Assembly: GCF_036322585.1 (NCBI RefSeq)
Contig: NZ_AP024600.1
Coordinates: forward strand, 1,116,001 to 1,180,000
DNA length: 64,000 nucleotides
DNA from: Luteolibacter sp. LG18
Lineage (GTDB): Bacteria; Verrucomicrobiota; Verrucomicrobiia; Verrucomicrobiales; Akkermansiaceae
Reading direction: 5' to 3'
Shown here: positions 1-64,000 of the stretch, in pieces
Position numbering within the stretch: the stretch's first letter is position 1
Layout: each line of letters opens with the position of its first letter
Notes under the pieces: model-generated
Told to the model about the DNA's origin: nothing
The model's input: only the letters and a program-made list of their open reading frames with translations
Database searches by the model: none
Made by a program: the position numbers and the translations under genes

Positions 1-239
1 GTGGCATCGCGCCGATGGCAGAGGCTCGCGCCCATCGCGCGATTCAGCATCAGCAGCGCCTGCGCGGGAAGTTTCTCCAGCCAGCGCGATTGGCCGCAGT
101 GGAGAGCCTGGCGGTAGAAGTCCGCGCCGCGCTCGCCATCACGGTAGGCCGCCAGCCGCGAGGCCGGATGCGAGTCCACACCGATGTCCGGCAGATGCGG
201 ACAGGGCACGGGCATCACGGAGTCGCCGGGCGCGGACAT
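1..239 (-). CDS. Hypothetical protein, N-terminal part (runs off window)
   Basis: An open frame reads leftward from an ATG at 239 and is still open at the window edge, giving the first 79 residues. The protein begins MSAPGDSVMPVPCPHLPDIG and continues with a helical stretch rich in Leu, Arg and Ala. There is no signal peptide or membrane segment in the visible part, and I do not recognise the family. Codon use is typical of the neighbours (G/C-ending codons). It is divergent from the membrane-protein gene that starts near 384, so the two would share the spacer 240-383. Its function cannot be judged without the missing C-terminal part. Confidence 0.6.
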   Translation of the reverse strand, partial: MSAPGDSVMPVPCPHLPDIGVDSHPASRLAAYRDGERGADFYRQALHCGQSRWLEKLPAQALLMLNRAMGASLCHRRDA

Positions 240-383
240 GGCCGGTAGTTTCGCTGGGAACGGCGGGGACGCAAGCCGCGGGTCCAACGGTTATGGAAGA
301 GGAGTGCCAAGTACCGGGTGAGCAGTGATCAGAAAAGAGGGGGGGGCTTGACCCGGATGCAGGCGGCTTCCCAAGATCGGGCG

Positions 384-1268
384 ATGGCGAGAGGGGATGT
401 ACATGCCGTTCCACGGAACAAGCGACGGAGGTTCGTGTGGACCGTCATCCTCGTGGCGATCGGGTCGGCGGCGCTGTGCAACTACACCGGTTGGCGGTAT
501 TCGACGGTGGCGTATCCGGTCGGGCCGTATGCGGTTCTGATCTGGTGGGGAGCTTTGCTATTGGCACCGCTGATGATGATGCGCGGATGGGATCTGCAAT
601 TGCGCCACGATCATCTCCCGGAACACGGGCGGGTGCCTTGGTGCTTCCGGGTGGTGACGGGTGTGGTCGTAATTTCAATCGTGCTGGTGGCCTTGCTGGA
701 GAAGGTCGGCGACCGTTTGCCGTGGGTCTACCGATCCCACAACCATGACATCATCCGGTGGTTTCCAGACGGCCCGACCGGAAGAGATTATTCCTCTCCG
801 CGCACCGCGGGCTTTTCAGAAGAACTAACCCCGACGTGGTCGCGCGGCATCAATTGGAATGGGTTCAACACGCAGCATGAACCTGTCGCGTTGCGGTTTT
901 ATCCCACGGGTGCCCCGTCCGCGTCCGGGTGGATCATCCACGCCGGAAACACCGTCATTCGCCGCGAGAGTGATGGCTACGCGGTGCCATGGACGGGCAA
1001 AGGGGTGGTCGAAGTGCTCTCCGATATCTCGGGCACATCGTTTCCACCAGACCAGCAGGGGCGCCTCGCCTCGGAGTTTGACACCGTGTGCGCGACATGG
1101 AGCAGCGGGCATTCGTTCACCCGGGGAAGCCACAATGGCTCCCGGCCACCGGCGTGGTTGGCATGGGCAGTCAGCGGGGTGGTCTGCCTGCTGATTTCCG
1201 CCGGAGTCTACGTCTCCGCGAAAGCGACGATGGGTGAGGCGCCGGGCGAAACGGCCGACCCCGGTTGA
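384..1268 (+). CDS. Membrane protein of a four-member paralogous family
   Basis: About 294 residues of unknown function. A short basic N-terminus (KRRRF) is followed by two membrane segments, a basic loop with a conserved PWCFRV motif, a third segment, then a roughly 150-residue probably extracytoplasmic domain, and a last segment near the C-terminus ending in KATMGEAPGE. The same plan, including RRRF, PWCFRV and a C-terminal (T/S)AKATMG or TRLTFG motif, occurs in the genes at 17933, 19797 and 20801. I chose the ATG at 384 because it gives an N-terminus of the same length as the paralogues; an upstream in-frame GTG at 318 is possible. No domain with a known activity is visible. Confidence 0.75.
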   Translation: MARGDVHAVPRNKRRRFVWTVILVAIGSAALCNYTGWRYSTVAYPVGPYAVLIWWGALLLAPLMMMRGWDLQLRHDHLPEHGRVPWCFRVVTGVVVISIVLVALLEKVGDRLPWVYRSHNHDIIRWFPDGPTGRDYSSPRTAGFSEELTPTWSRGINWNGFNTQHEPVALRFYPTGAPSASGWIIHAGNTVIRRESDGYAVPWTGKGVVEVLSDISGTSFPPDQQGRLASEFDTVCATWSSGHSFTRGSHNGSRPPAWLAWAVSGVVCLLISAGVYVSAKATMGEAPGETADPG

Positions 1269-1325
1269 TGCCGGGCACGAATGCTTGCGCTGGCCCTACT
1301 GTTCCGATGAACTGTCCGCCGCGCC

Positions 1326-2312
1326 ATGAACCGCATCGACCGCCTCACCGGGATGATCCTGCTGCTGCAGAGCCACCGCGTCATCACCGCGGAGCAGATC
1401 GCGGCGCACTATGAGATCAGCGTGCGGACGGTGTACCGGGATCTGGCGGCGCTGGGCGAGGCGGGGGTGCCGATCCTGGCGGAGGCGGGGATGGGCTACA
1501 GCCTGATGCGCGGCTACCACATGCCGCCGGTGATGTTCACCGAGGACGAGGCGGCGGCCCTATTCCTGAGCGGGGAAATCGCCGACCAGATCGCGGATGA
1601 ATCGCTGCGGGATTCACTGCGCGGGGCGCTGCTGAAGGTCCGTTCAGTATTGCCGGCGGAGCGCCGGGATTACCTCGACCGGCTTTCGAAGACGACGCGA
1701 GTGTGGCTGAAGCGCCCGACCCGCGCGGAGGACGAGGAGTGCCACCAGGCGCTGATGCGGCTGCAGGAGGCGGTGATCCGCCGCCGCTGTGCCGCGCTGC
1801 GCTACGATGCGGGGAACCGCGGCGAGATCACCACCCGGATGGTGGAGCCGCTGGGCGTGGTGTTCTACGGGCGGAACTGGCATCTGATCGCGTGGTGCCG
1901 GATGCGGAAGGCGATGCGGGATTTCCGGCTCGACCGGCTGGTGGACTGGGAGGTCACGGAGGAAATGTTCCACGGCCACGAGGACTTCTCGCTGCCCGCG
2001 TTCCTGGAGGACGTGATCCGCGGCAAGGAGCTGTTCCCCGCCACGCTGGTGTTCCACGCGCAGGCGATGGAACGGGTGCGCAACGAGCTGATGTGCTCGC
2101 GGGCGAAGGAAACGCGGCTGCCGGACGGGCGCTTCCAGGTGGACACGCTGACGGGTTCCTTCGAGTGGCTGGCGGGCTGGCTGATGGGCTTCGGGACGGC
2201 GGTGGAGGTGGCCGCGCCGCTGGAGTTGCGGGCGCAGGTGCGGAACCTCGCGTTCCAGATCGCGGAGGCCCACGCGGGGGCATTTGAAGATTCCGAAACG
2301 CTCCTGACATAG
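1326..2312 (+). CDS. YafY-type HTH/WYL-domain transcriptional regulator
   Basis: A 328-residue regulator. Residues about 1-60 form a winged helix-turn-helix of the DeoR/HTH_11 type (NRIDRLTGMILLLQSHRVIT, then SVRTVYRDLAAL). The middle and C-terminal parts match the WYL domain and its extension, with WHLIAWC in place of the classical WYL triplet, followed by the FRLDR motif that helps ligand binding. WYL regulators typically sense a small molecule or nucleic acid ligand. Length is normal for the YafY family. It lies 77 bp upstream of a VOC gene on the same strand, a pairing common for this regulator type, so it probably controls that gene. Confidence 0.9.
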   Translation: MNRIDRLTGMILLLQSHRVITAEQIAAHYEISVRTVYRDLAALGEAGVPILAEAGMGYSLMRGYHMPPVMFTEDEAAALFLSGEIADQIADESLRDSLRGALLKVRSVLPAERRDYLDRLSKTTRVWLKRPTRAEDEECHQALMRLQEAVIRRRCAALRYDAGNRGEITTRMVEPLGVVFYGRNWHLIAWCRMRKAMRDFRLDRLVDWEVTEEMFHGHEDFSLPAFLEDVIRGKELFPATLVFHAQAMERVRNELMCSRAKETRLPDGRFQVDTLTGSFEWLAGWLMGFGTAVEVAAPLELRAQVRNLAFQIAEAHAGAFEDSETLLT

Positions 2313-2389
2313 GGTTGTCAGTGGCATGGGTTTGGATGTGGGCGTTCCTCCGAACGAACGGGAACACAACCATCATCCCAAACACATCC

Positions 2390-2767
2390 ATGAAAAAGAA
2401 CGCCCTGAACTGGTTCGAAATCCACGTCTCCGACCTCGCCCGCGCCAAGCGCTTCTACGACACGATCCTGGACACCACGCTCCAGACCGTGGAGTGCGCC
2501 GAAAGCGGCTGCTCGATGGCGATCTTCCCGCACGAGCAGGGACAAGGGGTCGGCGGCGCGCTGACGAAGCACGACGAGTGCGGCCCCGCGGCCGGTGGCA
2601 CCGTGGTCTATCTGAATGTCGAGGGCGACCTCGATGGCGTGCTGTCCCGCGTGGTGGCCGCCGGTGGCAAGATCGTCCGCGACCGCATGGCGATCCCGCC
2701 GCACGGTTTCATCGGCATCATCGGTGACACCGAAGGCAACGTGGTGGGCCTGCACAGCCTGTCTTGA
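2390..2767 (+). CDS. VOC family protein (glyoxalase/bleomycin-resistance fold)
   Basis: A 125-residue protein beginning MKKNALNWFEIHVSDLARAK. The pattern of FEIHVSDLARAKRFYDTIL, a central MAIFPHEQG strand, TVVYLNVEGDLDGVL and a C-terminal GFIGIIGDTEGNVVGLHS matches one vicinal-oxygen-chelate module pair. His12 is a candidate metal ligand. The substrate cannot be inferred; such proteins act as lyases, dioxygenases or binding proteins. The ATG at 2390 is preferred over an upstream in-frame start at 2315 because the VOC fold begins immediately after it and the upstream codons are not conserved-looking. It probably forms a unit with the upstream WYL regulator. Confidence 0.88.
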   Translation: MKKNALNWFEIHVSDLARAKRFYDTILDTTLQTVECAESGCSMAIFPHEQGQGVGGALTKHDECGPAAGGTVVYLNVEGDLDGVLSRVVAAGGKIVRDRMAIPPHGFIGIIGDTEGNVVGLHSLS

Positions 2768-2793
2768 ACGGGCCGCGGTCCATCGCCGGATCA

Positions 2794-2895
2794 ACCGCGA
2801 ATGGACGCCAATGAACGCGAATGGAGAGGACCGGATGCCGGGAAGGCCAACCCGCTCCCACCCTTCATTCGCGTGAATTCGCGTTCATTCGCGGT
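2794..2895. repeat. Imperfect inverted repeat with CGAATGAACGCGAAT motif
   Basis: A 32-base left arm (2794-2825) and right arm (2864-2895) are reverse complements with a few mismatches, separated by 38 bases. Each arm contains tandem GCGAATG/CATTCGC words. It sits between the convergent VOC gene and the pRiA4b ORF-3 gene, so transcripts from either side could fold here. It has the form of a REP/BIME-type element; a terminator role is possible but there is no T-run. Confidence 0.7.
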
Positions 2896-2910
2896 CCGGA
2901 AGGAGGGACC

Positions 2911-3462
2911 TCACTTCTTCTTTTTGGTCCCGCGCTGGCGGGCACCGAACTTGACCTTCTTCGGGTCGAAGGGGATCGGGTCGTAGCCGGGGTTCATCCA
3001 CTCGATGTCCCCGGCGAGCGCCTGCATGAAGGCGAAGGCCCCGCCGAAGTCCTCGGGCGGGCACGCGCGGTCGCCGCCGATCATTTCCGGGCCGCCTTCC
3101 GCGCCCTCGATCCTCTTTTCGAAGGCCACCTCGTGGATCCATTCGTCCGCGAAATCGTAGCGGTAGAGGATGCGCACGGGCGGGCGCTGGCGGCCGATGA
3201 ACTGCTTGATGGTGACTTCCAACTCGTTCTGGAACTGGCCGATCACCATTTCATCCAAACCCACCGGGCCGATCACGTCGACGAGGCGCTTGCCCTTGCC
3301 GTGGCGGAACTCGTGCGGGTGCTTCGCTTCCCAGCCCATCGCATCCTGGATCGCCTCGTGGAGCTCGCGGAAGGTCGCGTCTTCCGAGATCGAAAACGAC
3401 CGCCAGATCTGCGGGGTGATCTGGTAGAGGAAGACCTTGATGACGTATCGCGCGGCACTCAC
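2911..3462 (-). CDS. Plasmid pRiA4b ORF-3 family protein
   Basis: A 183-residue cytoplasmic protein. The sequence YVIKVFLYQITPQIWRSFSI, then a TFRELHEAIQDAMGW segment, HPHEFRHGKGK, and a YRYDFADEWIHEVAFE stretch are the hallmarks of the IS1096/pRiA4b ORF-3-like domain, ending in a PPEDFGGAFAF motif. The C-terminus is very basic (RQRGTKKKK). The family is widespread in bacteria and plasmids; its biochemical role is not established. I chose the GTG at 3462 because the conserved domain starts directly after it; the frame stays open to 3630 but those codons overlap a repeat and look non-coding. Confidence 0.85.
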   Translation of the reverse strand: MSAARYVIKVFLYQITPQIWRSFSISEDATFRELHEAIQDAMGWEAKHPHEFRHGKGKRLVDVIGPVGLDEMVIGQFQNELEVTIKQFIGRQRPPVRILYRYDFADEWIHEVAFEKRIEGAEGGPEMIGGDRACPPEDFGGAFAFMQALAGDIEWMNPGYDPIPFDPKKVKFGARQRGTKKKK

Positions 3463-3537
3463 GGCGGGCAGCCTAGGAAATGCGGAATGCGTTCTGCAAG
3501 CTCCGTCGGGACACGCGATCCAGTGGGGCGAGGGTAA

Positions 3538-3674
3538 CGTAGCTGAAAGCTCCGCTTTCAGGATGTAGGGGGAAGCTCCGGCTTTCCCTCTGCGGGGGAG
3601 GAGCTCGTTCGGCCGGTCCGCCACCGCCAACTGGAGCTGGCGGAGACGATCCGAAAGCGGAGCTTCCGGCTACA
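3538..3674. repeat. Inverted repeat with GAAAGCTCCGCTTTC core
   Basis: The left arm 3538-3562 and right arm 3651-3674 are near-perfect reverse complements carrying AAGCTCCGCTTTC, with a second smaller copy (GGAAGCTCCGGCTTTCC) between them. The right arm includes the stop codon of the VTT gene. Fragments of the same family (CTGAAAGCTCCG, CTTCCGG) recur just after bioA near 38822. Confidence 0.65.
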
Positions 3675-4299
3675 ATCGCTTCAACCACGGCCGCGCGGCG
3701 AGCCACAGGATCGCCGGGACCACCAGGCTCAGCGCCATCGCCCAGCCCGGGGTGTCACGGCCGGCGGTGCCGATCCATGCGAACACGAAACCGGTGGGCA
3801 CGCTGCCACACGCCACCGCCGCCAGGAAACGCCCGAACGGCATTCGTACGGCGCCCGCCGTACATGACAGCGCCTCCGGCAACACCGGCAGCGCCCGAGA
3901 CAGGGCGATCATCCACCCTCCGCCGCCGGAGAACAGCCGGTGGCTGCGCTCGAAATCCTTCTCCCCGATCCATTTCCGCGCGGTGCGTTCCGGCAGCAGC
4001 CTGCCCACGCCGTAGCCCGCGATCCCCGCGCCGATCGAGCCCGCGGCGGCGAGCAACCCGCCAACCGCCACGCCATAGACGTAGCCGAGCGCGGACATCA
4101 CCACCGTGCCGGGCACCGGCAGCAGCAGGTCGGACACCAGCAGTCCCGCCCCGGCGAGACCGCCCCAGCCGGGACGCGCCTCCAGCCACGCGACCGTGGC
4201 CTCGCGGCTGAACATGGTTTCAAAACGACCACCCCACGCCAGCCACGCGGCGATCACCAGCCCGGCGAAGAGCAGGAAGATGAACACGATCCGGTTCAT
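3670..4299 (-). CDS. VTT-domain (TVP38/DedA-like) membrane protein
   Basis: A 209-residue integral membrane protein with an N-terminal anchor (residues 4-22), a long amphipathic region, and four to five further hydrophobic segments. The segment VSDLLLPVPGTVVMSALGYV and the later LSRALPVLPEALSCTAGAVR, each with a re-entrant-loop-like Pro/Gly pattern, mark the VTT (SNARE-associated Golgi) domain. DedA/TVP38 proteins act in membrane homeostasis and, for some members, lipid scrambling. The gene is 6 bp downstream of the phosphatase gene on the same strand, so the two are probably co-transcribed. Length is normal for TVP38-type members. Confidence 0.88.
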   Translation of the reverse strand: MNRIVFIFLLFAGLVIAAWLAWGGRFETMFSREATVAWLEARPGWGGLAGAGLLVSDLLLPVPGTVVMSALGYVYGVAVGGLLAAAGSIGAGIAGYGVGRLLPERTARKWIGEKDFERSHRLFSGGGGWMIALSRALPVLPEALSCTAGAVRMPFGRFLAAVACGSVPTGFVFAWIGTAGRDTPGWAMALSLVVPAILWLAARPWLKRL

Positions 4300-4305
4300 C
4301 GCGGA

Positions 4306-4824
4306 TCAGCCCGCTTGGGTCATGGCGCGCTTGAAGGCCGCGAGGTCCACCTGTTCCAGGTAGTGCCGCAGGTTGGGATAGACCCCGGCGTGGTAGCCGT
4401 AACGCGGATCGGTGAATTCGGCGATCGCCCGCTCCCGGGGCCATCCCTGCACCGCCATCCGGTAAAGCGCGACCACGGTGCCGGTGCGGTCGGAGCCGTG
4501 CCAGCAATGGACCAGCACCGGGCCGGGCGCGTCCTTCAGGATCTTCACCGCACGGGCGAGGTCCTGTTCCGGGATGGATCCGGCGTTCATCCGCACGCGC
4601 TGGAGTGAAAGGTGGGAGCCCTCCGCCTTCGCGGCGTCGCTGTGCCACTCGCGCAGGTTCAGCACGGTGGTGATGCCCTGCTGCCGCAGTTCGGCGAAAT
4701 CGGTGGCCTCGGGTTGGGCGGAGCGCCAGACCTTGCCATCCACGCGGGCCAGGTTCGCGGGCAACGCGGAGGCCGGGATCACCAGCAGACCGGACAGGGC
4801 GAGGGCGCGGAGAAGGCTTGGCAC
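4306..4824 (-). CDS. Secreted dual-specificity/tyrosine phosphatase-like protein
   Basis: About 172 residues. From the GTG at 4824 the protein starts with an ideal signal peptide (PSLLRALALSGLLVIPASALP), then a phosphatase fold with YRSAQP-like WRSAQPEATDFAELRQQGI, TVLNLREW and the P-loop HCWHGSDRTG (Cys107, Arg113), which fits HCX5R of cysteine-based phosphatases. The product is probably exported or periplasmic and may act on a phosphoester or phosphoinositide-like substrate. The GTG at 4824 is preceded by AGGTAGGGA at good distance. An alternative ATG at 4854 would overlap the fdhD start. The VTT gene follows 6 bp downstream. Confidence 0.85.
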   Translation of the reverse strand: MPSLLRALALSGLLVIPASALPANLARVDGKVWRSAQPEATDFAELRQQGITTVLNLREWHSDAAKAEGSHLSLQRVRMNAGSIPEQDLARAVKILKDAPGPVLVHCWHGSDRTGTVVALYRMAVQGWPRERAIAEFTDPRYGYHAGVYPNLRHYLEQVDLAAFKRAMTQAG

Positions 4825-4852
4825 GGGCCGATCCCTACCTGCAAATGCGGCC

Positions 4853-5623
4853 ATGGACAAGGAAGTGCTGGTGAGGTCGGAGGCGGGGCGGGAAATGTCC
4901 GACCGGGTGGCGGTGGAGGAGCCGCTGCAGATCACGGTGGACGGCCATCCGGTGGCGGTGGTGATGCGCACGCCCGGCCACGATGCCGACCTCGTCCGCG
5001 GCTTCCTGCTGACGGAGGGGGTGATCCGCCAGCTCGCCGACCTGCGCGCCATCGACCTCGATTCCCGCCCGAACCACGCGCTGGTGTTCCTGCGCGATGA
5101 TGCCGAGTGGGACGTTTCCCGGTTCTCGCGGAATCTGTTCAGCGCGTCGTCCTGCGGCATCTGCGGCAAGGCCAGCATCGAGGCGGTGATGCGCGAGCTG
5201 CCGCCGCTGGCACCGGGACCGGTGATCCCGGCGGAGGTGCTACTGCGAGCTCCGGATCTGATGCGGGAAAGCCAGACGACCTTCGAAAGCACCGGCGGGC
5301 TGCACGCCTGCGCGTGGTTCACCGCCACCGGCACCCTGCGGCTGATCCGCGAGGACGTGGGCCGCCACAACGCCACCGACAAGGTGATCGGCGCGGCCTT
5401 GGCCGAGGAGGTGCCGCTTCACGAGGGCTTCCTGATGGTGTCCGGCCGCGTGTCCTTCGAGATCGTCCAGAAGGCGCTGGCCGCGGGTGTGGCGGTGGTG
5501 GCCGCGGTGTCCGCGCCCTCCTCGCTGGCGATCGAGTTCGCGGCGCAATCCGGCATGACGCTCGCGGGTTTCCTGCGCCCGCCGCGGTTCAATGTCTACA
5601 CCGGTGGGGAGCGGATCGGGTGA
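4853..5623 (+). CDS. fdhD: Formate dehydrogenase accessory sulfurtransferase FdhD
   Basis: A 256-residue protein matching FdhD, which moves sulfur from the cysteine desulfurase to the molybdenum cofactor of formate dehydrogenase. Diagnostic parts are EEPLQITVDGHPVAVVMRTP, the HDADLVRGFLLTEGVI segment, the catalytic loop SSCGICGK (Cys101 and Cys104), TGGLHACAWF, and REDVGRHNATDKVIG. No formate dehydrogenase gene lies in this window, so its client enzyme is elsewhere. It is divergent from the phosphatase gene with almost no spacer, so the two genes' promoters must overlap each other's 5' regions. Confidence 0.95.
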   Translation: MDKEVLVRSEAGREMSDRVAVEEPLQITVDGHPVAVVMRTPGHDADLVRGFLLTEGVIRQLADLRAIDLDSRPNHALVFLRDDAEWDVSRFSRNLFSASSCGICGKASIEAVMRELPPLAPGPVIPAEVLLRAPDLMRESQTTFESTGGLHACAWFTATGTLRLIREDVGRHNATDKVIGAALAEEVPLHEGFLMVSGRVSFEIVQKALAAGVAVVAAVSAPSSLAIEFAAQSGMTLAGFLRPPRFNVYTGGERIG

Positions 5624-5637
5624 AGCCAGGTTTCTGC

Positions 5638-6064
5638 AAGCCCCGTAGGGGCGACGTATCCTAGCCGGTGGAGGAAGCCCTGATCTTTATACACATCGTG
5701 GACTCTGTATCCCCGAAGGGGATGACAGCCCAAGTAGCCGGAGGTTGAGGAGCCTTGGCGACGACACCTCCGGTTGGGGCGGGAAAGGTCATTCGATCCC
5801 GAAGGGGATCGCAGCCGGGTTCACAGGCCTGTGGAATCCATTGCCCATTTCTCGCGGAGAGCCGGGGCACGCGCTTCTCGCACGCCCTCCGGGGTGCCTG
5901 TCATGATCCGCGGGTCACCCGGTGGCAGCGTCGCTACGCTCCTTGCCGACCGGCTAATTTCTCCCGCCCCTGCCGGGGCGAAAGAGTGCTCACTCTCGAT
6001 ATGCGATGTGTATAAGGATCAGGGCGGAAGCCACCGGCTAGGATACGTCGCCCCTACGGGGCTT
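5638..6064. repeat. 427-bp element bounded by 61-bp inverted repeats
   Basis: The arm 5638-5698 and the arm 6004-6064 are reverse complements over 61 bases with only a few differences, each starting AAGCCCCGTAGGGGCGACGT. The interior holds smaller palindromes such as ATCCCCGAAGGGGAT (5709-5723) and several CCGGAGG/CCTCCGG words, but no convincing gene. The remaining spacer up to 6160 contains only a weak palindrome. It resembles the composite intergenic palindromic arrays common in Verrucomicrobiota; no transposase is encoded. Confidence 0.8.
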
Positions 6065-6160
6065 GAAGAGGGGTCTCACCCCATTCGGTTCAGCCTAGCG
6101 AATGAGGCCAAGCTCAGCGCTACTTGAACTCCCCTCCGGAACCTGCCATGCTGCCGGATC

Positions 6161-6679
6161 ATGAACTGGAAGCGCCTGCTGCTGGTGGTGTCCGCGCTCG
6201 TCATCGCCGCCTGCCATTATGACAAGCCGCTGGGGCCCGCCGCCGGGCTGGAAGCTCCCGCGGGCCTGGTGGGGCGCTGGAAATTCCAGGCCGATCCCGC
6301 GGACAATGACAAGGAGGACGGCTTCCTCGTGGTCCACCGCACCGCGGAGAAGCGGCTGGTGATCGACCACCAGGTGAGCGCCACCGAGCACTGGTATTTC
6401 ACCGGCTACCCGTGCCTGGCCGGGCATCCGGAGATCTTCGAGCTCCAGTTCCTCGGCGATTCCACCGGCAAGCCGAACACCGAGAAGCCGTTCCTGATCG
6501 TGCGGGCGAAGCTCGATGGCGACACCCTGAGCTGGTCGACGCTCGACACCGACAAGCTCGCTCCCGGCGACGATGCCGAGGCGTTCCGCAAGGCGCTGAC
6601 CGCCGCCGTCGAGAAGAACGCCGACGTGTTCGTGAAACCCCAGGCCTGGAAGCGGGAAAAGGTGGCCGAGCCGAAGTGA
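6161..6679 (+). CDS. Putative lipoprotein of unknown function
   Basis: A 172-residue protein with a lipoprotein signal: MNWKRLLLVVSALVIAAC, where Cys18 would be lipidated. The mature part (GLVGRWKFQADP, GFLVVHRTAEKRLVIDHQVS, TEHWYFTGYPCLAGHPEIFE, FLIVRAKLDGDTLSWSTLD) looks like a small beta-rich fold and ends in a basic tail. I do not recognise the family. It is followed 58 bp downstream by the CvfB-like gene on the same strand, which may be independently expressed. Confidence 0.8.
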   Translation: MNWKRLLLVVSALVIAACHYDKPLGPAAGLEAPAGLVGRWKFQADPADNDKEDGFLVVHRTAEKRLVIDHQVSATEHWYFTGYPCLAGHPEIFELQFLGDSTGKPNTEKPFLIVRAKLDGDTLSWSTLDTDKLAPGDDAEAFRKALTAAVEKNADVFVKPQAWKREKVAEPK

Positions 6680-6737
6680 CCGGGCCGCCGCGGTTTTCGG
6701 GTTCGACGCCCGCGTTCCCGTCCGCGACACTCCGCGC

Positions 6738-7568
6738 ATGGCGATGATCGGTGAGCGGGCGGAGTTGAAGGTGGTGCGGGAACAACCGTTCGGCATCTTC
6801 CTCGATGGCGGGGACCTCGGCGAGATCCTGCTGCCGCGCCGCGAGATGCCGGTGAAATGGGCCATCGGTGAAACCGTCGACGTGTTCCTCTACCGCGATT
6901 CCGAGGACCGCCCGGTCGCCACGCTGAAGGAGCCGAAGGTGAAGCCCGGCCAGTTCGCCTACCTCGAGGTGCTCCAGATCACCGGCGTCGGCGCGTTCCT
7001 CGATTGGGGCCTGCCGAAGGACCTGCTCGTGCCCTTCCGCGAACAGAAGGACCGCCTGGAAATCGGGAAGTCCTACGTCGTGTTCTGCTACCTGGACGAG
7101 GACACCGGCCGCATCGTGGCGACCAGACGCCTGTCCCGCCATCTGGATCAAACGAAGCCTCCCTACCGCGAGGGCGACGAGGTGGACCTGCTGCTCTACG
7201 GCAAGACCGAGCTGGGCTACAAGGCGATCGTCAACGGCCGCCACACCGGCCTGCTGTTTGCGAACCAGGTGTTCCGCCGCCTGCGGGCCGGGGAGCGCAC
7301 GAAGGGCTACGTCGCGCTGGTGCGGGACGATGGCAAGCTGGACCTCAGCCTGGAACCGGCGGGCCGCGAGCGCATTTCCTCGCTGGAGGCGAAAATCCTC
7401 CACGAGCTGGAAGGCCGCGGCGGCTGGTGGGAGTTGCACGACAACTCGCCCGCCGAGGAGATCAGCAAGGCGCTCGGCGTGAGCAAGCGCGCCTTCAAGC
7501 AAGCCACCGGCGCGCTCTTCCGCCAGCGCAAGATCCGCATCGAGCCCAATGGGCTGCGGTTGCTGTGA
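6738..7568 (+). CDS. CvfB-like S1 RNA-binding protein
   Basis: A 276-residue cytoplasmic protein of the CvfB/YitL family (COG2996). Repeated S1-like OB modules are visible: residues about 5-65 (FGIFLDGGDLGEILLP), about 70-130 (VLQITGVGAFLDWGLPKDLL) and about 145-210 (GYKAIVNGRHTGLLFANQVF), followed by a C-terminal winged helix (SKALGVSKRAFKQATGALFR). CvfB proteins bind RNA; in Staphylococcus the homologue affects virulence gene expression. Length is close to the family norm. An ATG two codons further in is an equivalent start. Confidence 0.9.
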   Translation: MAMIGERAELKVVREQPFGIFLDGGDLGEILLPRREMPVKWAIGETVDVFLYRDSEDRPVATLKEPKVKPGQFAYLEVLQITGVGAFLDWGLPKDLLVPFREQKDRLEIGKSYVVFCYLDEDTGRIVATRRLSRHLDQTKPPYREGDEVDLLLYGKTELGYKAIVNGRHTGLLFANQVFRRLRAGERTKGYVALVRDDGKLDLSLEPAGRERISSLEAKILHELEGRGGWWELHDNSPAEEISKALGVSKRAFKQATGALFRQRKIRIEPNGLRLL

Positions 7569-7756
7569 GGAGTTGAGGCTTTAGCCGAGGAAGGTCTTCC
7601 GGGAGGCGGAGGCTCTGGAGAGGCGAAGGTCCAGCCGGGATGAAGGAAGGCGACGGCACCACCGCCAACATCCCGCCCTTACAGGGCTCGATCCCTTCCC
7701 CCATGAGCCCCGGGGCGATGCCCCGGGCTGTCACATGACGCCCCGTTGGGGCGAAA
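7568..7756. repeat. Composite palindromic intergenic repeat
   Basis: Starts with GGAGTTGAGGCTTTAGCCGA, a word also found after folC at 34474. It continues with CCGCCCTTACAGGGCTCGAT and then the palindrome GCCCCGGGGCGATGCCCCGGGC and CGCCCCGTTGGGGCG; these three words recur, in the same order, after bioA (38960-39045). No gene is visible. Confidence 0.7.
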
Positions 7757-7803
7757 GACAAATGCTTGAACCGAAGCCAGCGCGAAACAAACTGGCCGAC
7801 GTC

Positions 7804-8265
7804 ATGAAGATCGCCACCTTGCTCGCTGGTTGGATGATGATGGCTTCGGCCGTCACCGGAGCGGAAATCTCGGTCAACTCGTTCTTCGGGGAGGGATTCG
7901 GCACGACCTTCTCGAAGAAGGTGGTGTTCAAGAAGAAGACCACCCGGAGCCCGAAAGGCTATCCCGATTCCGAGTGGCTCGTCTTCAAATCCAAGGACGC
8001 TCCGATGACCGAGGGTATCCAGATTGGATTCTGGAACAATTTCGACAGGGAGAAGCTCCAGGCGCTGATCGAAAAAAGCGCGGGCACCGAGGTGAATGTG
8101 ATCGCATACGAAACCATCCACGCGCTGGGTGAGCCCAAGCGCGGCCCCGGCATGCCGAAGCAAACCACGGAGGAGTACTTTGCCGAAGCGGATCAAGGAG
8201 CCGAACCCTGGGCGGTCAGGCGGGTGCTGATCATCATGAAAATGGAGACGGAACCGCCGAAGTGA
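7804..8265 (+). CDS. Small secreted protein of unknown function
   Basis: About 153 residues from the ATG at 7804. The N-terminus MKIATLLAGWMMMASAVTGA is a standard signal peptide. The mature protein contains a very basic strand (SKKVVFKKKTTRSPKGYPDS), a stretch GIQIGFWNNFDREKLQALIE, and an acidic/proline-rich tail. I recognise no domain. The frame is open further upstream to 7735, but that part lies in the intergenic repeat, and the signal peptide supports 7804. It converges with the large cytochrome fusion gene downstream. Confidence 0.72.
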   Translation: MKIATLLAGWMMMASAVTGAEISVNSFFGEGFGTTFSKKVVFKKKTTRSPKGYPDSEWLVFKSKDAPMTEGIQIGFWNNFDREKLQALIEKSAGTEVNVIAYETIHALGEPKRGPGMPKQTTEEYFAEADQGAEPWAVRRVLIIMKMETEPPK

Positions 8266-8358
8266 CGAGTTTTGCCGCTTTGGGATCGGGACGTCGTTTC
8301 CTTTGCGAAACGACGTCCACCGCCCGGTCGCCCCGGCGGTGCGGACCTACCCGCGACC

Positions 8359-11121
8359 CTACTTCTTCCCCTCGCGGATCCACTGCTCCAGCACGCCGAG
8401 CGCGACGCGATCGGGAACATTGCGGGTGAGCGGGGGCATTTGCTCGGTGAGGGAGGTGGAGGCGAGGCGGTGGTGGAGGATCGATTTGGAAACGTCTCCG
8501 GGGGCGACGATTTTCGCACCGTCGAGGCCGAGGGTGTTCCGCACCTCGCCGCCGAGGATGCCCTGGCTGGCGAGCGGGGTGTCGAAACGGGCGTCCCACA
8601 GCGCGCCGGTACCGTTCGGGCGATGGCATTGGGCGCAGTTGGCATCGAGGTAGGATCGCACGCGGGTTTCCACGGACGCGGCCTTGTCGGTGAGGGCGAC
8701 GGTGTGGGAGTAGCCCTTGATCGCGCTCTCATCCAATCCGGTCTTGAACATCTGGAGGTAGCTCCAGGTGCGGAGCTGGTTGTCGGTGTTGCCGCCGGGA
8801 TAGGCGTGGGGGCCGTTGAGCTGGCGGGTCTTCGGGCCGAGCACGAAGCCGGCGTTCGGCGTGTGGCACATGAAACACACGCCGCGGGCCGGGTAGTTCC
8901 ACGTTTGCTCGCGGGGGGTGCCGGAGGCATCGGTGACCTTCAGCACCTCGTCCTGACCGCCTTCTGGAACGAGGTCGGCGTCGGTGTTGTCGGAGCGCCA
9001 GCGGTAGGACGCGCCGTAGCCGAAGGCTCCAGTGGCATCGAGCACCAGCACCCGGGTTTCCAAGCGACGGGCGGCAATGTCGAAGTGCTGCACGAACACG
9101 GTGCCGCCGGGCCAGGTGAACTCCCCGGTGGGCGAGAAGCCGACCTTGCCGGTGGGTGGCAGCGCGACCCAACGCTGGGCGCGCGCCCCATCCGCCCACG
9201 CCGGGCTGTTCAGCGAGTAGGGCACGAAGCCGGGCTTCGGCGTCAGATTGCGGTCGGTGAAAATGCCGGTGGCGGAGAGCGTGGCGGGCAGCCCGGCGTC
9301 CGCGGTGGCGGGGAGTTTCAAGCCGCTGACCGGCGGGCGCTCGTCGAGGCCGTAGGGCGTGGTGCCGGTGACCTTGAGCGTGACGCGGGTCACGGTGCTG
9401 GCGGTGAGGCCGGGCTTGGCGGCGATGGCCTTGAGCGTGGTGTCCGCGGTGACGCGGAGGGGCGCGCTGTAGACCGGCGAGGCCTCGGTCGGCTCCTTGC
9501 CATCGAGCGTGTAGCGGATGGTGACGCCGGGGGTATCACTGGCCAGGCGCAGTGTGACCGGGCCGGTGAAGGTGCCGCCTTCCGGCGTGGCCCGTGGGGC
9601 GGCGACGCCATTGGCGATGTCGAAGGCGGCGCTGGTGACCTCCGCCTTGCCGGTGCTGGCGCGGAGCGTGTAACCGCGGCCGGGTTGGTCGATGGCGAGC
9701 GCGGGGAAGGAAGCCACTCCATTGACCGCGGTGGCGGTGGTGGTGCCGAGCAGTTTCCCGGTCCCGGGATTGCCCGGACTGGCCTGGAGCGTGAGGGTGA
9801 TCGTGTCGGTGGCGGTGGAGACCGTTTTGCCGTCCGGGGCCTGGAGGGCGACCTTCACCTCGCCGAGCGGGGTGCCGACATTCGCACCCGCGGGCTGGCT
9901 CAGGATCGCGAGCTTGGTTGGTTGACCGCCGCCGGTGAAGCGCACGCGCCACAGCGAGCCGTTCTTGCTGATCGTGTTCGCGGCATCGGAGCCGCCGGGG
10001 GTTCCGGCGCGCTCGATGTACCACAGCGCGCCATCCGGGGCGGTGGCCACGCTGATCGGGCGGTCGATGCCGGTGGCGAAATCGAGCCGCGTTTCCGGCT
10101 TCGCGGGGTCGATCAGCTTGATCCAGCCGCCGTAGTCGCTGAAGAAGAACTTCCCGTTGTAATCGGCGGGAAACGAGTCCGGGCCGCGCTTGGCAGGATC
10201 GTAGAAATCCCCCGCGCACAATGCCACGCCCTTGCCGCTGCCATGGTCGTAGGCGTAGGCCGGAGCGCGGTAGCCGGGCGGCTGCTTCTGGTTCTTCGGC
10301 GGGCCGTCGATGTCCGGCCAGCCGTAGTTCACCGCCTGCGGGGTGCCGGTGGTGTCGTAGCGTTCGATCTGCTCGTAGTTCGCGCCGACCATGCTCAGGT
10401 AGAGCAGGCCGGTGCCGGGCTGCACGGCGATGGAAAAGGGATTCCGCAGCCCGAGCGCGACGATGGCGCGGTTCTGGCCCTCGAACTCGCGGTAGCTGGG
10501 GTTGTCGGTCGGGATCGAGCCGTCCTTGTTGAAGCGCAGCAGCTTGCCGAGCAGGTTGCCGCTGTTCTGGGCGTAGCCGCCGTTGGCGTTCTCGCCGGTG
10601 CTGACGTAAAGCTTGCCGTCCTTGCCGAACCGCAGGCCGCCGCCGTTGTGCCAGCCGATCTTGGAAAGGTCCGTGAGTTCCACGATCACCGTTTCGCTGG
10701 CGGGATCGATGGCGCCGCCCTTGATCGTGAAGCGGCTCACGCGGTTGTTGCTGGACTGGTGGCTGGCGTCGTCCGGCTTGCGGTTGTGGGTGTAGTAGAC
10801 GTAGATCCAGCCATTGCGGGCGAACTCCGGATCGAAGCACACGCTCAGCAAACCGCGCTCGTTCCAGCTATCCACCTTCGCGGTGAGGTCGAGCAGCGGC
10901 TTGTCCGCCAGCTTGTCGCCCTCGATCACGCGCAGCAGGCCGTGCTTCTCGCAGAGGAACAGGCGCCCGTCCGGCGCGAAGGTCATGGTGGTCGGGTTCA
11001 AGCCGGTGGCCACCCGCGTTTCGGCGAATCCGGCGGGCAGGTTCGCGGCCCGGGACAAGGGGGCCAGAGCCGCCAGCAGGGCCAGCCAGGACAGGGGACG
11101 GGAGGGTTTCAGGATCGGCAT
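8359..11121 (-). CDS. Glucose/sorbosone dehydrogenase-type propeller fused to diheme cytochrome c
   Basis: A 920-residue exported protein with a signal peptide (residues 1-25). Residues about 30-395 form a PQQ-dependent glucose/sorbosone dehydrogenase-like six-bladed propeller (TTMTFAPDGRLFLCEKHGLL, IGWHNGGGLRFGKDGKLYVS, ALGLRNPFSIAVQP). About 400-500 is Ig-like, and about 505-580 is a chitobiase C-terminal-like module (GGTFTGPVTLRLASDTPGVT). The C-terminal third (about 590-920) resembles the SO_2930 family of diheme cytochromes, with CFMCH at 749-753 and CAQCH at 829-833. A periplasmic oxidation of a sugar alcohol or aldose with direct electron transfer to the fused hemes is the likely role; the substrate is unknown. 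The gene stands alone. Confidence 0.9.
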   Translation of the reverse strand: MPILKPSRPLSWLALLAALAPLSRAANLPAGFAETRVATGLNPTTMTFAPDGRLFLCEKHGLLRVIEGDKLADKPLLDLTAKVDSWNERGLLSVCFDPEFARNGWIYVYYTHNRKPDDASHQSSNNRVSRFTIKGGAIDPASETVIVELTDLSKIGWHNGGGLRFGKDGKLYVSTGENANGGYAQNSGNLLGKLLRFNKDGSIPTDNPSYREFEGQNRAIVALGLRNPFSIAVQPGTGLLYLSMVGANYEQIERYDTTGTPQAVNYGWPDIDGPPKNQKQPPGYRAPAYAYDHGSGKGVALCAGDFYDPAKRGPDSFPADYNGKFFFSDYGGWIKLIDPAKPETRLDFATGIDRPISVATAPDGALWYIERAGTPGGSDAANTISKNGSLWRVRFTGGGQPTKLAILSQPAGANVGTPLGEVKVALQAPDGKTVSTATDTITLTLQASPGNPGTGKLLGTTTATAVNGVASFPALAIDQPGRGYTLRASTGKAEVTSAAFDIANGVAAPRATPEGGTFTGPVTLRLASDTPGVTIRYTLDGKEPTEASPVYSAPLRVTADTTLKAIAAKPGLTASTVTRVTLKVTGTTPYGLDERPPVSGLKLPATADAGLPATLSATGIFTDRNLTPKPGFVPYSLNSPAWADGARAQRWVALPPTGKVGFSPTGEFTWPGGTVFVQHFDIAARRLETRVLVLDATGAFGYGASYRWRSDNTDADLVPEGGQDEVLKVTDASGTPREQTWNYPARGVCFMCHTPNAGFVLGPKTRQLNGPHAYPGGNTDNQLRTWSYLQMFKTGLDESAIKGYSHTVALTDKAASVETRVRSYLDANCAQCHRPNGTGALWDARFDTPLASQGILGGEVRNTLGLDGAKIVAPGDVSKSILHHRLASTSLTEQMPPLTRNVPDRVALGVLEQWIREGKK

Positions 11122-11240
11122 GGGTTTGTGGAGTGCAATGAAATGAGCCGGGACTACGGCGGCAAGACCACCGCGCTAACAGAAAACCGCGCCGCGGGCG
11201 ATTGTCGCTTTGTTCAGGAAGGCATCCAGAGGGGGCTCTG

Positions 11241-11438
11241 GATTTGGAGTGCGGCGAGGCATCGCCGCTTTGGGTGCCGGAGAGAATCGACGGGATTGGC
11301 AGCGGAGCTGTGGAAGAAGGGCTGGAACCAAGGATGAGGTGATTCTGGAACGTGGGAGCGGGTTGGCGAATGCAGGTGTTGCCCCCGGCGATACTTCGCC
11401 TCCGCTCAAAGCGGCGATGCCTCGCCGCACTCCAAATC
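11241..11438. repeat. Perfect 32-bp inverted repeat pair in a gene-free spacer
   Basis: Bases 11241-11272 and 11407-11438 are perfect reverse complements over 32 bases (beginning GATTTGGAGTGCGGCGAGGC). Between them are further CGGCGAAGTATCGCC-type words. The element lies between the cytochrome fusion gene and the DUF1549 gene, which diverge. The rest of the spacer 11122-11574 shows only G/C-rich sequence without a credible gene. This is a REP-like family rather than a terminator. Confidence 0.8.
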
Positions 11439-11574
11439 AGAAGAACCCGGGAAGCACGCTTTCTCTTCCTAGCCCCTGGCCCCTCGAGGGCCGACCGCAC
11501 GCGCCACCCTGCCTCCCGGTCAAAAATACGCAGAAACCCGAAATGCGCCGCCCGCCCGCGCCGTAGGGCTTGGT

Positions 11575-11603
11575 TGACGCCAACCGGGCCCTTGCCTACG
11601 TTG
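11575..11603 (+). promoter_or_regulatory. Candidate promoter for the DUF1549-DUF1501 operon
   Basis: TTGACG at 11575-11580 and TACGTT at 11598-11603 are separated by 17 bases and end 17 bases before the ATG at 11621. The spacing fits a housekeeping sigma factor. It is only a sequence match. Confidence 0.4.
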
Positions 11604-11620
11604 GCAAAAGCCCTACACCC

Positions 11621-13549
11621 ATGAAACCCTTTCTCGTCCGATGGACCGTGGCCGCGCTTGGCCTGATCGCGGCCGCCCCGATGGCCTATTCGCAAGGCGC
11701 GAAGGCCCCGAAGGATGATCCGGCTTTCGCCAAAAAGGCCGCGCTGACCATCGACCAGCACGTGGCGAACTGGTACCGGAAACAGAAACTCCCGGTCCCC
11801 GCCACCACGGACGACGCCACCTACCTGCGGCGCGCCTTCCTCGTCACCATCGGCCGCATCCCCACCGGCGAGGAGGCCCGCGATTTCCTCGAAATCTCGG
11901 ACCCGAACAAGCGCCAGGAGCTGGTCAACTACCTCCTCAATTCCCCCGGCTACGGCAGCCACCTCACGAACTGGACCTTCGACCTGCTGCGGCTGGCCGA
12001 CCAGCGCGTGGGCGGTGGCGGCGCGACCATGGCCCCGTACCGCGACTGGGTCCGCCGCGCGATCGACAGCGACATGCCGTGGGACGAGTTCGTCCGCCGC
12101 CTGCTCTCCAGCACCGGCGATGGCTGGGACCCGGAGACCGCCTCGGTGGGCTACTACACGCGCGACCGCGGCATGCCGCTGGACAACATCGCGAACTCGA
12201 TGCGCATCTTCCTGGCCTCCCGGATGGAGTGCGCCCAGTGCCACGACAACCACGCCAGCCCGGATGAGAAACCGGAGCGCAAGGACTTCTACGAGCTCGC
12301 CGCCTTCACCAACGGCCAGAAGGAAAAGAACCAGCAGCTCATGCAGCCGCTGTGGAACGAACTCACCCGCGAGGACGGCCGCCGCGGCCCGGACTACTCC
12401 GCCGCCCAGGTGCTGTGGGACCGCGTCTACGGCATGAGCCTCGATGGCGGCGGCTCCGGCCGCATCTCCCTGCCCCAGGACTACCAGGCCGAGTACCACA
12501 ACGGCAAACCCGGCGACCTCGTCGGCGGACGCACGCCCTTCGGCAAGATCGTGATGATGTCCGACCGGCGGGATGAGAACAACGGCCGCGAGAAGCTCGC
12601 CGACTGGGTCGTCACCAAGACCGGCCCGCAGTTCCCCTCCAACATCGCCAACCGCCTGTGGAAACGCGTCATGGGCAAGGCCGTCTACGAACCCGTGGAC
12701 ACCTACGTGGAGGCGGAGAAATCCAACTACCCGGAGCTGATGAACTACCTCCAGCAGCTCATGGTGGACCTCCAGTTCGACATGAAGGCCTACCAGCGCG
12801 TGCTGCTCTACACCCGCACCTTCCAGTTCGCCACCAACCCGGACAACTCGATCGTCCCCGGCGGCGATGACTTCCACGGCCGCAAGATCGAGCGCCTCGG
12901 CTCCGAGCAGATCTGGGACTCGCTCATCACCCTGGCCGGCGGCAATCCGGACCTGAAACCGCGCCGCACGCTCGACGACCGCATCATGGTCGGCGGCCGG
13001 CCCGTGCTCGTCGGGAAAAAGAACATGGTCCAGCTCTCCAAGGAGGTCCTCGCGCTCCAGAAGGAGGCCGACGTCCGCGCCTACTTCCAGAAATTCCTCC
13101 AGGAGGTGAAGGCCGATGGCGGCGGTGGCGGCGACTCGATGATGATGGGCGGCGTGCGCACCTACAACAAGGACGCCCAGGTCCGCGCCTCCGAGCTGCC
13201 CTCGCCCGCGCCCGGCGACCACTTCCTCTACCTCTTCGGCCAATCGAACCGCGAGGTGGTGGATGCCTCCAGCCGCGAGCCGAACGTCGGCCAGGTGCTC
13301 TCGCTCATGAACGGCTTCGTCCAGCGCCAGCTCGTGAACAACCCGAAGGCCGCGCTCTACAAGAACCTGGAAGGCGCCTCGTCCGACCCCGAGAAGATCC
13401 GCCGCCTCTACCTCGCCATCCTCAGCCGCCCGCCCACCGACCAGGAAATGGGCTGGATGCTCGATGAAGTGAAATCCTCCCCGGAACGCGGCTACCGCAA
13501 CATCGTCTCCGCCCTCGTGATGTCCTCCGAATTCCTCTTCCTGCAATGA
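11621..13549 (+). CDS. DUF1549/DUF1553 domain secreted protein
   Basis: A 642-residue exported protein with a signal peptide (MKPFLVRWTVAALGLIAAAP). The N-terminal half carries the DUF1549 pattern (TYLRRAFLVTIGRIPTGEEA, WDEFVRRLLSSTGDG) and a CAQCH motif at 204-208, which could bind heme c. The C-terminal half has the DUF1553 pattern (FPSNIANRLWKRVMGKAVYE, ERLGSEQIWDSLITLAGGNP, SRPPTDQEMGWMLDEV). These proteins are typical of planctomycetes and verrucomicrobia and are usually partnered by a DUF1501 protein; the pair is thought to act outside the cytoplasm, possibly in polysaccharide breakdown, but the activity is not known. Its stop overlaps the next start (ATGA). Confidence 0.92.
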   Translation: MKPFLVRWTVAALGLIAAAPMAYSQGAKAPKDDPAFAKKAALTIDQHVANWYRKQKLPVPATTDDATYLRRAFLVTIGRIPTGEEARDFLEISDPNKRQELVNYLLNSPGYGSHLTNWTFDLLRLADQRVGGGGATMAPYRDWVRRAIDSDMPWDEFVRRLLSSTGDGWDPETASVGYYTRDRGMPLDNIANSMRIFLASRMECAQCHDNHASPDEKPERKDFYELAAFTNGQKEKNQQLMQPLWNELTREDGRRGPDYSAAQVLWDRVYGMSLDGGGSGRISLPQDYQAEYHNGKPGDLVGGRTPFGKIVMMSDRRDENNGREKLADWVVTKTGPQFPSNIANRLWKRVMGKAVYEPVDTYVEAEKSNYPELMNYLQQLMVDLQFDMKAYQRVLLYTRTFQFATNPDNSIVPGGDDFHGRKIERLGSEQIWDSLITLAGGNPDLKPRRTLDDRIMVGGRPVLVGKKNMVQLSKEVLALQKEADVRAYFQKFLQEVKADGGGGGDSMMMGGVRTYNKDAQVRASELPSPAPGDHFLYLFGQSNREVVDASSREPNVGQVLSLMNGFVQRQLVNNPKAALYKNLEGASSDPEKIRRLYLAILSRPPTDQEMGWMLDEVKSSPERGYRNIVSALVMSSEFLFLQ

Positions 13550-14862
13550 ACCTGCCCGACAACATCCCGCACGGCGACGAGCCGACCCGCCGCCGCTTCA
13601 TGGCCACCGCGGCCCGCATGTGCCTCGGCGTCCACGTCCTGCCGTTCTTCAGCGCCGCCATGGCCTCCGCCGCCGGCACCGCCGCGCCCGCCACCGGCCC
13701 GAAGGGCAAGGCCAAGCACGTCATCTACCTCTACATGAACGGTGGCATGAGCCACCTCGACACCTTCGACCCGAAGCCGAAGAAGAAGGACGTCATGGGG
13801 CCGATGGAGGTGATCCCGACCAAGGTCGACGGCATCCAGGTGGGCCAGCACCTGCCGAAGACCGCCGCGATGATGGACAAGATCACCGTCATCAACTCGA
13901 TGAACTCCACCCAGGGCGCGCACGAGCAGGGCACCTACATCATGCACACCAGCTACGCGCTGCGTGGCACCATCAAGCACCCCGCGCTCGGCGCGTGGGT
14001 CCTCCAGCTCGGCGGCCGCATCAACCAGGACATCCCCGGTTTCGTCGCCGTGGACAGCTCCGCGGAATTCGCCAGCGGCGGCTTCTTCGGGGCGAAGTTC
14101 GGCGCGGCCCTCGTCGGCAACGCCACGGATGGCCTTCAGGATTCCAAACGCCCCGGCGAAGTCCCGCAGGAGGACTTCGACCGCCGCCTCTCGCTCGCCG
14201 ACAAGCTCAACAAGCAGTTCCACGACAAGTACGCCAACGCCGACGTGAAGGCCTACGAGGAACTCTACCGCGAGGCCATCCGCCTCATGAACAGCAAGGA
14301 CCTCGCCGCCTTCGACATCCGCCAGGAGACCGAGGAAACCCGCAAGCTCTACGGCACCGGCCGTTTCGCCCAGGGCTGCCTGCTCGCCCGCCGCCTCGTC
14401 GAGCACGGCGTCCGCTTCGTCGAGGTCCAGCTCGGCGGCTGGGACACCCACTACGACAACTTCACCGCCGTCCAGGGCCGCTGCCAGGAATTCGACCAGG
14501 CCTACGCCGCCCTGCTGGAGGACCTCCACAAGCGCGGCAAGCTGGAAGACACCCTCGTCGTCGTCGCCACCGAGTTCGGCCGCACGCCCACGATCAACAC
14601 CGAGCACAAGATGGGCCGCGACCACCACCCCGAGGCCTTCACCTGCCTCCTCGCCGGCGGCGGCGTGAAAGGCGGCTTCAAGTACGGCGAGACCGATGCC
14701 TCCGGCACCAAGGTGAAGGACAAGCTGGTCAACGTGCAGGACTTCAACGCCACCATCGCCGCCGCCCTCGGCCTGCCGTGGAACCTCACCATCATGTCCC
14801 CCAGCCAGCGCCCCTTCCAAATCGCCGACAAGGGCAAGCCCATCGCCGAGGTGTTCGCGTAG
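13546..14862 (+). CDS. DUF1501 (sulfatase-like fold) Tat-exported protein
   Basis: A 438-residue protein with a twin-arginine signal (TRRRFMATAARMCLGVHVLP). The body matches DUF1501: AKHVIYLYMNGGMSHLDTFD, a KITVINSMNSTQGAHEQGTY block with conserved His, GRFAQGCLLARRLVEHGVRF, VQLGGWDTHYDNF, TLVVVATEFGRTP and GRDHHPEAFTCLLAGGGVKG. DUF1501 belongs to the alkaline phosphatase/sulfatase superfamily, and the conserved Asp/His residues suggest a metal site. Start and stop codons overlap with the upstream DUF1549 gene (ATGA), so the two are translationally coupled. Export through Tat implies folding in the cytoplasm before secretion. Confidence 0.93.
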   Translation: MNLPDNIPHGDEPTRRRFMATAARMCLGVHVLPFFSAAMASAAGTAAPATGPKGKAKHVIYLYMNGGMSHLDTFDPKPKKKDVMGPMEVIPTKVDGIQVGQHLPKTAAMMDKITVINSMNSTQGAHEQGTYIMHTSYALRGTIKHPALGAWVLQLGGRINQDIPGFVAVDSSAEFASGGFFGAKFGAALVGNATDGLQDSKRPGEVPQEDFDRRLSLADKLNKQFHDKYANADVKAYEELYREAIRLMNSKDLAAFDIRQETEETRKLYGTGRFAQGCLLARRLVEHGVRFVEVQLGGWDTHYDNFTAVQGRCQEFDQAYAALLEDLHKRGKLEDTLVVVATEFGRTPTINTEHKMGRDHHPEAFTCLLAGGGVKGGFKYGETDASGTKVKDKLVNVQDFNATIAAALGLPWNLTIMSPSQRPFQIADKGKPIAEVFA

Positions 14863-15175
14863 TAGCACAAGCATTCCTGCTTGTGGGTGGGAAGAGCCGC
14901 GGAGTCCCTCGCGCGGCCGGTCCGCCTTGGAGGGGCTGGGGGCTAGGGGGAAGAAGAAGAGCGCTCCTCTGGTTTCTTCTCTTGTCTTCCCTGACCCCCA
15001 GCCCCTGTCACCTAGCCCCTCTAAGGCCGACCGGACCTACATGGGGATTCGCGGATCTCCCCCGCCCACGTTCTCCCGAACGCGGCTACGTTGGAAAAGC
15101 CCCTCACCGACGGACTGAACGAGCAAGGAACTTCGCCAGTGCTCCCCACCCACAAGCAAGGAATGCTTGTGCTAC
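14862..15175. repeat. Inverted repeat pair flanking a 314-bp spacer
   Basis: The arm 14862-14890 (GTAGCACAAGCATTCCTGCT...) and the arm 15146-15175 are reverse complements with one single-base gap. Between them is a G/C-rich spacer with a pair of smaller complementary words (GAGGGGCTGGGGGCTAGGGG near 14930 and CCCCAGCCCCTGTCACCTAG near 14997). No gene is visible. Confidence 0.75.
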
Positions 15176-15211
15176 TTAGCCACCACCCTTCCTTGAACGA
15201 TTCCCGGCGAA

Positions 15212-16549
15212 ATGCTCGTTTCCCTCAGTCCCGTGAAAGCCCTCGCCCTGTTCGCCCTCCTGCCGCTGGCCGCGTCCGCGGAAAAGCCCTTCGTGCTGCG
15301 CGTGATCGACGCGGAAACGAAGCGCCCGGTGCCGCTGATCCGCGTGACCACCACCCACCAGCTCAGCGAGTTCACGGACAACGCGGGCATGGCCACCTTC
15401 GACGATCCGGACCTGCTCGGCCGCGAGGTGTGGTTCGGTCTCTCCGGCCACGGCTACGAGCTGAAGGCGGATGGCTTCGGCAACCGCGGCGTGCGCCTCA
15501 CCCCGCGCCCGGGCGAGTCCGCCACCGTGGAGATCCGGCGGCTGCTCGCCGCCGAGCGTATCCAGCGCCTCACCGGCGGCGGCCTGCTCTACCACCAGCA
15601 GCGGTTCACCGGCGCCAGCGTGCCACCGCCCGCCGGGCTGGTCTTCGGCTGCGATACGGTGGACACCGCGGAGCACGGCGGGAAACGCTACTGGCTGTGG
15701 GGCGACACCAGCCGCCCCGGCTACCCGCTCGGGAATTTCGACACCACCCTGGCCACCACCGCGCCGGTGGCGAAACCCGACGAGCCGGTCCGCTACGACT
15801 ACTTCACCCAACCCGATGGCTTCGTGAAACGCGCCGCCCCGATCGCCGGGACCGGCCCCACCTGGCTGGGCGCGCTGGTCTCGCTGAAGGACCAGGCCGG
15901 CAAGGCCCACCTGGTGGCCAGCTACGCCAAGATCAAGCCGCCGATGGACACCTACGAGCGCGGCCTGTGCGAGTTCGACGAGGCCGAGCAGGTCTTCAAG
16001 AAGGTGCTCGCGCTGCCGCTGGACTCGAAGCGCTTCCCGGACGGCCACGCCTTCCGCCACGACGGCCGCGTGTTCTTCGGCCAGGCCACCCCGGCGCTCT
16101 CCATCCCGGACAACTACGAGGCCTGGCGTACTCCGGCGAGCTACACCGCGGTGGCCTGTGACACCGCCTTCACCGATGCCACCACCGGCAAGCCGGTGAA
16201 GGCCCACAACGGCTCCGTGGCCTGGAACCCGTGGCGGAAGAAATGGACCAGCGTTTTCACCGAGAGCAACGGCACCTCCGCACTCGGCGAGATCCGCTAC
16301 GCCGAGGCGGACACCCCCCAGGGCCCGTGGCGGAAGTGCGTGAAGATCGTCACCCACGACCGTTACACCTTCTACAATCCCCTCCAGCACCCGGAGCTGG
16401 CGGAGGACGGCGGGCGCGTGATCTGGTTCGAGGGCACCTACACCGCCACCTTCTCCGGCAACCCCGATCCCACCCCGCGCCACGATTACAACCAGGTGCT
16501 CTACCGTCTCGATCTCGCCGACCCGCGGATGAAGGCGGCGATGGAGTAG
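15212..16549 (+). CDS. Secreted protein, probable beta-propeller
   Basis: A 445-residue exported protein. Signal peptide about residues 1-23 (VKALALFALLPLAASA). Residues about 24-110 look like a carboxypeptidase-regulatory or transthyretin-like beta domain (VLRVIDAETKRPVPLIRVTT). The rest has repeated features seen in five-bladed glycosidase-like propellers: KRYWLWGDTS, FPDGHAFRHDGRVFFGQA, NGSVAWNPWRKKWTSVFTES, EIRYAEADTPQGPWRKCVKI, and a HDYNQVLYRLDL end. DUF4185 or GH43-like enzymes share this layout, but I cannot place catalytic acids with confidence, so no activity is assigned. It lies alone between two repeat or short-gene regions. Confidence 0.75.
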   Translation: MLVSLSPVKALALFALLPLAASAEKPFVLRVIDAETKRPVPLIRVTTTHQLSEFTDNAGMATFDDPDLLGREVWFGLSGHGYELKADGFGNRGVRLTPRPGESATVEIRRLLAAERIQRLTGGGLLYHQQRFTGASVPPPAGLVFGCDTVDTAEHGGKRYWLWGDTSRPGYPLGNFDTTLATTAPVAKPDEPVRYDYFTQPDGFVKRAAPIAGTGPTWLGALVSLKDQAGKAHLVASYAKIKPPMDTYERGLCEFDEAEQVFKKVLALPLDSKRFPDGHAFRHDGRVFFGQATPALSIPDNYEAWRTPASYTAVACDTAFTDATTGKPVKAHNGSVAWNPWRKKWTSVFTESNGTSALGEIRYAEADTPQGPWRKCVKIVTHDRYTFYNPLQHPELAEDGGRVIWFEGTYTATFSGNPDPTPRHDYNQVLYRLDLADPRMKAAME

Positions 16550-16565
16550 GTGCGGCGGCCACCGC

Positions 16566-16940
16566 TCAGGCCCGCTCCTTTGCCTCCAGCTCCTGGATCA
16601 TTTCCTCGTCCAAGGCCGGAAAGCGGGAGGACTCGTAGAGTTCGCGGAGTTTCAGCAGCAGCTCCAGGGCCTCGGTGTCGGAGTGGGTGAGTCTCTCGAT
16701 GAAGGTCATCCAGCCGTTGCCGGCGAGGGAGGATTGGGGCGCGATTTGCTCGCGCACGAAGGGGGTGAAATGGATCGGAATCAGCCCACCGGGGATCGTC
16801 CGGTGGAAGCCGGGCACTTCACATTGCATCGAGGAGATGCCGTGCCAATAGGCGACGAAGCTCTGGAAGTTGTTGTCGGAGTTCCCCCAGTAGAGGCCGG
16901 GTCGTTTGACGATGTTGGCTATGTACTGCACCGCGGTCAC
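16566..16940 (-). CDS. Hypothetical protein
   Basis: A 124-residue soluble protein starting at a GTG (MTAVQYIANIVKRPGLYWGN). It has aromatic-rich N-terminal residues (FQSFVAYWHGI), a central GGLIPIHFTPFVREQIAP, and a helical acidic C-terminus (ALELLLKLRELYESSR, EEMIQELEAKER). I do not recognise the family. A perfect small inverted repeat, GTCACA-N7-TGTGAC (16936-16954), spans its start and could be an operator. It converges with the secreted gene ending at 16549 and is divergent from the metallophosphoesterase gene. Confidence 0.65.
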   Translation of the reverse strand: MTAVQYIANIVKRPGLYWGNSDNNFQSFVAYWHGISSMQCEVPGFHRTIPGGLIPIHFTPFVREQIAPQSSLAGNGWMTFIERLTHSDTEALELLLKLRELYESSRFPALDEEMIQELEAKERA

Positions 16941-17023
16941 ACTGGAAATGTGACGGACCCTCCCGAAGTCTTCACGCGAAATTCACCCTTCGTGGCGCTC
17001 ACGGGTGGTAGTCTCCCCGCGAC

Positions 17024-17782
17024 ATGGCTTGGACACGACGGCGCTTTTTGACCCGGCTTCCCTGTTTCGCGGCGGGGTTGGCGGCGGCGGATGCCTTGGG
17101 GGTGGAGCCCGATTGGATCGAGATCAGCCACCTGGACCTGAGCCACCTCGGAGCCGGGAAGACGATCGTCCATCTCACGGACCTCCATTACCGCGGCGAC
17201 CGCGCGGAGATGGAGGGCTGGCTGCGGCTGGCCCGCGAGCAGAAGCCGGACTACCTCTTCGTCACCGGCGATGTGATCGACCGCAACCCGCGCCGGCATC
17301 TGGCCCCGGCGCTGGAGATCCTTTCCAATGCCGGGGTGCCGGTCTACGGGGTGATCGGCAACCACGATCCGGTGGGGACGAAGGCGATGGCGGCCTTCCG
17401 GCAGGCGGCGGCTGCCACCGGCGGCAAATGGCTCTACGATGAATCGGTGGACTTCGGCCCCTTCGTGCTCCAGGGCACCGCCGACCTGCGGGTCATGAAG
17501 CCGCTCAATGCCAAGCCGCACCTCCTGCTGTGCCACTACCCGGCGGTGGGGGACAAGCAGCGCTCGAAACCCTACGAGTTGATCCTGGCCGGGCATTCGC
17601 ACGGTGGCCAGTGCCGCGTGCCGGGCTTCGGTGCGATCTTTCTGCCGGATGGCGTGGGGCGCTACGTGCAGGGGCTGTTCGAGACCCCGGTGGGGAAACT
17701 CTTCGTCAGCCGCGGGCTGGGCACCACCGGCCTGCCGATCCGCTTCGCCTGCCGGCCGGAGATGACGGTAATCCGGGTGTGA
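17024..17782 (+). CDS. Tat-exported metallophosphoesterase (YkuE/YaeI-like)
   Basis: A 252-residue protein with a twin-arginine signal (WTRRRFLTRLPCFAAGLAAA). All calcineurin-like metal motifs are present in order: DLH (TDLHYRGD), GDVID, GNHD, a single His in LLCHYP, and GHSHGG. The overall length and order fit the YkuE/YaeI branch, which includes enzymes acting on lipid-linked phosphoesters. It probably works outside the cytoplasm bound to two metal ions. The substrate is not evident from neighbours. It stands alone, with a structured repeat downstream. Confidence 0.9.
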   Translation: MAWTRRRFLTRLPCFAAGLAAADALGVEPDWIEISHLDLSHLGAGKTIVHLTDLHYRGDRAEMEGWLRLAREQKPDYLFVTGDVIDRNPRRHLAPALEILSNAGVPVYGVIGNHDPVGTKAMAAFRQAAAATGGKWLYDESVDFGPFVLQGTADLRVMKPLNAKPHLLLCHYPAVGDKQRSKPYELILAGHSHGGQCRVPGFGAIFLPDGVGRYVQGLFETPVGKLFVSRGLGTTGLPIRFACRPEMTVIRV

Positions 17783-17932
17783 GGGGATTTTCGTAGCTGA
17801 GCTGGTGACAGTTCAGGCGGCGAGGACTCGCGGAGAACTTCGCGCTCCCGATCTGCCTTTGGTGGCGTCAATGGCGACTGGGCTTGCATGGTCCTGCGCG
17901 AATTTTCCCAGCACGCAAGGCGGAGCCTCGCG

Positions 17933-18808
17933 CTACTTGGCGGTGCCGAAGGTCAGGCGGGTGATCAAGTGGACGACCACCACCATCACCAACCAGGCCG
18001 CGCCGCAAACCGACCACGGCCACCAGCGGGCGTCCGCCCGATGATCCGCCTCGACGGAGAGGTCGACATTGATCGAAGGACCCGAAGGGCAGAAGTTTGC
18101 CGACCTCAATACCGTGCCCATGACCTTCCGGCCTCTCCAGCCATCCGCAAGACGCTGCACCATGTCCACGCATGCCTCCCTGACGGATGCGTCGGCCTTT
18201 TGTCCGCTGAGCTCCTCCAGGACCGACAGCAACCCGTTTCCGTCCAACGCCACGGTCGTGCCGTTGTTCTCGTGAACGATCCGGTTTTCCTCCGGCAGCA
18301 CCTTCCAGCCAGAGGCCCCGGGTTGCCCGATGGGATGAAACCGGAGCGACGTCATTCTTTCCAGAGAGCGAGGCCCTCCCGACCATTCCATCCCCGCGGA
18401 TCGCCTTGATTCCTCGAACCCGCATGTTCTCTCCCCTGCCGCTGGATCGTCCCCCGATGTCGTGCACGACAGGTATCCGGAGCTGGAGCTGAGGATCGCA
18501 CCCGGGACGTAGCGTTGATAGGATGGCTCCAGGCAAACGAGGAAGTGGACGATCACAGCTGCCATCACGCTGACCCGGAAACACCACGGAGTCTGACCGA
18601 TGGCTGGCAGGAAGGTCTTCCGAAGACACCTTTCCCAACCGCGGGTGATCAGGAGCACCACGATGCCCAACGCCCAACCCAAAATCAGCAGGTTTCTCGA
18701 ACGGGAGGGACTATCGAACGCGGCCACCACCGGCAGCATCGAAACCAGCCACCCGGCGGCGATGCCCGCGACGAAGCGGCGGCGTTGCGCGATCGGGATG
18801 GAAGTCAT
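17933..18808 (-). CDS. Membrane protein, paralogue in duplicated locus (copy 1)
   Basis: A 291-residue protein beginning MTSIPIAQRRRFVAGIAAGW. Two N-terminal membrane segments (about 12-31 and 40-57), a basic loop with TPWCFRVS, a third segment (about 78-95), a probably extracytoplasmic domain of about 165 residues with several Cys, and a C-terminal segment ending VHLITRLTFGTAK. The N-terminal third and the last 40 residues are almost identical to the gene at 19797, while the extracytoplasmic domain differs strongly (IRFHP-like LRFHPIGQPGASGW is one of the few shared strings). Function unknown. The ATG at 18808 is chosen because the same start is present in the copy. Confidence 0.78.
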   Translation of the reverse strand: MTSIPIAQRRRFVAGIAAGWLVSMLPVVAAFDSPSRSRNLLILGWALGIVVLLITRGWERCLRKTFLPAIGQTPWCFRVSVMAAVIVHFLVCLEPSYQRYVPGAILSSSSGYLSCTTSGDDPAAGERTCGFEESRRSAGMEWSGGPRSLERMTSLRFHPIGQPGASGWKVLPEENRIVHENNGTTVALDGNGLLSVLEELSGQKADASVREACVDMVQRLADGWRGRKVMGTVLRSANFCPSGPSINVDLSVEADHRADARWWPWSVCGAAWLVMVVVVHLITRLTFGTAK

Positions 18809-18886
18809 GGCCGCATGCTTGAGGGCGGCGGCGACGGGCGTCAAGTGGCGGCGTGACGGCAGGCGGCAAGGTAGGGTCGCACCGCC

Positions 18887-19007
18887 TTGGCTGGGAGTAG
18901 GGACATTCCTGTCCCGTTCTTCTTTCCCAAACAGCCTCGTCCGCTCCCGCGGGCGCGCCCCTTCCTCATGTCTTCGGAACGATCTCCTCCCCCCGAACGA
19001 CCACCAC
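18887..19007. repeat. Inserted repeat element interrupting a palindrome
   Basis: Relative to the intact copy at 20735-20765, about 121 bp has been inserted between ACCGCC and CGCCCTGTC. The insert begins TTGGCTGGGAGTAGGGACAT. Its bases 18889-18925 match the complement of 56291-56327 at 34 of 37 positions. It encodes nothing visible and looks like a mobile REP-type unit. Confidence 0.6.
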
Positions 19008-19118
19008 CGCCCTGTCATCTCGGCGAGATGAACCTACCTCCAGAGGCGGAACACCATCACCGTGTTCGATGGCCGCCCTGGCGAGCGAAGTGCTTGATGA
19101 GGATGGGGCCCCGAGGCG

Positions 19119-19574
19119 TCACCACTTCCCGGTAGCCTGGCGAAGCCGCAAGCCCGCGAATCCTCCCATCGTGCCACCATAGACCGCACCGGAAAACGCC
19201 ATCACACCGAGCATCTGGAGGTCCCGGGAGGAGGTTGGGTTCCAGTCCTTGCCGAGAAGGTGCAGACCGGCCGCGCCGCAGACCAGCGTGCCGAATGTTC
19301 CTACCGTGGATCCAGCCATCGCCAGCACAAGCAACCGCGATGACTGGATGCGGTTGCAGAACCAGGGCAGGCGTCCCGCAAGCATGGCCGCCGCGAGCAT
19401 GAGCCCGATCCACGATACCACGCAGAGAAGCCCGAAGCCGGCCACAGCCCCCCAGGCATCGAGCCAGCCGAACCAGCATGCCAGTTCAGCCGGGGCAATC
19501 GATCCAATCACGCTGGCATACGATGCGCTGTCGAATGCGGCATCCCGGTACATGCGGCTGGAAATCGGCTCCAT
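19119..19574 (-). CDS. Hypothetical membrane protein
   Basis: A 151-residue protein with three or four hydrophobic segments (about 22-60, 60-80, 80-102 and 120-140) and glycine-rich turns near the C-terminus (GAVYGGTMGGFAGLRLR). The N-terminus MEPISSRMYRDAAFDSASYA is polar. I do not recognise a family, and it is not a member of the neighbouring paralogous family because it lacks RRRF and PWCFRV. It sits between the two copies of the duplicated locus, on the same strand as both. Confidence 0.6.
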   Translation of the reverse strand: MEPISSRMYRDAAFDSASYASVIGSIAPAELACWFGWLDAWGAVAGFGLLCVVSWIGLMLAAAMLAGRLPWFCNRIQSSRLLVLAMAGSTVGTFGTLVCGAAGLHLLGKDWNPTSSRDLQMLGVMAFSGAVYGGTMGGFAGLRLRQATGKW

Positions 19575-19655
19575 GGAAACAAAGCATTGTCCCGATCTCC
19601 TGGCTTCCGGAAAAGATGTATCCGTCGCTTCATCGGAATTTCACGGACCCTTCCC

Positions 19656-20790
19656 ATAGCTGAACTGGTGACAGTTCAGGTGGTGGAGTTCACGGGAAAA
19701 TTGACGCTCCCGGTCTGTCATGAAGGGCTCTCCACCGACAGGATGGATCTGCATGTGACGCCGCGGGTTTCCCAGCACGCAAGGCGGAGCCTCGCGCTAC
19801 TTGGCGGAGCCGAAGGTCAGGCGGGTGATCAAGTGGACGACCACCACCATCACCAACCAGGCCGCGCCGCAGACCGACCACGGCCACCAGCGGGCGGTGG
19901 TCTTTTGTTCGTTTTGAGAATCGATCCAGTAGATCACATCGGAATCAGGTGGACGGGGCGAAGGGCCGCAACGAAACGAGGTGAGGAAAATTCGCCGGAT
20001 CCTGAGCTCATTCCAGGGTCTTTGAAGCAGGGGCTCGCGGAGGCTCGAAGGCACCTTCGGTCCGCCAAGATCCTCGAAGATCATCAACATCCCGGCGGAA
20101 CTAATGGGAACTTCCATGCCGCCCTTTTCACGAATGAACTGTTCTCCGTCTCCCAGACTCCACCCGGAGGCGTCCGGTCGATCCATGGGATGAAAACGAA
20201 ATCCCACCATTTCTTCCGTGGGCTTGGGTTTGCCCGACCATGCGATCCCGGACCGCACGAATTGTTCGTAGCCGCACTGCCATTGTGTGACTTCCGAATT
20301 CCCGTCCTCCGTCACCTCCAGGAACAAGGTGCCGGAAATGTGGGTGAGGACCGCGCCCGGGACGTAGCGTTTGACTACAGGAGCTTGGAAGACAAAGGCG
20401 CTGGTCACCACGGCCATCAGGAGGCTGACCCGGAAACACCACGGAGTGTGGCCGAGGACCGGCAGGAAGGTCTTCCGAAGACGCCTTTCCCAACGGCGCG
20501 TGATCAGGAGGACCACAACGCCCAGCGCCCATCCCAAAATCAGCAAGTTTCCCGAGCGGGCAGGCCCATCCAGCGCGGCCACAGCCGGTAGCATCGCGAC
20601 CAGCCACCCCGCGGAAATGCCCGCGACGAAGCGGCGGCGTGGCGCGATCGGGATGGAGGTCATGGTCGCATGCTTGAGGGCAACTGCGGTGGGGTCAAGT
20701 GGTGGCGTGGCGGCAGGCGGAAAGGTAGGGTCGCACCGCCTCGCCCTGTCATCTCGGCGAGATGACCCTACCTCCAGAGGTGGAATACCC
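19656..20790. repeat. Duplicated locus, copy 2 (intact palindrome)
   Basis: Counterpart of 17791-19055. The distal palindrome GTAGGGTCGCACCGCC-(short loop)-CATCTCGGCGAGATGACCCTAC (20725-20770) is uninterrupted here, which shows the ancestral state for copy 1. Confidence 0.78.
19797..20663 (-). CDS. Membrane protein, paralogue in duplicated locus (copy 2)
   Basis: A 288-residue protein beginning MTSIPIAPRRRFVAGISAGW. Same topology as copy 1: two N-terminal membrane segments, TPWCFRVS, a third segment, a variable domain, and a C-terminal segment ending VHLITRLTFGSAK. The variable domain contains GFRFHPMDRPDASGWSL, comparable to the LRFHPIGQPGASGW string of copy 1, and then diverges. Function unknown. 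Conserved ends with a variable extracytoplasmic middle could reflect rapid selection on the exposed part, or just relaxed constraint after duplication. Confidence 0.78.
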   Translation of the reverse strand: MTSIPIAPRRRFVAGISAGWLVAMLPAVAALDGPARSGNLLILGWALGVVVLLITRRWERRLRKTFLPVLGHTPWCFRVSLLMAVVTSAFVFQAPVVKRYVPGAVLTHISGTLFLEVTEDGNSEVTQWQCGYEQFVRSGIAWSGKPKPTEEMVGFRFHPMDRPDASGWSLGDGEQFIREKGGMEVPISSAGMLMIFEDLGGPKVPSSLREPLLQRPWNELRIRRIFLTSFRCGPSPRPPDSDVIYWIDSQNEQKTTARWWPWSVCGAAWLVMVVVVHLITRLTFGSAK

Positions 20791-20800
20791 TCGCCGCGTC

Positions 20801-21616
20801 CTACCCCATGGTCGCCTTGGCGGTGAAATGGATGGCGACGCCAAACAGGCACACGGCAACGCAAGCGAGCAGCGCGGAAGCCAGCGGGGTGTAGGAGAAG
20901 GCGGCGGTCGATGACCCCGAAATGGCGAGGTTCGCGCGAAGCCCGCCGGGGGTGGACACGGGAGCTGCGATCAGGGGAAAACCTTCTTGTTTCGCGATCG
21001 AGTCATAGCAGGACGCGACGAAGAGCTCGTCCTCGGGCGCAACCTTGAGCCCGTAAAGGTCCTCGGTCATCCGGGCAAGACCTTGGGGAGTCCACGGCAA
21101 GGTGGCGGCGCCGGTCTTGCTGACAAGTTTTCCTCCCTCGCTCACCACCCAGGCCGGGGTGGTATCCTTGGCGGACTGCCGGAAGGACAACGTCTCCGGA
21201 ACGGGGGGCGCGGGGAATTTGAAGGTCGAGAGGGTGGTGTAATGGATCGCGAGATCGACCGGGCGTCCGGCGGACATCCATCCCAGCTCGAGTCGGCCGG
21301 TGTTCGTGAATCTTTTCAAGCCCGGCACGACCGCTCCATACCGCCACGCCAGCAGATGGCAGGTGACCATCACGAAACACAGGGCCAGGCAGATCCGCCA
21401 CACCCAGCACCGCCGACCGGCCCCGGGGAGGTGGGTTCTCCGCAGGAGGAATTCCCAGAGGAACTGGACGCAAAGAACCGCCACGCACGCCAGCAGGATG
21501 CCGGTGGGAGACACGAACGCATTCAGGGCGGCGAGAGCACCCCAAGCGGCCATCCAGATTCCGGTGAACCACCGTCGCCGGGCGGCGGGAACCGCGGGTG
21601 GGGACGGTGGGTTCAT
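20801..21616 (-). CDS. Membrane protein, distant member of the paralogous family
   Basis: A 271-residue protein: MNPPSPPAVPAARRRWFTGI, two or three N-terminal membrane segments, LLRRTHLPGAGRRCWVWRI in the position of the RxTxLP...PWCFR motif, a segment about 75-95, a polar domain, and a C-terminal segment ending FGVAIHFTAKATMG. The C-terminal motif is closest to that of the gene at 384 (VSAKATMG). It begins 12 bp downstream of ispA on the same strand and is probably co-transcribed with it. Function unknown. Confidence 0.75.
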   Translation of the reverse strand: MNPPSPPAVPAARRRWFTGIWMAAWGALAALNAFVSPTGILLACVAVLCVQFLWEFLLRRTHLPGAGRRCWVWRICLALCFVMVTCHLLAWRYGAVVPGLKRFTNTGRLELGWMSAGRPVDLAIHYTTLSTFKFPAPPVPETLSFRQSAKDTTPAWVVSEGGKLVSKTGAATLPWTPQGLARMTEDLYGLKVAPEDELFVASCYDSIAKQEGFPLIAAPVSTPGGLRANLAISGSSTAAFSYTPLASALLACVAVCLFGVAIHFTAKATMG

Positions 21617-21628
21617 CGGTGGAGCGGA

Positions 21629-22510
21629 TCAATACTCCCGGTCGAGCAGGTAGTGCGCGATCTCGGCGAGGCGGTCGCCCTTCTTGCCGAGCGGCTTGAG
21701 GGCATCGAGCGCTTCCTTGGTGAGGCGGGCGGCTTCCTTGCGGGACTTCGCCAGGCCGAAGAGCGCCGGGTAGGTGGTCTTGGCCGCCTCCGCGTCCTTG
21801 CCGGCGGTCTTGCCGAGGACTTCGGTGGACTGGGTCACATCGAGGATGTCATCGATCACCTGGAAGGCCAGGCCGAGGGCGTGGCCGAAGGTGGTGAGGG
21901 CTTCCAGTTGCTTCGGCGTGGCGTTCGCGGTCATCCCACCGAGACGCAGCGAGGCGGTCAGCAGGGCCGCGGTCTTGGCCTCGTGGATCTTGAGCAGGCG
22001 CGCCTTGGACGGCTTCTGGCCTTCGCCTTCCAGGTCGAGGACCTGGCCGCCGATGAGGTGGCGGGAGCCGCCGGTGAGCGCGAGCTCGGCGACGTAGTGG
22101 CGCACGTCGTAGCGCTCGGACGCCGGGGTCTGGGCGAGGATGTAGAAGGCCTCGGTGAGCAGGGCATCCCCGGTGAGCACGGCCATGCCTTCGCCATAGA
22201 CCTTGTGGCAGGTCGGGCGGCCGCGGCGCAGGTCGTCATCGTCCATGCACGGCAGGTCGTCGTGGACCAGCGAGTAGGTGTGCAGGACCTCGACAGCGCA
22301 AGCCGGGGCCATGGCGTCCTCCGCCTTGCCGCCGCAGGCTTCCGCGGCGGCGAGGGTGAGGATCGGGCGCAGGCGTTTGCCACCGGCGAAGACGGTGTAG
22401 CGCATCGCCGCGTGGATCGTGGCGGGCGCGGCGGTCTTCTTCGGCAGGAATTGGTCGAGCGCGGCGTCGACGTCCTTGGCGCGGGCGGCGAGGTAGGGTT
22501 TCAGTTCCAT
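21629..22510 (-). CDS. ispA: Farnesyl/geranyl diphosphate synthase (polyprenyl synthetase)
   Basis: A 293-residue short-chain trans-prenyltransferase that condenses isopentenyl diphosphate with allylic diphosphates. Residues 42-49 (AGGKRLRP) bind the diphosphate, the first Asp-rich motif is DDLPCMD (84-90) and the second is FQVIDDILD (near 220). The extra residues in the first motif are of the bacterial FPP synthase type. The ATG at 22510 is favoured because [20 protein letters not shown] starts the conserved fold; an open frame extends upstream to 22591. The membrane-protein gene at 20801 follows closely downstream. The product would feed quinone and undecaprenyl synthesis. Confidence 0.93.
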
Positions 22511-22646
22511 GAAGGGATTTCGGAGTGCGGCAGGCGGATTTCGGAATGGAGAGAGCGACCCGCGTGGAGCGGTGGTCTTTCTCTCAACCATCCACTCTTA
22601 AGAAGTTCAGAAGCTGGCCAACTCCCCGTTGGTCCGGCCTGATTTT

Positions 22647-22759
22647 GACAGAATTAACAGAATTTTGCAGGATTAACAGAATGAGAAAGAGAGGTGGGCA
22701 TGTGATGCCATGGCCACTTCTCCTTCTCTGTTAATTCTGAAAATTCTGTTAATTCCGTC
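22647..22759. repeat. GACAGAATTAACAGAATTTT inverted repeat
   Basis: Left arm from 22647 and right arm 22724-22759 are reverse complements with few mismatches, each containing two AATTAACAGAAT words. It is much poorer in GC than the surrounding DNA. A second copy of the family is at 60126-60239. It separates the convergent-free spacer between ispA and asd; no gene is visible. Confidence 0.75.
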
Positions 22760-22815
22760 CGAAAAGGCCCGGACATGTGAGTGGAGATGATTCGCCGGAC
22801 AGCGTCTCAACTCCT

Positions 22816-23823
22816 TCACAGGATTTCAGCGATCTGCACGGCGTTGAGCGCGGCACCCTTGCGGACCTGGTCGCCGACGACCCAGAGGTCGAGGGCGTTG
22901 TCGAGGACGAGGTTCTGGCGGATGCGGCCGACGAGGCAGTCGTCCTTGCCGGTGGTGTCGAGCGGCACCGGGAAGACCTTGTTCGCGGTGTCGTCCACGA
23001 CCTGGATGCCGGGCTTGCCAGCGAAGGCGGCGCGGGCCGCGTCCGGGGTGACCGGCTTGTCGAAAACGGCGGTGATGGACACCGAGTGCGAGCGGTAAAC
23101 CGGCACGCGGACGCAGGTGCAGGAGACCTTCAGGTCGTCGTGACCGAGGATCTTGCGGCCTTCGTTGAGCATCTTGAGCTCTTCCTTGGTGTAGCCGTTG
23201 TCGGTGAAAGAATCGACCTGCGGGATCACGTTGAAGGCGATCTGGCGCGGGTAGACGCGCGGGGTGAAGTCACCGCCGGTGGCGATGGCCTTCACCTGCT
23301 CCTCGAGCTCGACGATGCCCTGCGCGCCGGAGCCGGACACGGCCTGGTAGCTGGAGGCGATGATCGACTTCAGGCCGAACTGCTCGTGCAGCGGCGCGAG
23401 CGCCATCAGCGAGATGATGGTGGTGCAGTTCGGGTTCGCGATGATGCCCTTCGGGCGGTTCTTCGCGGCCTCGGGATTGATTTCCGGCACGACGAGGGGG
23501 ACGCCCGGGTCCATGCGGAAGGCGGAGGAATTGTCGATGACCACAGCGCCGGCGGCAGCGGCGGACGGGCCGAACTCCAGCGAGATGCCACCACCGGCGC
23601 TGAACAGCGCGATGTCGACACCGGCGAAGGAATCGTGGGTCAGCTCCTGGACGATGACGTCCTGACCGCGGAAGGGAATGCGTTTGCCAGCGGAACGGGC
23701 GGAGGCGAGCAGGGTGAGTTTCCCGACCGGGAAATTCCGCTGTTCGAGACAGAGCAACATTTCTTCGCCGACAGCGCCGGTGGCGCCGACGATGGCCACG
23801 TGGGGTTCCGCATTCATGGTCAA
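22816..23823 (-). CDS. asd: Aspartate-semialdehyde dehydrogenase
   Basis: A 335-residue enzyme that reduces aspartyl phosphate to aspartate semialdehyde with NADPH, for lysine, diaminopimelate, threonine and methionine synthesis. Visible motifs are the nucleotide-binding HVAIVGATGAVGEEML at the start, DNSSAFRMDPGVPLVVPEIN, the catalytic Cys133 in IANPNCTT, SSYQAVSGSGAQGI, and RVPVYRSHSVS with the catalytic His. Length fits the bacterial short-type Asd. Two in-frame starts (ATG codons 1 and 3) are equally good. No other aspartate-pathway gene is adjacent. Confidence 0.95.
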   Translation of the reverse strand: MTMNAEPHVAIVGATGAVGEEMLLCLEQRNFPVGKLTLLASARSAGKRIPFRGQDVIVQELTHDSFAGVDIALFSAGGGISLEFGPSAAAAGAVVIDNSSAFRMDPGVPLVVPEINPEAAKNRPKGIIANPNCTTIISLMALAPLHEQFGLKSIIASSYQAVSGSGAQGIVELEEQVKAIATGGDFTPRVYPRQIAFNVIPQVDSFTDNGYTKEELKMLNEGRKILGHDDLKVSCTCVRVPVYRSHSVSITAVFDKPVTPDAARAAFAGKPGIQVVDDTANKVFPVPLDTTGKDDCLVGRIRQNLVLDNALDLWVVGDQVRKGAALNAVQIAEIL

Positions 23824-23974
23824 TGAGCTAATGGGGCTCCGGGCGACGCGCCCGGGGCGCGGGACATTACCGGCTTTCGGGCGTCTGGCAATCGAATCCT
23901 CCGGGAGAGGGCGGGAGCGGGCAGGCCATGGGAATTTCGTGGATCACGGCGGCGCGGGCTTTTAGATCAAAGGC

Positions 23975-25234
23975 ATGGCCGCCGCCCCTTTGAAAATCGC
24001 CCATCTGGTCATGGCCGCCTACGGTGGGCCGGGGATGGCGGCGTACCGCCTGCACAAGACGCTGCTGGAGATAGGGGTGGACTCCCATTTCCTCGCCCGC
24101 GAATCGCTGGTGGGCTGGGAAGGCGTGGAGGTGCTGGAGCCGGAACGCGCCCGCGGCGCGCTGCGCGGGCACTTGGTGCAGCACACGGCGAAGGCGCTGT
24201 GGTGGTTGTCCGGGCGGGAGCGGGAGGCGGTGGATTTCCAGGCGATCCCGCGCGGCTACCTGCCGGCGATCGACCGAGCGGGCTACGATCTGGTGCATTT
24301 CCATTGGGTGAATGGCCGGGTGGCCTCGCTGGCGGAGATCCGGGACTTCCGGACGCCGGTGGTGTGGAGCCTGCATGACATCTCGGCCTTCGCGGGCCCC
24401 AGCCCCTACCTGGGGCCGAACCTCGACCGCTGGCTGGCCGCGGCGGGGCGGATGAGAACGGTGGACGCCGATCCGCATCCGCTGGCGCGCCTGAACCACG
24501 CGGCGAAACAACGGATCTACCGCGGCAAGCAGGTGGCGGCGATCGCCCCCTCCCGCTGGATGGAGCAGGCCGCCCGGGAGTCCGGCGTGTTTCCGGAGGG
24601 CTGGGTGCGGCACATCCCCTATGAAATGCCGGAGGGACCCTGGCAGCGACAGGAACGCGCCGCCGCGCGGCGGCTGCTGGAACTGCCGGAGGACGCGGCC
24701 ATCGTCCTCTTCGGCGCGGATTCCCTCTCCTCCCCGCGCAAGGGCGGCGACCTGCTGATGGCGGCCATGCGGGACTTGGCGGGCGGGCCGCGGCCGGTGA
24801 CGCTGGCGTCCTTCGGCCACGGCGCGGACACCCTCGCCGAGCTTCCCGGCATCACCCTGCGGAACTTCGGCCATGTCCGCGATCCCGGGCGGCTGGCCGC
24901 CCTGTTCGCCGCCGCGGATGTGTTCGTCGCGCCCTCCCGCGAGGACAACCTGCCGAACGTGGTGCTCGAATCGCTGGCGGCGGGCACGCCGGTGGCGGCC
25001 TTCCGCATCGGCGGCATGCCGGACATGATCGTGGATGGCGTGACCGGACGGCTGGCGGAGCCCTTTTCCACCGGGGATCTCGCCGCGGCCATGCAGGACC
25101 TGCTGGGATGGAGCGCGGAGCGGGCGGCGGAGACGTCCCGCGCCTGCCGGGCGCATGTCGCCACGGAGTTCAGTTCCGCGCGCCAAGGCGGATCGATGCT
25201 GGCGTTTTACCACGAGTTCCTTGCGCGGAAATGA
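23975..25234 (+). CDS. Glycosyltransferase family 4 protein
   Basis: A 419-residue GT-B enzyme. The N-terminal domain starts KIAHLVMAAYGGPGMAAYRL and has a DLVHFHWVNGRVASLAEI loop; the C-terminal domain has VLFGADSLSSPRKGGDLLMA, SFGHG, RNFGHVRDP, then the GT4 signature DVFVAPSREDNLPNVVLESL and AAGTPVAAFRIGGMPDM, with the Glu pair that contacts the nucleotide sugar. It resembles the WcaL/exopolysaccharide glycosyltransferases. It is likely cytoplasmic and membrane associated, building a surface polysaccharide. No other polysaccharide genes are adjacent, so donor and acceptor are unknown. Confidence 0.9.
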   Translation: MAAAPLKIAHLVMAAYGGPGMAAYRLHKTLLEIGVDSHFLARESLVGWEGVEVLEPERARGALRGHLVQHTAKALWWLSGREREAVDFQAIPRGYLPAIDRAGYDLVHFHWVNGRVASLAEIRDFRTPVVWSLHDISAFAGPSPYLGPNLDRWLAAAGRMRTVDADPHPLARLNHAAKQRIYRGKQVAAIAPSRWMEQAARESGVFPEGWVRHIPYEMPEGPWQRQERAAARRLLELPEDAAIVLFGADSLSSPRKGGDLLMAAMRDLAGGPRPVTLASFGHGADTLAELPGITLRNFGHVRDPGRLAALFAAADVFVAPSREDNLPNVVLESLAAGTPVAAFRIGGMPDMIVDGVTGRLAEPFSTGDLAAAMQDLLGWSAERAAETSRACRAHVATEFSSARQGGSMLAFYHEFLARK

Positions 25235-25388
25235 GGGCCGCCGGTTCCCGTGGAACGGTGGAACGGCGGCCTTTGTTTGAGGCGGACTAACGGATTTCTC
25301 CTTGCGCCACGAGGGTGTACGGTTAGAGTCAGGTTGTCTTTGGGCACCTGCTCCAGAGGCCCATGAAACCAACTCAACCGATAAACCG

Positions 25389-25505
25389 ATGAAACTCCTC
25401 AAAATCGCCGCCCTTGCCGCTGTCGCCGCTGGCTCCATGATCTCCGCCTCCTGCTGCCACAGCAAGCCGGCTCCGTCGCCGGGCTACGTCGCCCCGACCA
25501 AGTAA
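25389..25505 (+). CDS. Micro-lipoprotein (38 aa)
   Basis: A 38-residue product, MKLLKIAALAAVAAGSMISA, then SCCHSKPAPSPGYVAPTK. The lipobox ISAS-C gives a mature lipopeptide of about 17 residues that begins with two cysteines. It is comparable in size to entericidin-type lipoproteins but not clearly homologous. A strong terminator follows at 25550. The next gene (25627) encodes a second micro-lipoprotein with the same SASCC motif and the same PTK C-terminus, so the two look related. Confidence 0.7.
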   Translation: MKLLKIAALAAVAAGSMISASCCHSKPAPSPGYVAPTK

Positions 25506-25549
25506 GGTCGCCGAGCCGGGAACGGGCTCTGACCGTTCCCCATAGATTT

Positions 25550-25588
25550 CCGGGGCGGGTTGCGAATCCAACCTGCCCCGGTTTTTCT
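25550..25588 (+). terminator. Intrinsic terminator after the first micro-lipoprotein
   Basis: Stem CCGGGGCGGGTTG pairs with CAACCTGCCCCGG (one mismatch), loop CGAATC, followed by TTTTTCT. Confidence 0.85.
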
Positions 25589-25626
25589 ATGGACATCCCT
25601 AAACCCTCCCACTTTATTCAGAACCC

Positions 25627-25785
25627 ATGATTCGTATTCTCCTTGTGTCGGGCGCTTCCCTTGTCGCGCTTCTTTCCGCCTCGTGCTGCTGCACCAGCCA
25701 GCCGAAAGCTCCGAAACTCCGCCCGGTGCCGCACTTCCAGGAGCTGCCGGCCGCGCCCCAGCAGGAAGTGATTCCGACCAAGTAA
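25627..25785 (+). CDS. Micro-lipoprotein (52 aa)
   Basis: A 52-residue product starting MIRILLVSGASLVALLSASC, where Cys20 follows a lipobox LSAS. The mature part has three consecutive Cys, is proline-rich (QPKAPKLRPVPHF) and ends EVIPTK. It resembles the 25389 gene in its SASCC junction and PTK end. It lies between two intrinsic terminators (25550-25588 and 25821-25856), so it should be an independent transcript. Function unknown; a small outer-membrane or periplasmic peptide is likely. Confidence 0.7.
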   Translation: MIRILLVSGASLVALLSASCCCTSQPKAPKLRPVPHFQELPAAPQQEVIPTK

Positions 25786-25820
25786 GAAGGCCGCACAGGC
25801 ATTCTTGACCCCATTTTCCG

Positions 25821-25856
25821 AAGCCCCCCGCCGTGTCCGGCAGGGGGCTTTTTTAT
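25821..25856 (+). terminator. Intrinsic terminator after the second micro-lipoprotein
   Basis: AAGCCCCCCGCC pairs with GGCAGGGGGCTT around a short loop and is followed by a T-run (TTTTTTATT). Confidence 0.88.
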
Positions 25857-25974
25857 TGCGACGGTTTCTTTACAAACGCCTTACAAACGAAAATGACAGT
25901 GATTTCCATTTGACTTCCTGTGGCCGATTTTGTGCATGTTGCGGTCATAGCTCCCCCAGCGGCTATTTCCCCCA

Positions 25975-26196
25975 ATGAAACGGTCCGATTCTCCCAATGA
26001 AGGTGTGCGTTTCCGTGCCCAGGTGCGCCATTACCACCGCTCCAATGCCCGCCAGGAGGTCTCCTGGAACGAATGGGTGGGGCACGATGGCAACGGCAAG
26101 GTCGGCAAACTTTGGGCGAAAATCGTCATCCTCGGGGCCGTGATGGTCGCGGTGGTCGCGATCATCCTGGGCTTTTCCCACGGCGGCGTGATTTGA
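25975..26196 (+). CDS. Small single-pass membrane protein
   Basis: A 73-residue protein: a basic, polar N-terminal half ([40 protein letters not shown]) and one membrane segment about 49-67 ([18 protein letters not shown]). Function not recognised. Upstream there is TTGACT (25910-25915) with a TGCATG 17 bases later, a weak promoter candidate, in an unusually AT-rich stretch. It is on the same strand as leuC but 163 bp upstream, so co-transcription is uncertain. Confidence 0.65.
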
Positions 26197-26300
26197 TCCG
26201 CCTTGGTTCCGCTTCGGCGCCACGGTGATTGATTCGCCGATCGCGCCCCGGCATCCGGCGATCGAAACGGCCGCGGATGGGAGCCTCCGGGGATGTGGCT

Positions 26301-26329
26301 TTGACATTTTCCGGCCCGGCGTGCAGCTT
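26301..26329 (+). promoter_or_regulatory. Candidate leuC promoter
   Basis: TTGACA at 26301-26306 is a perfect -35 sequence; CAGCTT 17 bases later is a poor -10. It ends 30 bases before the leuC ATG. No leader peptide with leucine codons or T-box was found. Confidence 0.3.
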
Positions 26330-26359
26330 CGCCTCCCCGCCAGAGGGCGTTTTCCAGCC

Positions 26360-27787
<1,428 letters not shown>

Positions 27788-27806
27788 TCCATCCCGTCCC
27801 GGACGC

Positions 27807-28331
27807 ATGAAACTGGCGACCCTGATCCTGCCTCTCGCTCTGCTGGTGTGCGCCCCGCTGCACGCCGTGGAGCAGAACCGCGGCGAGAAACTGGTGGAGC
27901 TGTTGGACGTGAAGGGCGTGGGGATAGCGGCGGCGAAAGCCGCGCTCGACCCGACCCTGGAGCGCCTGCGCGCGATGGGGATTCCCGCCGAAGGCATCCA
28001 GGAAATCAGCGACGCCGCCGCCACCTTCTACGCGAAGTCGCTGGGCAGCCCGGAGATGCTGGCCGCGATGGCCCGCGCCTACGAACAGCGGTTCACCCCG
28101 GAGGAGCTGGACGAGTTGATCCGTTTCTACGGCAGCCCGCTGGGCCGGAAAGCCACCCAGGTGATGCCGGAAATCAGCCGGGAAATCGTCTCCCGGAACC
28201 AGGAATCCACCAAGGCGAACAGTGCCGAACTCCAGGCGAAGATCCGCGAGGTGATCGCCAAGTACCGCCCCCAGCAGGGAGCACCCGCCAAGGAAGAAGA
28301 ACGATCGCTGTTGGACCGGAAGCGCCGGTGA
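27807..28331 (+). CDS. DUF2059 domain secreted protein
   Basis: A 174-residue exported protein with a signal peptide (MKLATLILPLALLVCAPLHA). The mature helical domain with SPEMLAAMARAYEQRFTPEE, LDELIRFYGSPLGRKATQVM and PEISREIV matches DUF2059, a family of small periplasmic helical proteins without known activity. It starts 19 bp after leuC and precedes the TraB gene by 44 bp, so it is inside the leuC-leuD transcription unit. The C-terminal tail is polar and basic. Confidence 0.85.
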   Translation: MKLATLILPLALLVCAPLHAVEQNRGEKLVELLDVKGVGIAAAKAALDPTLERLRAMGIPAEGIQEISDAAATFYAKSLGSPEMLAAMARAYEQRFTPEELDELIRFYGSPLGRKATQVMPEISREIVSRNQESTKANSAELQAKIREVIAKYRPQQGAPAKEEERSLLDRKRR

Positions 28332-28375
28332 GCCCCGCTGGCTCCGCCGCCTCCGTCCGTTTCCGAAACCATCCG

Positions 28376-29305
28376 ATGAACCCCATCCTCCGCGCCGCCT
28401 GGCTCGCGATCACGATCGCGCTGCCCGGCCTTGCCCGCGCGGAGGACCCCGCCTGCCCGGCGAAGCCGATGCTGTGGCAGATCGAGGGCAAGGGGCTGGA
28501 GAAGCCGTCCTTCCTCTTCGGCACCCTGCACGTGGGGAACCGGACGGTGACCACCTTCCACCCGGCCACCGTCCGCGCCTTCAACTGCGCCCAGGTCGTC
28601 TACACCGAGATCCCGATGGACGCGGCCTCCCAGGTGGCGGCCTCCGCCGCGGTGCTGCGGAAGGATGGCAAGAAGCTCTCCGAAGCCATCGGCAAGGACC
28701 TCACCCGCCAGATCGAGGGCGAACTGCGCGCGATCCAGCCGCAGCTCGACATCGCCCCGCTGGAGTCCCTGAAAACCTGGACCGCCGCCACCGTGATCCC
28801 GGTGCTGCGTTTCCAGCTCACCGGTGGCAAGGCGCTCGACGCCCTGGTCTGGGACCGCGCCGTCGCCGCAGGCAAACAGACCGCTGCCATCGAGAAGCCC
28901 GCCGACCAGCTCGCGATCTTCGATGAGCTCAGCGAGGACGAGCAGGTGATCCTGCTCACCGAGACCCTCCGCCAGCTCCAGGAAGGCCGGAAGAAAGGCG
29001 TCGACCCGATCGACGCCCTCGTCGCCGCCTACATCGAGGGCGACGCCGCCAAGCTGGAGGCCGAGGTCGACAAGCAGCTCTCCGACATGCAGGAAGGCGA
29101 GCACAAGGAGCTGGGCGAGCGCCTGCTCAAGCGCCTGCTCCGCGACCGCAACCTCACCATGGCCGAAACCATCGCCGGCATCCTCGCCGCGAAACCCGGC
29201 CAGTCCCATTTCTTCGCCGCGGGTACCGGCCACTTCATCGGCAAGGAGAGCATCGTCGATCTCCTCGCCGCGAAGGGCTACCGCGTCACCCGCACCACCG
29301 AATAA
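28376..29305 (+). CDS. TraB/GumN family protein
   Basis: A 309-residue exported protein (signal peptide about 1-23, ITIALPGLARAEDPA). The conserved TraB/GumN blocks are visible: MLWQIEGKGLEKPSFLFGTL-HVG near the start, then VVYTEIPMD, GGKALDALVWDRAVAAGKQT, IEKPADQLAIFDEL, and C-terminal SHFFAAGTGHFIGKESIVDL with the paired GxxH motif. The fold is related to erythromycin-esterase and Tiki proteins, and proteolytic activity has been proposed for the wider group, but bacterial functions are unclear. It lies between DUF2059 and leuD with short gaps. Confidence 0.88.
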   Translation: MNPILRAAWLAITIALPGLARAEDPACPAKPMLWQIEGKGLEKPSFLFGTLHVGNRTVTTFHPATVRAFNCAQVVYTEIPMDAASQVAASAAVLRKDGKKLSEAIGKDLTRQIEGELRAIQPQLDIAPLESLKTWTAATVIPVLRFQLTGGKALDALVWDRAVAAGKQTAAIEKPADQLAIFDELSEDEQVILLTETLRQLQEGRKKGVDPIDALVAAYIEGDAAKLEAEVDKQLSDMQEGEHKELGERLLKRLLRDRNLTMAETIAGILAAKPGQSHFFAAGTGHFIGKESIVDLLAAKGYRVTRTTE

Positions 29306-29321
29306 TCATCCCGATCTCACC

Positions 29322-29924
29322 ATGGCACTCGAGAAAGTCACCACCGTCACCGGCCGCGCCGTCTTCATCCCCGGCGCCGATATCGACACCGACCGCATCA
29401 TCCCGGCGCGCTTCATGAAGTGCGTCACCTTCGACGGCCTCGGTGAATTCGCGTTCTACGACGTCCGCTTCGACCCGAACACCGGCGAGAAGACCGACCA
29501 CCCGCTCAACGACGAGCGCTTCCGCGCCGCCACCATCCTGCTCGCCGGCGTGAACTTCGGCTGCGGCTCTTCCCGCGAGCACGCCCCGCAGTCCCTCAGC
29601 AAGTATGGCTTCAAGGCCGTGATCGCCGAGTCCTTCGCCGAGATCTTCTTCGGCAACTCGACCGGCCTCGCCATGCCCTGCGTGGTCGCCACCGCCGCGG
29701 ACATCGCCGCACTCAGCGCCGCCGTCAACGCCGACCCGGCCGTGCAGGTCACCATCGACCTGGAAAACCTCCGCGTCCGCAGCAGCGCCGGCCACGATTT
29801 CCCGATCGTCATGCCGGACTCCGCCCGCGAGGCCCTCGTCTCCGGCCGCTGGGACCCGATCCAGGAGCTGCTCGACAACGACACCAAGATCGCCGCCAAG
29901 GCCGCGGAGCTGCCGTACGTCTGA
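29322..29924 (+). CDS. leuD: 3-isopropylmalate dehydratase small subunit
   Basis: A 200-residue swivel-domain subunit of isopropylmalate isomerase. Motifs VFIPGADIDTDRIIPARFMK, NFGCGSSREHAPQSL, and AEIFFGNSTGLAMPCV are standard for LeuD. It begins 16 bp after the TraB gene and ends at a good intrinsic terminator (29946-29980), which makes it the last gene of the leuC unit. Length is normal for the bacterial LeuD of about 200 residues. Confidence 0.96.
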   Translation: MALEKVTTVTGRAVFIPGADIDTDRIIPARFMKCVTFDGLGEFAFYDVRFDPNTGEKTDHPLNDERFRAATILLAGVNFGCGSSREHAPQSLSKYGFKAVIAESFAEIFFGNSTGLAMPCVVATAADIAALSAAVNADPAVQVTIDLENLRVRSSAGHDFPIVMPDSAREALVSGRWDPIQELLDNDTKIAAKAAELPYV

Positions 29925-29945
29925 AGCCAGGCCGCTTGATTTTCC

Positions 29946-29980
29946 AAACTGGTGGTCGCACCCGCGGCCACCGGTTTTTT
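29946..29980 (+). terminator. Intrinsic terminator of the leuC-leuD unit
   Basis: ACTGGTGG pairs with CCACCGGT (one G-T wobble) around a GC-rich loop and is followed by TTTTTT. Confidence 0.8.
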
Positions 29981-30068
29981 CATGCCAACGGCGAGCGGAT
30001 CACCTCCCTCGGAGCGCGCCACCCCGCCAAAGACTCTTCTCTGGACTCTGGCTTCTGGACTCTGGAAT

Positions 30069-30329
30069 CTATCTTCCCTCCGGCTTCGGCTCATCGCCGA
30101 GCATCTTGTCGATGTCCTCGATGAACTTCCACGGGCAGCGCTTCCGCTGGTACTTCCGCCACAGCACGTCCCTCAGTTCGCGCCACAGCGCCTCCGGCAC
30201 CGGATCGACGGTTTCCCAATCCGGGTCGGTCTTCAGGGTGGTGATGAACGTCCACTTGTTGGCGTGGCGGTTGGCTCGGTAATACCGGACACCTTCCTCG
30301 GTGCGCTCGCGCCATTCGTGACTTTCCAT
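30069..30329 (-). CDS. Hypothetical protein
   Basis: An 86-residue soluble, charged protein starting MESHEWRERTEEGVRYYRAN. Aromatic residues are frequent (RYYRANRHANKWTFITTLKT, PDWETVDPVPEALWRELRDV), and the C-terminus PWKFIEDIDKMLGDEPKPEG is acidic. I do not recognise the family. It faces leftward between leuD and the CPBP protease gene, converging with leuD. Confidence 0.7.
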   Translation of the reverse strand: MESHEWRERTEEGVRYYRANRHANKWTFITTLKTDPDWETVDPVPEALWRELRDVLWRKYQRKRCPWKFIEDIDKMLGDEPKPEGR

Positions 30330-30409
30330 GCCGGGAAGGTAGGGGGCGGCGGCCCCGGAGTCCAGAGGGATGACGTTGACTGGCTCCGGCCCGGTGTCAG
30401 CATCCCGCC

Positions 30410-31471
30410 GTGCGGAGAGCCCTGACCAACGACGTCGTGAAGATCCTGTGCTACGTGGCGGCGGTGCTGCTGCTGGCCGCGGTGGTGTCCCCGATGCTCT
30501 TCAACGCCGGCAAGGCGCTCCACGAGGTGACCGATGGCAAGACCACCAATGGCTTCGTGAAATGGCTGGCCGATGCCTGCGGCCGCTCGGAGTTCCCCCG
30601 CTTCTTCAACCGCTCGGTGATGCTCTCCGCGCTGGTGCTGTTCTTCCCGCTGGTGCGCTGGCTGAAGATCGGCCGCGGCCCGGTCCGCTACCGCGATACC
30701 CCGTGGTCGTTCCGGCTCCCGGAATCCGCCGTGGCCGCCAACGAAGGCCAGCCGCTGAAACGGAATCCCCGCGGCTGGGCCCACCTCGCGCTCGGCTTCG
30801 GGCTGGCCCTCGGCGGCCTCGCCCTGCTCGCCTGGTGGCTGGTGCAAGCCGGTGCCTTCGTGATGGAAGACCGCGCCTTTTCCTCCAAGGGCGTGGCCAA
30901 CCTGTTCCCGCCCAAGCCGCTGAAACTCGGATCGGTGATCCCCGGGGCGCTGTTTTCCTCGCTGATGATCGGCGCGATTGAGGAAATCGTGTTCCGCGGC
31001 GTGCTGCTCGGCATCTTCCTGCGCGCCATGCGCCCGTGGGCCGCCATCGCCAGCCTCTCGTTCCTCTTCGCCTTCCTCCATTTCCTCGATCCGAAGACGC
31101 TCGGCGCGGTGCCCGATCCGGAGTCCTACACCGCGGGCTTCTGGCTGCTCGGCCGGATCTTCGCCCAGTACGCCGACCCGCTGCCGCTGCTTTCCAGCTT
31201 CTGCACCCTCTTCACGCTCGGCGCGGTGGTCGCCCACGCCCGCGTCCGCACCGCCTCGCTGTGGCTGCCCATCGGCCTGCACGCCGGTTGGGTCTTCGGC
31301 GTGTTCGTGTTCAAGGCCATCACCCAGCCCATCCCGGGGCTCGGCGGCGTCTCGCGGTTCCTGATCGGCGGCACCCTCCGCGAGGGCCTGCTGCCACTGG
31401 CGATCGTGGCGCTCACCGGCGTGGTGGTCCATTTCCTCACCCGCCGCCATGCCGGACGCGACGCCGCATGA
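30410..31471 (+). CDS. CPBP family intramembrane metalloprotease
   Basis: A 353-residue membrane protein starting at a GTG. About eight hydrophobic segments are visible. The CPBP (CAAX protease and bacteriocin-processing, Abi) motifs are EEIVFRG (EExxxR), FAFLHF, and a later IGLHAGWVFG with the third His. Members cleave prenylated or other membrane peptides; some protect against bacteriocins. The C-terminus overlaps the start of comF by 23 bp, so the two are translated from one transcript. The substrate is unknown. Confidence 0.88.
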   Translation: MRRALTNDVVKILCYVAAVLLLAAVVSPMLFNAGKALHEVTDGKTTNGFVKWLADACGRSEFPRFFNRSVMLSALVLFFPLVRWLKIGRGPVRYRDTPWSFRLPESAVAANEGQPLKRNPRGWAHLALGFGLALGGLALLAWWLVQAGAFVMEDRAFSSKGVANLFPPKPLKLGSVIPGALFSSLMIGAIEEIVFRGVLLGIFLRAMRPWAAIASLSFLFAFLHFLDPKTLGAVPDPESYTAGFWLLGRIFAQYADPLPLLSSFCTLFTLGAVVAHARVRTASLWLPIGLHAGWVFGVFVFKAITQPIPGLGGVSRFLIGGTLREGLLPLAIVALTGVVVHFLTRRHAGRDAA

Positions 31472-32216
31472 CCCGCCGCGCGGCTGGCGAAGCCTCTTCT
31501 CCCGCGCGCTCGACCTGCTCTACCCGCCCGCCTGCGGCCTCTGCCGCGCCCCGCTCACCCACGGCCGCCACCTCTGCGGCCCCTGCGGGACCAGCCTGCC
31601 CCGCCTCACCGAGCCGTATTGCGCGATGTGCGGCGAGCACTTCGATGGCGTGATCGACACCGCCTTCGAATGCCCGAACTGCCGCGGCCTGAAGCACGCC
31701 TTTGCCTTCGCCCGCCCCGCCCTGGCCTTCGACCCGCGCACCCGCCAGCTCGTCCACGACCTGAAATACCACCGCGGCCTGCACCTCGCCGCCGATCTCG
31801 GCCGCCTCGCCGCGGAAGCCTTCCAGGACCCGCGCCTCGCCGAGGCCCTGGCCGACCGCTGGCCGCTCGTGCCGGTCCCCCTCCACCGCTCGCGCCAGCG
31901 CACCCGTTGGTTCAACCAGGCCCACGAGATCGCCCGCGGCCTCTCCACCACCACCGGCCTGCCGATCCTCCCCGCCCTGCGCCGGATCCGGAAAACCGAC
32001 ACCCAGACCCGCCTGACCCGCGCCCAGCGGCTGGCGAACCTCAAGGGGGCCTTCGCCCTGAGCCGCGCCGGGGAGCGTTTCGCCGCCGGGAAACCGCCCG
32101 GCGCCGTGCTGGTGGACGACGTGTTCACCACCGGCTCCACCGTCCACGAATGCGCCCGCACCCTCCTGCGGGGCGGGGTTCAAAAGGTGATTGTCGTCAC
32201 CGTGATGCGCGGCTAG
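31449..32216 (+). CDS. comF: ComF family phosphoribosyltransferase-like protein
   Basis: A 255-residue protein. The N-terminus has a four-Cys zinc-binding pattern (LYPPACGLCRAPL, LCGPCGTSL) and a second set (YCAMCGEHF, ECPNCRG). The core has LVHDLKYHRGLHLAADLGRL and PVPLHRSRQRTRWFNQAHEI, and the C-terminal phosphoribosyltransferase loop is VLVDDVFTTGST. ComF/GntX proteins are needed for natural competence in several bacteria, acting in DNA uptake or processing. Its start lies within the end of the CPBP gene. Confidence 0.92.
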   Translation: MPDATPHDPPRGWRSLFSRALDLLYPPACGLCRAPLTHGRHLCGPCGTSLPRLTEPYCAMCGEHFDGVIDTAFECPNCRGLKHAFAFARPALAFDPRTRQLVHDLKYHRGLHLAADLGRLAAEAFQDPRLAEALADRWPLVPVPLHRSRQRTRWFNQAHEIARGLSTTTGLPILPALRRIRKTDTQTRLTRAQRLANLKGAFALSRAGERFAAGKPPGAVLVDDVFTTGSTVHECARTLLRGGVQKVIVVTVMRG

Positions 32217-32290
32217 GCTCGCCGCCACGGCGCGAGCGGCTTCCCCGCCGCCGTTTCAGAACCTGTTCCGTTCCGACCCCTTTCATACCC

Positions 32291-33121
32291 ATGGGCATCT
32301 TCAAGAAACCGAGCCTCCGCAGCCGCGAGAAACGCGATGACATGCCCGAGGGCCTTTGGACCAAGTGCCCGGACTGCGGCGCGATGATCCACACGCTCGA
32401 GCTCCAGCAGAACCTCCACACCTGCCCGCAGTGCGGAAACCACTTCCTGATGGATTCCTCCGAGCGCATCGCCCTGATCGCCGATCCGGGCAGCTTCGAG
32501 GAAACCGAGAAGGACCTCGTTTCCGCCAATCCGCTCGGGTTCAACGGCTACGAGGGCAAGATCGGCTCCCTGCGCCAGAAGACCGGCCTCAACGACGCCG
32601 TCGTCACCGGCCGCCTCACCGTCGGCGGCAAGCCCGCGATGATCGCGGTGATGGACTTCAAGTTCTTCGCCGGGTCCATGGGCTCGGTGGTGGGTGAAAA
32701 GATCACCCGCGCCATCGAGACCGCCGTCGCCGAAAAGCGCGGTGTCATCATCGTCTCCGCCTCCTCCGGCGCCCGCATGCAGGAAGGCATGCTCTCGCTG
32801 ATGCAGATGGCGAAGACCTGCGGCGCGCTCGCCCGCCTCTCCGAGGCGAAATTGCCCTACATCTCCGTCCTCACCCACCCGACCACCGGCGGCGTCACCG
32901 CCTCCTTCGCGACCATCGGCGACATCAACCTCGCCGAGCCGAAGTGCATGATCGGCTTCGCCGGTCCGCGCGTGGTGAAGGAAACCACCCACCAGAACCT
33001 GCCGCCCGGCTTCCAGACCGCCGAGTTCATGCTCGATCACGGCCTGATCGACGCCATCGTCCCGCGCAAGGAACTGCGCGACAAGCTCGTCGAGCTGCTC
33101 GGTTACATGATGCCGGAGTGA
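32291..33121 (+). CDS. accD: Acetyl-CoA carboxylase carboxyltransferase subunit beta
   Basis: A 276-residue subunit that, with AccA, transfers the carboxyl group from biotin-BCCP to acetyl-CoA. The zinc ribbon is complete: CPDCGAMIH and CPQCGNHF. The crotonase-like core includes MDFKFFAGSMGSVVGEKITR, VIIVSASSGARMQEGMLSLM, HPTTGGVTASFATIGDINLA, and GPRVVKETT. It follows comF and precedes folC, a gene order (accD-folC) common in bacteria. The start at 32291 gives the family-typical MGIFKKP beginning. Confidence 0.96.
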   Translation: MGIFKKPSLRSREKRDDMPEGLWTKCPDCGAMIHTLELQQNLHTCPQCGNHFLMDSSERIALIADPGSFEETEKDLVSANPLGFNGYEGKIGSLRQKTGLNDAVVTGRLTVGGKPAMIAVMDFKFFAGSMGSVVGEKITRAIETAVAEKRGVIIVSASSGARMQEGMLSLMQMAKTCGALARLSEAKLPYISVLTHPTTGGVTASFATIGDINLAEPKCMIGFAGPRVVKETTHQNLPPGFQTAEFMLDHGLIDAIVPRKELRDKLVELLGYMMPE

Positions 33122-33128
33122 GCCCCGA

Positions 33129-33239
33129 GGAGTGGCTGCTTTCGAGCAGCCATGCAGCGAGGGACGCGCTACGAAGGACGAACATCCACCCTTCAAAGGA
33201 TCTCCTGCGAATGAATGGCTCCTCGAAAGGAGCCACTCC
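33129..33239. repeat. Pair of self-complementary GGAGTGGCTxCTTTCGAGxAGCC units
   Basis: The arm 33129-33153 and the arm 33215-33239 are reverse complements with one compensated-looking difference, and each is itself a hairpin (GGCTGCTTTCGAGCAGCC; GGCTCCTCGAAAGGAGCC). The two occupy the accD-folC spacer. The unit could weaken read-through but there is no T-run. Confidence 0.72.
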
Positions 33240-33251
33240 CAGTTAGTTCCC

Positions 33252-34472
33252 ATGACCTACCCCGACGCCATCGACTGGCTCTTCTCCACCCAGATGTTCG
33301 GCATCAAGCTGGGGCTGGAGGGACCGCGGAACCTGCTCAAGGAGTATCTCGCCTTCCCCGACCACGGCGTGAAGGTCGTCCACGTGGCCGGCACCAATGG
33401 CAAGGGCAGCACCTGCGCGATGATCGACAGCGTGGCCCGCGCCGCCGGGCTCCGCACCGGCCTGTTCACCTCGCCCCACCTCGTCGATTACCGCGAGCGC
33501 ATCCAGGTCTCCGGCGTCCAGATCCCGGAAGACTCCTGCGCCGCCATGCTCACCGAGCTGCGCGCGCTCTGCGAGGGGCTGGAAACCCACCCAACCTTCT
33601 TCGAGATCACCCTGGCGCTGGCGATGCGCTGGTTCCGCGAGCGCGAGTGCGAGCTGATCGTGCTGGAAACCGGCATGGGCGGCCGCCTCGATGCCACCAC
33701 CGCCGTGCCCGCCGACGTCTGCGTGGTCACCCCCATCGGCCTCGATCACACCCAGTGGCTCGGCGACACGATCGAACAGATCGCCGCCGAAAAGGCCGGC
33801 ATCTTCGTGGAGGGAGCGCCCGCCATTTCCGCCCCGCAGGACCCCGCCGCGCTGCGCGTGCTGCAAAAGGAAGCCAACGAGCACCGTTGCCCGTTCACCT
33901 TGGTGCGCGAGCCGCTGCTCGGCTACTCGATCGCCCTCGCCGGTCCGCACCAGAATTGGAACGCCGCCGTCGCCCTCGCCGCGCTCGATGCCGCCGGGGT
34001 GCCGCTGTCGTTCGATGTCGTCCAATACGGCCTGTCCCGCGTGAAGTGGCCCGGCCGCTTCGAACGTTTCCCCGCCACCGACCGCCCGGAGATCATCCTC
34101 GATGGCGCGCACAATCCGCACGCCGCCCAGGTGCTCGCGGAAACGTGGCGGCAGGTCTTTGGCGACAAGAAAGCCACCCTGCTGTTCAGCGCCGTGTCCT
34201 CGAAGGACATCCCCGGCATCCTCGCCCTGCTCGCCCCGCTCGCGGAGCGCATCCACCTCTGCCCGGTCGACACCCCGCGCGCCGTGCCCACCGCCGAACT
34301 CGCCACCGCCCTGCCGGAAGGCGTCACCGCCACCGAGTTCCCCACCTTCGACGAAGCCTTCGCCGCCTCGATCTCAGGCACCGCCCCCGTCCTCATCGCC
34401 GGTTCCCTGTTCCTCGTCGGCGAAGCAAAAGCCCTGCTCGAAGGCGGCGAGTTCCAAGCCTGCACCCAGTAA
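33252..34472 (+). CDS. folC: Folylpolyglutamate synthase/dihydrofolate synthase
   Basis: A 406-residue Mur-ligase-family enzyme that adds glutamate to dihydropteroate or tetrahydrofolate. Key parts are the P-loop HVAGTNGKGSTCAM, the FTSPHLVDYRERIQV block, ETGMGGRLDATTAV, LDHTQWLGDTIEQIAAEKAG, and LDGAHNPHAA. The ATG at 33252 begins the conserved TYPDAIDWLFSTQMFGIKLG; an open frame reaches back to 33132 through the repeat. It follows accD and stands before a long spacer. Confidence 0.95.
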   Translation: MTYPDAIDWLFSTQMFGIKLGLEGPRNLLKEYLAFPDHGVKVVHVAGTNGKGSTCAMIDSVARAAGLRTGLFTSPHLVDYRERIQVSGVQIPEDSCAAMLTELRALCEGLETHPTFFEITLALAMRWFRERECELIVLETGMGGRLDATTAVPADVCVVTPIGLDHTQWLGDTIEQIAAEKAGIFVEGAPAISAPQDPAALRVLQKEANEHRCPFTLVREPLLGYSIALAGPHQNWNAAVALAALDAAGVPLSFDVVQYGLSRVKWPGRFERFPATDRPEIILDGAHNPHAAQVLAETWRQVFGDKKATLLFSAVSSKDIPGILALLAPLAERIHLCPVDTPRAVPTAELATALPEGVTATEFPTFDEAFAASISGTAPVLIAGSLFLVGEAKALLEGGEFQACTQ

Positions 34473-34728
34473 GGAGTTGAGGCTTCAGCCGAGGAAGGTC
34501 TTCAAAGGGGGGGCGGAGGCTGGTGAGCGGGACGGCCAAGCCGAGAACCCAGAACCCAGAACCCAGAACCCAGAGAAGAGGAAGAGCCGGATGCGGACCC
34601 ATTCTTCCAAAAGCAGCCGAAACAGGATGTCCTCGCTTCCTGAAAACTGAACATTGCGAACCCGCAAACTTTCAGGCCTCCGCCCGCCCCCCTTTGAAGA
34701 CCCTCCTCGCCTAAAGGCTCCACTCCTT
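34471..34728. repeat. Inverted repeat pair (AAGGAGTTGAGGCTTCAGCC family)
   Basis: The arm 34471-34511 and the arm 34687-34728 are reverse complements with several mismatches. The left arm word also occurs at 7570. Between them is G/C-rich sequence including the short tandem array at 34544-34571. The rest of the spacer up to 34740 has no visible gene. Confidence 0.72.
34544..34571. repeat. AGAACCC tandem repeat, four units
   Basis: Four head-to-tail copies of the heptamer AGAACCC, lying inside the larger inverted repeat. It is too short to be called more than a simple-sequence repeat. Confidence 0.7.
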
Positions 34729-34740
34729 CCCAAACGGAAG

Positions 34741-34890
34741 TCGGCGGAGATCGAGGTGGTCCTTCGAAATCCGCCGGCTGTTTGTTTTGGGGGGAGAGTT
34801 GTCGGAAAGGGGCCCGGGGGGAGGTCTTGCTGACAGGGTTAGACTGGCACAAAATCGGCCAGATTGATATACCGTGATCGCGTCGATAAG
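34741..34890 (+). promoter_or_regulatory. Leader element copy 1: hairpin, G6 tract and conserved block
   Basis: Hairpin arms TCGGCGGAGATCGA (34741-34754) and TCGAAATCCGCCGG (34764-34777) are followed by TTTTGGGGGGAGA (34785-34797), CTGACA (34830-34835) and a 40-base block at 34851-34890 with TCGGCC, GATA and GATCGCGT. The same parts occur in the same order at 36237-36406. The element lies 80-230 bases before the CE15 gene and is probably in its leader or promoter. Confidence 0.5.
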
Positions 34891-34970
34891 TCTTCGTTGT
34901 GCTTACCACGTTGCGTGCCATGGCCTTCGATTTGCCTTGTGAAACCCGCCCCGCCGCGGCGGTCTGATAG

Positions 34971-36215
34971 GTGATGAAGCGGATGATCCTGACGACCGCC
35001 CTCGCGGCGATGACCGGCCTGGCCACGGCGCAAACCACCGTCCCCGATCCCCTGGTGGCCCAGGACGGCACCCGGATTGAAACCGCCGCCCAGTGGCGGG
35101 AGAAGCGCCGCCCGGAGCTATTGGAGTTCTTCGCGAAGAACATGTACGGCCGCGCTCCGGAACGCCCGAAGGACTTGCTGGTGGAGGTCTTCGACCGCGA
35201 TCCCCACGCCCTCGGCGACAAGGCCACGCGCCTCCAGATGGCCCTCTATCCGGGCGGCAAGAGCGGCCCGCGCCTCGACCTCCTCGTCTACCTGCCAAAC
35301 CAGGTGAAGGGCCCGGTGCCCGCCGTGCTCGGCCTGAATTTCTGGGGCAACCAAGCGATCCATCCCGATCCCGGCATCCGCATCACCGAAAGCTGGATCG
35401 AGGAAAACCGCCAGACCGAGGGCAACCCACCCAAGGTCCAGAACCACCGCGCCACCGAGGCCTCCCGCGGTCTCAATGCCAAACAATGGCCGGTCGAGCG
35501 GATCCTGTCCCACGGCTTCGCCCTCGCCACCATGTACCGCGAGGACGTGGCTCCGGACCACGAGCCCTATTTCTCCACCGGCCTGCAGGCGCTCTATCCG
35601 GAATTCCAGAAGGGCGATGAGAACTTCGGCTGCATGGGAGCCTGGGCGTGGTCGCTGAGCCTTGCCCTCGATGCGCTCGAAAAGGAACCGGCGATCGATG
35701 CGAAAAAGGTCGCCCTCTTCGGCTGGTCCCGCCTCGGCAAGGCCGCGCTGTGGGCCGGGGCCCGCGACGAACGTTTCGCCGCGGTCATCAGCAATGAATC
35801 CGGAGCCGGCGGCGCGAAGCTTTTCCACCGCGGCGTGGGCGAGGACATCGAGCGCCTCAACCGCGTCTTCCCGCACTGGTTCGCCCGCTCGTTCAAACCA
35901 TACGCCGGCAAGGACACCGAGCTCCCCTTCGACCAGCACCTCGTCCTGTCCCTGATCGCGCCCCGGCCGCTCTACGTCGGCAGCGCGATCGACGACAAGA
36001 GCGCCGATGCCGAGGGCGAGTATGCCTCGGTGAAGGCCGCCGGCCCCGTCTACAAGCTGCTGGGCGGCGAGCCGCTGCCCGCCGAAACCTGGCCCGCCGT
36101 CGATCAAGCGGTGCTCGGCAAGTCCCTCGCCTACCACGTCCGCACCGGGAAGCACGACGTCCTCGACTTCGATTGGGACCACTACCTCGAGTTCCTCGAC
36201 CAGCGGTTGAAGTGA
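34971..36215 (+). CDS. CE15-type glucuronoyl esterase-like hydrolase
   Basis: A 414-residue exported alpha/beta hydrolase (signal peptide about 1-20). The sequence EFFAKNMYGRAPERP, VLGLNFWGNQAIHPDP, the nucleophile motif GWSRLGKA (Ser253), ISNESGAGG (Glu276) and the catalytic His395 in TGKHDVLDFDWDHYLEF match glucuronoyl esterases of family CE15, which cleave ester links between glucuronoxylan and lignin alcohols. The gene stands alone on the strand; leader element copy 1 lies upstream and copy 2 just downstream. A XylR-type regulator encoded at 40298 is compatible with a xylan-related role, but no other xylanase gene is in the window. Confidence 0.88.
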   Translation: MMKRMILTTALAAMTGLATAQTTVPDPLVAQDGTRIETAAQWREKRRPELLEFFAKNMYGRAPERPKDLLVEVFDRDPHALGDKATRLQMALYPGGKSGPRLDLLVYLPNQVKGPVPAVLGLNFWGNQAIHPDPGIRITESWIEENRQTEGNPPKVQNHRATEASRGLNAKQWPVERILSHGFALATMYREDVAPDHEPYFSTGLQALYPEFQKGDENFGCMGAWAWSLSLALDALEKEPAIDAKKVALFGWSRLGKAALWAGARDERFAAVISNESGAGGAKLFHRGVGEDIERLNRVFPHWFARSFKPYAGKDTELPFDQHLVLSLIAPRPLYVGSAIDDKSADAEGEYASVKAAGPVYKLLGGEPLPAETWPAVDQAVLGKSLAYHVRTGKHDVLDFDWDHYLEFLDQRLK

Positions 36216-36236
36216 ACGCATTCCCCTAAAAAGGGA

Positions 36237-36406
36237 TCGGCGGATGTCGAAAGGGGGGACCCTCGACATCCGCCGACCAGCTTTTGGGGGGAGAATCTCT
36301 TCTTTGGGGAGAAGCGTGTCCGGGCGTTTGTTAGAGACGAAGCGCGCTGACGACCTCACCATACCCAATTTCGGCCCTAACGATACTACGCGATCGCGTG
36401 GGGAGG
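36237..36406 (+). promoter_or_regulatory. Leader element copy 2: hairpin, G6 tract and conserved block
   Basis: A perfect 14-bp stem, TCGGCGGATGTCGA (36237-36250) with TCGACATCCGCCGA (36263-36276), is followed by TTTTGGGGGGAGA (36282-36294), CTGACG (36347-36352) and a block 36367-36406 that matches the other copy at 26 of 40 positions without gaps, including TCGGCC and GATCGCGT. Here the block contains the perfect palindrome ACGCGATCGCGT (36388-36399). The stem starts 22 bases after the CE15 stop and could also end that transcript. Confidence 0.5.
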
Positions 36407-36476
36407 TGCCTTTTGATGGGGTAAATGTGCTTCGGAAGGTGATGACTTCCGGCCGTTGCACGCGTAAGTGACTGTC

Positions 36477-37481
36477 ATGACACAGGGAGCGGAAGTTTCA
36501 CGGCGCGGGTTCATTGGCACGGCACTGGCCGGATTGGCGCTGCCGGGAGTGGCGGGAGTGGCCGGGGCCGCCCCGGAGGATGCCAAGCCGGTTTTGTTCC
36601 GGAATCCCTTCGTCTATCGCTTCAAGATCGGCGAGCTGGAGGCCTTCTCGATCAGTGATGGCAACCTGCCTTTGCGCGAGGGCCTCGGCCTGATGTGGCC
36701 GCAGGAGGACCGCCCGAAAATGAAGGAGCAGATGGAGGCCCACGGCGAAGCGCTCGACAACCTGCCGCTCTACGTGAACCTGCTCGTCATCCGCTCCGGC
36801 AACGAGGTCGCCGTGTTCGATGCCGGTTTCGGCAAGGGCAGCAACCCGCAGATCGGCTGGTTCGAGTCCGGTCTGGCGATGGCCGGGATCAAGCCCGAGC
36901 AGGTCACCGCCGCCTTCCTCAGCCACGCCCACGCCGACCACCTCAATGGCTTCGTGTCCGGTGGCAAGCCGACCTTTCCCAACGCCGCCTTCTACCTCCT
37001 CCCGGAGGAGCTGGCGTTCTGGCGCTCGCCGAACCCGGACTTCACGAAGACCAAGCGCGATCAGAAGCCGATCCCGAACATGATCCGCGAGGTCCGCGCG
37101 AACTTCGACATCCTCCAGCCGGTGATGCAGCCGGTGAAGGCCGGCACCGAGCTGTGGGGCGGCAAGGTCGTCGTCGAAGCCGCGCCCGGCCACACCGACG
37201 GCCACGCCTGCTTCCGCATCCGCTCCGGCAACGACGAGCTGCTCCACCTGATGGACCTCTCGCACCACGCGCTGCTGATGTTCGCCAACCCGGACTGGAC
37301 CATCGCCTTCGACCACGACCCGGTGCAGGCCGTCGTCACCCGCAAGAAATTCTGGAGCGAGGCCGCCGCCAAGCGCACCCGCTGCTTCGGCTTCCACCTC
37401 CCGTGGCCCGGCCTCGGCCGCATCGTCCCGGACGGCCCAAACTATCGCTGGTGGGCCGAGAAATGGACGTGGATGGGGTGA
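36477..37481 (+). CDS. Tat-exported metallo-beta-lactamase-fold hydrolase
   Basis: A 334-residue protein with a twin-arginine signal (VSRRGFIGTALAGLALPG). The metallo-beta-lactamase core includes NLLVIRSGNEVAVFDAGFGK, the zinc motif HAHADH (150-155), GKPTFPNAAFYLLPEELAFW, AAPGHTDGHACFRIRSG with the next metal ligand, MDLSHHALL, and the terminal FGFHLPWPGLGRI His. This is close to the quorum-quenching lactonase and AttM/PNGM-like group in layout, but substrate assignment needs more than sequence. The ATG at 36477 is preceded by an in-frame GTG at 36468. Leader element copy 2 lies upstream. Confidence 0.88.
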   Translation: MTQGAEVSRRGFIGTALAGLALPGVAGVAGAAPEDAKPVLFRNPFVYRFKIGELEAFSISDGNLPLREGLGLMWPQEDRPKMKEQMEAHGEALDNLPLYVNLLVIRSGNEVAVFDAGFGKGSNPQIGWFESGLAMAGIKPEQVTAAFLSHAHADHLNGFVSGGKPTFPNAAFYLLPEELAFWRSPNPDFTKTKRDQKPIPNMIREVRANFDILQPVMQPVKAGTELWGGKVVVEAAPGHTDGHACFRIRSGNDELLHLMDLSHHALLMFANPDWTIAFDHDPVQAVVTRKKFWSEAAAKRTRCFGFHLPWPGLGRIVPDGPNYRWWAEKWTWMG

Positions 37482-37537
37482 AGCCCCCCCCGCTTTTCCG
37501 GTTTCCCGCGGGCCGTCCGCTGTCCCAAACTCCCCGC

Positions 37538-38824
37538 ATGCGAGAGGACAGCCGCCGGTGGATCGAGGGTGACCGGGCCCATTGCTGGCACCCCTTCACC
37601 CGCCAGGCCGAGTGGTGCCGGGAGGAGCCGCTGGTGCTGGTCCGCGGCGAGGGCGTGTGGCTGTGGGATTCCGAGGGCCACCGCTACTTCGATGGCAATT
37701 CCTCGATCTGGACCAACATCCACGGCCACCGCCACCCGCGGCTCGATGCCGCGATCCGCGCCCAGCTCGAGGACGTGGCCCACACCTCCTACCTCGGCTT
37801 CGCCAACCCCCGCGCCTCGGAGCTGGCGGCACGCCTCACCGCCCTCTTTCCCAGCGGCACGCTGGAGCGCGTGTTCTTCTCCGACGATGGCTCGACCGCC
37901 ATCGAATGCGCGGTGCGGATGGCCCTGCAATACCGGCTGAACCGCGGCGAGGACACGCGCACCGGTTTCATCGCTTTCGAAAACGGCTACCACGGCGACA
38001 CCCTCGGAGCCGCCTCGCTCGGCGGGGTCGGCCGCTTCACCGGCCTGATGCAGCGCTTCGGCCTCGATGTCCGCCGTGTGTCGTCGATGGCCGAGCTCGA
38101 AGCCACTCCCACGGAATGGAGCAATCATATCGCCGCCGTGATCGTGGAACCCCTGATCCAAGGCGTGAACGAGATGCGGCCGTGGCCCGCGGGCATGCTC
38201 GCCGCGCTCCGCCGCTGGTGCGATGCCCGTGGCGTCCACCTGATCCTCGATGAGGTGATGACCGGCTTCGGCCGCACCGGCCGGATGTTCGCCTGCCAGC
38301 ACGAGGACGTGGTCCCGGATTTCCTGTGCGTGGCGAAGGGACTCACCGGCGGCTACCTGCCGATGGCCGCCACCCTCACCTCCGGCGCGGTTTACGACGC
38401 CTTCCTCGGCGGCGCGGACAAGGCCTTCTACTACGGCCACAGTTACACCGCCAACCCGCTCGGCTGCGCGGTCGCCCTGGCCAGCCTCGATGTGTTCGAG
38501 GAGGACCGCGTGCTGGAAACCCTCCAGCCGAAGATCGCCCGGATGGCGGAACTGCTGGCCGGGCTCAAGGAACGCAGCCCGCTCGTCCACGAGATCCGCC
38601 AGCGCGGCTTCATCGCCGGCATCGAGCTGCGCCAGCCCGATGGCAGCCGCTTCCCGGCCGACGCCCGCACCGGCGAAGCCGTCTGCCGCGCCGCCTGGTC
38701 ACACGGCCTGCTCACCCGCCCGATCCTCGATACGATCGTCCTGATGCCGCCGCTCGCGACAACGGAAGACGAACTCGCCTTCGCGGTGGACGCCCTGGAA
38801 AAGGCGATCGCCCAGTGTGGCTGA
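37538..38824 (+). CDS. bioA: Adenosylmethionine-8-amino-7-oxononanoate aminotransferase
   Basis: A 428-residue class III PLP aminotransferase. It begins MREDSRRWIEGDRAHCWHPF, with the HPFTR motif that distinguishes BioA. Further blocks are GHRYFDGNSSIWTNIHGHRH, YHGDTLGAASLGG, ILDEVMTGFGRTGRMFACQH, the Schiff-base Lys267 in VAKGLTGGYLPMA, and YYGHSYTANPLGCAVALAS. It converts KAPA to DAPA in biotin synthesis using S-adenosylmethionine as amino donor. No other bio gene is adjacent, so the pathway is scattered. It is 56 bp downstream of the metallo-beta-lactamase-fold gene. Confidence 0.92.
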   Translation: MREDSRRWIEGDRAHCWHPFTRQAEWCREEPLVLVRGEGVWLWDSEGHRYFDGNSSIWTNIHGHRHPRLDAAIRAQLEDVAHTSYLGFANPRASELAARLTALFPSGTLERVFFSDDGSTAIECAVRMALQYRLNRGEDTRTGFIAFENGYHGDTLGAASLGGVGRFTGLMQRFGLDVRRVSSMAELEATPTEWSNHIAAVIVEPLIQGVNEMRPWPAGMLAALRRWCDARGVHLILDEVMTGFGRTGRMFACQHEDVVPDFLCVAKGLTGGYLPMAATLTSGAVYDAFLGGADKAFYYGHSYTANPLGCAVALASLDVFEEDRVLETLQPKIARMAELLAGLKERSPLVHEIRQRGFIAGIELRQPDGSRFPADARTGEAVCRAAWSHGLLTRPILDTIVLMPPLATTEDELAFAVDALEKAIAQCG

Positions 38825-39060
38825 AAGCTCCGTCTTCCGGCAGCCCCAAAGGGGCGTCATGCGATAGCCCAGGGCAACGCCCTGGGTTGGCATGCGCGAA
38901 GAGGCGAGCCCTGTAAGGGCGGAACCCGAGGAAAGCCGCGTTCGCCCCTTCATTCCGCCCTTACAGGGCTCGATCCCTTCTTGGTCGGCTTTCCCGGGGC
39001 GATGCCCCGGGCTGTCCCATGACGCCCTTTCAGGGCTGAATCGGAGACACTCCAAAAGCA
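38825..39060. repeat. Composite palindromic intergenic repeat
   Basis: Contains GCCCTGTAAGGGCGGA (38918) and its complement CCGCCCTTACAGGGCTCGAT (38966), CCCGGGGCGATGCCCCGGGC (38994), and CGCCCTTTCAGGGC. The same words in the same order make up 7667-7756. The whole bioA/3D-gene spacer (311 bases) is made of such palindromes; no gene. Confidence 0.75.
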
Positions 39061-39135
39061 AAGGCTCCGGCTACCACGAAAAAACCGCGCTCCCTCCCGG
39101 GAAACGCGGCTTTGGAAATTTCGGGTGGCGGGGAA

Positions 39136-39825
39136 TCAGCCCTTGTTCGCGGAACCGCCCTTGGTGGAGGCGAGGTCCGGGCGCTGGCGGACGATGTTCG
39201 CAAGCATCGAGCGGCAGTGCTGGTAACCCGTGCGCTGGGTGAGGATCTCGGCGCTGCGGGTGAAGGAACCCCACTGGACGATCGTGATCTCCACGTTGCG
39301 GCGACCCCACTGGTTCATGCTTTCACCGGTCGGGGTGAAGATGTCGATGGTGCCGGTGCCGGTGAGGGCCGAACCGTAGTCATCGACGACATAAAGGTAG
39401 GGAAGGCCGGCGACGCGGAACACGGTGCCCACCGGGTAGAAGGACCAGTCGGCGGCGGCGCTGCGCACGCGGTTGGTGTAGCGGAGCTGGGTGCCGGTGG
39501 CATTCGAGCTGCCGTAGACGAGGTGGTCGCTCTCGTTCGGGTGGTAGGCGGTCGTGCGGACGAGGCGGTTGCGCTCGCTGAACGCGTAGACCGGCATGCC
39601 GTGCTTGTCCTTGGTGTGGCTGGCCGCGGAGGCCATCACGGAGGCGGACGGAGCGGCGATCGGAAGGCTTTCCGTGGTGCCGAGGCCCAGCGCCCATCCG
39701 GAGGAGGAGGAACCGGGCTTGATCGAGCTCTTCGAGAGAACCTGGAGATTCGAGCTGGAGGAGCAGTTGGAAAGGAGAGTGGCCACCAGAGCGAGGGCAG
39801 CAAGCGGAAGGAGTCGTTGGCGCAT
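39136..39825 (-). CDS. 3D-domain lipoprotein
   Basis: A 229-residue lipoprotein: MRQRLLPLAALALVATLLSN, then Cys21 of the lipobox LLSNC and a Ser-rich linker. The C-terminal part has the double-psi beta-barrel 3D motif, named for its three conserved Asp residues, seen in VDDYGSALTGTGTIDIFTP preceded by GTVFRVAGLPYLYV. Such domains occur in MltA-like lytic transglycosylases and resuscitation-type enzymes. A cell-wall function is likely, but the catalytic core of MltA is not present. The ATG at 39825 gives the lipoprotein signal; the upstream open frame is ignored. Confidence 0.85.
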   Translation of the reverse strand: MRQRLLPLAALALVATLLSNCSSSSNLQVLSKSSIKPGSSSSGWALGLGTTESLPIAAPSASVMASAASHTKDKHGMPVYAFSERNRLVRTTAYHPNESDHLVYGSSNATGTQLRYTNRVRSAAADWSFYPVGTVFRVAGLPYLYVVDDYGSALTGTGTIDIFTPTGESMNQWGRRNVEITIVQWGSFTRSAEILTQRTGYQHCRSMLANIVRQRPDLASTKGGSANKG

Positions 39826-40297
39826 GCGGTTCGTGTTTGGATAGTGGTGTTGGGACAGCCGTCTCTTAGCGGAGACTGGCGCATTAAGCGGGCACCCCAT
39901 CGTTGTGGCAACCTGAAAATCCAACGGTTAGGAAGGTTTTTGAAAGGTCTTAAGTATTCCCGAAGAGGTGCTTCGCGCCGTCTTTTTAGCACTCCGGATG
40001 CCAAATCCGGAATGCACCCCGCACTCTAACAATGCGCTCTGCCCGCCCCCGCCCCCCGTGGGGCAAGGGATTGCGGGCGAAAACCGGGCCGGGTCTAACG
40101 GACGTTAGGAAAAAGCGCGGCTCCCCCCCGCCACGCCCGCCAATCCTTCTAACAGCAAGGATTCCGCGCATTCCGCCCCATTTTTCGGACGAGAGTTTTG
40201 CGCGAAATCGAAACGCGTTTTTCAACACCCGAAGTTCGGGATTTACGTAGTTAGATACGGGTTTCCCGGACCACCGCCCGGCAAGCCGGTGCCCCGG
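39826..40297. other. Gene-free spacer with palindromes
   Basis: No credible gene in 472 bases. It is AT-richer near 39930-39990. Notable words are CTAAC-GGAC-GTTAG (40095-40108), CCCGAAGTTCGGG (40228-40240) and CCGGATGCCAAATCCGG (near 39995). It separates the 3D-lipoprotein gene's 5' side from the 3' end of the XylR-type regulator; both read leftward. Confidence 0.6.
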
Positions 40298-41458
40298 TTA
40301 GGCCCGGCCCTTCCCCGCCGCCGCCCGGTAGGCCGCCGGGCTGGTCCCGGTCTCGCGCTTGAAGGCGGTGGTGAAGTAGTGGACCGAGGAGTAGCCGCAG
40401 GCCTCCGCCACCAGCGCGATCCCCAGCGGGGTCGACCGCAGCAGCTTCCTCGCCTCGTCCATCCGCCGCCGGGTGAGCGCCTCGTGGATGCTCTGGTGCA
40501 TCTCCTTCCGGAACCGCTCCTCCAGGCTGCGCCGCCCGACCGCCGCCAGCCGCGCCAGCTCGTCCACCTTCAAGTCCGAGGCGAAGCGCTCGCGAATCAG
40601 GTGCACGACCTTCGCCACCCCCGGATCCTTGACCAGCGGGCAGCCGGTGCTGTCGCGGCGGGTGATCCCGGCGGGCGGAATCCGGTGCACCGAGGCATCC
40701 GGGCGCTCGCCACGAAGCTGATCGTGAAGCAGTTGCGCGGCGAAATAGCCCTGCTGCCAACTGTCCGGATCCACCGTGGTGATCGGCACCGGGGCCATCT
40801 CGGCGGTCCCCTGCACGTCCTTCTGGATCACCACCATGGCGTAGTCCTCCGGCACCCGGAAGCCGCGCCGTTTCAGCTCCATCTGCAGGGAATAGGTCAG
40901 CCCGGCATGGGCCAGGAATACCCCGACCGGCCGCGGCATTTCCTCCAGGATGTCGGCGAAAGCGGACACCCGCTCGTTGAAATGGGCCGCCGTGGCGACC
41001 GTCTCCGCCAGCTTGCGGGCAGGCTCGGGATCGATCACCCGCCGACCGTGGGCATGAGCCGCATCGATGAACCCATCGCAGCATTCATGGTCGATGTCCC
41101 GCGGGCTGGTCCGCAGCACCGCCAGGCTCCGCGCCCCGAGCGACGCCAGTTCCTCGAACGCCAGCGCCCCGCAGGCCCGGAAATCCGCCGTCACCACCGG
41201 AAACCCGGCCGGGGCCTGCGCCAGCGGGGCCATCAGCACCGTCGGCAGGTTCAGCGCCAGCACCCGGTCGGCGAGCGTCGGCATGTTCACCACCTCCGCG
41301 ATCACCGCGTTCCACGCCGGGTGGTCCCCCATCCAGTCCCCGCGCACGAACCACCGCGGATCGATCTCCACGCCGTGGGCCCGACCGTAGGCGGCCGCCC
41401 CTTCCGCGACTCCCGCCCGGAAATAGTCCGACACGAGCCCGATTCTCAACGTGGTCAC
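40298..41458 (-). CDS. XylR-type regulator (LacI-like sensor plus AraC HTH)
   Basis: A 386-residue regulator. Residues about 1-265 are a periplasmic-binding-protein-like sensor (TLRIGLVSDYFRAGVAEGAA, PVGVFLAHAGLTYSLQMELK, ITTVDPDSWQQGYFAAQLLH), and residues about 285-385 carry two AraC helix-turn-helix motifs (LKVDELARLAAVGRRSLEER, then ALVAEACGYSSVHYFTTAFK followed by RETGTSPAAYR). This layout is that of E. coli XylR and is expanded in Verrucomicrobiota and planctomycetes, where it senses sugars. It is divergent from sdaA with a 185-bp spacer. Its targets are not known; palindromes near 36388 are candidates only by speculation. Confidence 0.92.
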   Translation of the reverse strand: MTTLRIGLVSDYFRAGVAEGAAAYGRAHGVEIDPRWFVRGDWMGDHPAWNAVIAEVVNMPTLADRVLALNLPTVLMAPLAQAPAGFPVVTADFRACGALAFEELASLGARSLAVLRTSPRDIDHECCDGFIDAAHAHGRRVIDPEPARKLAETVATAAHFNERVSAFADILEEMPRPVGVFLAHAGLTYSLQMELKRRGFRVPEDYAMVVIQKDVQGTAEMAPVPITTVDPDSWQQGYFAAQLLHDQLRGERPDASVHRIPPAGITRRDSTGCPLVKDPGVAKVVHLIRERFASDLKVDELARLAAVGRRSLEERFRKEMHQSIHEALTRRRMDEARKLLRSTPLGIALVAEACGYSSVHYFTTAFKRETGTSPAAYRAAAGKGRA

Positions 41459-41587
41459 GTTTCCGACGTTGCGTGAACTTGCGGAAAATCAAAAGCGAAA
41501 AGCTCAATAAAGAACCGGGACAAGCGGGCGCTTTTGGTGGATTCTCCTTTGAATAACCGCGAATTCGTCCAGCCGCGCAGCTCCCGT

Positions 41588-41616
41588 TTGACAGCCGCCG
41601 CCGGACCGCCTTCACA
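41588..41616 (+). promoter_or_regulatory. Candidate sdaA promoter
   Basis: TTGACA at 41588-41593, 17-base spacer, TTCACA at 41611-41616, ending 27 bases before the sdaA ATG. The -10 is weak. Confidence 0.35.
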
Positions 41617-41643
41617 TCGCCCGTCCTTGGTTCATTGCCCCTT

Positions 41644-43017
41644 ATGCCTTCCGCGCTTGATATGTTCACCATTGGGATCGGCCCCTCGTCGTCCCACACC
41701 GTCGGCCCCATGCACGCCGCCCGCGAGTTCGTCCTCGACCTCCAGGCCCGCGGCTTGGCCGGGCAGGTCGCGCGCGTCCGCTGCGACACCTACGGCTCCC
41801 TCGCCGCCACCGGCAAGGGCCACGGCACCGACAAGGCGCTCATCCTCGGCTTCCTCGGCCACGATCCGGAAAGCATCGACGTGGATGCCATCGACAGCCT
41901 GCTCGCCGCGGTTTCCGCCTCCGGCTCGCTGACGCTGCCGTGGGGCACCGTGATCCCGTTCCACGCCAAGGAGGACCTCGACTTCAAGCGCCTCAAGCCG
42001 CTCCCCCTCCACCCGAACGGCATGCACTTCCAGGCCTACGACGCCGCGGGCACGCTCATCGGGGAAAACGTCATCTACTCGCTGGGCGGCGGCTTCATCG
42101 CCGCCGAGGCCGACCTCAAGGCCGCCGTGCCGGAGGACGACAGCGCCCTGCCCTACCCCTTCACCTGCGCCGCCGAGCTCATGGAGCACTGCGAGCGGAA
42201 CCAGTTCTCGATCGCCGCGCTGGCGCTGGCCAATGAGAACGCCCGCCGCCCGGAGGCCGAAACCCGCGCCCGCCTCGATGCGGTGTGGGCCGCCATGCAG
42301 GGCTGCGTGAAACGCGGCTGTTCCCAGGAGGGCATCCTCCCCGGCGGCCTGAAGGTGAAACGCCGCGCCGCCACCATCTTCGACAACCTCTGCGCCAAGC
42401 CCGAGGCCGCTCTCTCCGATCCCCTCACCATCCTCGACTGGGTGAACCTCTACGCCCTGGCCGTGAACGAGGAGAACGCCGCCGGTGGCCGGGTCGTCAC
42501 CGCCCCCACCAATGGCGCGGCCGGCATCATCCCCGCCGTGCTCCACTACGCCGTGCGCTTCAAGCACTCGCCCTACCCGGACGGCGTCCACCGCTTCCTC
42601 CTCACCGCCGCCGCCATCGGCCTGCTCTACAAGCGCAATGCCTCCATCTCCGGCGCGGAAGCCGGTTGCCAGGGCGAGGTCGGCGTCGCCTGCTCGATGG
42701 CCGCCGCAGGTCTCGCCGAATACCTCGGTGCCACCCCGAAGCAGGTCGAGAACGCCGCCGAGATCGGCATGGAACACAACCTCGGCCTCACCTGCGACCC
42801 CGTCGGCGGCCTGGTCCAGATCCCCTGCATCGAGCGCAACGCCATGGCGTCCGTGAAAGCCATCAACGCCGCCCGCCTCGCCATGGCCGGGGATGGTTCC
42901 CACTTCGTCTCCCTCGACAAGGTCATCAAGACCATGCGCGACACCGGCCGCGACATGAAATCCAAGTACAAGGAAACCTCCCGCGGCGGCCTCGCCGTGA
43001 ACGTGGTGGAGTGCTGA
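41644..43017 (+). CDS. sdaA: L-serine ammonia-lyase, iron-sulfur type, single chain
   Basis: A 457-residue enzyme that deaminates L-serine to pyruvate. The N-terminal beta domain has [20 protein letters not shown]. The C-terminal alpha domain contains the conserved Cys regions for the [4Fe-4S] cluster ([53 protein letters not shown]) and [20 protein letters not shown]. Single-chain length is as in E. coli SdaA. The ATG at 41644 is preferred over an upstream TTG. It is divergent from the XylR-type regulator and converges with the DUF1259 gene. Confidence 0.95.
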
Positions 43018-43032
43018 AATCCCGCCCGACCG

Positions 43033-43917
43033 CTACTGCTTCTGGGTTTTCAACGCCGACCCGACCGTGCCAGCCAAGTCACCGGCTTTTCCCCGGCCCC
43101 AGTAGTGCAGGAACACATAGCGCGGGGATTCCCCGGTCATGTGCTGGTGGATCGCCACGATGTTGATACCTCCGCTCCTGAGGGTTTTCAGCACCCCTTG
43201 CAGCTCCCCTTCGAGGCAGGCGAAATCACCATCGACCACCGCGTTGTCATCCGTGCCGGCGAACGCGGCCCAGGTGTTGATCCCCATCTCCTTGCCGACC
43301 TCGCAGCCACACGGCATCTTCGCCGTACGCCCGAGGACGAACTTCACCATCCCGTCCTTCTCCTGCGGCTTCCCGCCGATCTTCTCCGCGAGCGGCGCCG
43401 CGGTGATGGCGCTCTTCGCCGGAATCCCTCCGCCCATCGACTTGGCCGGATGCGGCGCGGCCTCACGGATCGACTTGACCTTGTCCAAGGCGGCGCGGAC
43501 TCCCTTCGACAAGGATTCCGTCGTTCCCTCCCCCGCGATGTGCATGAAGTACACCTTCGGCTCGTCGGCGAAAAAGTGGTTGTGCAGCGCCGTCACGGAA
43601 AGCCCGGTGTCCAGCAGCGTGCTCATCACCGGATTCACCTCATCCTGCAGGAGCACGAAGTCCCCCATCACCATCGCCTCCGCCGACTTGCCCTCGGTGA
43701 AGGCCGCCCAGGTCGTGAGCCCCATGAACGCGGGCATCTGCCAGTCATCGACCGTCACCCCCAGATCGCCGCGCGGAAAGGTCACCTTGAACACCTTTTC
43801 CTCCGCGTTCATCGTGCCCTTGAGGCCGGTGGTGGACTCGATGCTGGCGGTGTCCAGCGCGAGCGCGTGCATGGAACAACCGAGCGCGAGGAGAAGAAGA
43901 GCCTTTGCCGCTTTCAT
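43033..43917 (-). CDS. DUF1259 domain secreted protein
   Basis: A 294-residue exported protein with a signal peptide (KALLLLALGCSMHALALDTA). Two homologous halves each carry a DUF1259 module: residues about 25-140 (VTFPRGDLGVTVDDWQMPAF, ALHNHFFADEPKVYFMHIAG) and 165-285 (GINTWAAFAGTDDNAVVDGD, AIHQHMTGESPRYVFLHYWG). The paired HNH/HQH triplets suggest metal binding. The family is known as LpqO/LppY-type in actinobacteria and its role is not established. It faces sdaA and lies divergent from chrA. Confidence 0.88.
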   Translation of the reverse strand: MKAAKALLLLALGCSMHALALDTASIESTTGLKGTMNAEEKVFKVTFPRGDLGVTVDDWQMPAFMGLTTWAAFTEGKSAEAMVMGDFVLLQDEVNPVMSTLLDTGLSVTALHNHFFADEPKVYFMHIAGEGTTESLSKGVRAALDKVKSIREAAPHPAKSMGGGIPAKSAITAAPLAEKIGGKPQEKDGMVKFVLGRTAKMPCGCEVGKEMGINTWAAFAGTDDNAVVDGDFACLEGELQGVLKTLRSGGINIVAIHQHMTGESPRYVFLHYWGRGKAGDLAGTVGSALKTQKQ

Positions 43918-44072
43918 CCCGGAAAGCTGGAACAGGCTCGAAATCCGGTCAAGGAACCGTGCTGAAACCGATCGGGAGGTTTTGTAACAGCCACCGCAGA
44001 CGACCGGCGCGGATCACGAGCCGTTCGGACTCATCCGTTGAGGGCTGGACGGGCATGCGATGCTCGCCGCGG

Positions 44073-45395
44073 ATGAATCCACCGGAACTTGAAGCCGCCC
44101 CGCGCCCCGCCCCGCCGACCTTCCGTGAAGCGCTGCGGTTCTGGTGGAAGCTCGGCTGGATCAGCTTCGGCGGGCCCGCCGGGCAAATCGCGATCATGCA
44201 CCGCGAGATCGTCGAACGCCGCCGCTGGCTGTCCGAGGATCATTTCCTCCACGCCCTGAACTTCTGCATGCTGCTGCCCGGCCCCGAGGCCCAGCAGCTC
44301 GCGACCTACCTCGGCTGGCGGCTCCATGGCGCGAAGGGAGGCGTCGCGGCGGGAGCACTGTTCGTCATCCCCTCGATCTTCATCCTGATGGGACTAAGCT
44401 GGCTCTATGTCACGGGGGCCAATGTCACGTGGATCAGCGGCCTCTTCTACGGCCTAACGGCAGCGGTGATCGCCATCGTCGCCTCGGCGGTGAAACGCAT
44501 CGGCTCGAAGGCCTTGAAAACTCCCGCGCTGTGGGGGCTCGCGCTCGCCTCGTTCATCGCGATCTTCTTTTTCAAGGTGTCCTTCGTCCTGATCATCCTG
44601 TCCGCCGCCGTGATCGGCTGGCTCGGTGGCAAACGGTTCCCCAATCAATTCCCCGCCGGCAAAGGCCACGCCCGGATGGCGGACATCGATGAGGCAAGCT
44701 GCGTGGAACTCCCGCCGCCCCCGCCCGCCAGCCGCCGCCGGACCTTCATCGTCGCCGCAGTGTGCCTCACCCTGTGGTGGCTGCCCGTGCTCGCCGCCGG
44801 ATGGCTCACGAACTGGAGCGGCATCCACTTCCAGCAAGGCCTGTTCTTCAGCAAGGCCGCGCTCGTCACCGTCGGCGGAGCCTACGCCGTCCTGCCCTAC
44901 GTTTCCCAAATGGCGGTGGAGCACCACGGCTGGCTCAGCCAAGGCCAGATGATGGCCGGACTCGGCCTCGCCGAAACCACGCCGGGGCCCTTGATCATGG
45001 TGCTCCAGTTCGTCGGCTTCGTCGCAGGCTGGCAACACCCCGGCGACCTGTCCTCGCCGGTCGCGGCCGTGCTCGGCGCGCTGATCACCACCTGGTCCAC
45101 CTTCCTGCCCTGCTTCCTGTTCGTCTTCCTCGGCGCCCCCCACGTCGACCACCTGCGCCAGCGTCCCGCCGTCGCCACCACCCTCACCGCCGTCACCGCC
45201 GCCGTGGTCGGTGTGATCCTCAACCTCGCCATCTGGTTCTCCCTCCACGCCATCCACCCGGAGCCGGATCGCTACGATTGGTTCGTCGCCGCCACCGGCC
45301 TCGGGGCCTGGCTCGCCATGGAACGCTTCAAGATCGGCGTGATTCCCGTCCTCGGAGCCTGCGCGGTCCTTGGCGTAGTGTGGAAGATGGTGTAA
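44073..45395 (+). CDS. chrA: ChrA family chromate transporter
   Basis: A 440-residue membrane protein with two homologous CHR domains. The first begins FREALRFWWKLGWISFGGPA and has LLPGPEAQQLATYLGWRLHG; the second starts after a linker (about residue 245) with LFFSKAALVTVGGAYAVLPY and AETTPGPLIMVLQFVGFVAG. Ten or more membrane segments are visible. ChrA exports chromate by proton antiport; some homologues have no proven substrate. A very polar Pro-rich linker (VELPPPPPASRRR) joins the halves. The ATG at 44073 is used; upstream open codons carry no conserved sequence. Confidence 0.93.
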   Translation: MNPPELEAAPRPAPPTFREALRFWWKLGWISFGGPAGQIAIMHREIVERRRWLSEDHFLHALNFCMLLPGPEAQQLATYLGWRLHGAKGGVAAGALFVIPSIFILMGLSWLYVTGANVTWISGLFYGLTAAVIAIVASAVKRIGSKALKTPALWGLALASFIAIFFFKVSFVLIILSAAVIGWLGGKRFPNQFPAGKGHARMADIDEASCVELPPPPPASRRRTFIVAAVCLTLWWLPVLAAGWLTNWSGIHFQQGLFFSKAALVTVGGAYAVLPYVSQMAVEHHGWLSQGQMMAGLGLAETTPGPLIMVLQFVGFVAGWQHPGDLSSPVAAVLGALITTWSTFLPCFLFVFLGAPHVDHLRQRPAVATTLTAVTAAVVGVILNLAIWFSLHAIHPEPDRYDWFVAATGLGAWLAMERFKIGVIPVLGACAVLGVVWKMV

Positions 45396-45503
45396 GGCCC
45401 CCAAAGGCTCCCACCCTGTTAGGAACAACCAACCCGATCGAAACAATTTTTCTTCCTGCCCGACACCGTTGAGGCAACCTGCCATCGTCCTCTTCTCCGA
45501 CAT

Positions 45504-46367
45504 ATGTCCCTCACCCCGAAAACCATTCAGATTTTCCTGCCCGGCGGGGATCCCCAGGGCATCCGCGTCGCGGAAATCACGACCCGCATCGTCCAGGTCC
45601 TGGAGGTCCCCCGCAGCCTTCTCGGGGACTTCCTCAAGATGCCGGAGAGCTGCCAGGTGGCGGTCTATTTCCTCTTCGGGGAAAGCGAGGATGGCGAGGA
45701 CCAGAAGGTCTACATCGGCCAAACCGGCGACCTCCGCTCGCGCCTGGTCAGCCACAACAAGGAGAAGGCCTTCTGGCAGCGGGCGCTGGTGCTCATTTCC
45801 CGCACCAACAGCCTGACCCAGACCCACGGGCTGTTTCTGGAATGGAACTGCATCCAGACCGCCACCAAGGCCGGACGTTACGCCCTTGAAAACGGCAACA
45901 CCGGCAGCAAGCCCCACACCCCCGCCCCGCTGGAGGCCGACTGCCTGGAGATTTTCGAAACCGGACAGGTGCTCCTCTCCACCCTTGGCTTTCCGCTGTT
46001 CGATCCCGTCGCGAAGCCCGCCGCCAATCCGGCGACGGATGAAGTTTTCTTCTGCACCGCCTCCGGAGCCAATGGCCGCGGCCTGTACACGCAGGAAGGC
46101 TTCGTCGTGCTGAAAGGCTCCACCGGCCGCCGGGACAGCGTGCCCTCGATCATAGGAACCGCTGGAGAACGCTTCCGCCTGCGTCTCATCGAGACCGGCG
46201 TCGTCCGTGTGGAGGGAGATTCCATCGTCTTCGAAAAGGACCATCTCATCCGCTCCCCGAGCATGGCCGCACTCGCGCTCATGGGACGAACCTCCAACGG
46301 CTGGATCGATTGGAAGACCAAGGACGGCAAGACGCTGGATGCCGTGAAGCGGCAAGCGGTTGGCTGA
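45504..46367 (+). CDS. GIY-YIG nuclease-domain protein with DUF4357
   Basis: A 287-residue protein. Residues about 52-140 form a GIY-YIG nuclease domain (VAVYFLFGESEDGEDQKVYI-GQTGDLRSRLVSH) with a conserved Glu in FLEWNC. The C-terminal part (about 185-275) matches DUF4357 (DEVFFCTASGANGRGLYTQE, IIGTAGERFRLRLIETG). Such GIY-YIG/DUF4357 proteins are often found next to type I restriction-modification genes, as here: hsdM starts 81 bp downstream. The N-terminal 50 residues (IQIFLPGGDPQGIRVAEITT) are found in the same family. The nuclease may act on invading DNA, but this is inferred from context. Confidence 0.88.
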   Translation: MSLTPKTIQIFLPGGDPQGIRVAEITTRIVQVLEVPRSLLGDFLKMPESCQVAVYFLFGESEDGEDQKVYIGQTGDLRSRLVSHNKEKAFWQRALVLISRTNSLTQTHGLFLEWNCIQTATKAGRYALENGNTGSKPHTPAPLEADCLEIFETGQVLLSTLGFPLFDPVAKPAANPATDEVFFCTASGANGRGLYTQEGFVVLKGSTGRRDSVPSIIGTAGERFRLRLIETGVVRVEGDSIVFEKDHLIRSPSMAALALMGRTSNGWIDWKTKDGKTLDAVKRQAVG

Positions 46368-46399
46368 CGTGGCATCCCGGCAGGCGTGGAATCCAGCCA

Positions 46400-46428
46400 T
46401 TGACCCACCATCCCGCCTTCTCTAACTT
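46400..46428 (+). promoter_or_regulatory. Candidate hsdM promoter
   Basis: TTGACC at 46400-46405 and TAACTT at 46423-46428, 17 bases apart, end 20 bases before the hsdM ATG. The pattern is like that before the DUF1549 gene, with similar distances. Confidence 0.42.
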
Positions 46429-46448
46429 CCGGGTTAGCTTTCCGCATC

Positions 46449-48122
46449 ATGCCCCCTTCCGACTCCCAAACCTTTCTTCGCGAGCTCGACAAGAAGCTCT
46501 GGACCGCCGCCGACAAGCTCCGCTCCAATCTCGACGCCGCCGTTTACAAGCACGCGGTGCTCGGGCTGATCTTCCTCAAATACGTGTCGGACTCGTTCGC
46601 GCAGCGGCAGGCGGAGATCGAGGCAATGCTGAAGGACCCGGAAAACGACTTCTTCGTGGACCCGGCCGGCTACGACCAGCCCGCCCGATATGACGAGGCG
46701 ATCCACCAGGAGCTGGAGGAACGGGACTACTACATCGAGAAAAACGTCTTTTGGGTGCCGGCGCTGGCGCGGTGGAAGACCTTGCAGGACTCCGCAAAGC
46801 TTCCGGCGGGGACGGAGATCACGGTGAAGAACGGGAAAACCACCACTTACAGGATCACCTCCACCGGCAAGCTCATCGACGACGCGCTGGAGGCGGTGGA
46901 GAAAGAGAACCCGAAGCTCAAGAACGTCCTCAACAAGAACTACACCCAGCTCCAGATCGATCCGGCGAACCTCGCGGGGCTCATCGACCTCATCGCCACC
47001 ATTCCGTTCCAGCACGCGGACCTTCACGCGAAGGACATCCTCGGCCACGTTTACGAATACTTCCTCGGCCAGTTCGCCCTGGCGGAGGGGAAGAAGGGTG
47101 GCCAGTACTTCACGCCCAAGTCCATCGTCAGCCTCATCGTGGAAATGATCGAGCCCTATCAGGGCCGCGTCTATGACCCGGCGATGGGCTCCGGCGGCTT
47201 CTTCGTCCAATCCGAGCGCTTCATCGAGGAGCACGGCGGCAGCATCGGCGACATCATGGTCTTCGGGCAGGAAAGCAATCCGACCACCTGGCGGCTGGCG
47301 GCGATGAACATGGCCATCCGCGGCATCGACTTCGACTTCGGCAAGGAACCGGCGGACACATTCACCCGCGACCAGCACCCGGACCTCCGCGCGGACTTCG
47401 TGATGGCGAACCCGCCCTTCAACATCAAGGAATGGTGGGACGGCAAGCTGGAGAACGACGCGCGGTGGAAATACGGCACGCCGCCGCAGGGGAATGCCAA
47501 CTTCGCCTGGGTGCAGCACATGCTCCACCACCTCGCGCCGAATGGCTCGATGGCGCTGCTCCTCGCCAATGGCTCGATGAGTTCGAATTCCAGCGGCGAG
47601 GGCGACATCCGCCGCGCCTTGATCGAGGCGGATCTCGTCGAGTGTATGGTCGCCCTGCCCGGCCAGCTTTTCACCAATACCCAGATTCCCGCCTGTATCT
47701 GGTTCCTCACGAAAAACAAAGCCAAGCGCTCCCGCCCCGGTGCAGCCACCCTTCGCGACCGCAGGGGCGAAACGCTCTTCATCGACGCCCGGAAGCTCGG
47801 CTTCATGAAAGACCGCGTGCTGCGGGATTTCAGTGGGGACGATATCGAAAAAATCGCGGGGACTTTCAGAGAATGGAGGACTGGTAGCTACGAGGACGCT
47901 TCAGGGTTTTGCAAATTTTCTAGGCTTCCGGAGATCGCCTCTCATGGATTCATCCTGACGCCCGGTCGTTACGTTGGAGCTGAGGATGTCGAAGACGACG
48001 GCGAAGCGTTTGATGATAAAATGTCGCGCTACGTAGAGGAGCTGAAAAGCCAGCTTGAAGAATCTGCCAAGCTGGAACAGGACATCAAAGCTAGCTTGGA
48101 GGGGTTGGGGTATGGCATCTGA
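46449..48122 (+). CDS. hsdM: Type I restriction-modification DNA methyltransferase subunit
   Basis: A 557-residue N6-adenine methyltransferase. The N-terminal helical domain starts FLRELDKKLWTAADKLRSNL and has VLGLIFLKYVSDSFAQRQAE. AdoMet motif I is VYDPAMGSGGFFVQ (Asp243) and motif IV is NPPF (321-324) in VMANPPFNIKEWWDG. The C-terminus has a coiled-coil-like stretch (SRYVEELKSQLEESAKLEQD). It overlaps hsdS by 11 bp, indicating coupled translation. The last 100 codons are poorer in GC than the rest, foreshadowing the hsdS gene. With HsdS and HsdR it would form a complete type I system. Confidence 0.96.
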   Translation: MPPSDSQTFLRELDKKLWTAADKLRSNLDAAVYKHAVLGLIFLKYVSDSFAQRQAEIEAMLKDPENDFFVDPAGYDQPARYDEAIHQELEERDYYIEKNVFWVPALARWKTLQDSAKLPAGTEITVKNGKTTTYRITSTGKLIDDALEAVEKENPKLKNVLNKNYTQLQIDPANLAGLIDLIATIPFQHADLHAKDILGHVYEYFLGQFALAEGKKGGQYFTPKSIVSLIVEMIEPYQGRVYDPAMGSGGFFVQSERFIEEHGGSIGDIMVFGQESNPTTWRLAAMNMAIRGIDFDFGKEPADTFTRDQHPDLRADFVMANPPFNIKEWWDGKLENDARWKYGTPPQGNANFAWVQHMLHHLAPNGSMALLLANGSMSSNSSGEGDIRRALIEADLVECMVALPGQLFTNTQIPACIWFLTKNKAKRSRPGAATLRDRRGETLFIDARKLGFMKDRVLRDFSGDDIEKIAGTFREWRTGSYEDASGFCKFSRLPEIASHGFILTPGRYVGAEDVEDDGEAFDDKMSRYVEELKSQLEESAKLEQDIKASLEGLGYGI

Positions 48123-49407
48123 ATGGAAAACGCTTCCCCTCGAAGAATGCATGTCCGCGATCATCGACTATCGAGGAAAGACACCGACCAAAACCACGTT
48201 TGGAGTACCGCTCGTTACTGCGAAGATTGTCAAAGGGGGCAGGATCGAACCGGCGGAGGAGTTTATTGCGGAAGCCGACTACGAGGCATGGATGAGACGA
48301 GGTCTCCCTGAAAAGGGAGATATTGTCATGACGACAGAAGCGCCGCTTGGGGAGGTGGCACAACTCGATGGACGGAAAATCGCGCTGGCTCAACGCGTGA
48401 TCACGCTGCGCGGCAAGGAAGAGCTTTTGGACAACGGTTTTCTGCGATACTTGCTCCAATCGACGCCGGTCCAAGACGAGTTGAAAGCCCGTGCAACAGG
48501 AACAACCGTGCTAGGAATCAAGCAGAGTGAGCTTCGAAAAATAAGCCTTACACTTCCACCCCTCTCCGAACAAAAGCGCATCGCCCACATCCTCGGCACG
48601 CTGGACGATAAGATCGAATTAAACCGCCAGATGAACTCCACTCTGGAGGAGATGGCCCGTGCGCTCTTCCAAAGCTGGTTCGTGGATTTCGATCCCGTCC
48701 GCCGAAATGCCGAAGGCGGCGAATCCCGACCGGAGCACTCCTTGTTTCCGGATTCATTCGAGGATTCGGAGCTGGGCAAGATTCCGAAGGGGTGGAAGCC
48801 AGCTAAGGCGAGCGAAATCTGCAAGAACATCTTCAGCGGTGGAACTCCGAGAACCTCCGAGGTCCCTTATTGGGACGGAACATTCCCTTGGTTGTCTTCC
48901 GGTGAAACACGGAATTCTTTCATCATTGAGACAGAGAAGACGATCACACAACTGGGAATCGACAAGTCCAGCACGCGGCTGGCCCGCAAAGGGTGCGTTG
49001 TGATAGCGAGTGCGGGACAAGGTCACACCCGGGGGCAGACCTCGCTACTGGCATTCGATTCCTACATAAACCAATCAGTGGTCGCCCTCGCTGCGGATAA
49101 TGAGATGGCGTCGGACTTGTTCCTCTATTTCGACCTCTCTCGCCGCTATGAGGAATTTCGGCAGCTTTCGGACTCGCACAGTTCCAGAGGCAGCCTCACT
49201 ACCAAACTGCTGGGTGGAGTCCGAGTAGTGTTGCCTGCCAAGGATGCCATTCAAAAGTTTGATTCTATCGTTAACCCGATGGTGACGAAAATCATTGCTA
49301 ATCTCCAACAATCCCGCGCCCTCGCCAACCTTCGCGACACGCTTCTTCCAAAGCTGTTAAGCGGCGAGGTAACGGCAACCGCAATTCCCGAACGATCCCA
49401 TGCCTAA
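48112..49407 (+). CDS. hsdS: Type I restriction-modification specificity subunit
   Basis: A 431-residue specificity subunit with the usual two target-recognition domains. TRD1 spans about residues 5-150 (TLPLEECMSAIIDYRGKTPT), the central conserved helix is about 150-190 (LPPLSEQKRIAHILGTLDDK-IELNRQMNSTLEEMARALFQ), TRD2 is about 215-380 (GWKPAKASEICKNIFSGGTP), and the C-terminal conserved region has LRDTLLPKLLSGEV. The two TRDs would read the two halves of a split DNA target; the target cannot be predicted by eye. It is visibly poorer in GC than hsdM and hsdR, consistent with exchange of specificity genes. The stop overlaps the Mrr gene start. Confidence 0.94.
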   Translation: MASEWKTLPLEECMSAIIDYRGKTPTKTTFGVPLVTAKIVKGGRIEPAEEFIAEADYEAWMRRGLPEKGDIVMTTEAPLGEVAQLDGRKIALAQRVITLRGKEELLDNGFLRYLLQSTPVQDELKARATGTTVLGIKQSELRKISLTLPPLSEQKRIAHILGTLDDKIELNRQMNSTLEEMARALFQSWFVDFDPVRRNAEGGESRPEHSLFPDSFEDSELGKIPKGWKPAKASEICKNIFSGGTPRTSEVPYWDGTFPWLSSGETRNSFIIETEKTITQLGIDKSSTRLARKGCVVIASAGQGHTRGQTSLLAFDSYINQSVVALAADNEMASDLFLYFDLSRRYEEFRQLSDSHSSRGSLTTKLLGGVRVVLPAKDAIQKFDSIVNPMVTKIIANLQQSRALANLRDTLLPKLLSGEVTATAIPERSHA

Positions 49408-50368
49408 CGTCTTTTGCGTCCGTGCTGATTTCGGCACTTACGCCGAACACTTCGTCAAAGGTGGTTACGCGGCCATCGGTTGGCTCGACCACACCGACGT
49501 CACGGGTGTGACGACGAAGGATCAGCTCTATCCGCTCTACAAGAAGGAACATCCGCAGGACACCTCGAATATCGTGATCGGGCAGCAGGTAGGGCAAATC
49601 GCCCGCTTTCTTTTCGATATCCAGCCCGGCGACTTCGTGGTGACGCCCGCAGCGGATTCGCGCTGGCTTCGCTACGGAGTGATGGAGGATGAGCCGTATG
49701 TTTTTGGGGACGGAAAGGACGGCTGCCGATTTCGCCATCGGCGGCAGGTGAAGTGGGCGGCCAAGCGGATCGATCGGACTGTGTTTTCGGTGCCATTGCA
49801 GAACACGCTCCGTTCTTCGCTGACGGTTTTCGCGATCTCCCAGAAGGAGGAGTTTTTCGAGGTGATCGGGAGAAGCGATTTGGTGCCGGCGGGTCACGCC
49901 AAGGTGGCGCTCGACCCCTATGAGGTGGTAATTGGGAGGGTGCTGGAGCTCGATCCCAAAGAGTTCGAGTTGCTGGTGAAGTCGCTGCTTGAAGCGCTTG
50001 GTTTCGAGGCGGAGCATTCCGGGAAGACGGGCGACGGGGGTGTGGATGTGAGAGGCACGCTGGACGTAGACAATTTTGCGCGGATTCGGGTCTTTGTGCA
50101 GGCTAAGCGCTATCAGACTGGAGCGAAAATTGCCGCCAACGTGGTGAAGCAGTTAAGGCAGACGATTCCAAACGGCGCTCAGGGTGCCTTCATCACGACA
50201 GCCGACTATCAGGCAGCGGCCCGCGATGTGGCGGAGGAAACGGGCTTTCCGAGAATCGGGCTAATCAATGGCCGACAGATGGTTGATCTGCTTGTGAAGC
50301 ATTGGGCTGACATTCCCCCCGATTTCAAAACGAAGCTCGGCCTTCAGCCGGGCTTGGTGCTGGTGTAA
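49400..50368 (+). CDS. Mrr-type restriction endonuclease (COG4127-like)
   Basis: A 322-residue protein that overlaps hsdS by 8 bp. The N-terminal half (VFCVRADFGTYAEHFVKGGY-AAIGWLDHTDV, then FLFDIQPGDFVVTPA) is the N-terminal module typical of COG4127 predicted endonucleases. The C-terminal half is an Mrr catalytic PD-(D/E)XK domain: FELLVKSLLEALGFEAEHSG, Asp212/Asp216 in GDGGVDVRG, and Gln234-Ala-Lys236 in VFVQAKRY. Mrr-type enzymes often cut methylated DNA, so this one may target foreign modified DNA that the hsdRMS system would not restrict. Placement inside the hsd operon is not the standard layout. Confidence 0.9.
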   Translation: MPNVFCVRADFGTYAEHFVKGGYAAIGWLDHTDVTGVTTKDQLYPLYKKEHPQDTSNIVIGQQVGQIARFLFDIQPGDFVVTPAADSRWLRYGVMEDEPYVFGDGKDGCRFRHRRQVKWAAKRIDRTVFSVPLQNTLRSSLTVFAISQKEEFFEVIGRSDLVPAGHAKVALDPYEVVIGRVLELDPKEFELLVKSLLEALGFEAEHSGKTGDGGVDVRGTLDVDNFARIRVFVQAKRYQTGAKIAANVVKQLRQTIPNGAQGAFITTADYQAAARDVAEETGFPRIGLINGRQMVDLLVKHWADIPPDFKTKLGLQPGLVLV

Positions 50369-50383
50369 ATAACGTCTTTCATG

Positions 50384-50428
50384 AGTAAAGTTTTCCTCCA
50401 GATGAAGGTTTACTAATGGTTTTTCTTT
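50384..50428 (+). terminator. Possible terminator/attenuator before the DUF4365-like gene
   Basis: AGTAAA (50384-50389) pairs with TTTACT (50409-50414), with CCT/AGG inside, followed by a T-rich tail TTTTTCTTT. The stem is AT-rich and short, so this is a weak candidate. If real, it would separate the nuclease genes upstream from the unknown gene. Confidence 0.3.
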
Positions 50429-50444
50429 AAAAATCGAACATCCT

Positions 50445-51473
50445 ATGATTGCAAGTGGTTCAACTACATTTTCATCGCACAAGGCTGATGGAGCCGCGGG
50501 CGAGCGATACGCTGCTGCAATTCTGACATGTGCGCTCTGCGCTCAAGCCGCTAACTCGACCTTGCAGGAGGACGGCAAAAAGCTGGATTTGAAAATATCG
50601 CTATTAAATGCCTTTTCGGCCCACAAAAGCATTGTGTCGGTTCATGCTCAGATCAAGCATGGCAACTCTTATGCGCGTCAGAGCCCTGGCAGAATCACTC
50701 TTCAAAATCTTGGCAATGAAACGGTGCCGACTCTTCAGGACGGAACTCAGCCGGCCCTGATCATTTGGGTTCCGCCGTGGCCTAACAGGGAGATTTATTG
50801 GCACATTATCCGTCCGAAGGGAAAGCATCGCAGTCCAATAAAAATTGCCGAGGGGGATATTGTCACGCCCGGGTTGAGATTTGAGCTTAGCAGGTTTGCG
50901 AATTTTGAACGTAGGAATCCTCGCTACCCCAGCTTGGATATTCGGCAGATTACTGGGGAGCCCACGAGCAGGGCGAATGCGAAGATGAATTACGCAAAAC
51001 TCAAGAAAGAATCACTGAGCAACCCATTGCTAGGCAACATCTTGGTGACGCGATTGGCTTGGCGTCATATCACCAGATTTTCGCGAACAACCGATCGACG
51101 TCTAAGATCGTTTCACATTCTGGAATACTTGCGGGTGTTTCTTGAAAAGGTCCCTACTCGATATCTTGTTGATCGGAAACCCTCCTGCGAGAAGGACGGG
51201 TTGATGCTGGAGCGGAGCGAGATCGTTTTCTGGTATGCTAACGCCTTTCATATGGGACAGGAAGCGCAAACCCTTCTTATTCGATTCATAGAAGAGGTTG
51301 AGTATCCGCAAAATTGGCGGGAGCGACCGCTCAGCGAAAAGGATGTTACTCATAAAGTTACGCTCATGAGCTGGTGGTTCAAACCACAAAAAAGCGGTGC
51401 CTCACTGTTCCACACTGACGATAGAATTACACGGCAGCAGGCCACCGTGGGTTCTAGCGTCACACTCCCATAA
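50445..51473 (+). CDS. DUF4365-like PD-(D/E)XK protein of unknown function
   Basis: A 342-residue protein. The N-terminal 130 residues fit DUF4365, a PD-(D/E)XK-type family: DGAAGERYAAAIL (Glu20), an ED/KKLDLKISL stretch (Asp48), VHAQIKHG (Gln69, Lys71), and ALIIWVPPWPNREIYWHII. The C-terminal two thirds (about 140-342) look like nothing I recognise: basic and aromatic rich, with LAWRHITRFSRTTDRRLRSF and HILEYLRVFLEKVPTRYLVD. The gene is poor in GC (25 of 60 bases at 50581-50640 are G or C, against 38 of 60 at 52441-52500 in hsdR). It sits inside the hsd operon after the Mrr gene. A nuclease-like defence accessory is my inference; no activity is shown. Confidence 0.75.
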   Translation: MIASGSTTFSSHKADGAAGERYAAAILTCALCAQAANSTLQEDGKKLDLKISLLNAFSAHKSIVSVHAQIKHGNSYARQSPGRITLQNLGNETVPTLQDGTQPALIIWVPPWPNREIYWHIIRPKGKHRSPIKIAEGDIVTPGLRFELSRFANFERRNPRYPSLDIRQITGEPTSRANAKMNYAKLKKESLSNPLLGNILVTRLAWRHITRFSRTTDRRLRSFHILEYLRVFLEKVPTRYLVDRKPSCEKDGLMLERSEIVFWYANAFHMGQEAQTLLIRFIEEVEYPQNWRERPLSEKDVTHKVTLMSWWFKPQKSGASLFHTDDRITRQQATVGSSVTLP

Positions 51474-51553
51474 AGGGACGTGGACTGATCGAGACACCGC
51501 AGACACACTGGAACTTTTCCACGCCGCTTAGTCAAGACCGCATCTCGCATAGA

Positions 51554-54500
51554 ATGATCACCGAAGACCAACTCGAACAGCTCGCGATCCAGTGGTTCCA
51601 AGACACGGGCTGGAATTACGTCCATGGAGCGGTGATCGCGCCGGAAGGCGTGGCGGCGGAGCGGGAGGATTTCCGGGCGGTGGTCTTGAAGGGGCGCTTG
51701 GCGGAGGCGGTGCGGCGCTTGAACCCGAAGCTGCCGGAATCCGCGGTGGAGGAGGTGGTGCATGTGGTGACGAAGCCGGAGCATCCATCGCTGGTGCAGA
51801 ACAACCGGGCCTTCCACCGCTATCTGATGGACGGGGTGCTGGTGGAGTTCACCAACGCGCAGGGGGAGAAGGAGGCGGATCATGCGCAGTTGGTCGATTT
51901 CACCCGGGCGAAGGCGAATGATTTCCTGGTGGTGAACCAGTTCACGATCACGGGGACGAAGAAGCCGCGGCGGCCGGATCTGGTGTGCTTCGTGAACGGG
52001 CTGCCGCTCGGCCTGATCGAGCTGAAGAATCCGGCGGACCAGCAGGCGGACGTGTGGAAGGCATTCGACCAACTCCAGACCTATCAGGCGGAGATTTCGG
52101 ATCTGCTGGTGTTCAACGAGGCGCTGGTGGTGAGCGACGGGATGAACGCCCGGGTCGGATCGCTGACGGCGAGCAAGGAGTGGTTCATGCCGTGGCGGAC
52201 GATCTCCAACGAGAACGACAAGCCGCACGTGGAATTCGAACTGGAAAAGGTGGTCCGCGGGTTTTTCCGGCCGGATCTGTTTCTGGACTACGTGCGGTAT
52301 TTCATCCTCTTCGAGCAGGACGGGGACGGGCTGATCAAGAAGATCGCGGGCTATCACCAGTTCCACGGGGTGCGGGAGGCGGTGCGGGTGACCTTGATCG
52401 CCGCGGCGGGAGAGGATGGCACGAAAGCGAAGGAGGACCGGGCGGCCTATGGCAAGGAAGTGGTACCGGGATCGAAGAAGGCGGGCGTCTTCTGGCACAC
52501 GCAAGGCAGCGGCAAGAGCATCTCGATGTGCTGCTACGCCGGGAAGCTGCTGCAACAACCGGAGATGAACAATCCGACGCTGGTGGTGGTGACGGATCGC
52601 AATGATCTGGATGGCCAGCTCTACCAACAGTTCTGCAGCGCGAAGGATCTGCTGAAGCAGACGCCGGAGCAGGCGGAGAGCCGCGAGCAGCTCCGCGAGA
52701 TGCTGGCGTCCCGGAAGTCCGGCGGGATCATTTTCACGACGATCCAGAAGTTTTCTCTGGAGGGCGCGGAGGATGATCATCCGGTGCTGTGCGAGCGGAC
52801 GAACGTGGTGGTGATCTCGGATGAGGCTCATCGCTCGCAATACGGGACGAAGGGCCGGCTGGACACCAAGACGGGGAAGTACGTTTACGGCTATGCGAAG
52901 CACATGCGGGATGCGCTGCCGGGTGCGTCGTTCATCGGCTTCACCGGTACGCCGATCGAGAAGGCGGATGCGAACACGCAAGAGACCTTCGGCGGTTATG
53001 TGTCGATCTACGACATCGAGGACGCGAAGGAGGACAAGGCGACGGTGCCGATCTATTACGAAAGCCGTCTGGCGAAGCTGGACATCAACCGCGAGGAGAT
53101 CGACCGGCTGAACCAGGATGTGGAGGAGGTGATCGAGGACGAGGAGGATGTTTCCGCGAGGGAAAGCACCAAGGGCAAGTGGGCGGAGCTGGCGAAGCTG
53201 GTGGGCGCGAAGGAACGCGTGGAGGAGATCGCCGCGGATCTGGTGGAGCACTACGAGACGCGGACGAGCGTGCTGGAAGGCAAGGCGATGGTGGTGGCGA
53301 TGAGCCGGGACATTTGCGTGAGCCTCTTCGATGAGATCACCCGGCTGCGCCCGGAGTGGGCGGGCACGAAGCTGACGAAGGACGGCAAGGATATCGGCTG
53401 GAACCCGGAGGACGGCGCGATCCGGATCGTGATGACGGGCACGGCATCGGATCGGCCGGGCTTGCAGGATCATGTGTATAGCAAGGGCCAGAAGAAACGG
53501 CTGGCGAAGCGGTTCAAGGATGCGAAGGATCCGCTGAAGCTGGTGATCGTGCGGGACATGTGGCTGACTGGATTTGACGCGCCGTGCTGCCACACGATGT
53601 ATGTGGACAAGCCAATGGCGGGCCACAACCTGATGCAGGCGATCGCGCGGGTGAACCGGGTGTTCGCGGGCAAGGAAGGCGGGCTGGTGGTGGACTACAT
53701 CGGGATCGCGGCGGAGCTGAAGAACGCGCTGAAGACCTACACGGATGCGAAGGGCAAGGGGACGCCGACCTTGAAGGCGGAGAAGGCGCTGGAAGTCCTG
53801 TTGGAAAAGCTGGATGTGCTGCGCGGGCTTTTCCATGGCTTCGACTACAGCAAGTTCGAAGGGACACCGGCGGAGGTGCTGGCCCTTCTCCCGGCGGCGG
53901 CGAACCATATCCTCGGCCTGGGCGACAAGAACGAGATCAACGGCAAGAAGCGGTTCCTCGATGCAATGGCGGCGGCGAACGTGGCGTATTCGTTGTGCTC
54001 GACGCTGGACGGGGCGAAGGAGCTCAAGAAGGAACTGGCGTTTCTGTCCGCGATCAGCGCGGTGCTGCGGAAATTCGATGGCGTGGACAAGAAGCGCAGC
54101 GCGGAGCAGAAGCACAGCGCGCTGAAGCAGATCCTCGACAACGCGGTGAAGGCGGAGGATGTGCAGGATATTTTCAAGATGGCCGGACTGGAGCGGCCGA
54201 ACATCGGGCTGCTATCCGACGCCTTCCTGGAAGACGTGCGGCGGATGGAGAAGAAGAACCTGGCGGTGGAGTTGTTGGAGCGTTTGTTGCAAGGAAAGAT
54301 CAAGGCGCAGACGCGGACGAACCTGGTGCAGGAAAAGAAGTACAGCGACCGCCTGATCGAGGCGCTGCGGAAGTATCACAACCGGATGATCGAAAGCTCG
54401 CAGGTGATCGAGGAGATGATCCAGATGGCGAAGGACATGCAGGAGGCGATGCTGCGCCACGAGGAGCTGGGCCTGAATCCCGATGAGGAGGCGTTTTACG

Positions 54501-54760
54501 ATGCGCTGGCGGATCGTCCGGAGGTGCTGCTGAGCATGGGCGATGCGACTTTAAAGAAGCTGGCGAGCGAGCTGACGGAGAAGCTGCGAAACAGTACGAC
54601 GGTGGACTGGCAGTTCCGGGACAGCGTGCGGGCGAAGATGCGGATTCTCATCAGGCAGCTGCTGAGGAAATACAAATATCCGCCGGAGGGGTGTGAGGAG
54701 GCGATTGCGCTTGTTCTGAAACAGGCCGAGGCACTGGCGGATGATTGGACGGGCAACTGA
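51554..54760 (+). CDS. hsdR: Type I restriction enzyme R subunit
   Basis: A 1068-residue restriction/translocase subunit. An N-terminal nuclease domain has RPDLVCFVNGLPLGLIELKN (PD-(D/E)XK). The SF2 motor has Walker A QGSGKS (318-323), the LVVVTDRNDLDGQLYQQF segment, DEAH at 423-426 in VISDEAHRSQYG, and FIGFTGTPIEK. The C-terminal part is helical with many Lys/Glu. With hsdM and hsdS it makes a full type I system. It starts 81 bp after the DUF4365-like gene and is convergent with miaB, 18 bp apart. Length and order are normal for the family. Confidence 0.96.
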   Translation: MITEDQLEQLAIQWFQDTGWNYVHGAVIAPEGVAAEREDFRAVVLKGRLAEAVRRLNPKLPESAVEEVVHVVTKPEHPSLVQNNRAFHRYLMDGVLVEFTNAQGEKEADHAQLVDFTRAKANDFLVVNQFTITGTKKPRRPDLVCFVNGLPLGLIELKNPADQQADVWKAFDQLQTYQAEISDLLVFNEALVVSDGMNARVGSLTASKEWFMPWRTISNENDKPHVEFELEKVVRGFFRPDLFLDYVRYFILFEQDGDGLIKKIAGYHQFHGVREAVRVTLIAAAGEDGTKAKEDRAAYGKEVVPGSKKAGVFWHTQGSGKSISMCCYAGKLLQQPEMNNPTLVVVTDRNDLDGQLYQQFCSAKDLLKQTPEQAESREQLREMLASRKSGGIIFTTIQKFSLEGAEDDHPVLCERTNVVVISDEAHRSQYGTKGRLDTKTGKYVYGYAKHMRDALPGASFIGFTGTPIEKADANTQETFGGYVSIYDIEDAKEDKATVPIYYESRLAKLDINREEIDRLNQDVEEVIEDEEDVSARESTKGKWAELAKLVGAKERVEEIAADLVEHYETRTSVLEGKAMVVAMSRDICVSLFDEITRLRPEWAGTKLTKDGKDIGWNPEDGAIRIVMTGTASDRPGLQDHVYSKGQKKRLAKRFKDAKDPLKLVIVRDMWLTGFDAPCCHTMYVDKPMAGHNLMQAIARVNRVFAGKEGGLVVDYIGIAAELKNALKTYTDAKGKGTPTLKAEKALEVLLEKLDVLRGLFHGFDYSKFEGTPAEVLALLPAAANHILGLGDKNEINGKKRFLDAMAAANVAYSLCSTLDGAKELKKELAFLSAISAVLRKFDGVDKKRSAEQKHSALKQILDNAVKAEDVQDIFKMAGLERPNIGLLSDAFLEDVRRMEKKNLAVELLERLLQGKIKAQTRTNLVQEKKYSDRLIEALRKYHNRMIESSQVIEEMIQMAKDMQEAMLRHEELGLNPDEEAFYDALADRPEVLLSMGDATLKKLASELTEKLRNSTTVDWQFRDSVRAKMRILIRQLLRKYKYPPEGCEEAIALVLKQAEALADDWTGN

Positions 54761-54778
54761 GAGACGAGACCCGGTTGC

Positions 54779-56149
54779 TCAAATCACGCTCCCATACAGC
54801 GTGAACCCCGTGCTTTCCTCGACCTGGATGTCGAGGATCTGGCCGGTGAGCTTGTGGGGGTCGCCTTCGAAGATGAGGATCTTGTTCTGCGGAGTGCGGC
54901 CGTGGAGGCGCTCCTTGTTGTGCTTCGAGACGCCTTCACAGAGGACCTGCTGGACGGTGCCGACGAGGGCCTCGTGCTTGGCGCGGGCGAAGCTGTCCAC
55001 CACGGCGAGCAGCTCCTGGTTCCGGCGCTCCTTCACGCTTTCCTCAAGCTGGCCGTCCATGAGGGCGGCCGGGGTGTCCTTGCGCTTCGAGTAGCGGAAG
55101 ACGAAGGCATTGTCGAATTCGAGGCGCTTCACGGTATCGACCGTGGCCTGGAAGTCCTCCTCGGTCTCGCCGGGGAAGCCGACGATGATGTCGGTGGTGA
55201 TGGCGATGCCCGGGCGGGCGGCCTTCATCTTCTCGCAGATCTCTACGAACTTCTCGTTCTTGTACGGCCGGCGCATCAGCTTCAGGATGCGGTCGGAGCC
55301 GCTCTGCATCGGGAAGTGGATGTGCGAACAGAGCTTCGGCAGGTAGGTGAAGGCGGCGACGAGGTCATCGCGGTAGCCGATCGGGTGCGGCGAGGTGAAG
55401 CGGATGCGCTCGATGCCGCGGACGTCGTGGACGGCCTCGAGGAGCTGCACGAACGGGCTCTTGCCCTCGACCTTCGGGAACTCGGTGCGGCCGTAGAGGT
55501 TCACGATCTGGCCGAGCAGGGTGATCTCGCGCACGCCGCGGTCGGCGAGGCGTTTCACTTCCTCCACGATGTCCTGGATCGGGCGGCCGCGTTCCTTGCC
55601 GCGGGTGTCCGGGACGATGCAGAAGGAGCAGCGCATGTTGCAGCCCTGCATGATGGAGACGAAGGCGGTGGCCTGGAGGTCCTTCGGGATGTGGTCGCGG
55701 ATGGCGTTCTGGGAGCCCTCTTCCTCGGCGGTGTCGCAGACATTGGTGCCGATGAGCGACCACGCGGGATCGTCCATGCGGGTCTCCAGGCGGCGCTGGA
55801 GGATGGTGTCCACGTATTCGAAGACCTTGTGGTACTTCTGGGTACCGACGACGACATCGAGGTGCGGCACGCGCTCGAACAGTTCCTCGCCGCGGGACTG
55901 GGCCATGCAGCCCATGAAGCCGTAGACGACGTGGGGCTTCTTGCGGCGGTGCGCGCCCATCAGGCCCATCTTGCCGAGCGCCTTCTGTTCCGCCTGGTCG
56001 CGGACCGAGCAGGTGTTGATGAGGATGGCGTCGGCGTCCGCCTCCTCGGCGGTGACGGTGTAGCCGCCCTCGGTGAACATGCGCGCGACTTGTTCCGAGT
56101 CGCGCTCGTTCATCTGGCAACCGTACGTGCGGATGTGGACCTTTGGCAT
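54779..56149 (-). CDS. miaB: tRNA-2-methylthio-N6-isopentenyladenosine synthase MiaB
   Basis: A 456-residue radical SAM methylthiotransferase that modifies A37 of tRNAs. The N-terminal UPF0004 domain has Cys11 (RTYGCQMNERD), Cys47 (INTCSVRDQAE) and Cys81 (GFMGCMAQSRG) for the auxiliary cluster. The radical SAM cluster is Cys170, Cys174 and Cys177 (GCNMRCSFCIVP). The TRAM domain is at the C-terminus (LTGQILDIQVEESTGFTLYG). The ATG at 56149 is preferred because MPKVHIRTYGCQMNERD is the family start; an open frame extends to 56269. Convergent with hsdR. Confidence 0.96.
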   Translation of the reverse strand: MPKVHIRTYGCQMNERDSEQVARMFTEGGYTVTAEEADADAILINTCSVRDQAEQKALGKMGLMGAHRRKKPHVVYGFMGCMAQSRGEELFERVPHLDVVVGTQKYHKVFEYVDTILQRRLETRMDDPAWSLIGTNVCDTAEEEGSQNAIRDHIPKDLQATAFVSIMQGCNMRCSFCIVPDTRGKERGRPIQDIVEEVKRLADRGVREITLLGQIVNLYGRTEFPKVEGKSPFVQLLEAVHDVRGIERIRFTSPHPIGYRDDLVAAFTYLPKLCSHIHFPMQSGSDRILKLMRRPYKNEKFVEICEKMKAARPGIAITTDIIVGFPGETEEDFQATVDTVKRLEFDNAFVFRYSKRKDTPAALMDGQLEESVKERRNQELLAVVDSFARAKHEALVGTVQQVLCEGVSKHNKERLHGRTPQNKILIFEGDPHKLTGQILDIQVEESTGFTLYGSVI

Positions 56150-56269
56150 CGCGTGGGAAGGGGCTGGGGCGCGGACGCTAGCCGGGCCGCCGCGGGCGAT
56201 CAATTCGCAAAAACGGGGGTTAGAAAACTGGGAGTAGAATGGGAGCGCAGCGGACATAGCCGGAGGCAA

Positions 56270-56327
56270 ACATTCCTGTCCCGTTTCTAATAAGAAGAAC
56301 GGGACAAGAATGTCCCTGCTCCCAGCC
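56270..56327. repeat. GGGACATTCTTGTCCCGTTC repeat in inverted arrangement
   Basis: Arms 56270-56288 and 56295-56313 pair around a short loop. Bases 56291-56327 match the complement of 18889-18925 at 34 of 37 positions. It lies just downstream of the C39-like peptidase gene (stop at 56338). Confidence 0.75.
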
Positions 56328-56337
56328 AGGCTTCCGG

Positions 56338-57777
56338 CTAGGGGAGGATCATGAAGAGGCCGCCGCTGCTGGCCCAGTTCGCAACCTTCACGGGCACCCA
56401 GCGGCGCTCGAAGCTGGGGCCCCAGGAGTCGCTCACCGCCAGTTCATCGGTCTTCTCGTTGTAGCCGATGATCATGCAGATGTGGTGGTTGGTGTCCGGC
56501 TTCGGCTTTTTCGCGATCTCGGCGGCCTTCGCGGCGATCCCGGTGGCGTAGGCGGCCCAATCGCTCACCCCTTTGCGGGCGGAGGTGTTGTCGTTGGCGG
56601 CCTTCGCGTAGTCCTCCACCGCCTTCATCGTCCACATCACCGGCACTCCCTCGTCGAGGTAGCGCTTCACATCGCGGATGCGGAGTTCCTTCACCGGCTC
56701 GTCCTTGGTGCGGCGGCCCTTGCTATAGACGGAGCGGCGGACGTTCTCGAGGAGCTTCTCCACCGAGGTGCCCCCGCCGGCGGCGGTTTCGCCGACCATG
56801 GCGAGGAGGTACATGTCGGCATCGATGCCCATGGTGCGCAGCGCGCGCTCAAAGGTGGCAGGCACGCAGTAGCCCTTCGGCCCTTGGTCGACCATCGGGA
56901 TCTGGGTGACATAGACGTCGCCGTTCGGATCACGGACCACGCTTTCCTTGCGGTGCCTGCGAACGATCTCGCCCTTGGTCATGCCGGTTTTCCCGCCCGC
57001 GGCGGCGAACTCCAGCGGCACGACCTGCAGCGACACGTATTCGCCGTCCTCCGAGGACAGCAGCAGCGACTGGCCGTTCCAGTCCCAGCGCTTGATCTGG
57101 CGGCGGGTCTTGCCCTCGCCGAAGCGCTGGGTGACCGGCGCGCCGAGGGCGGTGGAAATGGATTTCTCGATCGCGGCCTCGTCCTTCTTCATCGCCGCCT
57201 CCAGCGTGTTGGCGGTGGCGTCGGTGCCGCCCTGGAAATGGTCCTGGCCGGTGCCCGCCTTGCTGCCGAAGTCGCCCTTGTTCGCGAAGACGATCGAGAG
57301 GCTGGTCGCGTGGCCCTCGCCATCCGCATAGAGCGCCACCGAATACGGCCGGGCATCGAACAAGCGGTAATCCTCCCGCGCGTAGAGCCGCCAGCTCTTG
57401 CTGTCGTTGGTGGCGGATTCCTGGCGCAGCGACAGCGCGTTGGCGATCTCGCCGGCCTGGCGGGCCTCGAACGGTGCGCCGCTGAAGACCTTGTGGCCGG
57501 CGGTGCCATTGATCTTGGAAATCTCCTGCTCGAGGACGCCCGCGGCCTCGTCGAAGGCCTTCTGGTCGGCGGGCAGCAGGAAATCCGGCTTCACCTCGAA
57601 CAGCTTCCCATCGGCCCGGCGGCGCAGCAGGTAAACGCCGTCCGCCTTGCCTTCGAAGCGGACCTCGATCTTCTCGCCCTTGCCATCGCCGAGGGGCCGC
57701 CAGTCACCGACCGCGGCCCCGGCGGGGGAAATCGTGAGAATCGAAAGGGCACAAACCGACCATGAACGGAGTCGCAT
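56338..57777 (-). CDS. C39-like cysteine peptidase with SHD1-like N-terminal domain
   Basis: A 479-residue exported protein with a signal peptide (MRLRSWSVCALSILTISPAG). Residues about 24-75 (DWRPLGDGKGEKIEVRFEGK-ADGVYLLRRRADGKLFEVKP) resemble an SHD1 (SLA1 homology) module, common in verrucomicrobial and planctomycete secreted proteins. Residues about 295-475 form a papain-like C39-type peptidase domain: Cys304 in DQGPKGYCVPATFERAL, His431/His432 in TNHHICMIIGYN, and Asp450 in LAVSDSWGP. The peptidase is probably periplasmic or secreted. The ATG at 57777 gives the best signal peptide. The substrate is unknown. Confidence 0.85.
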   Translation of the reverse strand: MRLRSWSVCALSILTISPAGAAVGDWRPLGDGKGEKIEVRFEGKADGVYLLRRRADGKLFEVKPDFLLPADQKAFDEAAGVLEQEISKINGTAGHKVFSGAPFEARQAGEIANALSLRQESATNDSKSWRLYAREDYRLFDARPYSVALYADGEGHATSLSIVFANKGDFGSKAGTGQDHFQGGTDATANTLEAAMKKDEAAIEKSISTALGAPVTQRFGEGKTRRQIKRWDWNGQSLLLSSEDGEYVSLQVVPLEFAAAGGKTGMTKGEIVRRHRKESVVRDPNGDVYVTQIPMVDQGPKGYCVPATFERALRTMGIDADMYLLAMVGETAAGGGTSVEKLLENVRRSVYSKGRRTKDEPVKELRIRDVKRYLDEGVPVMWTMKAVEDYAKAANDNTSARKGVSDWAAYATGIAAKAAEIAKKPKPDTNHHICMIIGYNEKTDELAVSDSWGPSFERRWVPVKVANWASSGGLFMILP

Positions 57778-57828
57778 CCCGCCAACCAAAACGGTTTCCG
57801 GCGGGGATGCAACCCGTCGTGCCGGAAT

Positions 57829-58332
57829 TTACGCGAGGGCGAGACGGGAATCGTCCGCCAGCTTCGCGGTGAGTTCCGGCCAGCCGCCGGGGTTCTGCAT
57901 GTTGAAGCAGTGGAGGTAGAGGGCCACCAGCTTCGGGTCGAAGCCGCCTTCGATCAGGCGGTCGACAGAGCCATTGAGGCGCTCGGCGTCGATCTTCTTC
58001 GGCAGGTCGCCCACCACGGAGCCCTTGCCGTCGTGCGGGATGCCCATGCCATCGCAGAAGGCGGCGAGCAGGCCCTGGTTTCCGGCCATCAGCCAGGCCT
58101 GGAGGAGGTGTTCGCCGATGGTGTCGCAGGCCTTGATCTGGAGCGTCTTGGCGATCCAAGCATACTGCTCGGGCAGGGACTTCTTCTCGACGAAGACCGG
58201 GCGCAGCTTGCGGTTCTGGGCCAGGGTGGCGACGGCGGAACGATAGACGTTGCGGTCGTTGGCACGGAACCAGTCCAGCATCTGGGTGACGAGGGCGGGA
58301 TCGACGGCGGTGTAAAGTTCGTGGGATTTCAC
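57829..58332 (-). CDS. Hypothetical protein
   Basis: A 167-residue helical soluble protein from a GTG at 58332 (MKSHELYTAVDPALVTQMLD). Blocks such as DWFRANDRNVYRSAVATLAQ, KLRPVFVEKKSLPEQYAWIA and VALYLHCFNMQNPGGWPELT are regularly alpha-helical. I do not recognise a named family. The frame is open up to 58458, but MKSHELYTAVDPAL is a more natural start. It lies on the same strand as the C39-like peptidase but with 51 bp between, so co-expression is possible. Confidence 0.75.
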   Translation of the reverse strand: MKSHELYTAVDPALVTQMLDWFRANDRNVYRSAVATLAQNRKLRPVFVEKKSLPEQYAWIAKTLQIKACDTIGEHLLQAWLMAGNQGLLAAFCDGMGIPHDGKGSVVGDLPKKIDAERLNGSVDRLIEGGFDPKLVALYLHCFNMQNPGGWPELTAKLADDSRLALA

Positions 58333-58456
58333 GGCGGGAAATTCGGTCCGGCAGTCAAGACAGCCGGTCTGCCGGTGGCAAGGGCGGAAAAACGGCCGGG
58401 CCGGATGCGCTCCCACGGGCTTGCCCGGCCCCGGGGCGTCTGGTGGGATGCCGCCC

Positions 58457-58804
58457 ATGTCGAACGACCCCTACCGGGCCCCCGCCGCTCCGCCTCCCAT
58501 GCCGACCCAGGCACCGGCCCGGATGGGCGATGACGCGGGCATGCGGCTGCTGATGCCGGTCGGGCGCTCCCTGTGGGCGATCGCCGCCGGGTATGCCGGG
58601 CTGTTTTCCTTCATCATCCTGCCGGGCCCGATCGCGCTGATCCTGGCCCTGCTCGCGATCCGGGACATCCAGCGCAGCAAGGCGGCCGGCGCGCCGAAAT
58701 ATGGCATGGGCCGCGCCATCTTCGGGCTGGTGATGGGCATCCTGGCCACGCTGGTGCTGGTGGGCATGATCGTGGTTTCCCTGACCAAGCCGGACCACCA
58801 CTGA
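58457..58804 (+). CDS. DUF4190 domain small membrane protein
   Basis: A 115-residue protein with a proline-rich cytoplasmic N-terminus (MSNDPYRAPAAPPPMPTQAP) and two membrane segments (about 45-69 and 85-106) joined by a RDIQRSKAAGAPKYGMGRAI loop. This pattern matches DUF4190 domains, which follow Pro-rich linkers in many bacteria. Function unknown. It begins a rightward group of small genes (58457, 58865, 59415). Confidence 0.82.
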   Translation: MSNDPYRAPAAPPPMPTQAPARMGDDAGMRLLMPVGRSLWAIAAGYAGLFSFIILPGPIALILALLAIRDIQRSKAAGAPKYGMGRAIFGLVMGILATLVLVGMIVVSLTKPDHH

Positions 58805-58864
58805 TGGAATCATCGCCCGGATGTGGAATGGCCGGATGGGGCGATTCCTGCCAACCATCGGGCC

Positions 58865-59326
58865 ATGATCCGCTGTCTTCCGCTGAGCGTCTGCTCCTGG
58901 GGATTTTCACTGGAGGGCGAAGGCCAATCCGCCACCACCCGCCTCGGCGGGTGGGAATCCGGGACCATCGAACTGGCCGGACGCACGATCGAGATCGAGC
59001 GCCAAGGTGCCTTCAGCGGCACCTGGGTGGCCACCGACGAATCCGGCCGGGTGATCGCGACGGCCCGGAAAACCAGCGCGTTCACCCGCACGGTCGAGGG
59101 TGAGAGTCCTGCGGGGCCATTCACACTGAAAGCGGATTCCGCATTCCGGCGGGCGATGCGGTTCGAGACTCCGCGCGGCTCCGCCGTGATCGCGCCGGAC
59201 CACGCCTTCACCCGCCGGGCGAGCATCGAGGACCACGGGCTCGACTTCACCACCTCCTGTTTCGCCTTCTGGATGACGGCGCTGCTATGGAAACGCGCCG
59301 CCGACAGCGCGGCGGCGGGGACGTGA
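58865..59326 (+). CDS. Hypothetical beta-rich protein
   Basis: A 153-residue protein from the ATG at 58865 (MIRCLPLSVCSWGFSLEGEG). Repeated beta-strand patterns (GGWESGTIELAGRTIEIERQ, GVFSGTW-like AFSGTWVATDESGRVIATAR, GPFTLKADS) recall scramblase/tubby-like barrels, but I cannot confirm this. A hydrophobic stretch near the end (FTTSCFAFWMTALLWKRA) may be a membrane anchor. Upstream in-frame ATG at 58823 is less likely. Function unknown. Confidence 0.65.
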   Translation: MIRCLPLSVCSWGFSLEGEGQSATTRLGGWESGTIELAGRTIEIERQGAFSGTWVATDESGRVIATARKTSAFTRTVEGESPAGPFTLKADSAFRRAMRFETPRGSAVIAPDHAFTRRASIEDHGLDFTTSCFAFWMTALLWKRAADSAAAGT

Positions 59327-59414
59327 GGTGTTCCGGTGTCTGGTTCAGAAGAAATGGAACCACGGATGGAATGACGGAGCCGGATTGTAGTTTGCGGATC
59401 GCCTCGCACGCGGC

Positions 59415-60080
59415 ATGTTCGCGGCAATGCCTCATCGGGTGGAAATGTGGCGCACCTTGCGCTGGCTTGGAATCGCGGCGCTGCTGACCGCGGCGCTTTA
59501 CCTGCTGGTGCTGCGGCCGTTCGAGCGGGCCGCCGCGGGGACCCGCGCCACCTTGGAACACAGCCTGGACCGGGTGCTGGCCGCCGTGACGAACTCGAAC
59601 ACCCGCATCGTGGAGGGCCGCGCCGAGATCGCGGAAACCTCGGAGATCACCGAGCTTTCGCTGCTGGAGATGCGGATGAGCGCCACCCGCTCGTTCGAGA
59701 AAGAGGACTTCATGATGAAGTACCTGCCGCTGGGCACCAAGAAGGTGATCCTGCGCGGCCACTACCGGGTGAAGGCCGGCTACAAGCTGAAGCCCGGCAT
59801 TTCGCTGCGCATGGACAAGGGCGGGCCGGTGGCGAGCTTCCCGCGCGCCGAGATCCTGTCGGTGGAGTTGATCGATTTCGACGTCCTCAGCGAGGAGAAC
59901 GGCTGGTTGAACAAGGTCACGCCCATCGACCGCGCCGCGGTGCTGCGGGAGCTCCGCGAACAGATGCGGCTGGAAGCCGAGAAGAGCGGCATCCTCGAAA
60001 CCGCCGAGTCCACCCTGAAAACGCGCCTGCGCGACCTGCTTGGCACCGATTCGGTGAAAATCGAGCCGCGGACGCCCTGA
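59415..60080 (+). CDS. DUF4230 domain membrane-anchored protein
   Basis: A 221-residue protein with one N-terminal membrane segment (about residues 13-32, TLRWLGIAALLTAALYLLVL) and an exposed domain. The sequence ELSLLEMRMSATRSFEKEDF, KKVILRGHYRVKAGYKLKPG and the strand SVELIDFDVLSEENGWLNKV match DUF4230, a family of periplasmic-facing proteins of unknown role. The C-terminal helix (LREQMRLEAEKSGILETAES) is typical. An alternative start is the ATG at 59445 (MWRTLRWLG). Confidence 0.83.
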   Translation: MFAAMPHRVEMWRTLRWLGIAALLTAALYLLVLRPFERAAAGTRATLEHSLDRVLAAVTNSNTRIVEGRAEIAETSEITELSLLEMRMSATRSFEKEDFMMKYLPLGTKKVILRGHYRVKAGYKLKPGISLRMDKGGPVASFPRAEILSVELIDFDVLSEENGWLNKVTPIDRAAVLRELREQMRLEAEKSGILETAESTLKTRLRDLLGTDSVKIEPRTP

Positions 60081-60125
60081 GCTTCTGTTGGGAAAATAAC
60101 TCTCGGAGAATCTTGAGCCGATTCA

Positions 60126-60239
60126 GACAGAATTAACAAAATTTTCAGAATTCACGGACACCTTCAAGGCGCCTTCAAAACGGAGAGTCAGACCGTCTCT
60201 CTTCATTTTGTGAATTCTGGAAATTTTGTTAATCCTGTC
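60126..60239. repeat. GACAGAATTAACAAAATTTT inverted repeat
   Basis: Arms 60126-60157 and 60208-60239 are reverse complements with few mismatches and belong to the family at 22647-22759. The spacer 60081-60361 has no gene; it also holds AGCCCCC (60247) paired with GGGGGCT (60280) just before the sigma factor gene. Confidence 0.75.
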
Positions 60240-60361
60240 CAAATAAAGCCCCCCTACCGAACGAAGGTTATTTTTCAGAGGGGGCTCAATCGTCCCCCAG
60301 GGGAAAAAATCCAGTCTGCCCTGTCCGCTTTTGCGGGAAGATGCACATGGAAGGGAAACGC

Positions 60362-61984
60362 ATGAACGAATCCGGGCCCGACGATCCGACGCTGCTCATC
60401 CGCTGGTCCCGCGACCATTGCGAGCGGTCGTTCCGCGCGCTGGTGGAGCGGTACGCCGGACTCGTCCACCACGCGGCGAAACGCCGCAGCGGGGACGAGA
60501 CGATCGCCGCGGAGGCCGCCCAGGCCACGTTCATCCTCCTCGCCCGGAAGGCCGCCGCCTTGACCGGGCGCACCTCCCTCGCCGGCTGGCTGCACGTCAC
60601 CGCCGTCCATCAATCCCGCAACCTCGAACGACGCCAGATGCGTGAGACCCGCAAACGCCACCTGCTCGGAGCCCAACCGGAAGCCGGGGGAGACGAGGCC
60701 TGGGCCCACATGCAACCGGAGCTGGACCAGGCGATGGCCGCGCTTTCCACCCCGGACCGCGAGGCGCTGCTGCTGCGTTACTACCGCGCCCTGAGCGTGA
60801 AGGAGGTCGCCGGGGTGCTGGGGCTCACCGTGGAAGCCGCTCAAAAACGCCTGTCCCGCGCCACCGAGCGCCTGCGCGGTCGGCTTTCCGCCCGCGGGTG
60901 CACGCTCACCGCCACCGCCATCACCGCCGGGCTCATCGGCCTGGCCGGGGATGCCAAGGCCGGGGTGGCGCTGGCCCCGATGCTCGGCACCAAGGCCCTC
61001 GCCGCGGCCGCCGCCACCGCCCCGCTCGGCTCCCTCACCACCCTTTTCCTCATGACGAAAAAGACCGCCATCCTGGCTGGCTCCGCCGTGGTGCTACTCG
61101 GCGCCGGAACCTACGCCGTGCTTCACCAGACGGCGGGATCGAAGGCCGACGACGTCGCCCCGCTCGCCGTGGGCACGGATGGGCGCGCGTATGGAGCGGC
61201 CGATTCGAAGGACACCGCCGTTTCCTCCCGGATTCCGCGCGGCCGTCCGCCGTCCGAGATGTGGCCGGACCTGGCCCAGAAATACGGTGAATCCCGTACC
61301 AATCTCTCCCGCCACGTGGTCGACGGCTTCCTCGGCCTGCTCGACGAGATCCTGTTGATGGGCGAATCCGCCGACGAACTGGGCATGATGGCCGGGATGA
61401 AACAGGGCGGCTTCAGCGACCTCGGTGACCTGCCGGAAAAACTGAACCTCACCGACGCCCAGAGGACCGCCGCCGCCAAGCTCGTGTCCGAGAACCAGAA
61501 ACGGCACATGGAGGAGCTGCGCAAGCTTTCCGCCGCGCTGCGGAAGGAGCCGCGCCCGCTGGTCGAGCTGGTGCTGGCCGGCGATGCCGCCGCCCGCAAG
61601 CAGATCCCGCAGGAGGAATACCTGGCCAAGGCCCGCGAGGCCACGGAGGCCCTCAAAGCCTCCGCCGGCGGCTCGCTGGCCGGAGTGAATCCCGGCGGCA
61701 TGCCCGATAGCGCCCCGCTGATCCACGATGCCGAAACGCGCGCCGGTTTCGAAAAGCTGCTCGATCCCGCACAGGCGGCTTCGTTCCAAGAAATCGTCGC
61801 CGCCCAGCCTGCCGCCCAACCCGGCGAGGAGCCCGGGCAGGACGACGAAGAAAACCTCCGCGAGACCTTTCCAGCGATGGAGCTGGAGAAGCTCGACCAG
61901 ACCCTGACCTCCTCCAAGGCGATGATGGAAGGCATGAAGAAGATGATCGAAGGAGCAAGATCGCTGCCCAAGGACCTGAAGTGA
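60362..61984 (+). CDS. ECF sigma factor fused to a membrane-anchored tail
   Basis: A 540-residue protein. Residues about 10-90 are sigma region 2 (LIRWSRDHCERSFRALVERY, AAQATFILLARKAAALTGRT), and about 125-175 region 4 (DREALLLRYYRALSVKEVAG, VEAAQKRLSRATERLRGRL). Then come hydrophobic stretches (about 183-230), a clear membrane segment (about 234-253, KTAILAGSAVVLLGAGTYAV), and a 285-residue probably extracytoplasmic domain with helical repeats (LPEKLNLTDAQRTAAAKLVS). This sigma-plus-membrane layout occurs in planctomycetes and verrucomicrobia; the tail may sense envelope signals or act like a built-in anti-sigma factor. The ATG at 60362 follows GGAAGGGAAACGC, a good ribosome site, so the ATG at 60341 is not used. 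Confidence 0.85.
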   Translation: MNESGPDDPTLLIRWSRDHCERSFRALVERYAGLVHHAAKRRSGDETIAAEAAQATFILLARKAAALTGRTSLAGWLHVTAVHQSRNLERRQMRETRKRHLLGAQPEAGGDEAWAHMQPELDQAMAALSTPDREALLLRYYRALSVKEVAGVLGLTVEAAQKRLSRATERLRGRLSARGCTLTATAITAGLIGLAGDAKAGVALAPMLGTKALAAAAATAPLGSLTTLFLMTKKTAILAGSAVVLLGAGTYAVLHQTAGSKADDVAPLAVGTDGRAYGAADSKDTAVSSRIPRGRPPSEMWPDLAQKYGESRTNLSRHVVDGFLGLLDEILLMGESADELGMMAGMKQGGFSDLGDLPEKLNLTDAQRTAAAKLVSENQKRHMEELRKLSAALRKEPRPLVELVLAGDAAARKQIPQEEYLAKAREATEALKASAGGSLAGVNPGGMPDSAPLIHDAETRAGFEKLLDPAQAASFQEIVAAQPAAQPGEEPGQDDEENLRETFPAMELEKLDQTLTSSKAMMEGMKKMIEGARSLPKDLK

Positions 61985-61991
61985 ATGCCGC

Positions 61992-62016
61992 CGGGCGGTG
62001 AGCAGGAAACCGCCCG
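61992..62016 (+). terminator. Stem-loop after the sigma factor gene
   Basis: CGGGCGGT pairs with ACCGCCCG around a nine-base loop, 7 bases after the stop codon. There is no T-run, so it may slow or end transcription only weakly. Confidence 0.4.
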
Positions 62017-62212
62017 CCACCCTCCCGACATGACCCGAAATCATGGCCGGACGGGGAGCATACGGGGAATCGCGTAGGCAAATCGGCTCCTAACAGGGCA
62101 ATTTGCACCACGCGGATTTCTCCTGTGGACATTCGGGAAAGAGCGGCTTCGCTGACGCCGTCTTCGCTCTGAGAATCCCCTTCCGCGACGGCGACGTCGC
62201 GGCCCTCCTGCC

Positions 62213-64000
62213 ATGTGGATCGTCCTTTTCGCCCTCCGTTACAAGTACACCATCGGAGTCTTCGCCATCCTGGTCCTTCTCTTCGGGGTGATGTCCTCCC
62301 GGAAAATGTCCACCGACATCCTGCCGCGGGTGGAAACTCCGGAGATCACGCTGGTCTGGAACTACGGCGGCCTGAACGCCACCGAGATGGCGTCGAAGAT
62401 CACCTCGTTCTCGGAGATCGCCACGCTCAACAACGTCGATGACCTGGTGGAGGTCCGTTCGGAAACCTCGAACGGGGTCGCGCTGGTGAAGATGCGGTTC
62501 CAGCCGTATGCGGACATCAACACCGCGCTGTCCCAGGTGACGGCGGTGTCCCAGACGATCCTGCGGCGCATGCCCACCGGCACCACTCCGCCGCTGATCA
62601 TCCGCACCAGCCCGTCGAGCGTGCCGATCGTGCAGCTCGTCATTTCCTCGGACACGATGACCGGCGGCCAGCTCTTCGACTACTCGCGCCTGGCGCTGCG
62701 GGCGAAGATCCAGAGCATCCCGGGCCTGCGCCTCTCCCTGCCCTACGGTGGTGCCGCCCGCCAGGTCATGGTGGACCTCGATCCGGACGCGCTGAATGCC
62801 TTCGGGCTGTCCGCCGCGGATGTCAGCCGCGCCATCGGCACCCAGAACCTGACCCTACCCTCCGGCCTGCTGCGCGAGGGCGAGCGCGAGCTGCCGGTCA
62901 CGATGAATGCCAGCCCGGAAACGGTGCAGGCCTTCCTGGACCTGCCGATCCGCTCGGTGAACGGCAAGATGATCCTGCTGCGCGACGTGGCGAACGTGCG
63001 CGACGGCGAGGCGGTCTCGACCAATCCGGCGCGCCTCAACGGCCAGAACGCGGTGATGGTCTCGGTGCTGAAACTCGGCAGCGCGTCCACCGTGGACGTG
63101 GTCAATGGCATCCTCTCCCGCATGGATGAGATCCGGAAGGAGGCTCCTCCGGGCATGACCATCGAGCCGATCTTCGACCAATCCGTGTTCGTGAAGGCGG
63201 CGGTCGATGGCGTGCTGAAGGAGATCCTGCTGGTGGGTGGCCTGGTGGCGCTGGTGGTGCTGCTGTTCCTCGGCTCCTGGCGCTCCACGCTGATCGTGCT
63301 GACCTCGATCCCGCTGGCGCTGCTGTGCTCGATCATGGGCCTGTATCTGGTCGGCGCGACGTTCAACCTGATGACGCTCGGCGGCCTGTCGCTGGCGATC
63401 GGCATCCTGGTCGACAACGCGCTGGTGGAGATCGAGAACATCAAGCGCCAGATCGCGCTCGGGAAGGGCGTGCGGCAGGCGATCATCGATGGTGCGCGGC
63501 AGGTGGCCTTCCCCGAGTTCGTGTCGACGCTGAGCATCTGCATCGTGTTCCTGCCGATCTTCCTGCTCAGCGGCACGGCCTCCTACGTCTTCCGCCCGCT
63601 GGCGCTGGCGGTGGTCTTCTCGATGCTGGCGAGCTACCTGCTTTCCCGCACGCTGGTGCCCACGCTGGCCTCGCTGATGCTGCCCGCCGAGGTGCGGAAG
63701 GAGCGCGAGCTGGCGAAGGCGAAGCCGCGCTTCGGCCTGTTCCGCATCCACCACGGCATCGAGCACGGCGTCGACCGCCTGTCCGAAGTCCAGGGCGGCA
63801 TCCTCGGCTACGTGCTGCGCCACCGCTGGCTGGTGCTGGTGCCGATCCTGATCGCGGTGGCGATCGGGGTGTTCGCGGGCACCCACGCCGGACGCGAGTT
63901 CTTCCCGAAGACGGACGCGGGCCTGCTGCGGTTGTTCATCCGCGTTCCCCCCGGCGGCCGGGTGGAGGACACCGGTGCTGTGATGGCGGAGATCCAGCGC
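62213..64000 (+). CDS. RND-type efflux pump inner membrane protein (N-terminal part)
   Basis: The first 596 codons of a resistance-nodulation-division transporter; the gene runs off the window. The first membrane segment is residues about 10-30 (YTIGVFAILVLLFGVMSS), then the periplasmic porter domain (DDLVEVRSETSNGVALVKMR, LPYGGAARQVMVDLDPDALN), then the membrane block with VGGLVALVVLLFLGSWRSTL and GILVDNALVEIENIKRQ, where Asp401-Asn402 replaces the Asp-Asp pair of AcrB. The latter variant is common in HAE-type RND pumps of non-enteric bacteria. No membrane fusion protein gene is visible upstream; it may follow downstream. Substrate unknown. Confidence 0.93.
   Translation, partial: MWIVLFALRYKYTIGVFAILVLLFGVMSSRKMSTDILPRVETPEITLVWNYGGLNATEMASKITSFSEIATLNNVDDLVEVRSETSNGVALVKMRFQPYADINTALSQVTAVSQTILRRMPTGTTPPLIIRTSPSSVPIVQLVISSDTMTGGQLFDYSRLALRAKIQSIPGLRLSLPYGGAARQVMVDLDPDALNAFGLSAADVSRAIGTQNLTLPSGLLREGERELPVTMNASPETVQAFLDLPIRSVNGKMILLRDVANVRDGEAVSTNPARLNGQNAVMVSVLKLGSASTVDVVNGILSRMDEIRKEAPPGMTIEPIFDQSVFVKAAVDGVLKEILLVGGLVALVVLLFLGSWRSTLIVLTSIPLALLCSIMGLYLVGATFNLMTLGGLSLAIGILVDNALVEIENIKRQIALGKGVRQAIIDGARQVAFPEFVSTLSICIVFLPIFLLSGTASYVFRPLALAVVFSMLASYLLSRTLVPTLASLMLPAEVRKERELAKAKPRFGLFRIHHGIEHGVDRLSEVQGGILGYVLRHRWLVLVPILIAVAIGVFAGTHAGREFFPKTDAGLLRLFIRVPPGGRVEDTGAVMAEIQR

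Follow-up and report, generated by a model that had tools for sequence, protein, structure and literature searches.

What is encoded between the Mrr-type nuclease gene and hsdR in a type I restriction-modification (R-M) operon of Luteolibacter sp. LG18? The gene, hereafter gene X, lies in the window, that is the whole 64,000-nucleotide stretch of contig NZ_AP024600.1 that was analysed. The original prediction, made from the sequence, saw a DUF4365-like nuclease fold followed by about 200 residues of no known type, and proposed a defence accessory or a guard that comes into play once R-M has failed. Its observations are confirmed in part. As to their interpretation, the DUF4365 assignment and the defence neighbourhood stand and the R-M guard is not specifically supported.

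A six-gene cluster

The predicted open reading frame is present on the plus strand, between the Mrr-type gene and hsdR. All genes of the cluster are on the same strand, in the following order.

45504..46367, +, GIY-YIG/DUF4357 protein, PADLOC candidate PDC-S14, at the head of the cluster (Pfam, PADLOC)
46449..48122, +, hsdM (Pfam N6_Mtase, 3.7e-108)
48112..49407, +, hsdS (Pfam Methylase_S, 1.3e-27)
49400..50368, +, Mrr-type endonuclease, PADLOC candidate PDC-S02 (Mrr_cat, 3.7e-23; PDC-S02, 2.5e-146)
50445..51473, +, gene X, predicted DREN (DUF4365)-type nuclease domain and conserved LPD3-like C-terminal domain, 342 aa (ORF, homologues, models)
51554..54760, +, hsdR (Pfam HSDR_N, 2.4e-49; T1RH-like_C, 1.6e-115)

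For hsdS the ATG at 48112 was taken as the start on inspection; the ORF as listed begins at 48055. The GIY-YIG match of the first protein is weak (0.0017). Gene X had been described as a fourth protein of the hsd operon; with the GIY-YIG/DUF4357 and Mrr-type genes counted, it is one of six cluster genes. Its GC content is indeed far below that of hsdR (50.0% versus 61.7%). The values of hsdS (54.4%) and of the Mrr-type gene (58.0%) are low too; hsdM is at 60.4% and the window at 65.2%.

Gene X starts 76 bp past the end of mrr. The weak terminator that had been placed in front of it was rejected on a site scan and a shuffled-fold comparison. The scan found no terminator site in the spacer 50369-50444 and two sites elsewhere in 49300-51700, where 2.8 are expected from shuffles. 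The fold of the spacer gave a z of +0.80 against shuffles, 155 of 200 shuffles being at least as good.

The window protein has no match in Pfam, PADLOC or NCBIfam at E ≤ 1 and none among PDB sequences at E ≤ 10. To this extent the claim that it matches nothing is correct, but it does not extend to its relatives. Since the protein is without a match in PADLOC 2.0.0, such genes may escape notice.

The N-terminal half is a predicted DREN-type nuclease

Conservation was read from an alignment of 17 full-length copies (the window protein and 16 relatives), or 18 rows with one truncated copy. An AlphaFold model of gene X computed from 13 sequences has a mean pLDDT of 81. Search for structural similarities using Foldseek returned 676 matches at E ≤ 10. 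Six reach E ≤ 1e-3 and all of these are SPARDA DREN-APAZ proteins. Realignment with VIA-align superimposes 130 residues on SPARDA chain 9qbp_C (Z 12.8, rmsd 2.9; model residues 15-156), and five SPARDA entries top the realignment with Z from 12.8 to 10.2. In four of these five rows the alignment ends by residue 158 of gene X; that of 9jt2_F ends at residue 260.

50487..50912, +, predicted N-terminal DREN/DUF4365 PD-(D/E)XK nuclease domain, residues 15-156 (VIA-align, Foldseek)
50586..50588, +, codon of Asp48, predicted catalytic Asp, counterpart of NbaSPARDA D41 (kept in 18/18 rows)
50649..50657, +, codons of Gln69-Ile70-Lys71, the QxK motif (NbaSPARDA Q60/K62, TmuRE Q62/K64; 18/18 rows)

Asp48 and Gln69-x-Lys71, which the original prediction had singled out, are invariant in all 18 rows, as is Asp43. 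The catalytic residues of NbaSPARDA are given as D41, Q60 and K62, with D41 shown to be catalytic (PMC12205087), and the Q62A/K64A variant of TmuRE was used as inactive mutant (PMC10810196). A strand is predicted in the AlphaFold model at residues 118-122, corresponding to the IYW strand. Glu20, also named as a residue expected for the fold, is not conserved and takes no part in the D-Q-x-K triad. It is Glu in 14 of 18 rows and Ala in the three closest full-length relatives (L009-L011; L numbers denote loci and G numbers genomes) and in the truncated copy of G996. A catalytic role of Glu20 was rejected on the Ala of these relatives and on its place outside the triad published in PMC12205087.

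Pfam DUF4365 matches all 14 homologues scanned at E ≤ 0.12, four of them above the PF14280 gathering cut-off of 24.3 bits; L010 and L016 are outside these 14. The DUF4365 model gave no match over the window's own genome, where the controls were silent as well. Taken together, the structure search, the invariant triad and the DUF4365 matches back the PD-(D/E)XK assignment. The predicted fold has the nuclease core, the absence of which would have counted against the earlier reading, and according to the model the N-terminal half of gene X is a DUF4365/DREN-type nuclease fold.

The homing enzyme I-Ssp6803I has the same nuclease core (2ost, Z 8.0, 118 residues). It differs from gene X in that the matched chain has 133 residues and no C-terminal domain. 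It is reported to be DREN-like, and DREN tetramers were compared with it (PMC12205087). The Mrr-type PDC-S02 neighbour also belongs to the PD-(D/E)XK superfamily, and DUF4365 is placed in the Mrr subfamily (PMC6299218). In the neighbour, unlike gene X, the nuclease domain (Mrr_cat) stands at the C-terminus. No sequence relation between the two proteins was detected (hhalign probability 0.1).

The C-terminal domain is conserved and weakly resembles LPD3

50952..51398, +, predicted C-terminal alpha+beta domain, residues 170-318, LPD3-like (AlphaFold model, BFVD, conservation)

Modeled alone from 13 sequences, residues 170-318 reach a pLDDT of 92.3. Eleven residues are invariant in the 17 full-length rows (P194, G197, T202, R203, W206, H208, R211, S222, E283, W291 and K313), which suggests a functional site. 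The model of this domain has no PDB match at E ≤ 1e-3. Realigned to 997 PDB chains, it has a best Z of 4.3, with affimer, toxin and NTF2-like chains tied; this lack of a PDB match is no proof of a new fold.

Among the viral predicted structures of BFVD, first rank goes to a protein labelled LPD3 (E 6.6e-4, probability 1.00, TM 0.46), the sole match at E ≤ 1e-3. LPD3 was named from large proteins of phages and mobile elements (PMC5512222). The Pfam model PF18798 of LPD3 matches five of 13 C-terminal domains at E ≤ 10 (best 1.8e-4); the domain of the window protein itself gave no match. A difference from LPD3 is that the best scores listed for full-length homologues, 20.1 and 20.0 bits, are under the 27-bit gathering cut-off. 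HMM-HMM comparison with an ad hoc, poor LPD3 alignment gave a probability under 2 and no alignment. The C-terminal domain weakly resembles the phage domain LPD3, and it is not APAZ.

Outside the window, LPD3 is matched four times within long open frames on contig 1 of the same genome (G000, 3272161-3280415); these frames may encode polyvalent proteins of a mobile element.

A rare and patchy family

Gene X was found in its own genome only among 99 relatives of the window genome. Four of 387 genomes of the phylum, its own included, gave a match. Two of the four were rejected: L003 lies inside an unrelated long ORF, and the match of L004 covers just 58 residues (E 0.009). The class scan retained three of 384 genomes, namely its own, G361 and G996, the last with a truncated copy. 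In the surroundings of Rhodocyclus, one of 398 genomes has the gene, the centre itself.

Alignment-based scanning of genome contigs identified 11 loci (L009-L019). The best of these relatives are 35-37% identical over the whole protein and come from Paraburkholderia, Rhodocyclus and a Moraxellaceae MAG. A plasmid protein search added two Cupriavidus records, a Tritonibacter copy and a Pantoea copy, the last carrying a DUF4365 annotation. A weak, degraded copy on a Salmonella plasmid (E 0.05) was excluded from the alignment and counts. The family is rare and patchy.

In a tree of the 17 full-length copies the window gene clusters with the proteobacterial copies L009-L011 (support 100/100), and the same-class copy of G361 is in the other clade. 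Taken with the low GC, this grouping indicates horizontal transfer.

Copies in P2-like prophages

Alignment-based scanning of viral contigs found five P2-like prophage loci (L020-L024), the same five in two scans; a scan with the single window protein found nothing. The proteins of L020-L024 and L025 (E. coli SCU-115) are identical. Four of 5,426 E. coli genomes carry the prophage copy, 99.8% identical in DNA and annotated there as 'hypothetical protein'. Neither the window protein nor the P2-prophage relative, used as queries, found a copy in 50,697 phage records; genomes and prophage contigs are therefore the sole sources of the P2 copies here.

In each of the four E. coli carriers gene X falls in the interval from the portal gene, which is incomplete in one genome, to the replication endonuclease gene of a P2-like prophage. 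This site is the gpA-gpQ defence hotspot, published as an anti-phage hotspot (PMC9122126, PMC9519451). All annotated neighbours between portal and replication endonuclease are on the strand opposite to gene X. No Argonaute is annotated beside the four copies. The same hotspot in L020 contains a PDC-M03A/PDC-M03B (HIRAN) candidate defence pair (L020:7672-9323), on the strand opposite to gene X. The same two annotated neighbours recur in all four E. coli genomes. In E. coli SW071614 (L087) the stretch of the P2-like prophage from ogr to the portal gene is mostly gone, but the hotspot is retained, and in it gene X, HIRAN and the replication genes.

Gene X is often found beside known or candidate defence genes

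To compare neighbourhoods, two ORFs of 250 aa or more were taken at each of 15 loci, the one nearest to gene X and the one farthest from it, and scored against PADLOC at E ≤ 1e-10. The nearest ORF at L031 is HsdS, which was outside the PADLOC scan, hence 14 nearest and 15 farthest ORFs. The count omits the window, L017 (short contig), the broken copies L008 and L032, and L021-L024 with the E. coli loci, since L021-L024 and L025 carry the same protein as L020. The nearest large ORF is a PADLOC match at nine of 14 loci and the farthest at none of 15 (Fisher one-sided 2.0e-4), under a distance rule set after by-eye neighbour scans, with eight of nine early-scanned and one of five later-scanned loci matching.

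The matches are NERD-helicase (L005), PDC-S46 (L006), PD-Lambda-1 (L007), SIR2/ThsA-like (L009), HEC-07 (L010), GajB (L015 and L016), PDC-S28 (L019) and PDC-M03A (L020); by label, five of the nine are candidate or associated families and not tested systems. At the same threshold the nearest large ORF has no match at L011, L012, L013, L014 and L018. Farther out, inspection by eye identified GajA (L015, L016), Wadjet JetC and JetD (L010), an Old/GajA-like gene (L011) and LmuB (L013). The homologues are therefore not found mainly away from defence genes, which agrees with the original prediction.

Both flanking ORFs of at least 120 aa are on the strand opposite to gene X at three of 12 loci (L013, L014 and L020), so gene X can stand alone, and it probably works as a one-gene unit. 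At three of the 12 (L010, L012 and L016) a same-strand gene ends at most 150 bp upstream of gene X. With the 76 bp gap to mrr in the window, this makes partners possible.

Two neighbourhoods may be recorded separately. At L010 a gap of 106 bp separates gene X from the HEC-07-like gene upstream (8148-9892; 1.5e-72, profile positions 239-552 of 553), which has the same orientation, is near the Wadjet operon and may be split over two frames. The truncated copy of G996 (L032:4120-4461, 113 aa) resembles the subfamily of the window and stands beside a CBASS cyclase, a 2TM effector, BrxL and PglZ.

A candidate one-gene defence nuclease

Prediction and comparison show the fold, the D-QxK triad, the conservation of the C-terminal domain and the proximity to defence genes. 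Gene X encodes a candidate defence nuclease, probably a one-gene system. In the best reading, its C-terminal domain senses a signal or switches the DREN domain. The best explanation as a whole, to which we give a probability of about 0.6, is a DREN nuclease effector whose LPD3-like domain would replace the APAZ/Argonaute part of SPARDA. The protein would be silent in healthy cells. The C-terminal domain would detect an infection trigger or an assembly state and then bring DREN domains together. The assembled domains would degrade host and phage DNA, stopping phage spread. Gene X would move as mobile cargo, in the hsdS-hsdR slot here and in P2-like prophages and defence islands elsewhere. We infer the nuclease activity, the anti-phage effect and the triggering with oligomerisation from the analogy to SPARDA.

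The DREN-APAZ proteins of SPARDA (NbaSPARDA, TmuRE, XauSPARDA) likewise have an N-terminal DREN fold with a D...Q-x-K active site and then a separate C-terminal domain. In contrast to SPARDA, the C-terminal half of gene X is without an APAZ-like match, and PIWI and APAZ models match none of the six cluster proteins in Pfam or among the PADLOC matches listed. The DREN domain of NbaSPARDA alone is described as monomeric and without detectable activity, filament-driven tetramers being active (PMC12205087). As the SPARDA domain is inactive until tetramerised, the fused domain might here render the nuclease constitutive or attach to a particular site in DNA.

EAT16, an injected toxin associated with eCIS, is also Argonaute-free and two-domain with DUF4365 at the N-terminus (PMC11297309). 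It kills E. coli, and single mutation of three of the four DxGxD...QxK residues abolished toxicity. Unlike gene X, it is described there as cargo of an injection system and not as a defence-island gene. DUF4365 appears in the literature with APAZ/Argonaute (PMC10810196, PMC6299218), in EAT16 and in an unnamed genomic-island ORF. In searches of an open-access library, no paper was recognised as reporting a fusion of DREN/DUF4365 with an LPD3-like domain. The nuclease module is known; its two-domain setting appears to be new, and gene X is probably a defence system of one gene. It would represent a compact family, found in defence neighbourhoods, that pairs the SPARDA active site with a second, deeply conserved domain. 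TIR and SIR2 are modules common to different immune systems; if our reading is true, the DREN module would be another.

A further reading is tentative. It proposes Argonaute-free one-gene DREN immunity with a phage-derived LPD3-like sensor or assembly switch and maybe a second, RNase-type site, present in P2-like prophages and in the R-M slot. The LPD3-like domain would then probably derive from early-deployed proteins of phages and mobile elements.

Mrr- or MspJI-type enzymes cut target DNA directly, without cell suicide. Gene X would do the same if it were a solo restriction-like endonuclease, its C-terminal domain reading a DNA site or modification and its PD-(D/E)XK domain cutting phage DNA. 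The nuclease domain, the adjoining Mrr-type gene in the window and the position of the L013 copy, no more than 3 kb away from Vsr and a type II REase-like gene, agree with this. Modification-dependent enzymes are also among the structure matches (DpnI, Z 5.4; MspJI and AspBHI, Z 3.8-3.9). However, the closest fold, at Z 12.8, is SPARDA DREN, a non-specific collateral nuclease (PMC10810196, PMC12205087). No DNA-reading domain matches the C-terminal domain significantly, and in the P2 prophage a phage Dam-like gene, located past gene A, is the sole methylase seen. We consider a solo endonuclease rather unlikely.

A protein with two nucleases, attacking DNA and RNA, is doubtful. Here the C-terminal domain would be an RNase of BECR type (RelE/colicin-D-like). 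Its predicted order of elements, beta-alpha-alpha and then four longer strands, fits the BECR hallmark of PMC5512222, with His208 in the first helix of the predicted core (17/17 rows) and Ser309 in the last strand (16/17 rows). Third place in the realignment of the domain goes to 7vd7_A, a chain from a toxin-antitoxin complex (Z 4.1, rmsd 3.9, 85 residues). Against this, no structural match is significant: Z 4 is noise level, with similar scores for affimer and NTF2-like chains. L010 has Ala in place of Ser309, and LPD3 is absent from the seven LPDs that PMC5512222 lists as potentially enzymatic. The places of H208 and S309 in the model are a lead, not a result.

Type I R-M operons and the remaining alternatives

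The guard proposed originally would resemble PrrC (PMC3874168): the R-M complex would keep gene X silent, and a phage anti-restriction protein would free it. The position in the window, between hsdS/Mrr and hsdR, agrees with such a role. So does a second copy, of the other clade, after hsdS in G361, where the longest ORF of gene X overlaps the end of hsdS. Of gene X beside hsd genes in other genomes, this is the one further copy; the other 15 of the 17 full-length copies are outside hsd operons. The R-M subunits of the window and G361 are just 22-28% identical. Unrelated subunits and separate clades of gene X suggest that the association probably arose twice. With two of 17 copies in R-M operons, from different clades and beside unrelated subunits, an R-M guard is not specifically supported.

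According to PMC3874168, prrC is invariably linked to the hsd locus, whereas gene X is linked to it in 2/17 copies. Other copies are beside Gabija, SIR2, PD-Lambda-1 or candidate genes, or have both flanks on the opposite strand (3/12 loci). No ABC-type ATPase domain was found in gene X in Pfam or among the structure matches listed. Close HsdR proteins are present in 28 of 169 genomes of the class, its own included. In 12 of the class operons (L074-L085) the hsdS-hsdR interval is empty in three and filled with other genes in nine, and gene X is in none. Defence genes in this slot have been published, namely DarTG2 (PMC12255303), TgvAB and RloF (PMC11411939), and tgvAB protects without HsdR restriction activity (PMC11411939). 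PrrC/RloC, DarTG2, TgvAB and RloF share with gene X the place inside type I R-M operons, and several are published as anti-phage. They differ from it in their domains and in that gene X is mostly unlinked to R-M. The guard is improbable, and we prefer the reading of gene X as a mobile DREN effector.

A DNA-repair or recombination nuclease (Hjc/RecU-like), in defence islands by chance, has the alignment of Hjc chains (Z up to 9.8) and RecU chains (about 6.4) in its favour and is very improbable. The Hjc values fall below the SPARDA rows by merely 0.4 to 3; the stronger argument is that gene X is rare, patchy and enriched beside defence genes.

The slot in L074-L085 carries, among others, trypsin-like and DUF3644, TIR_2, RhuM, AAA_13, Abi_C, AAA_21 and Schlafen/Fic-like genes. 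In G361 the genes downstream of gene X, on the same strand, are one for a small protein that matches PDDEXK_5 weakly (0.0012) and one for a SIR2-like protein (L031:8926-9516 and 7653-8975), possibly effectors stacked in one operon.
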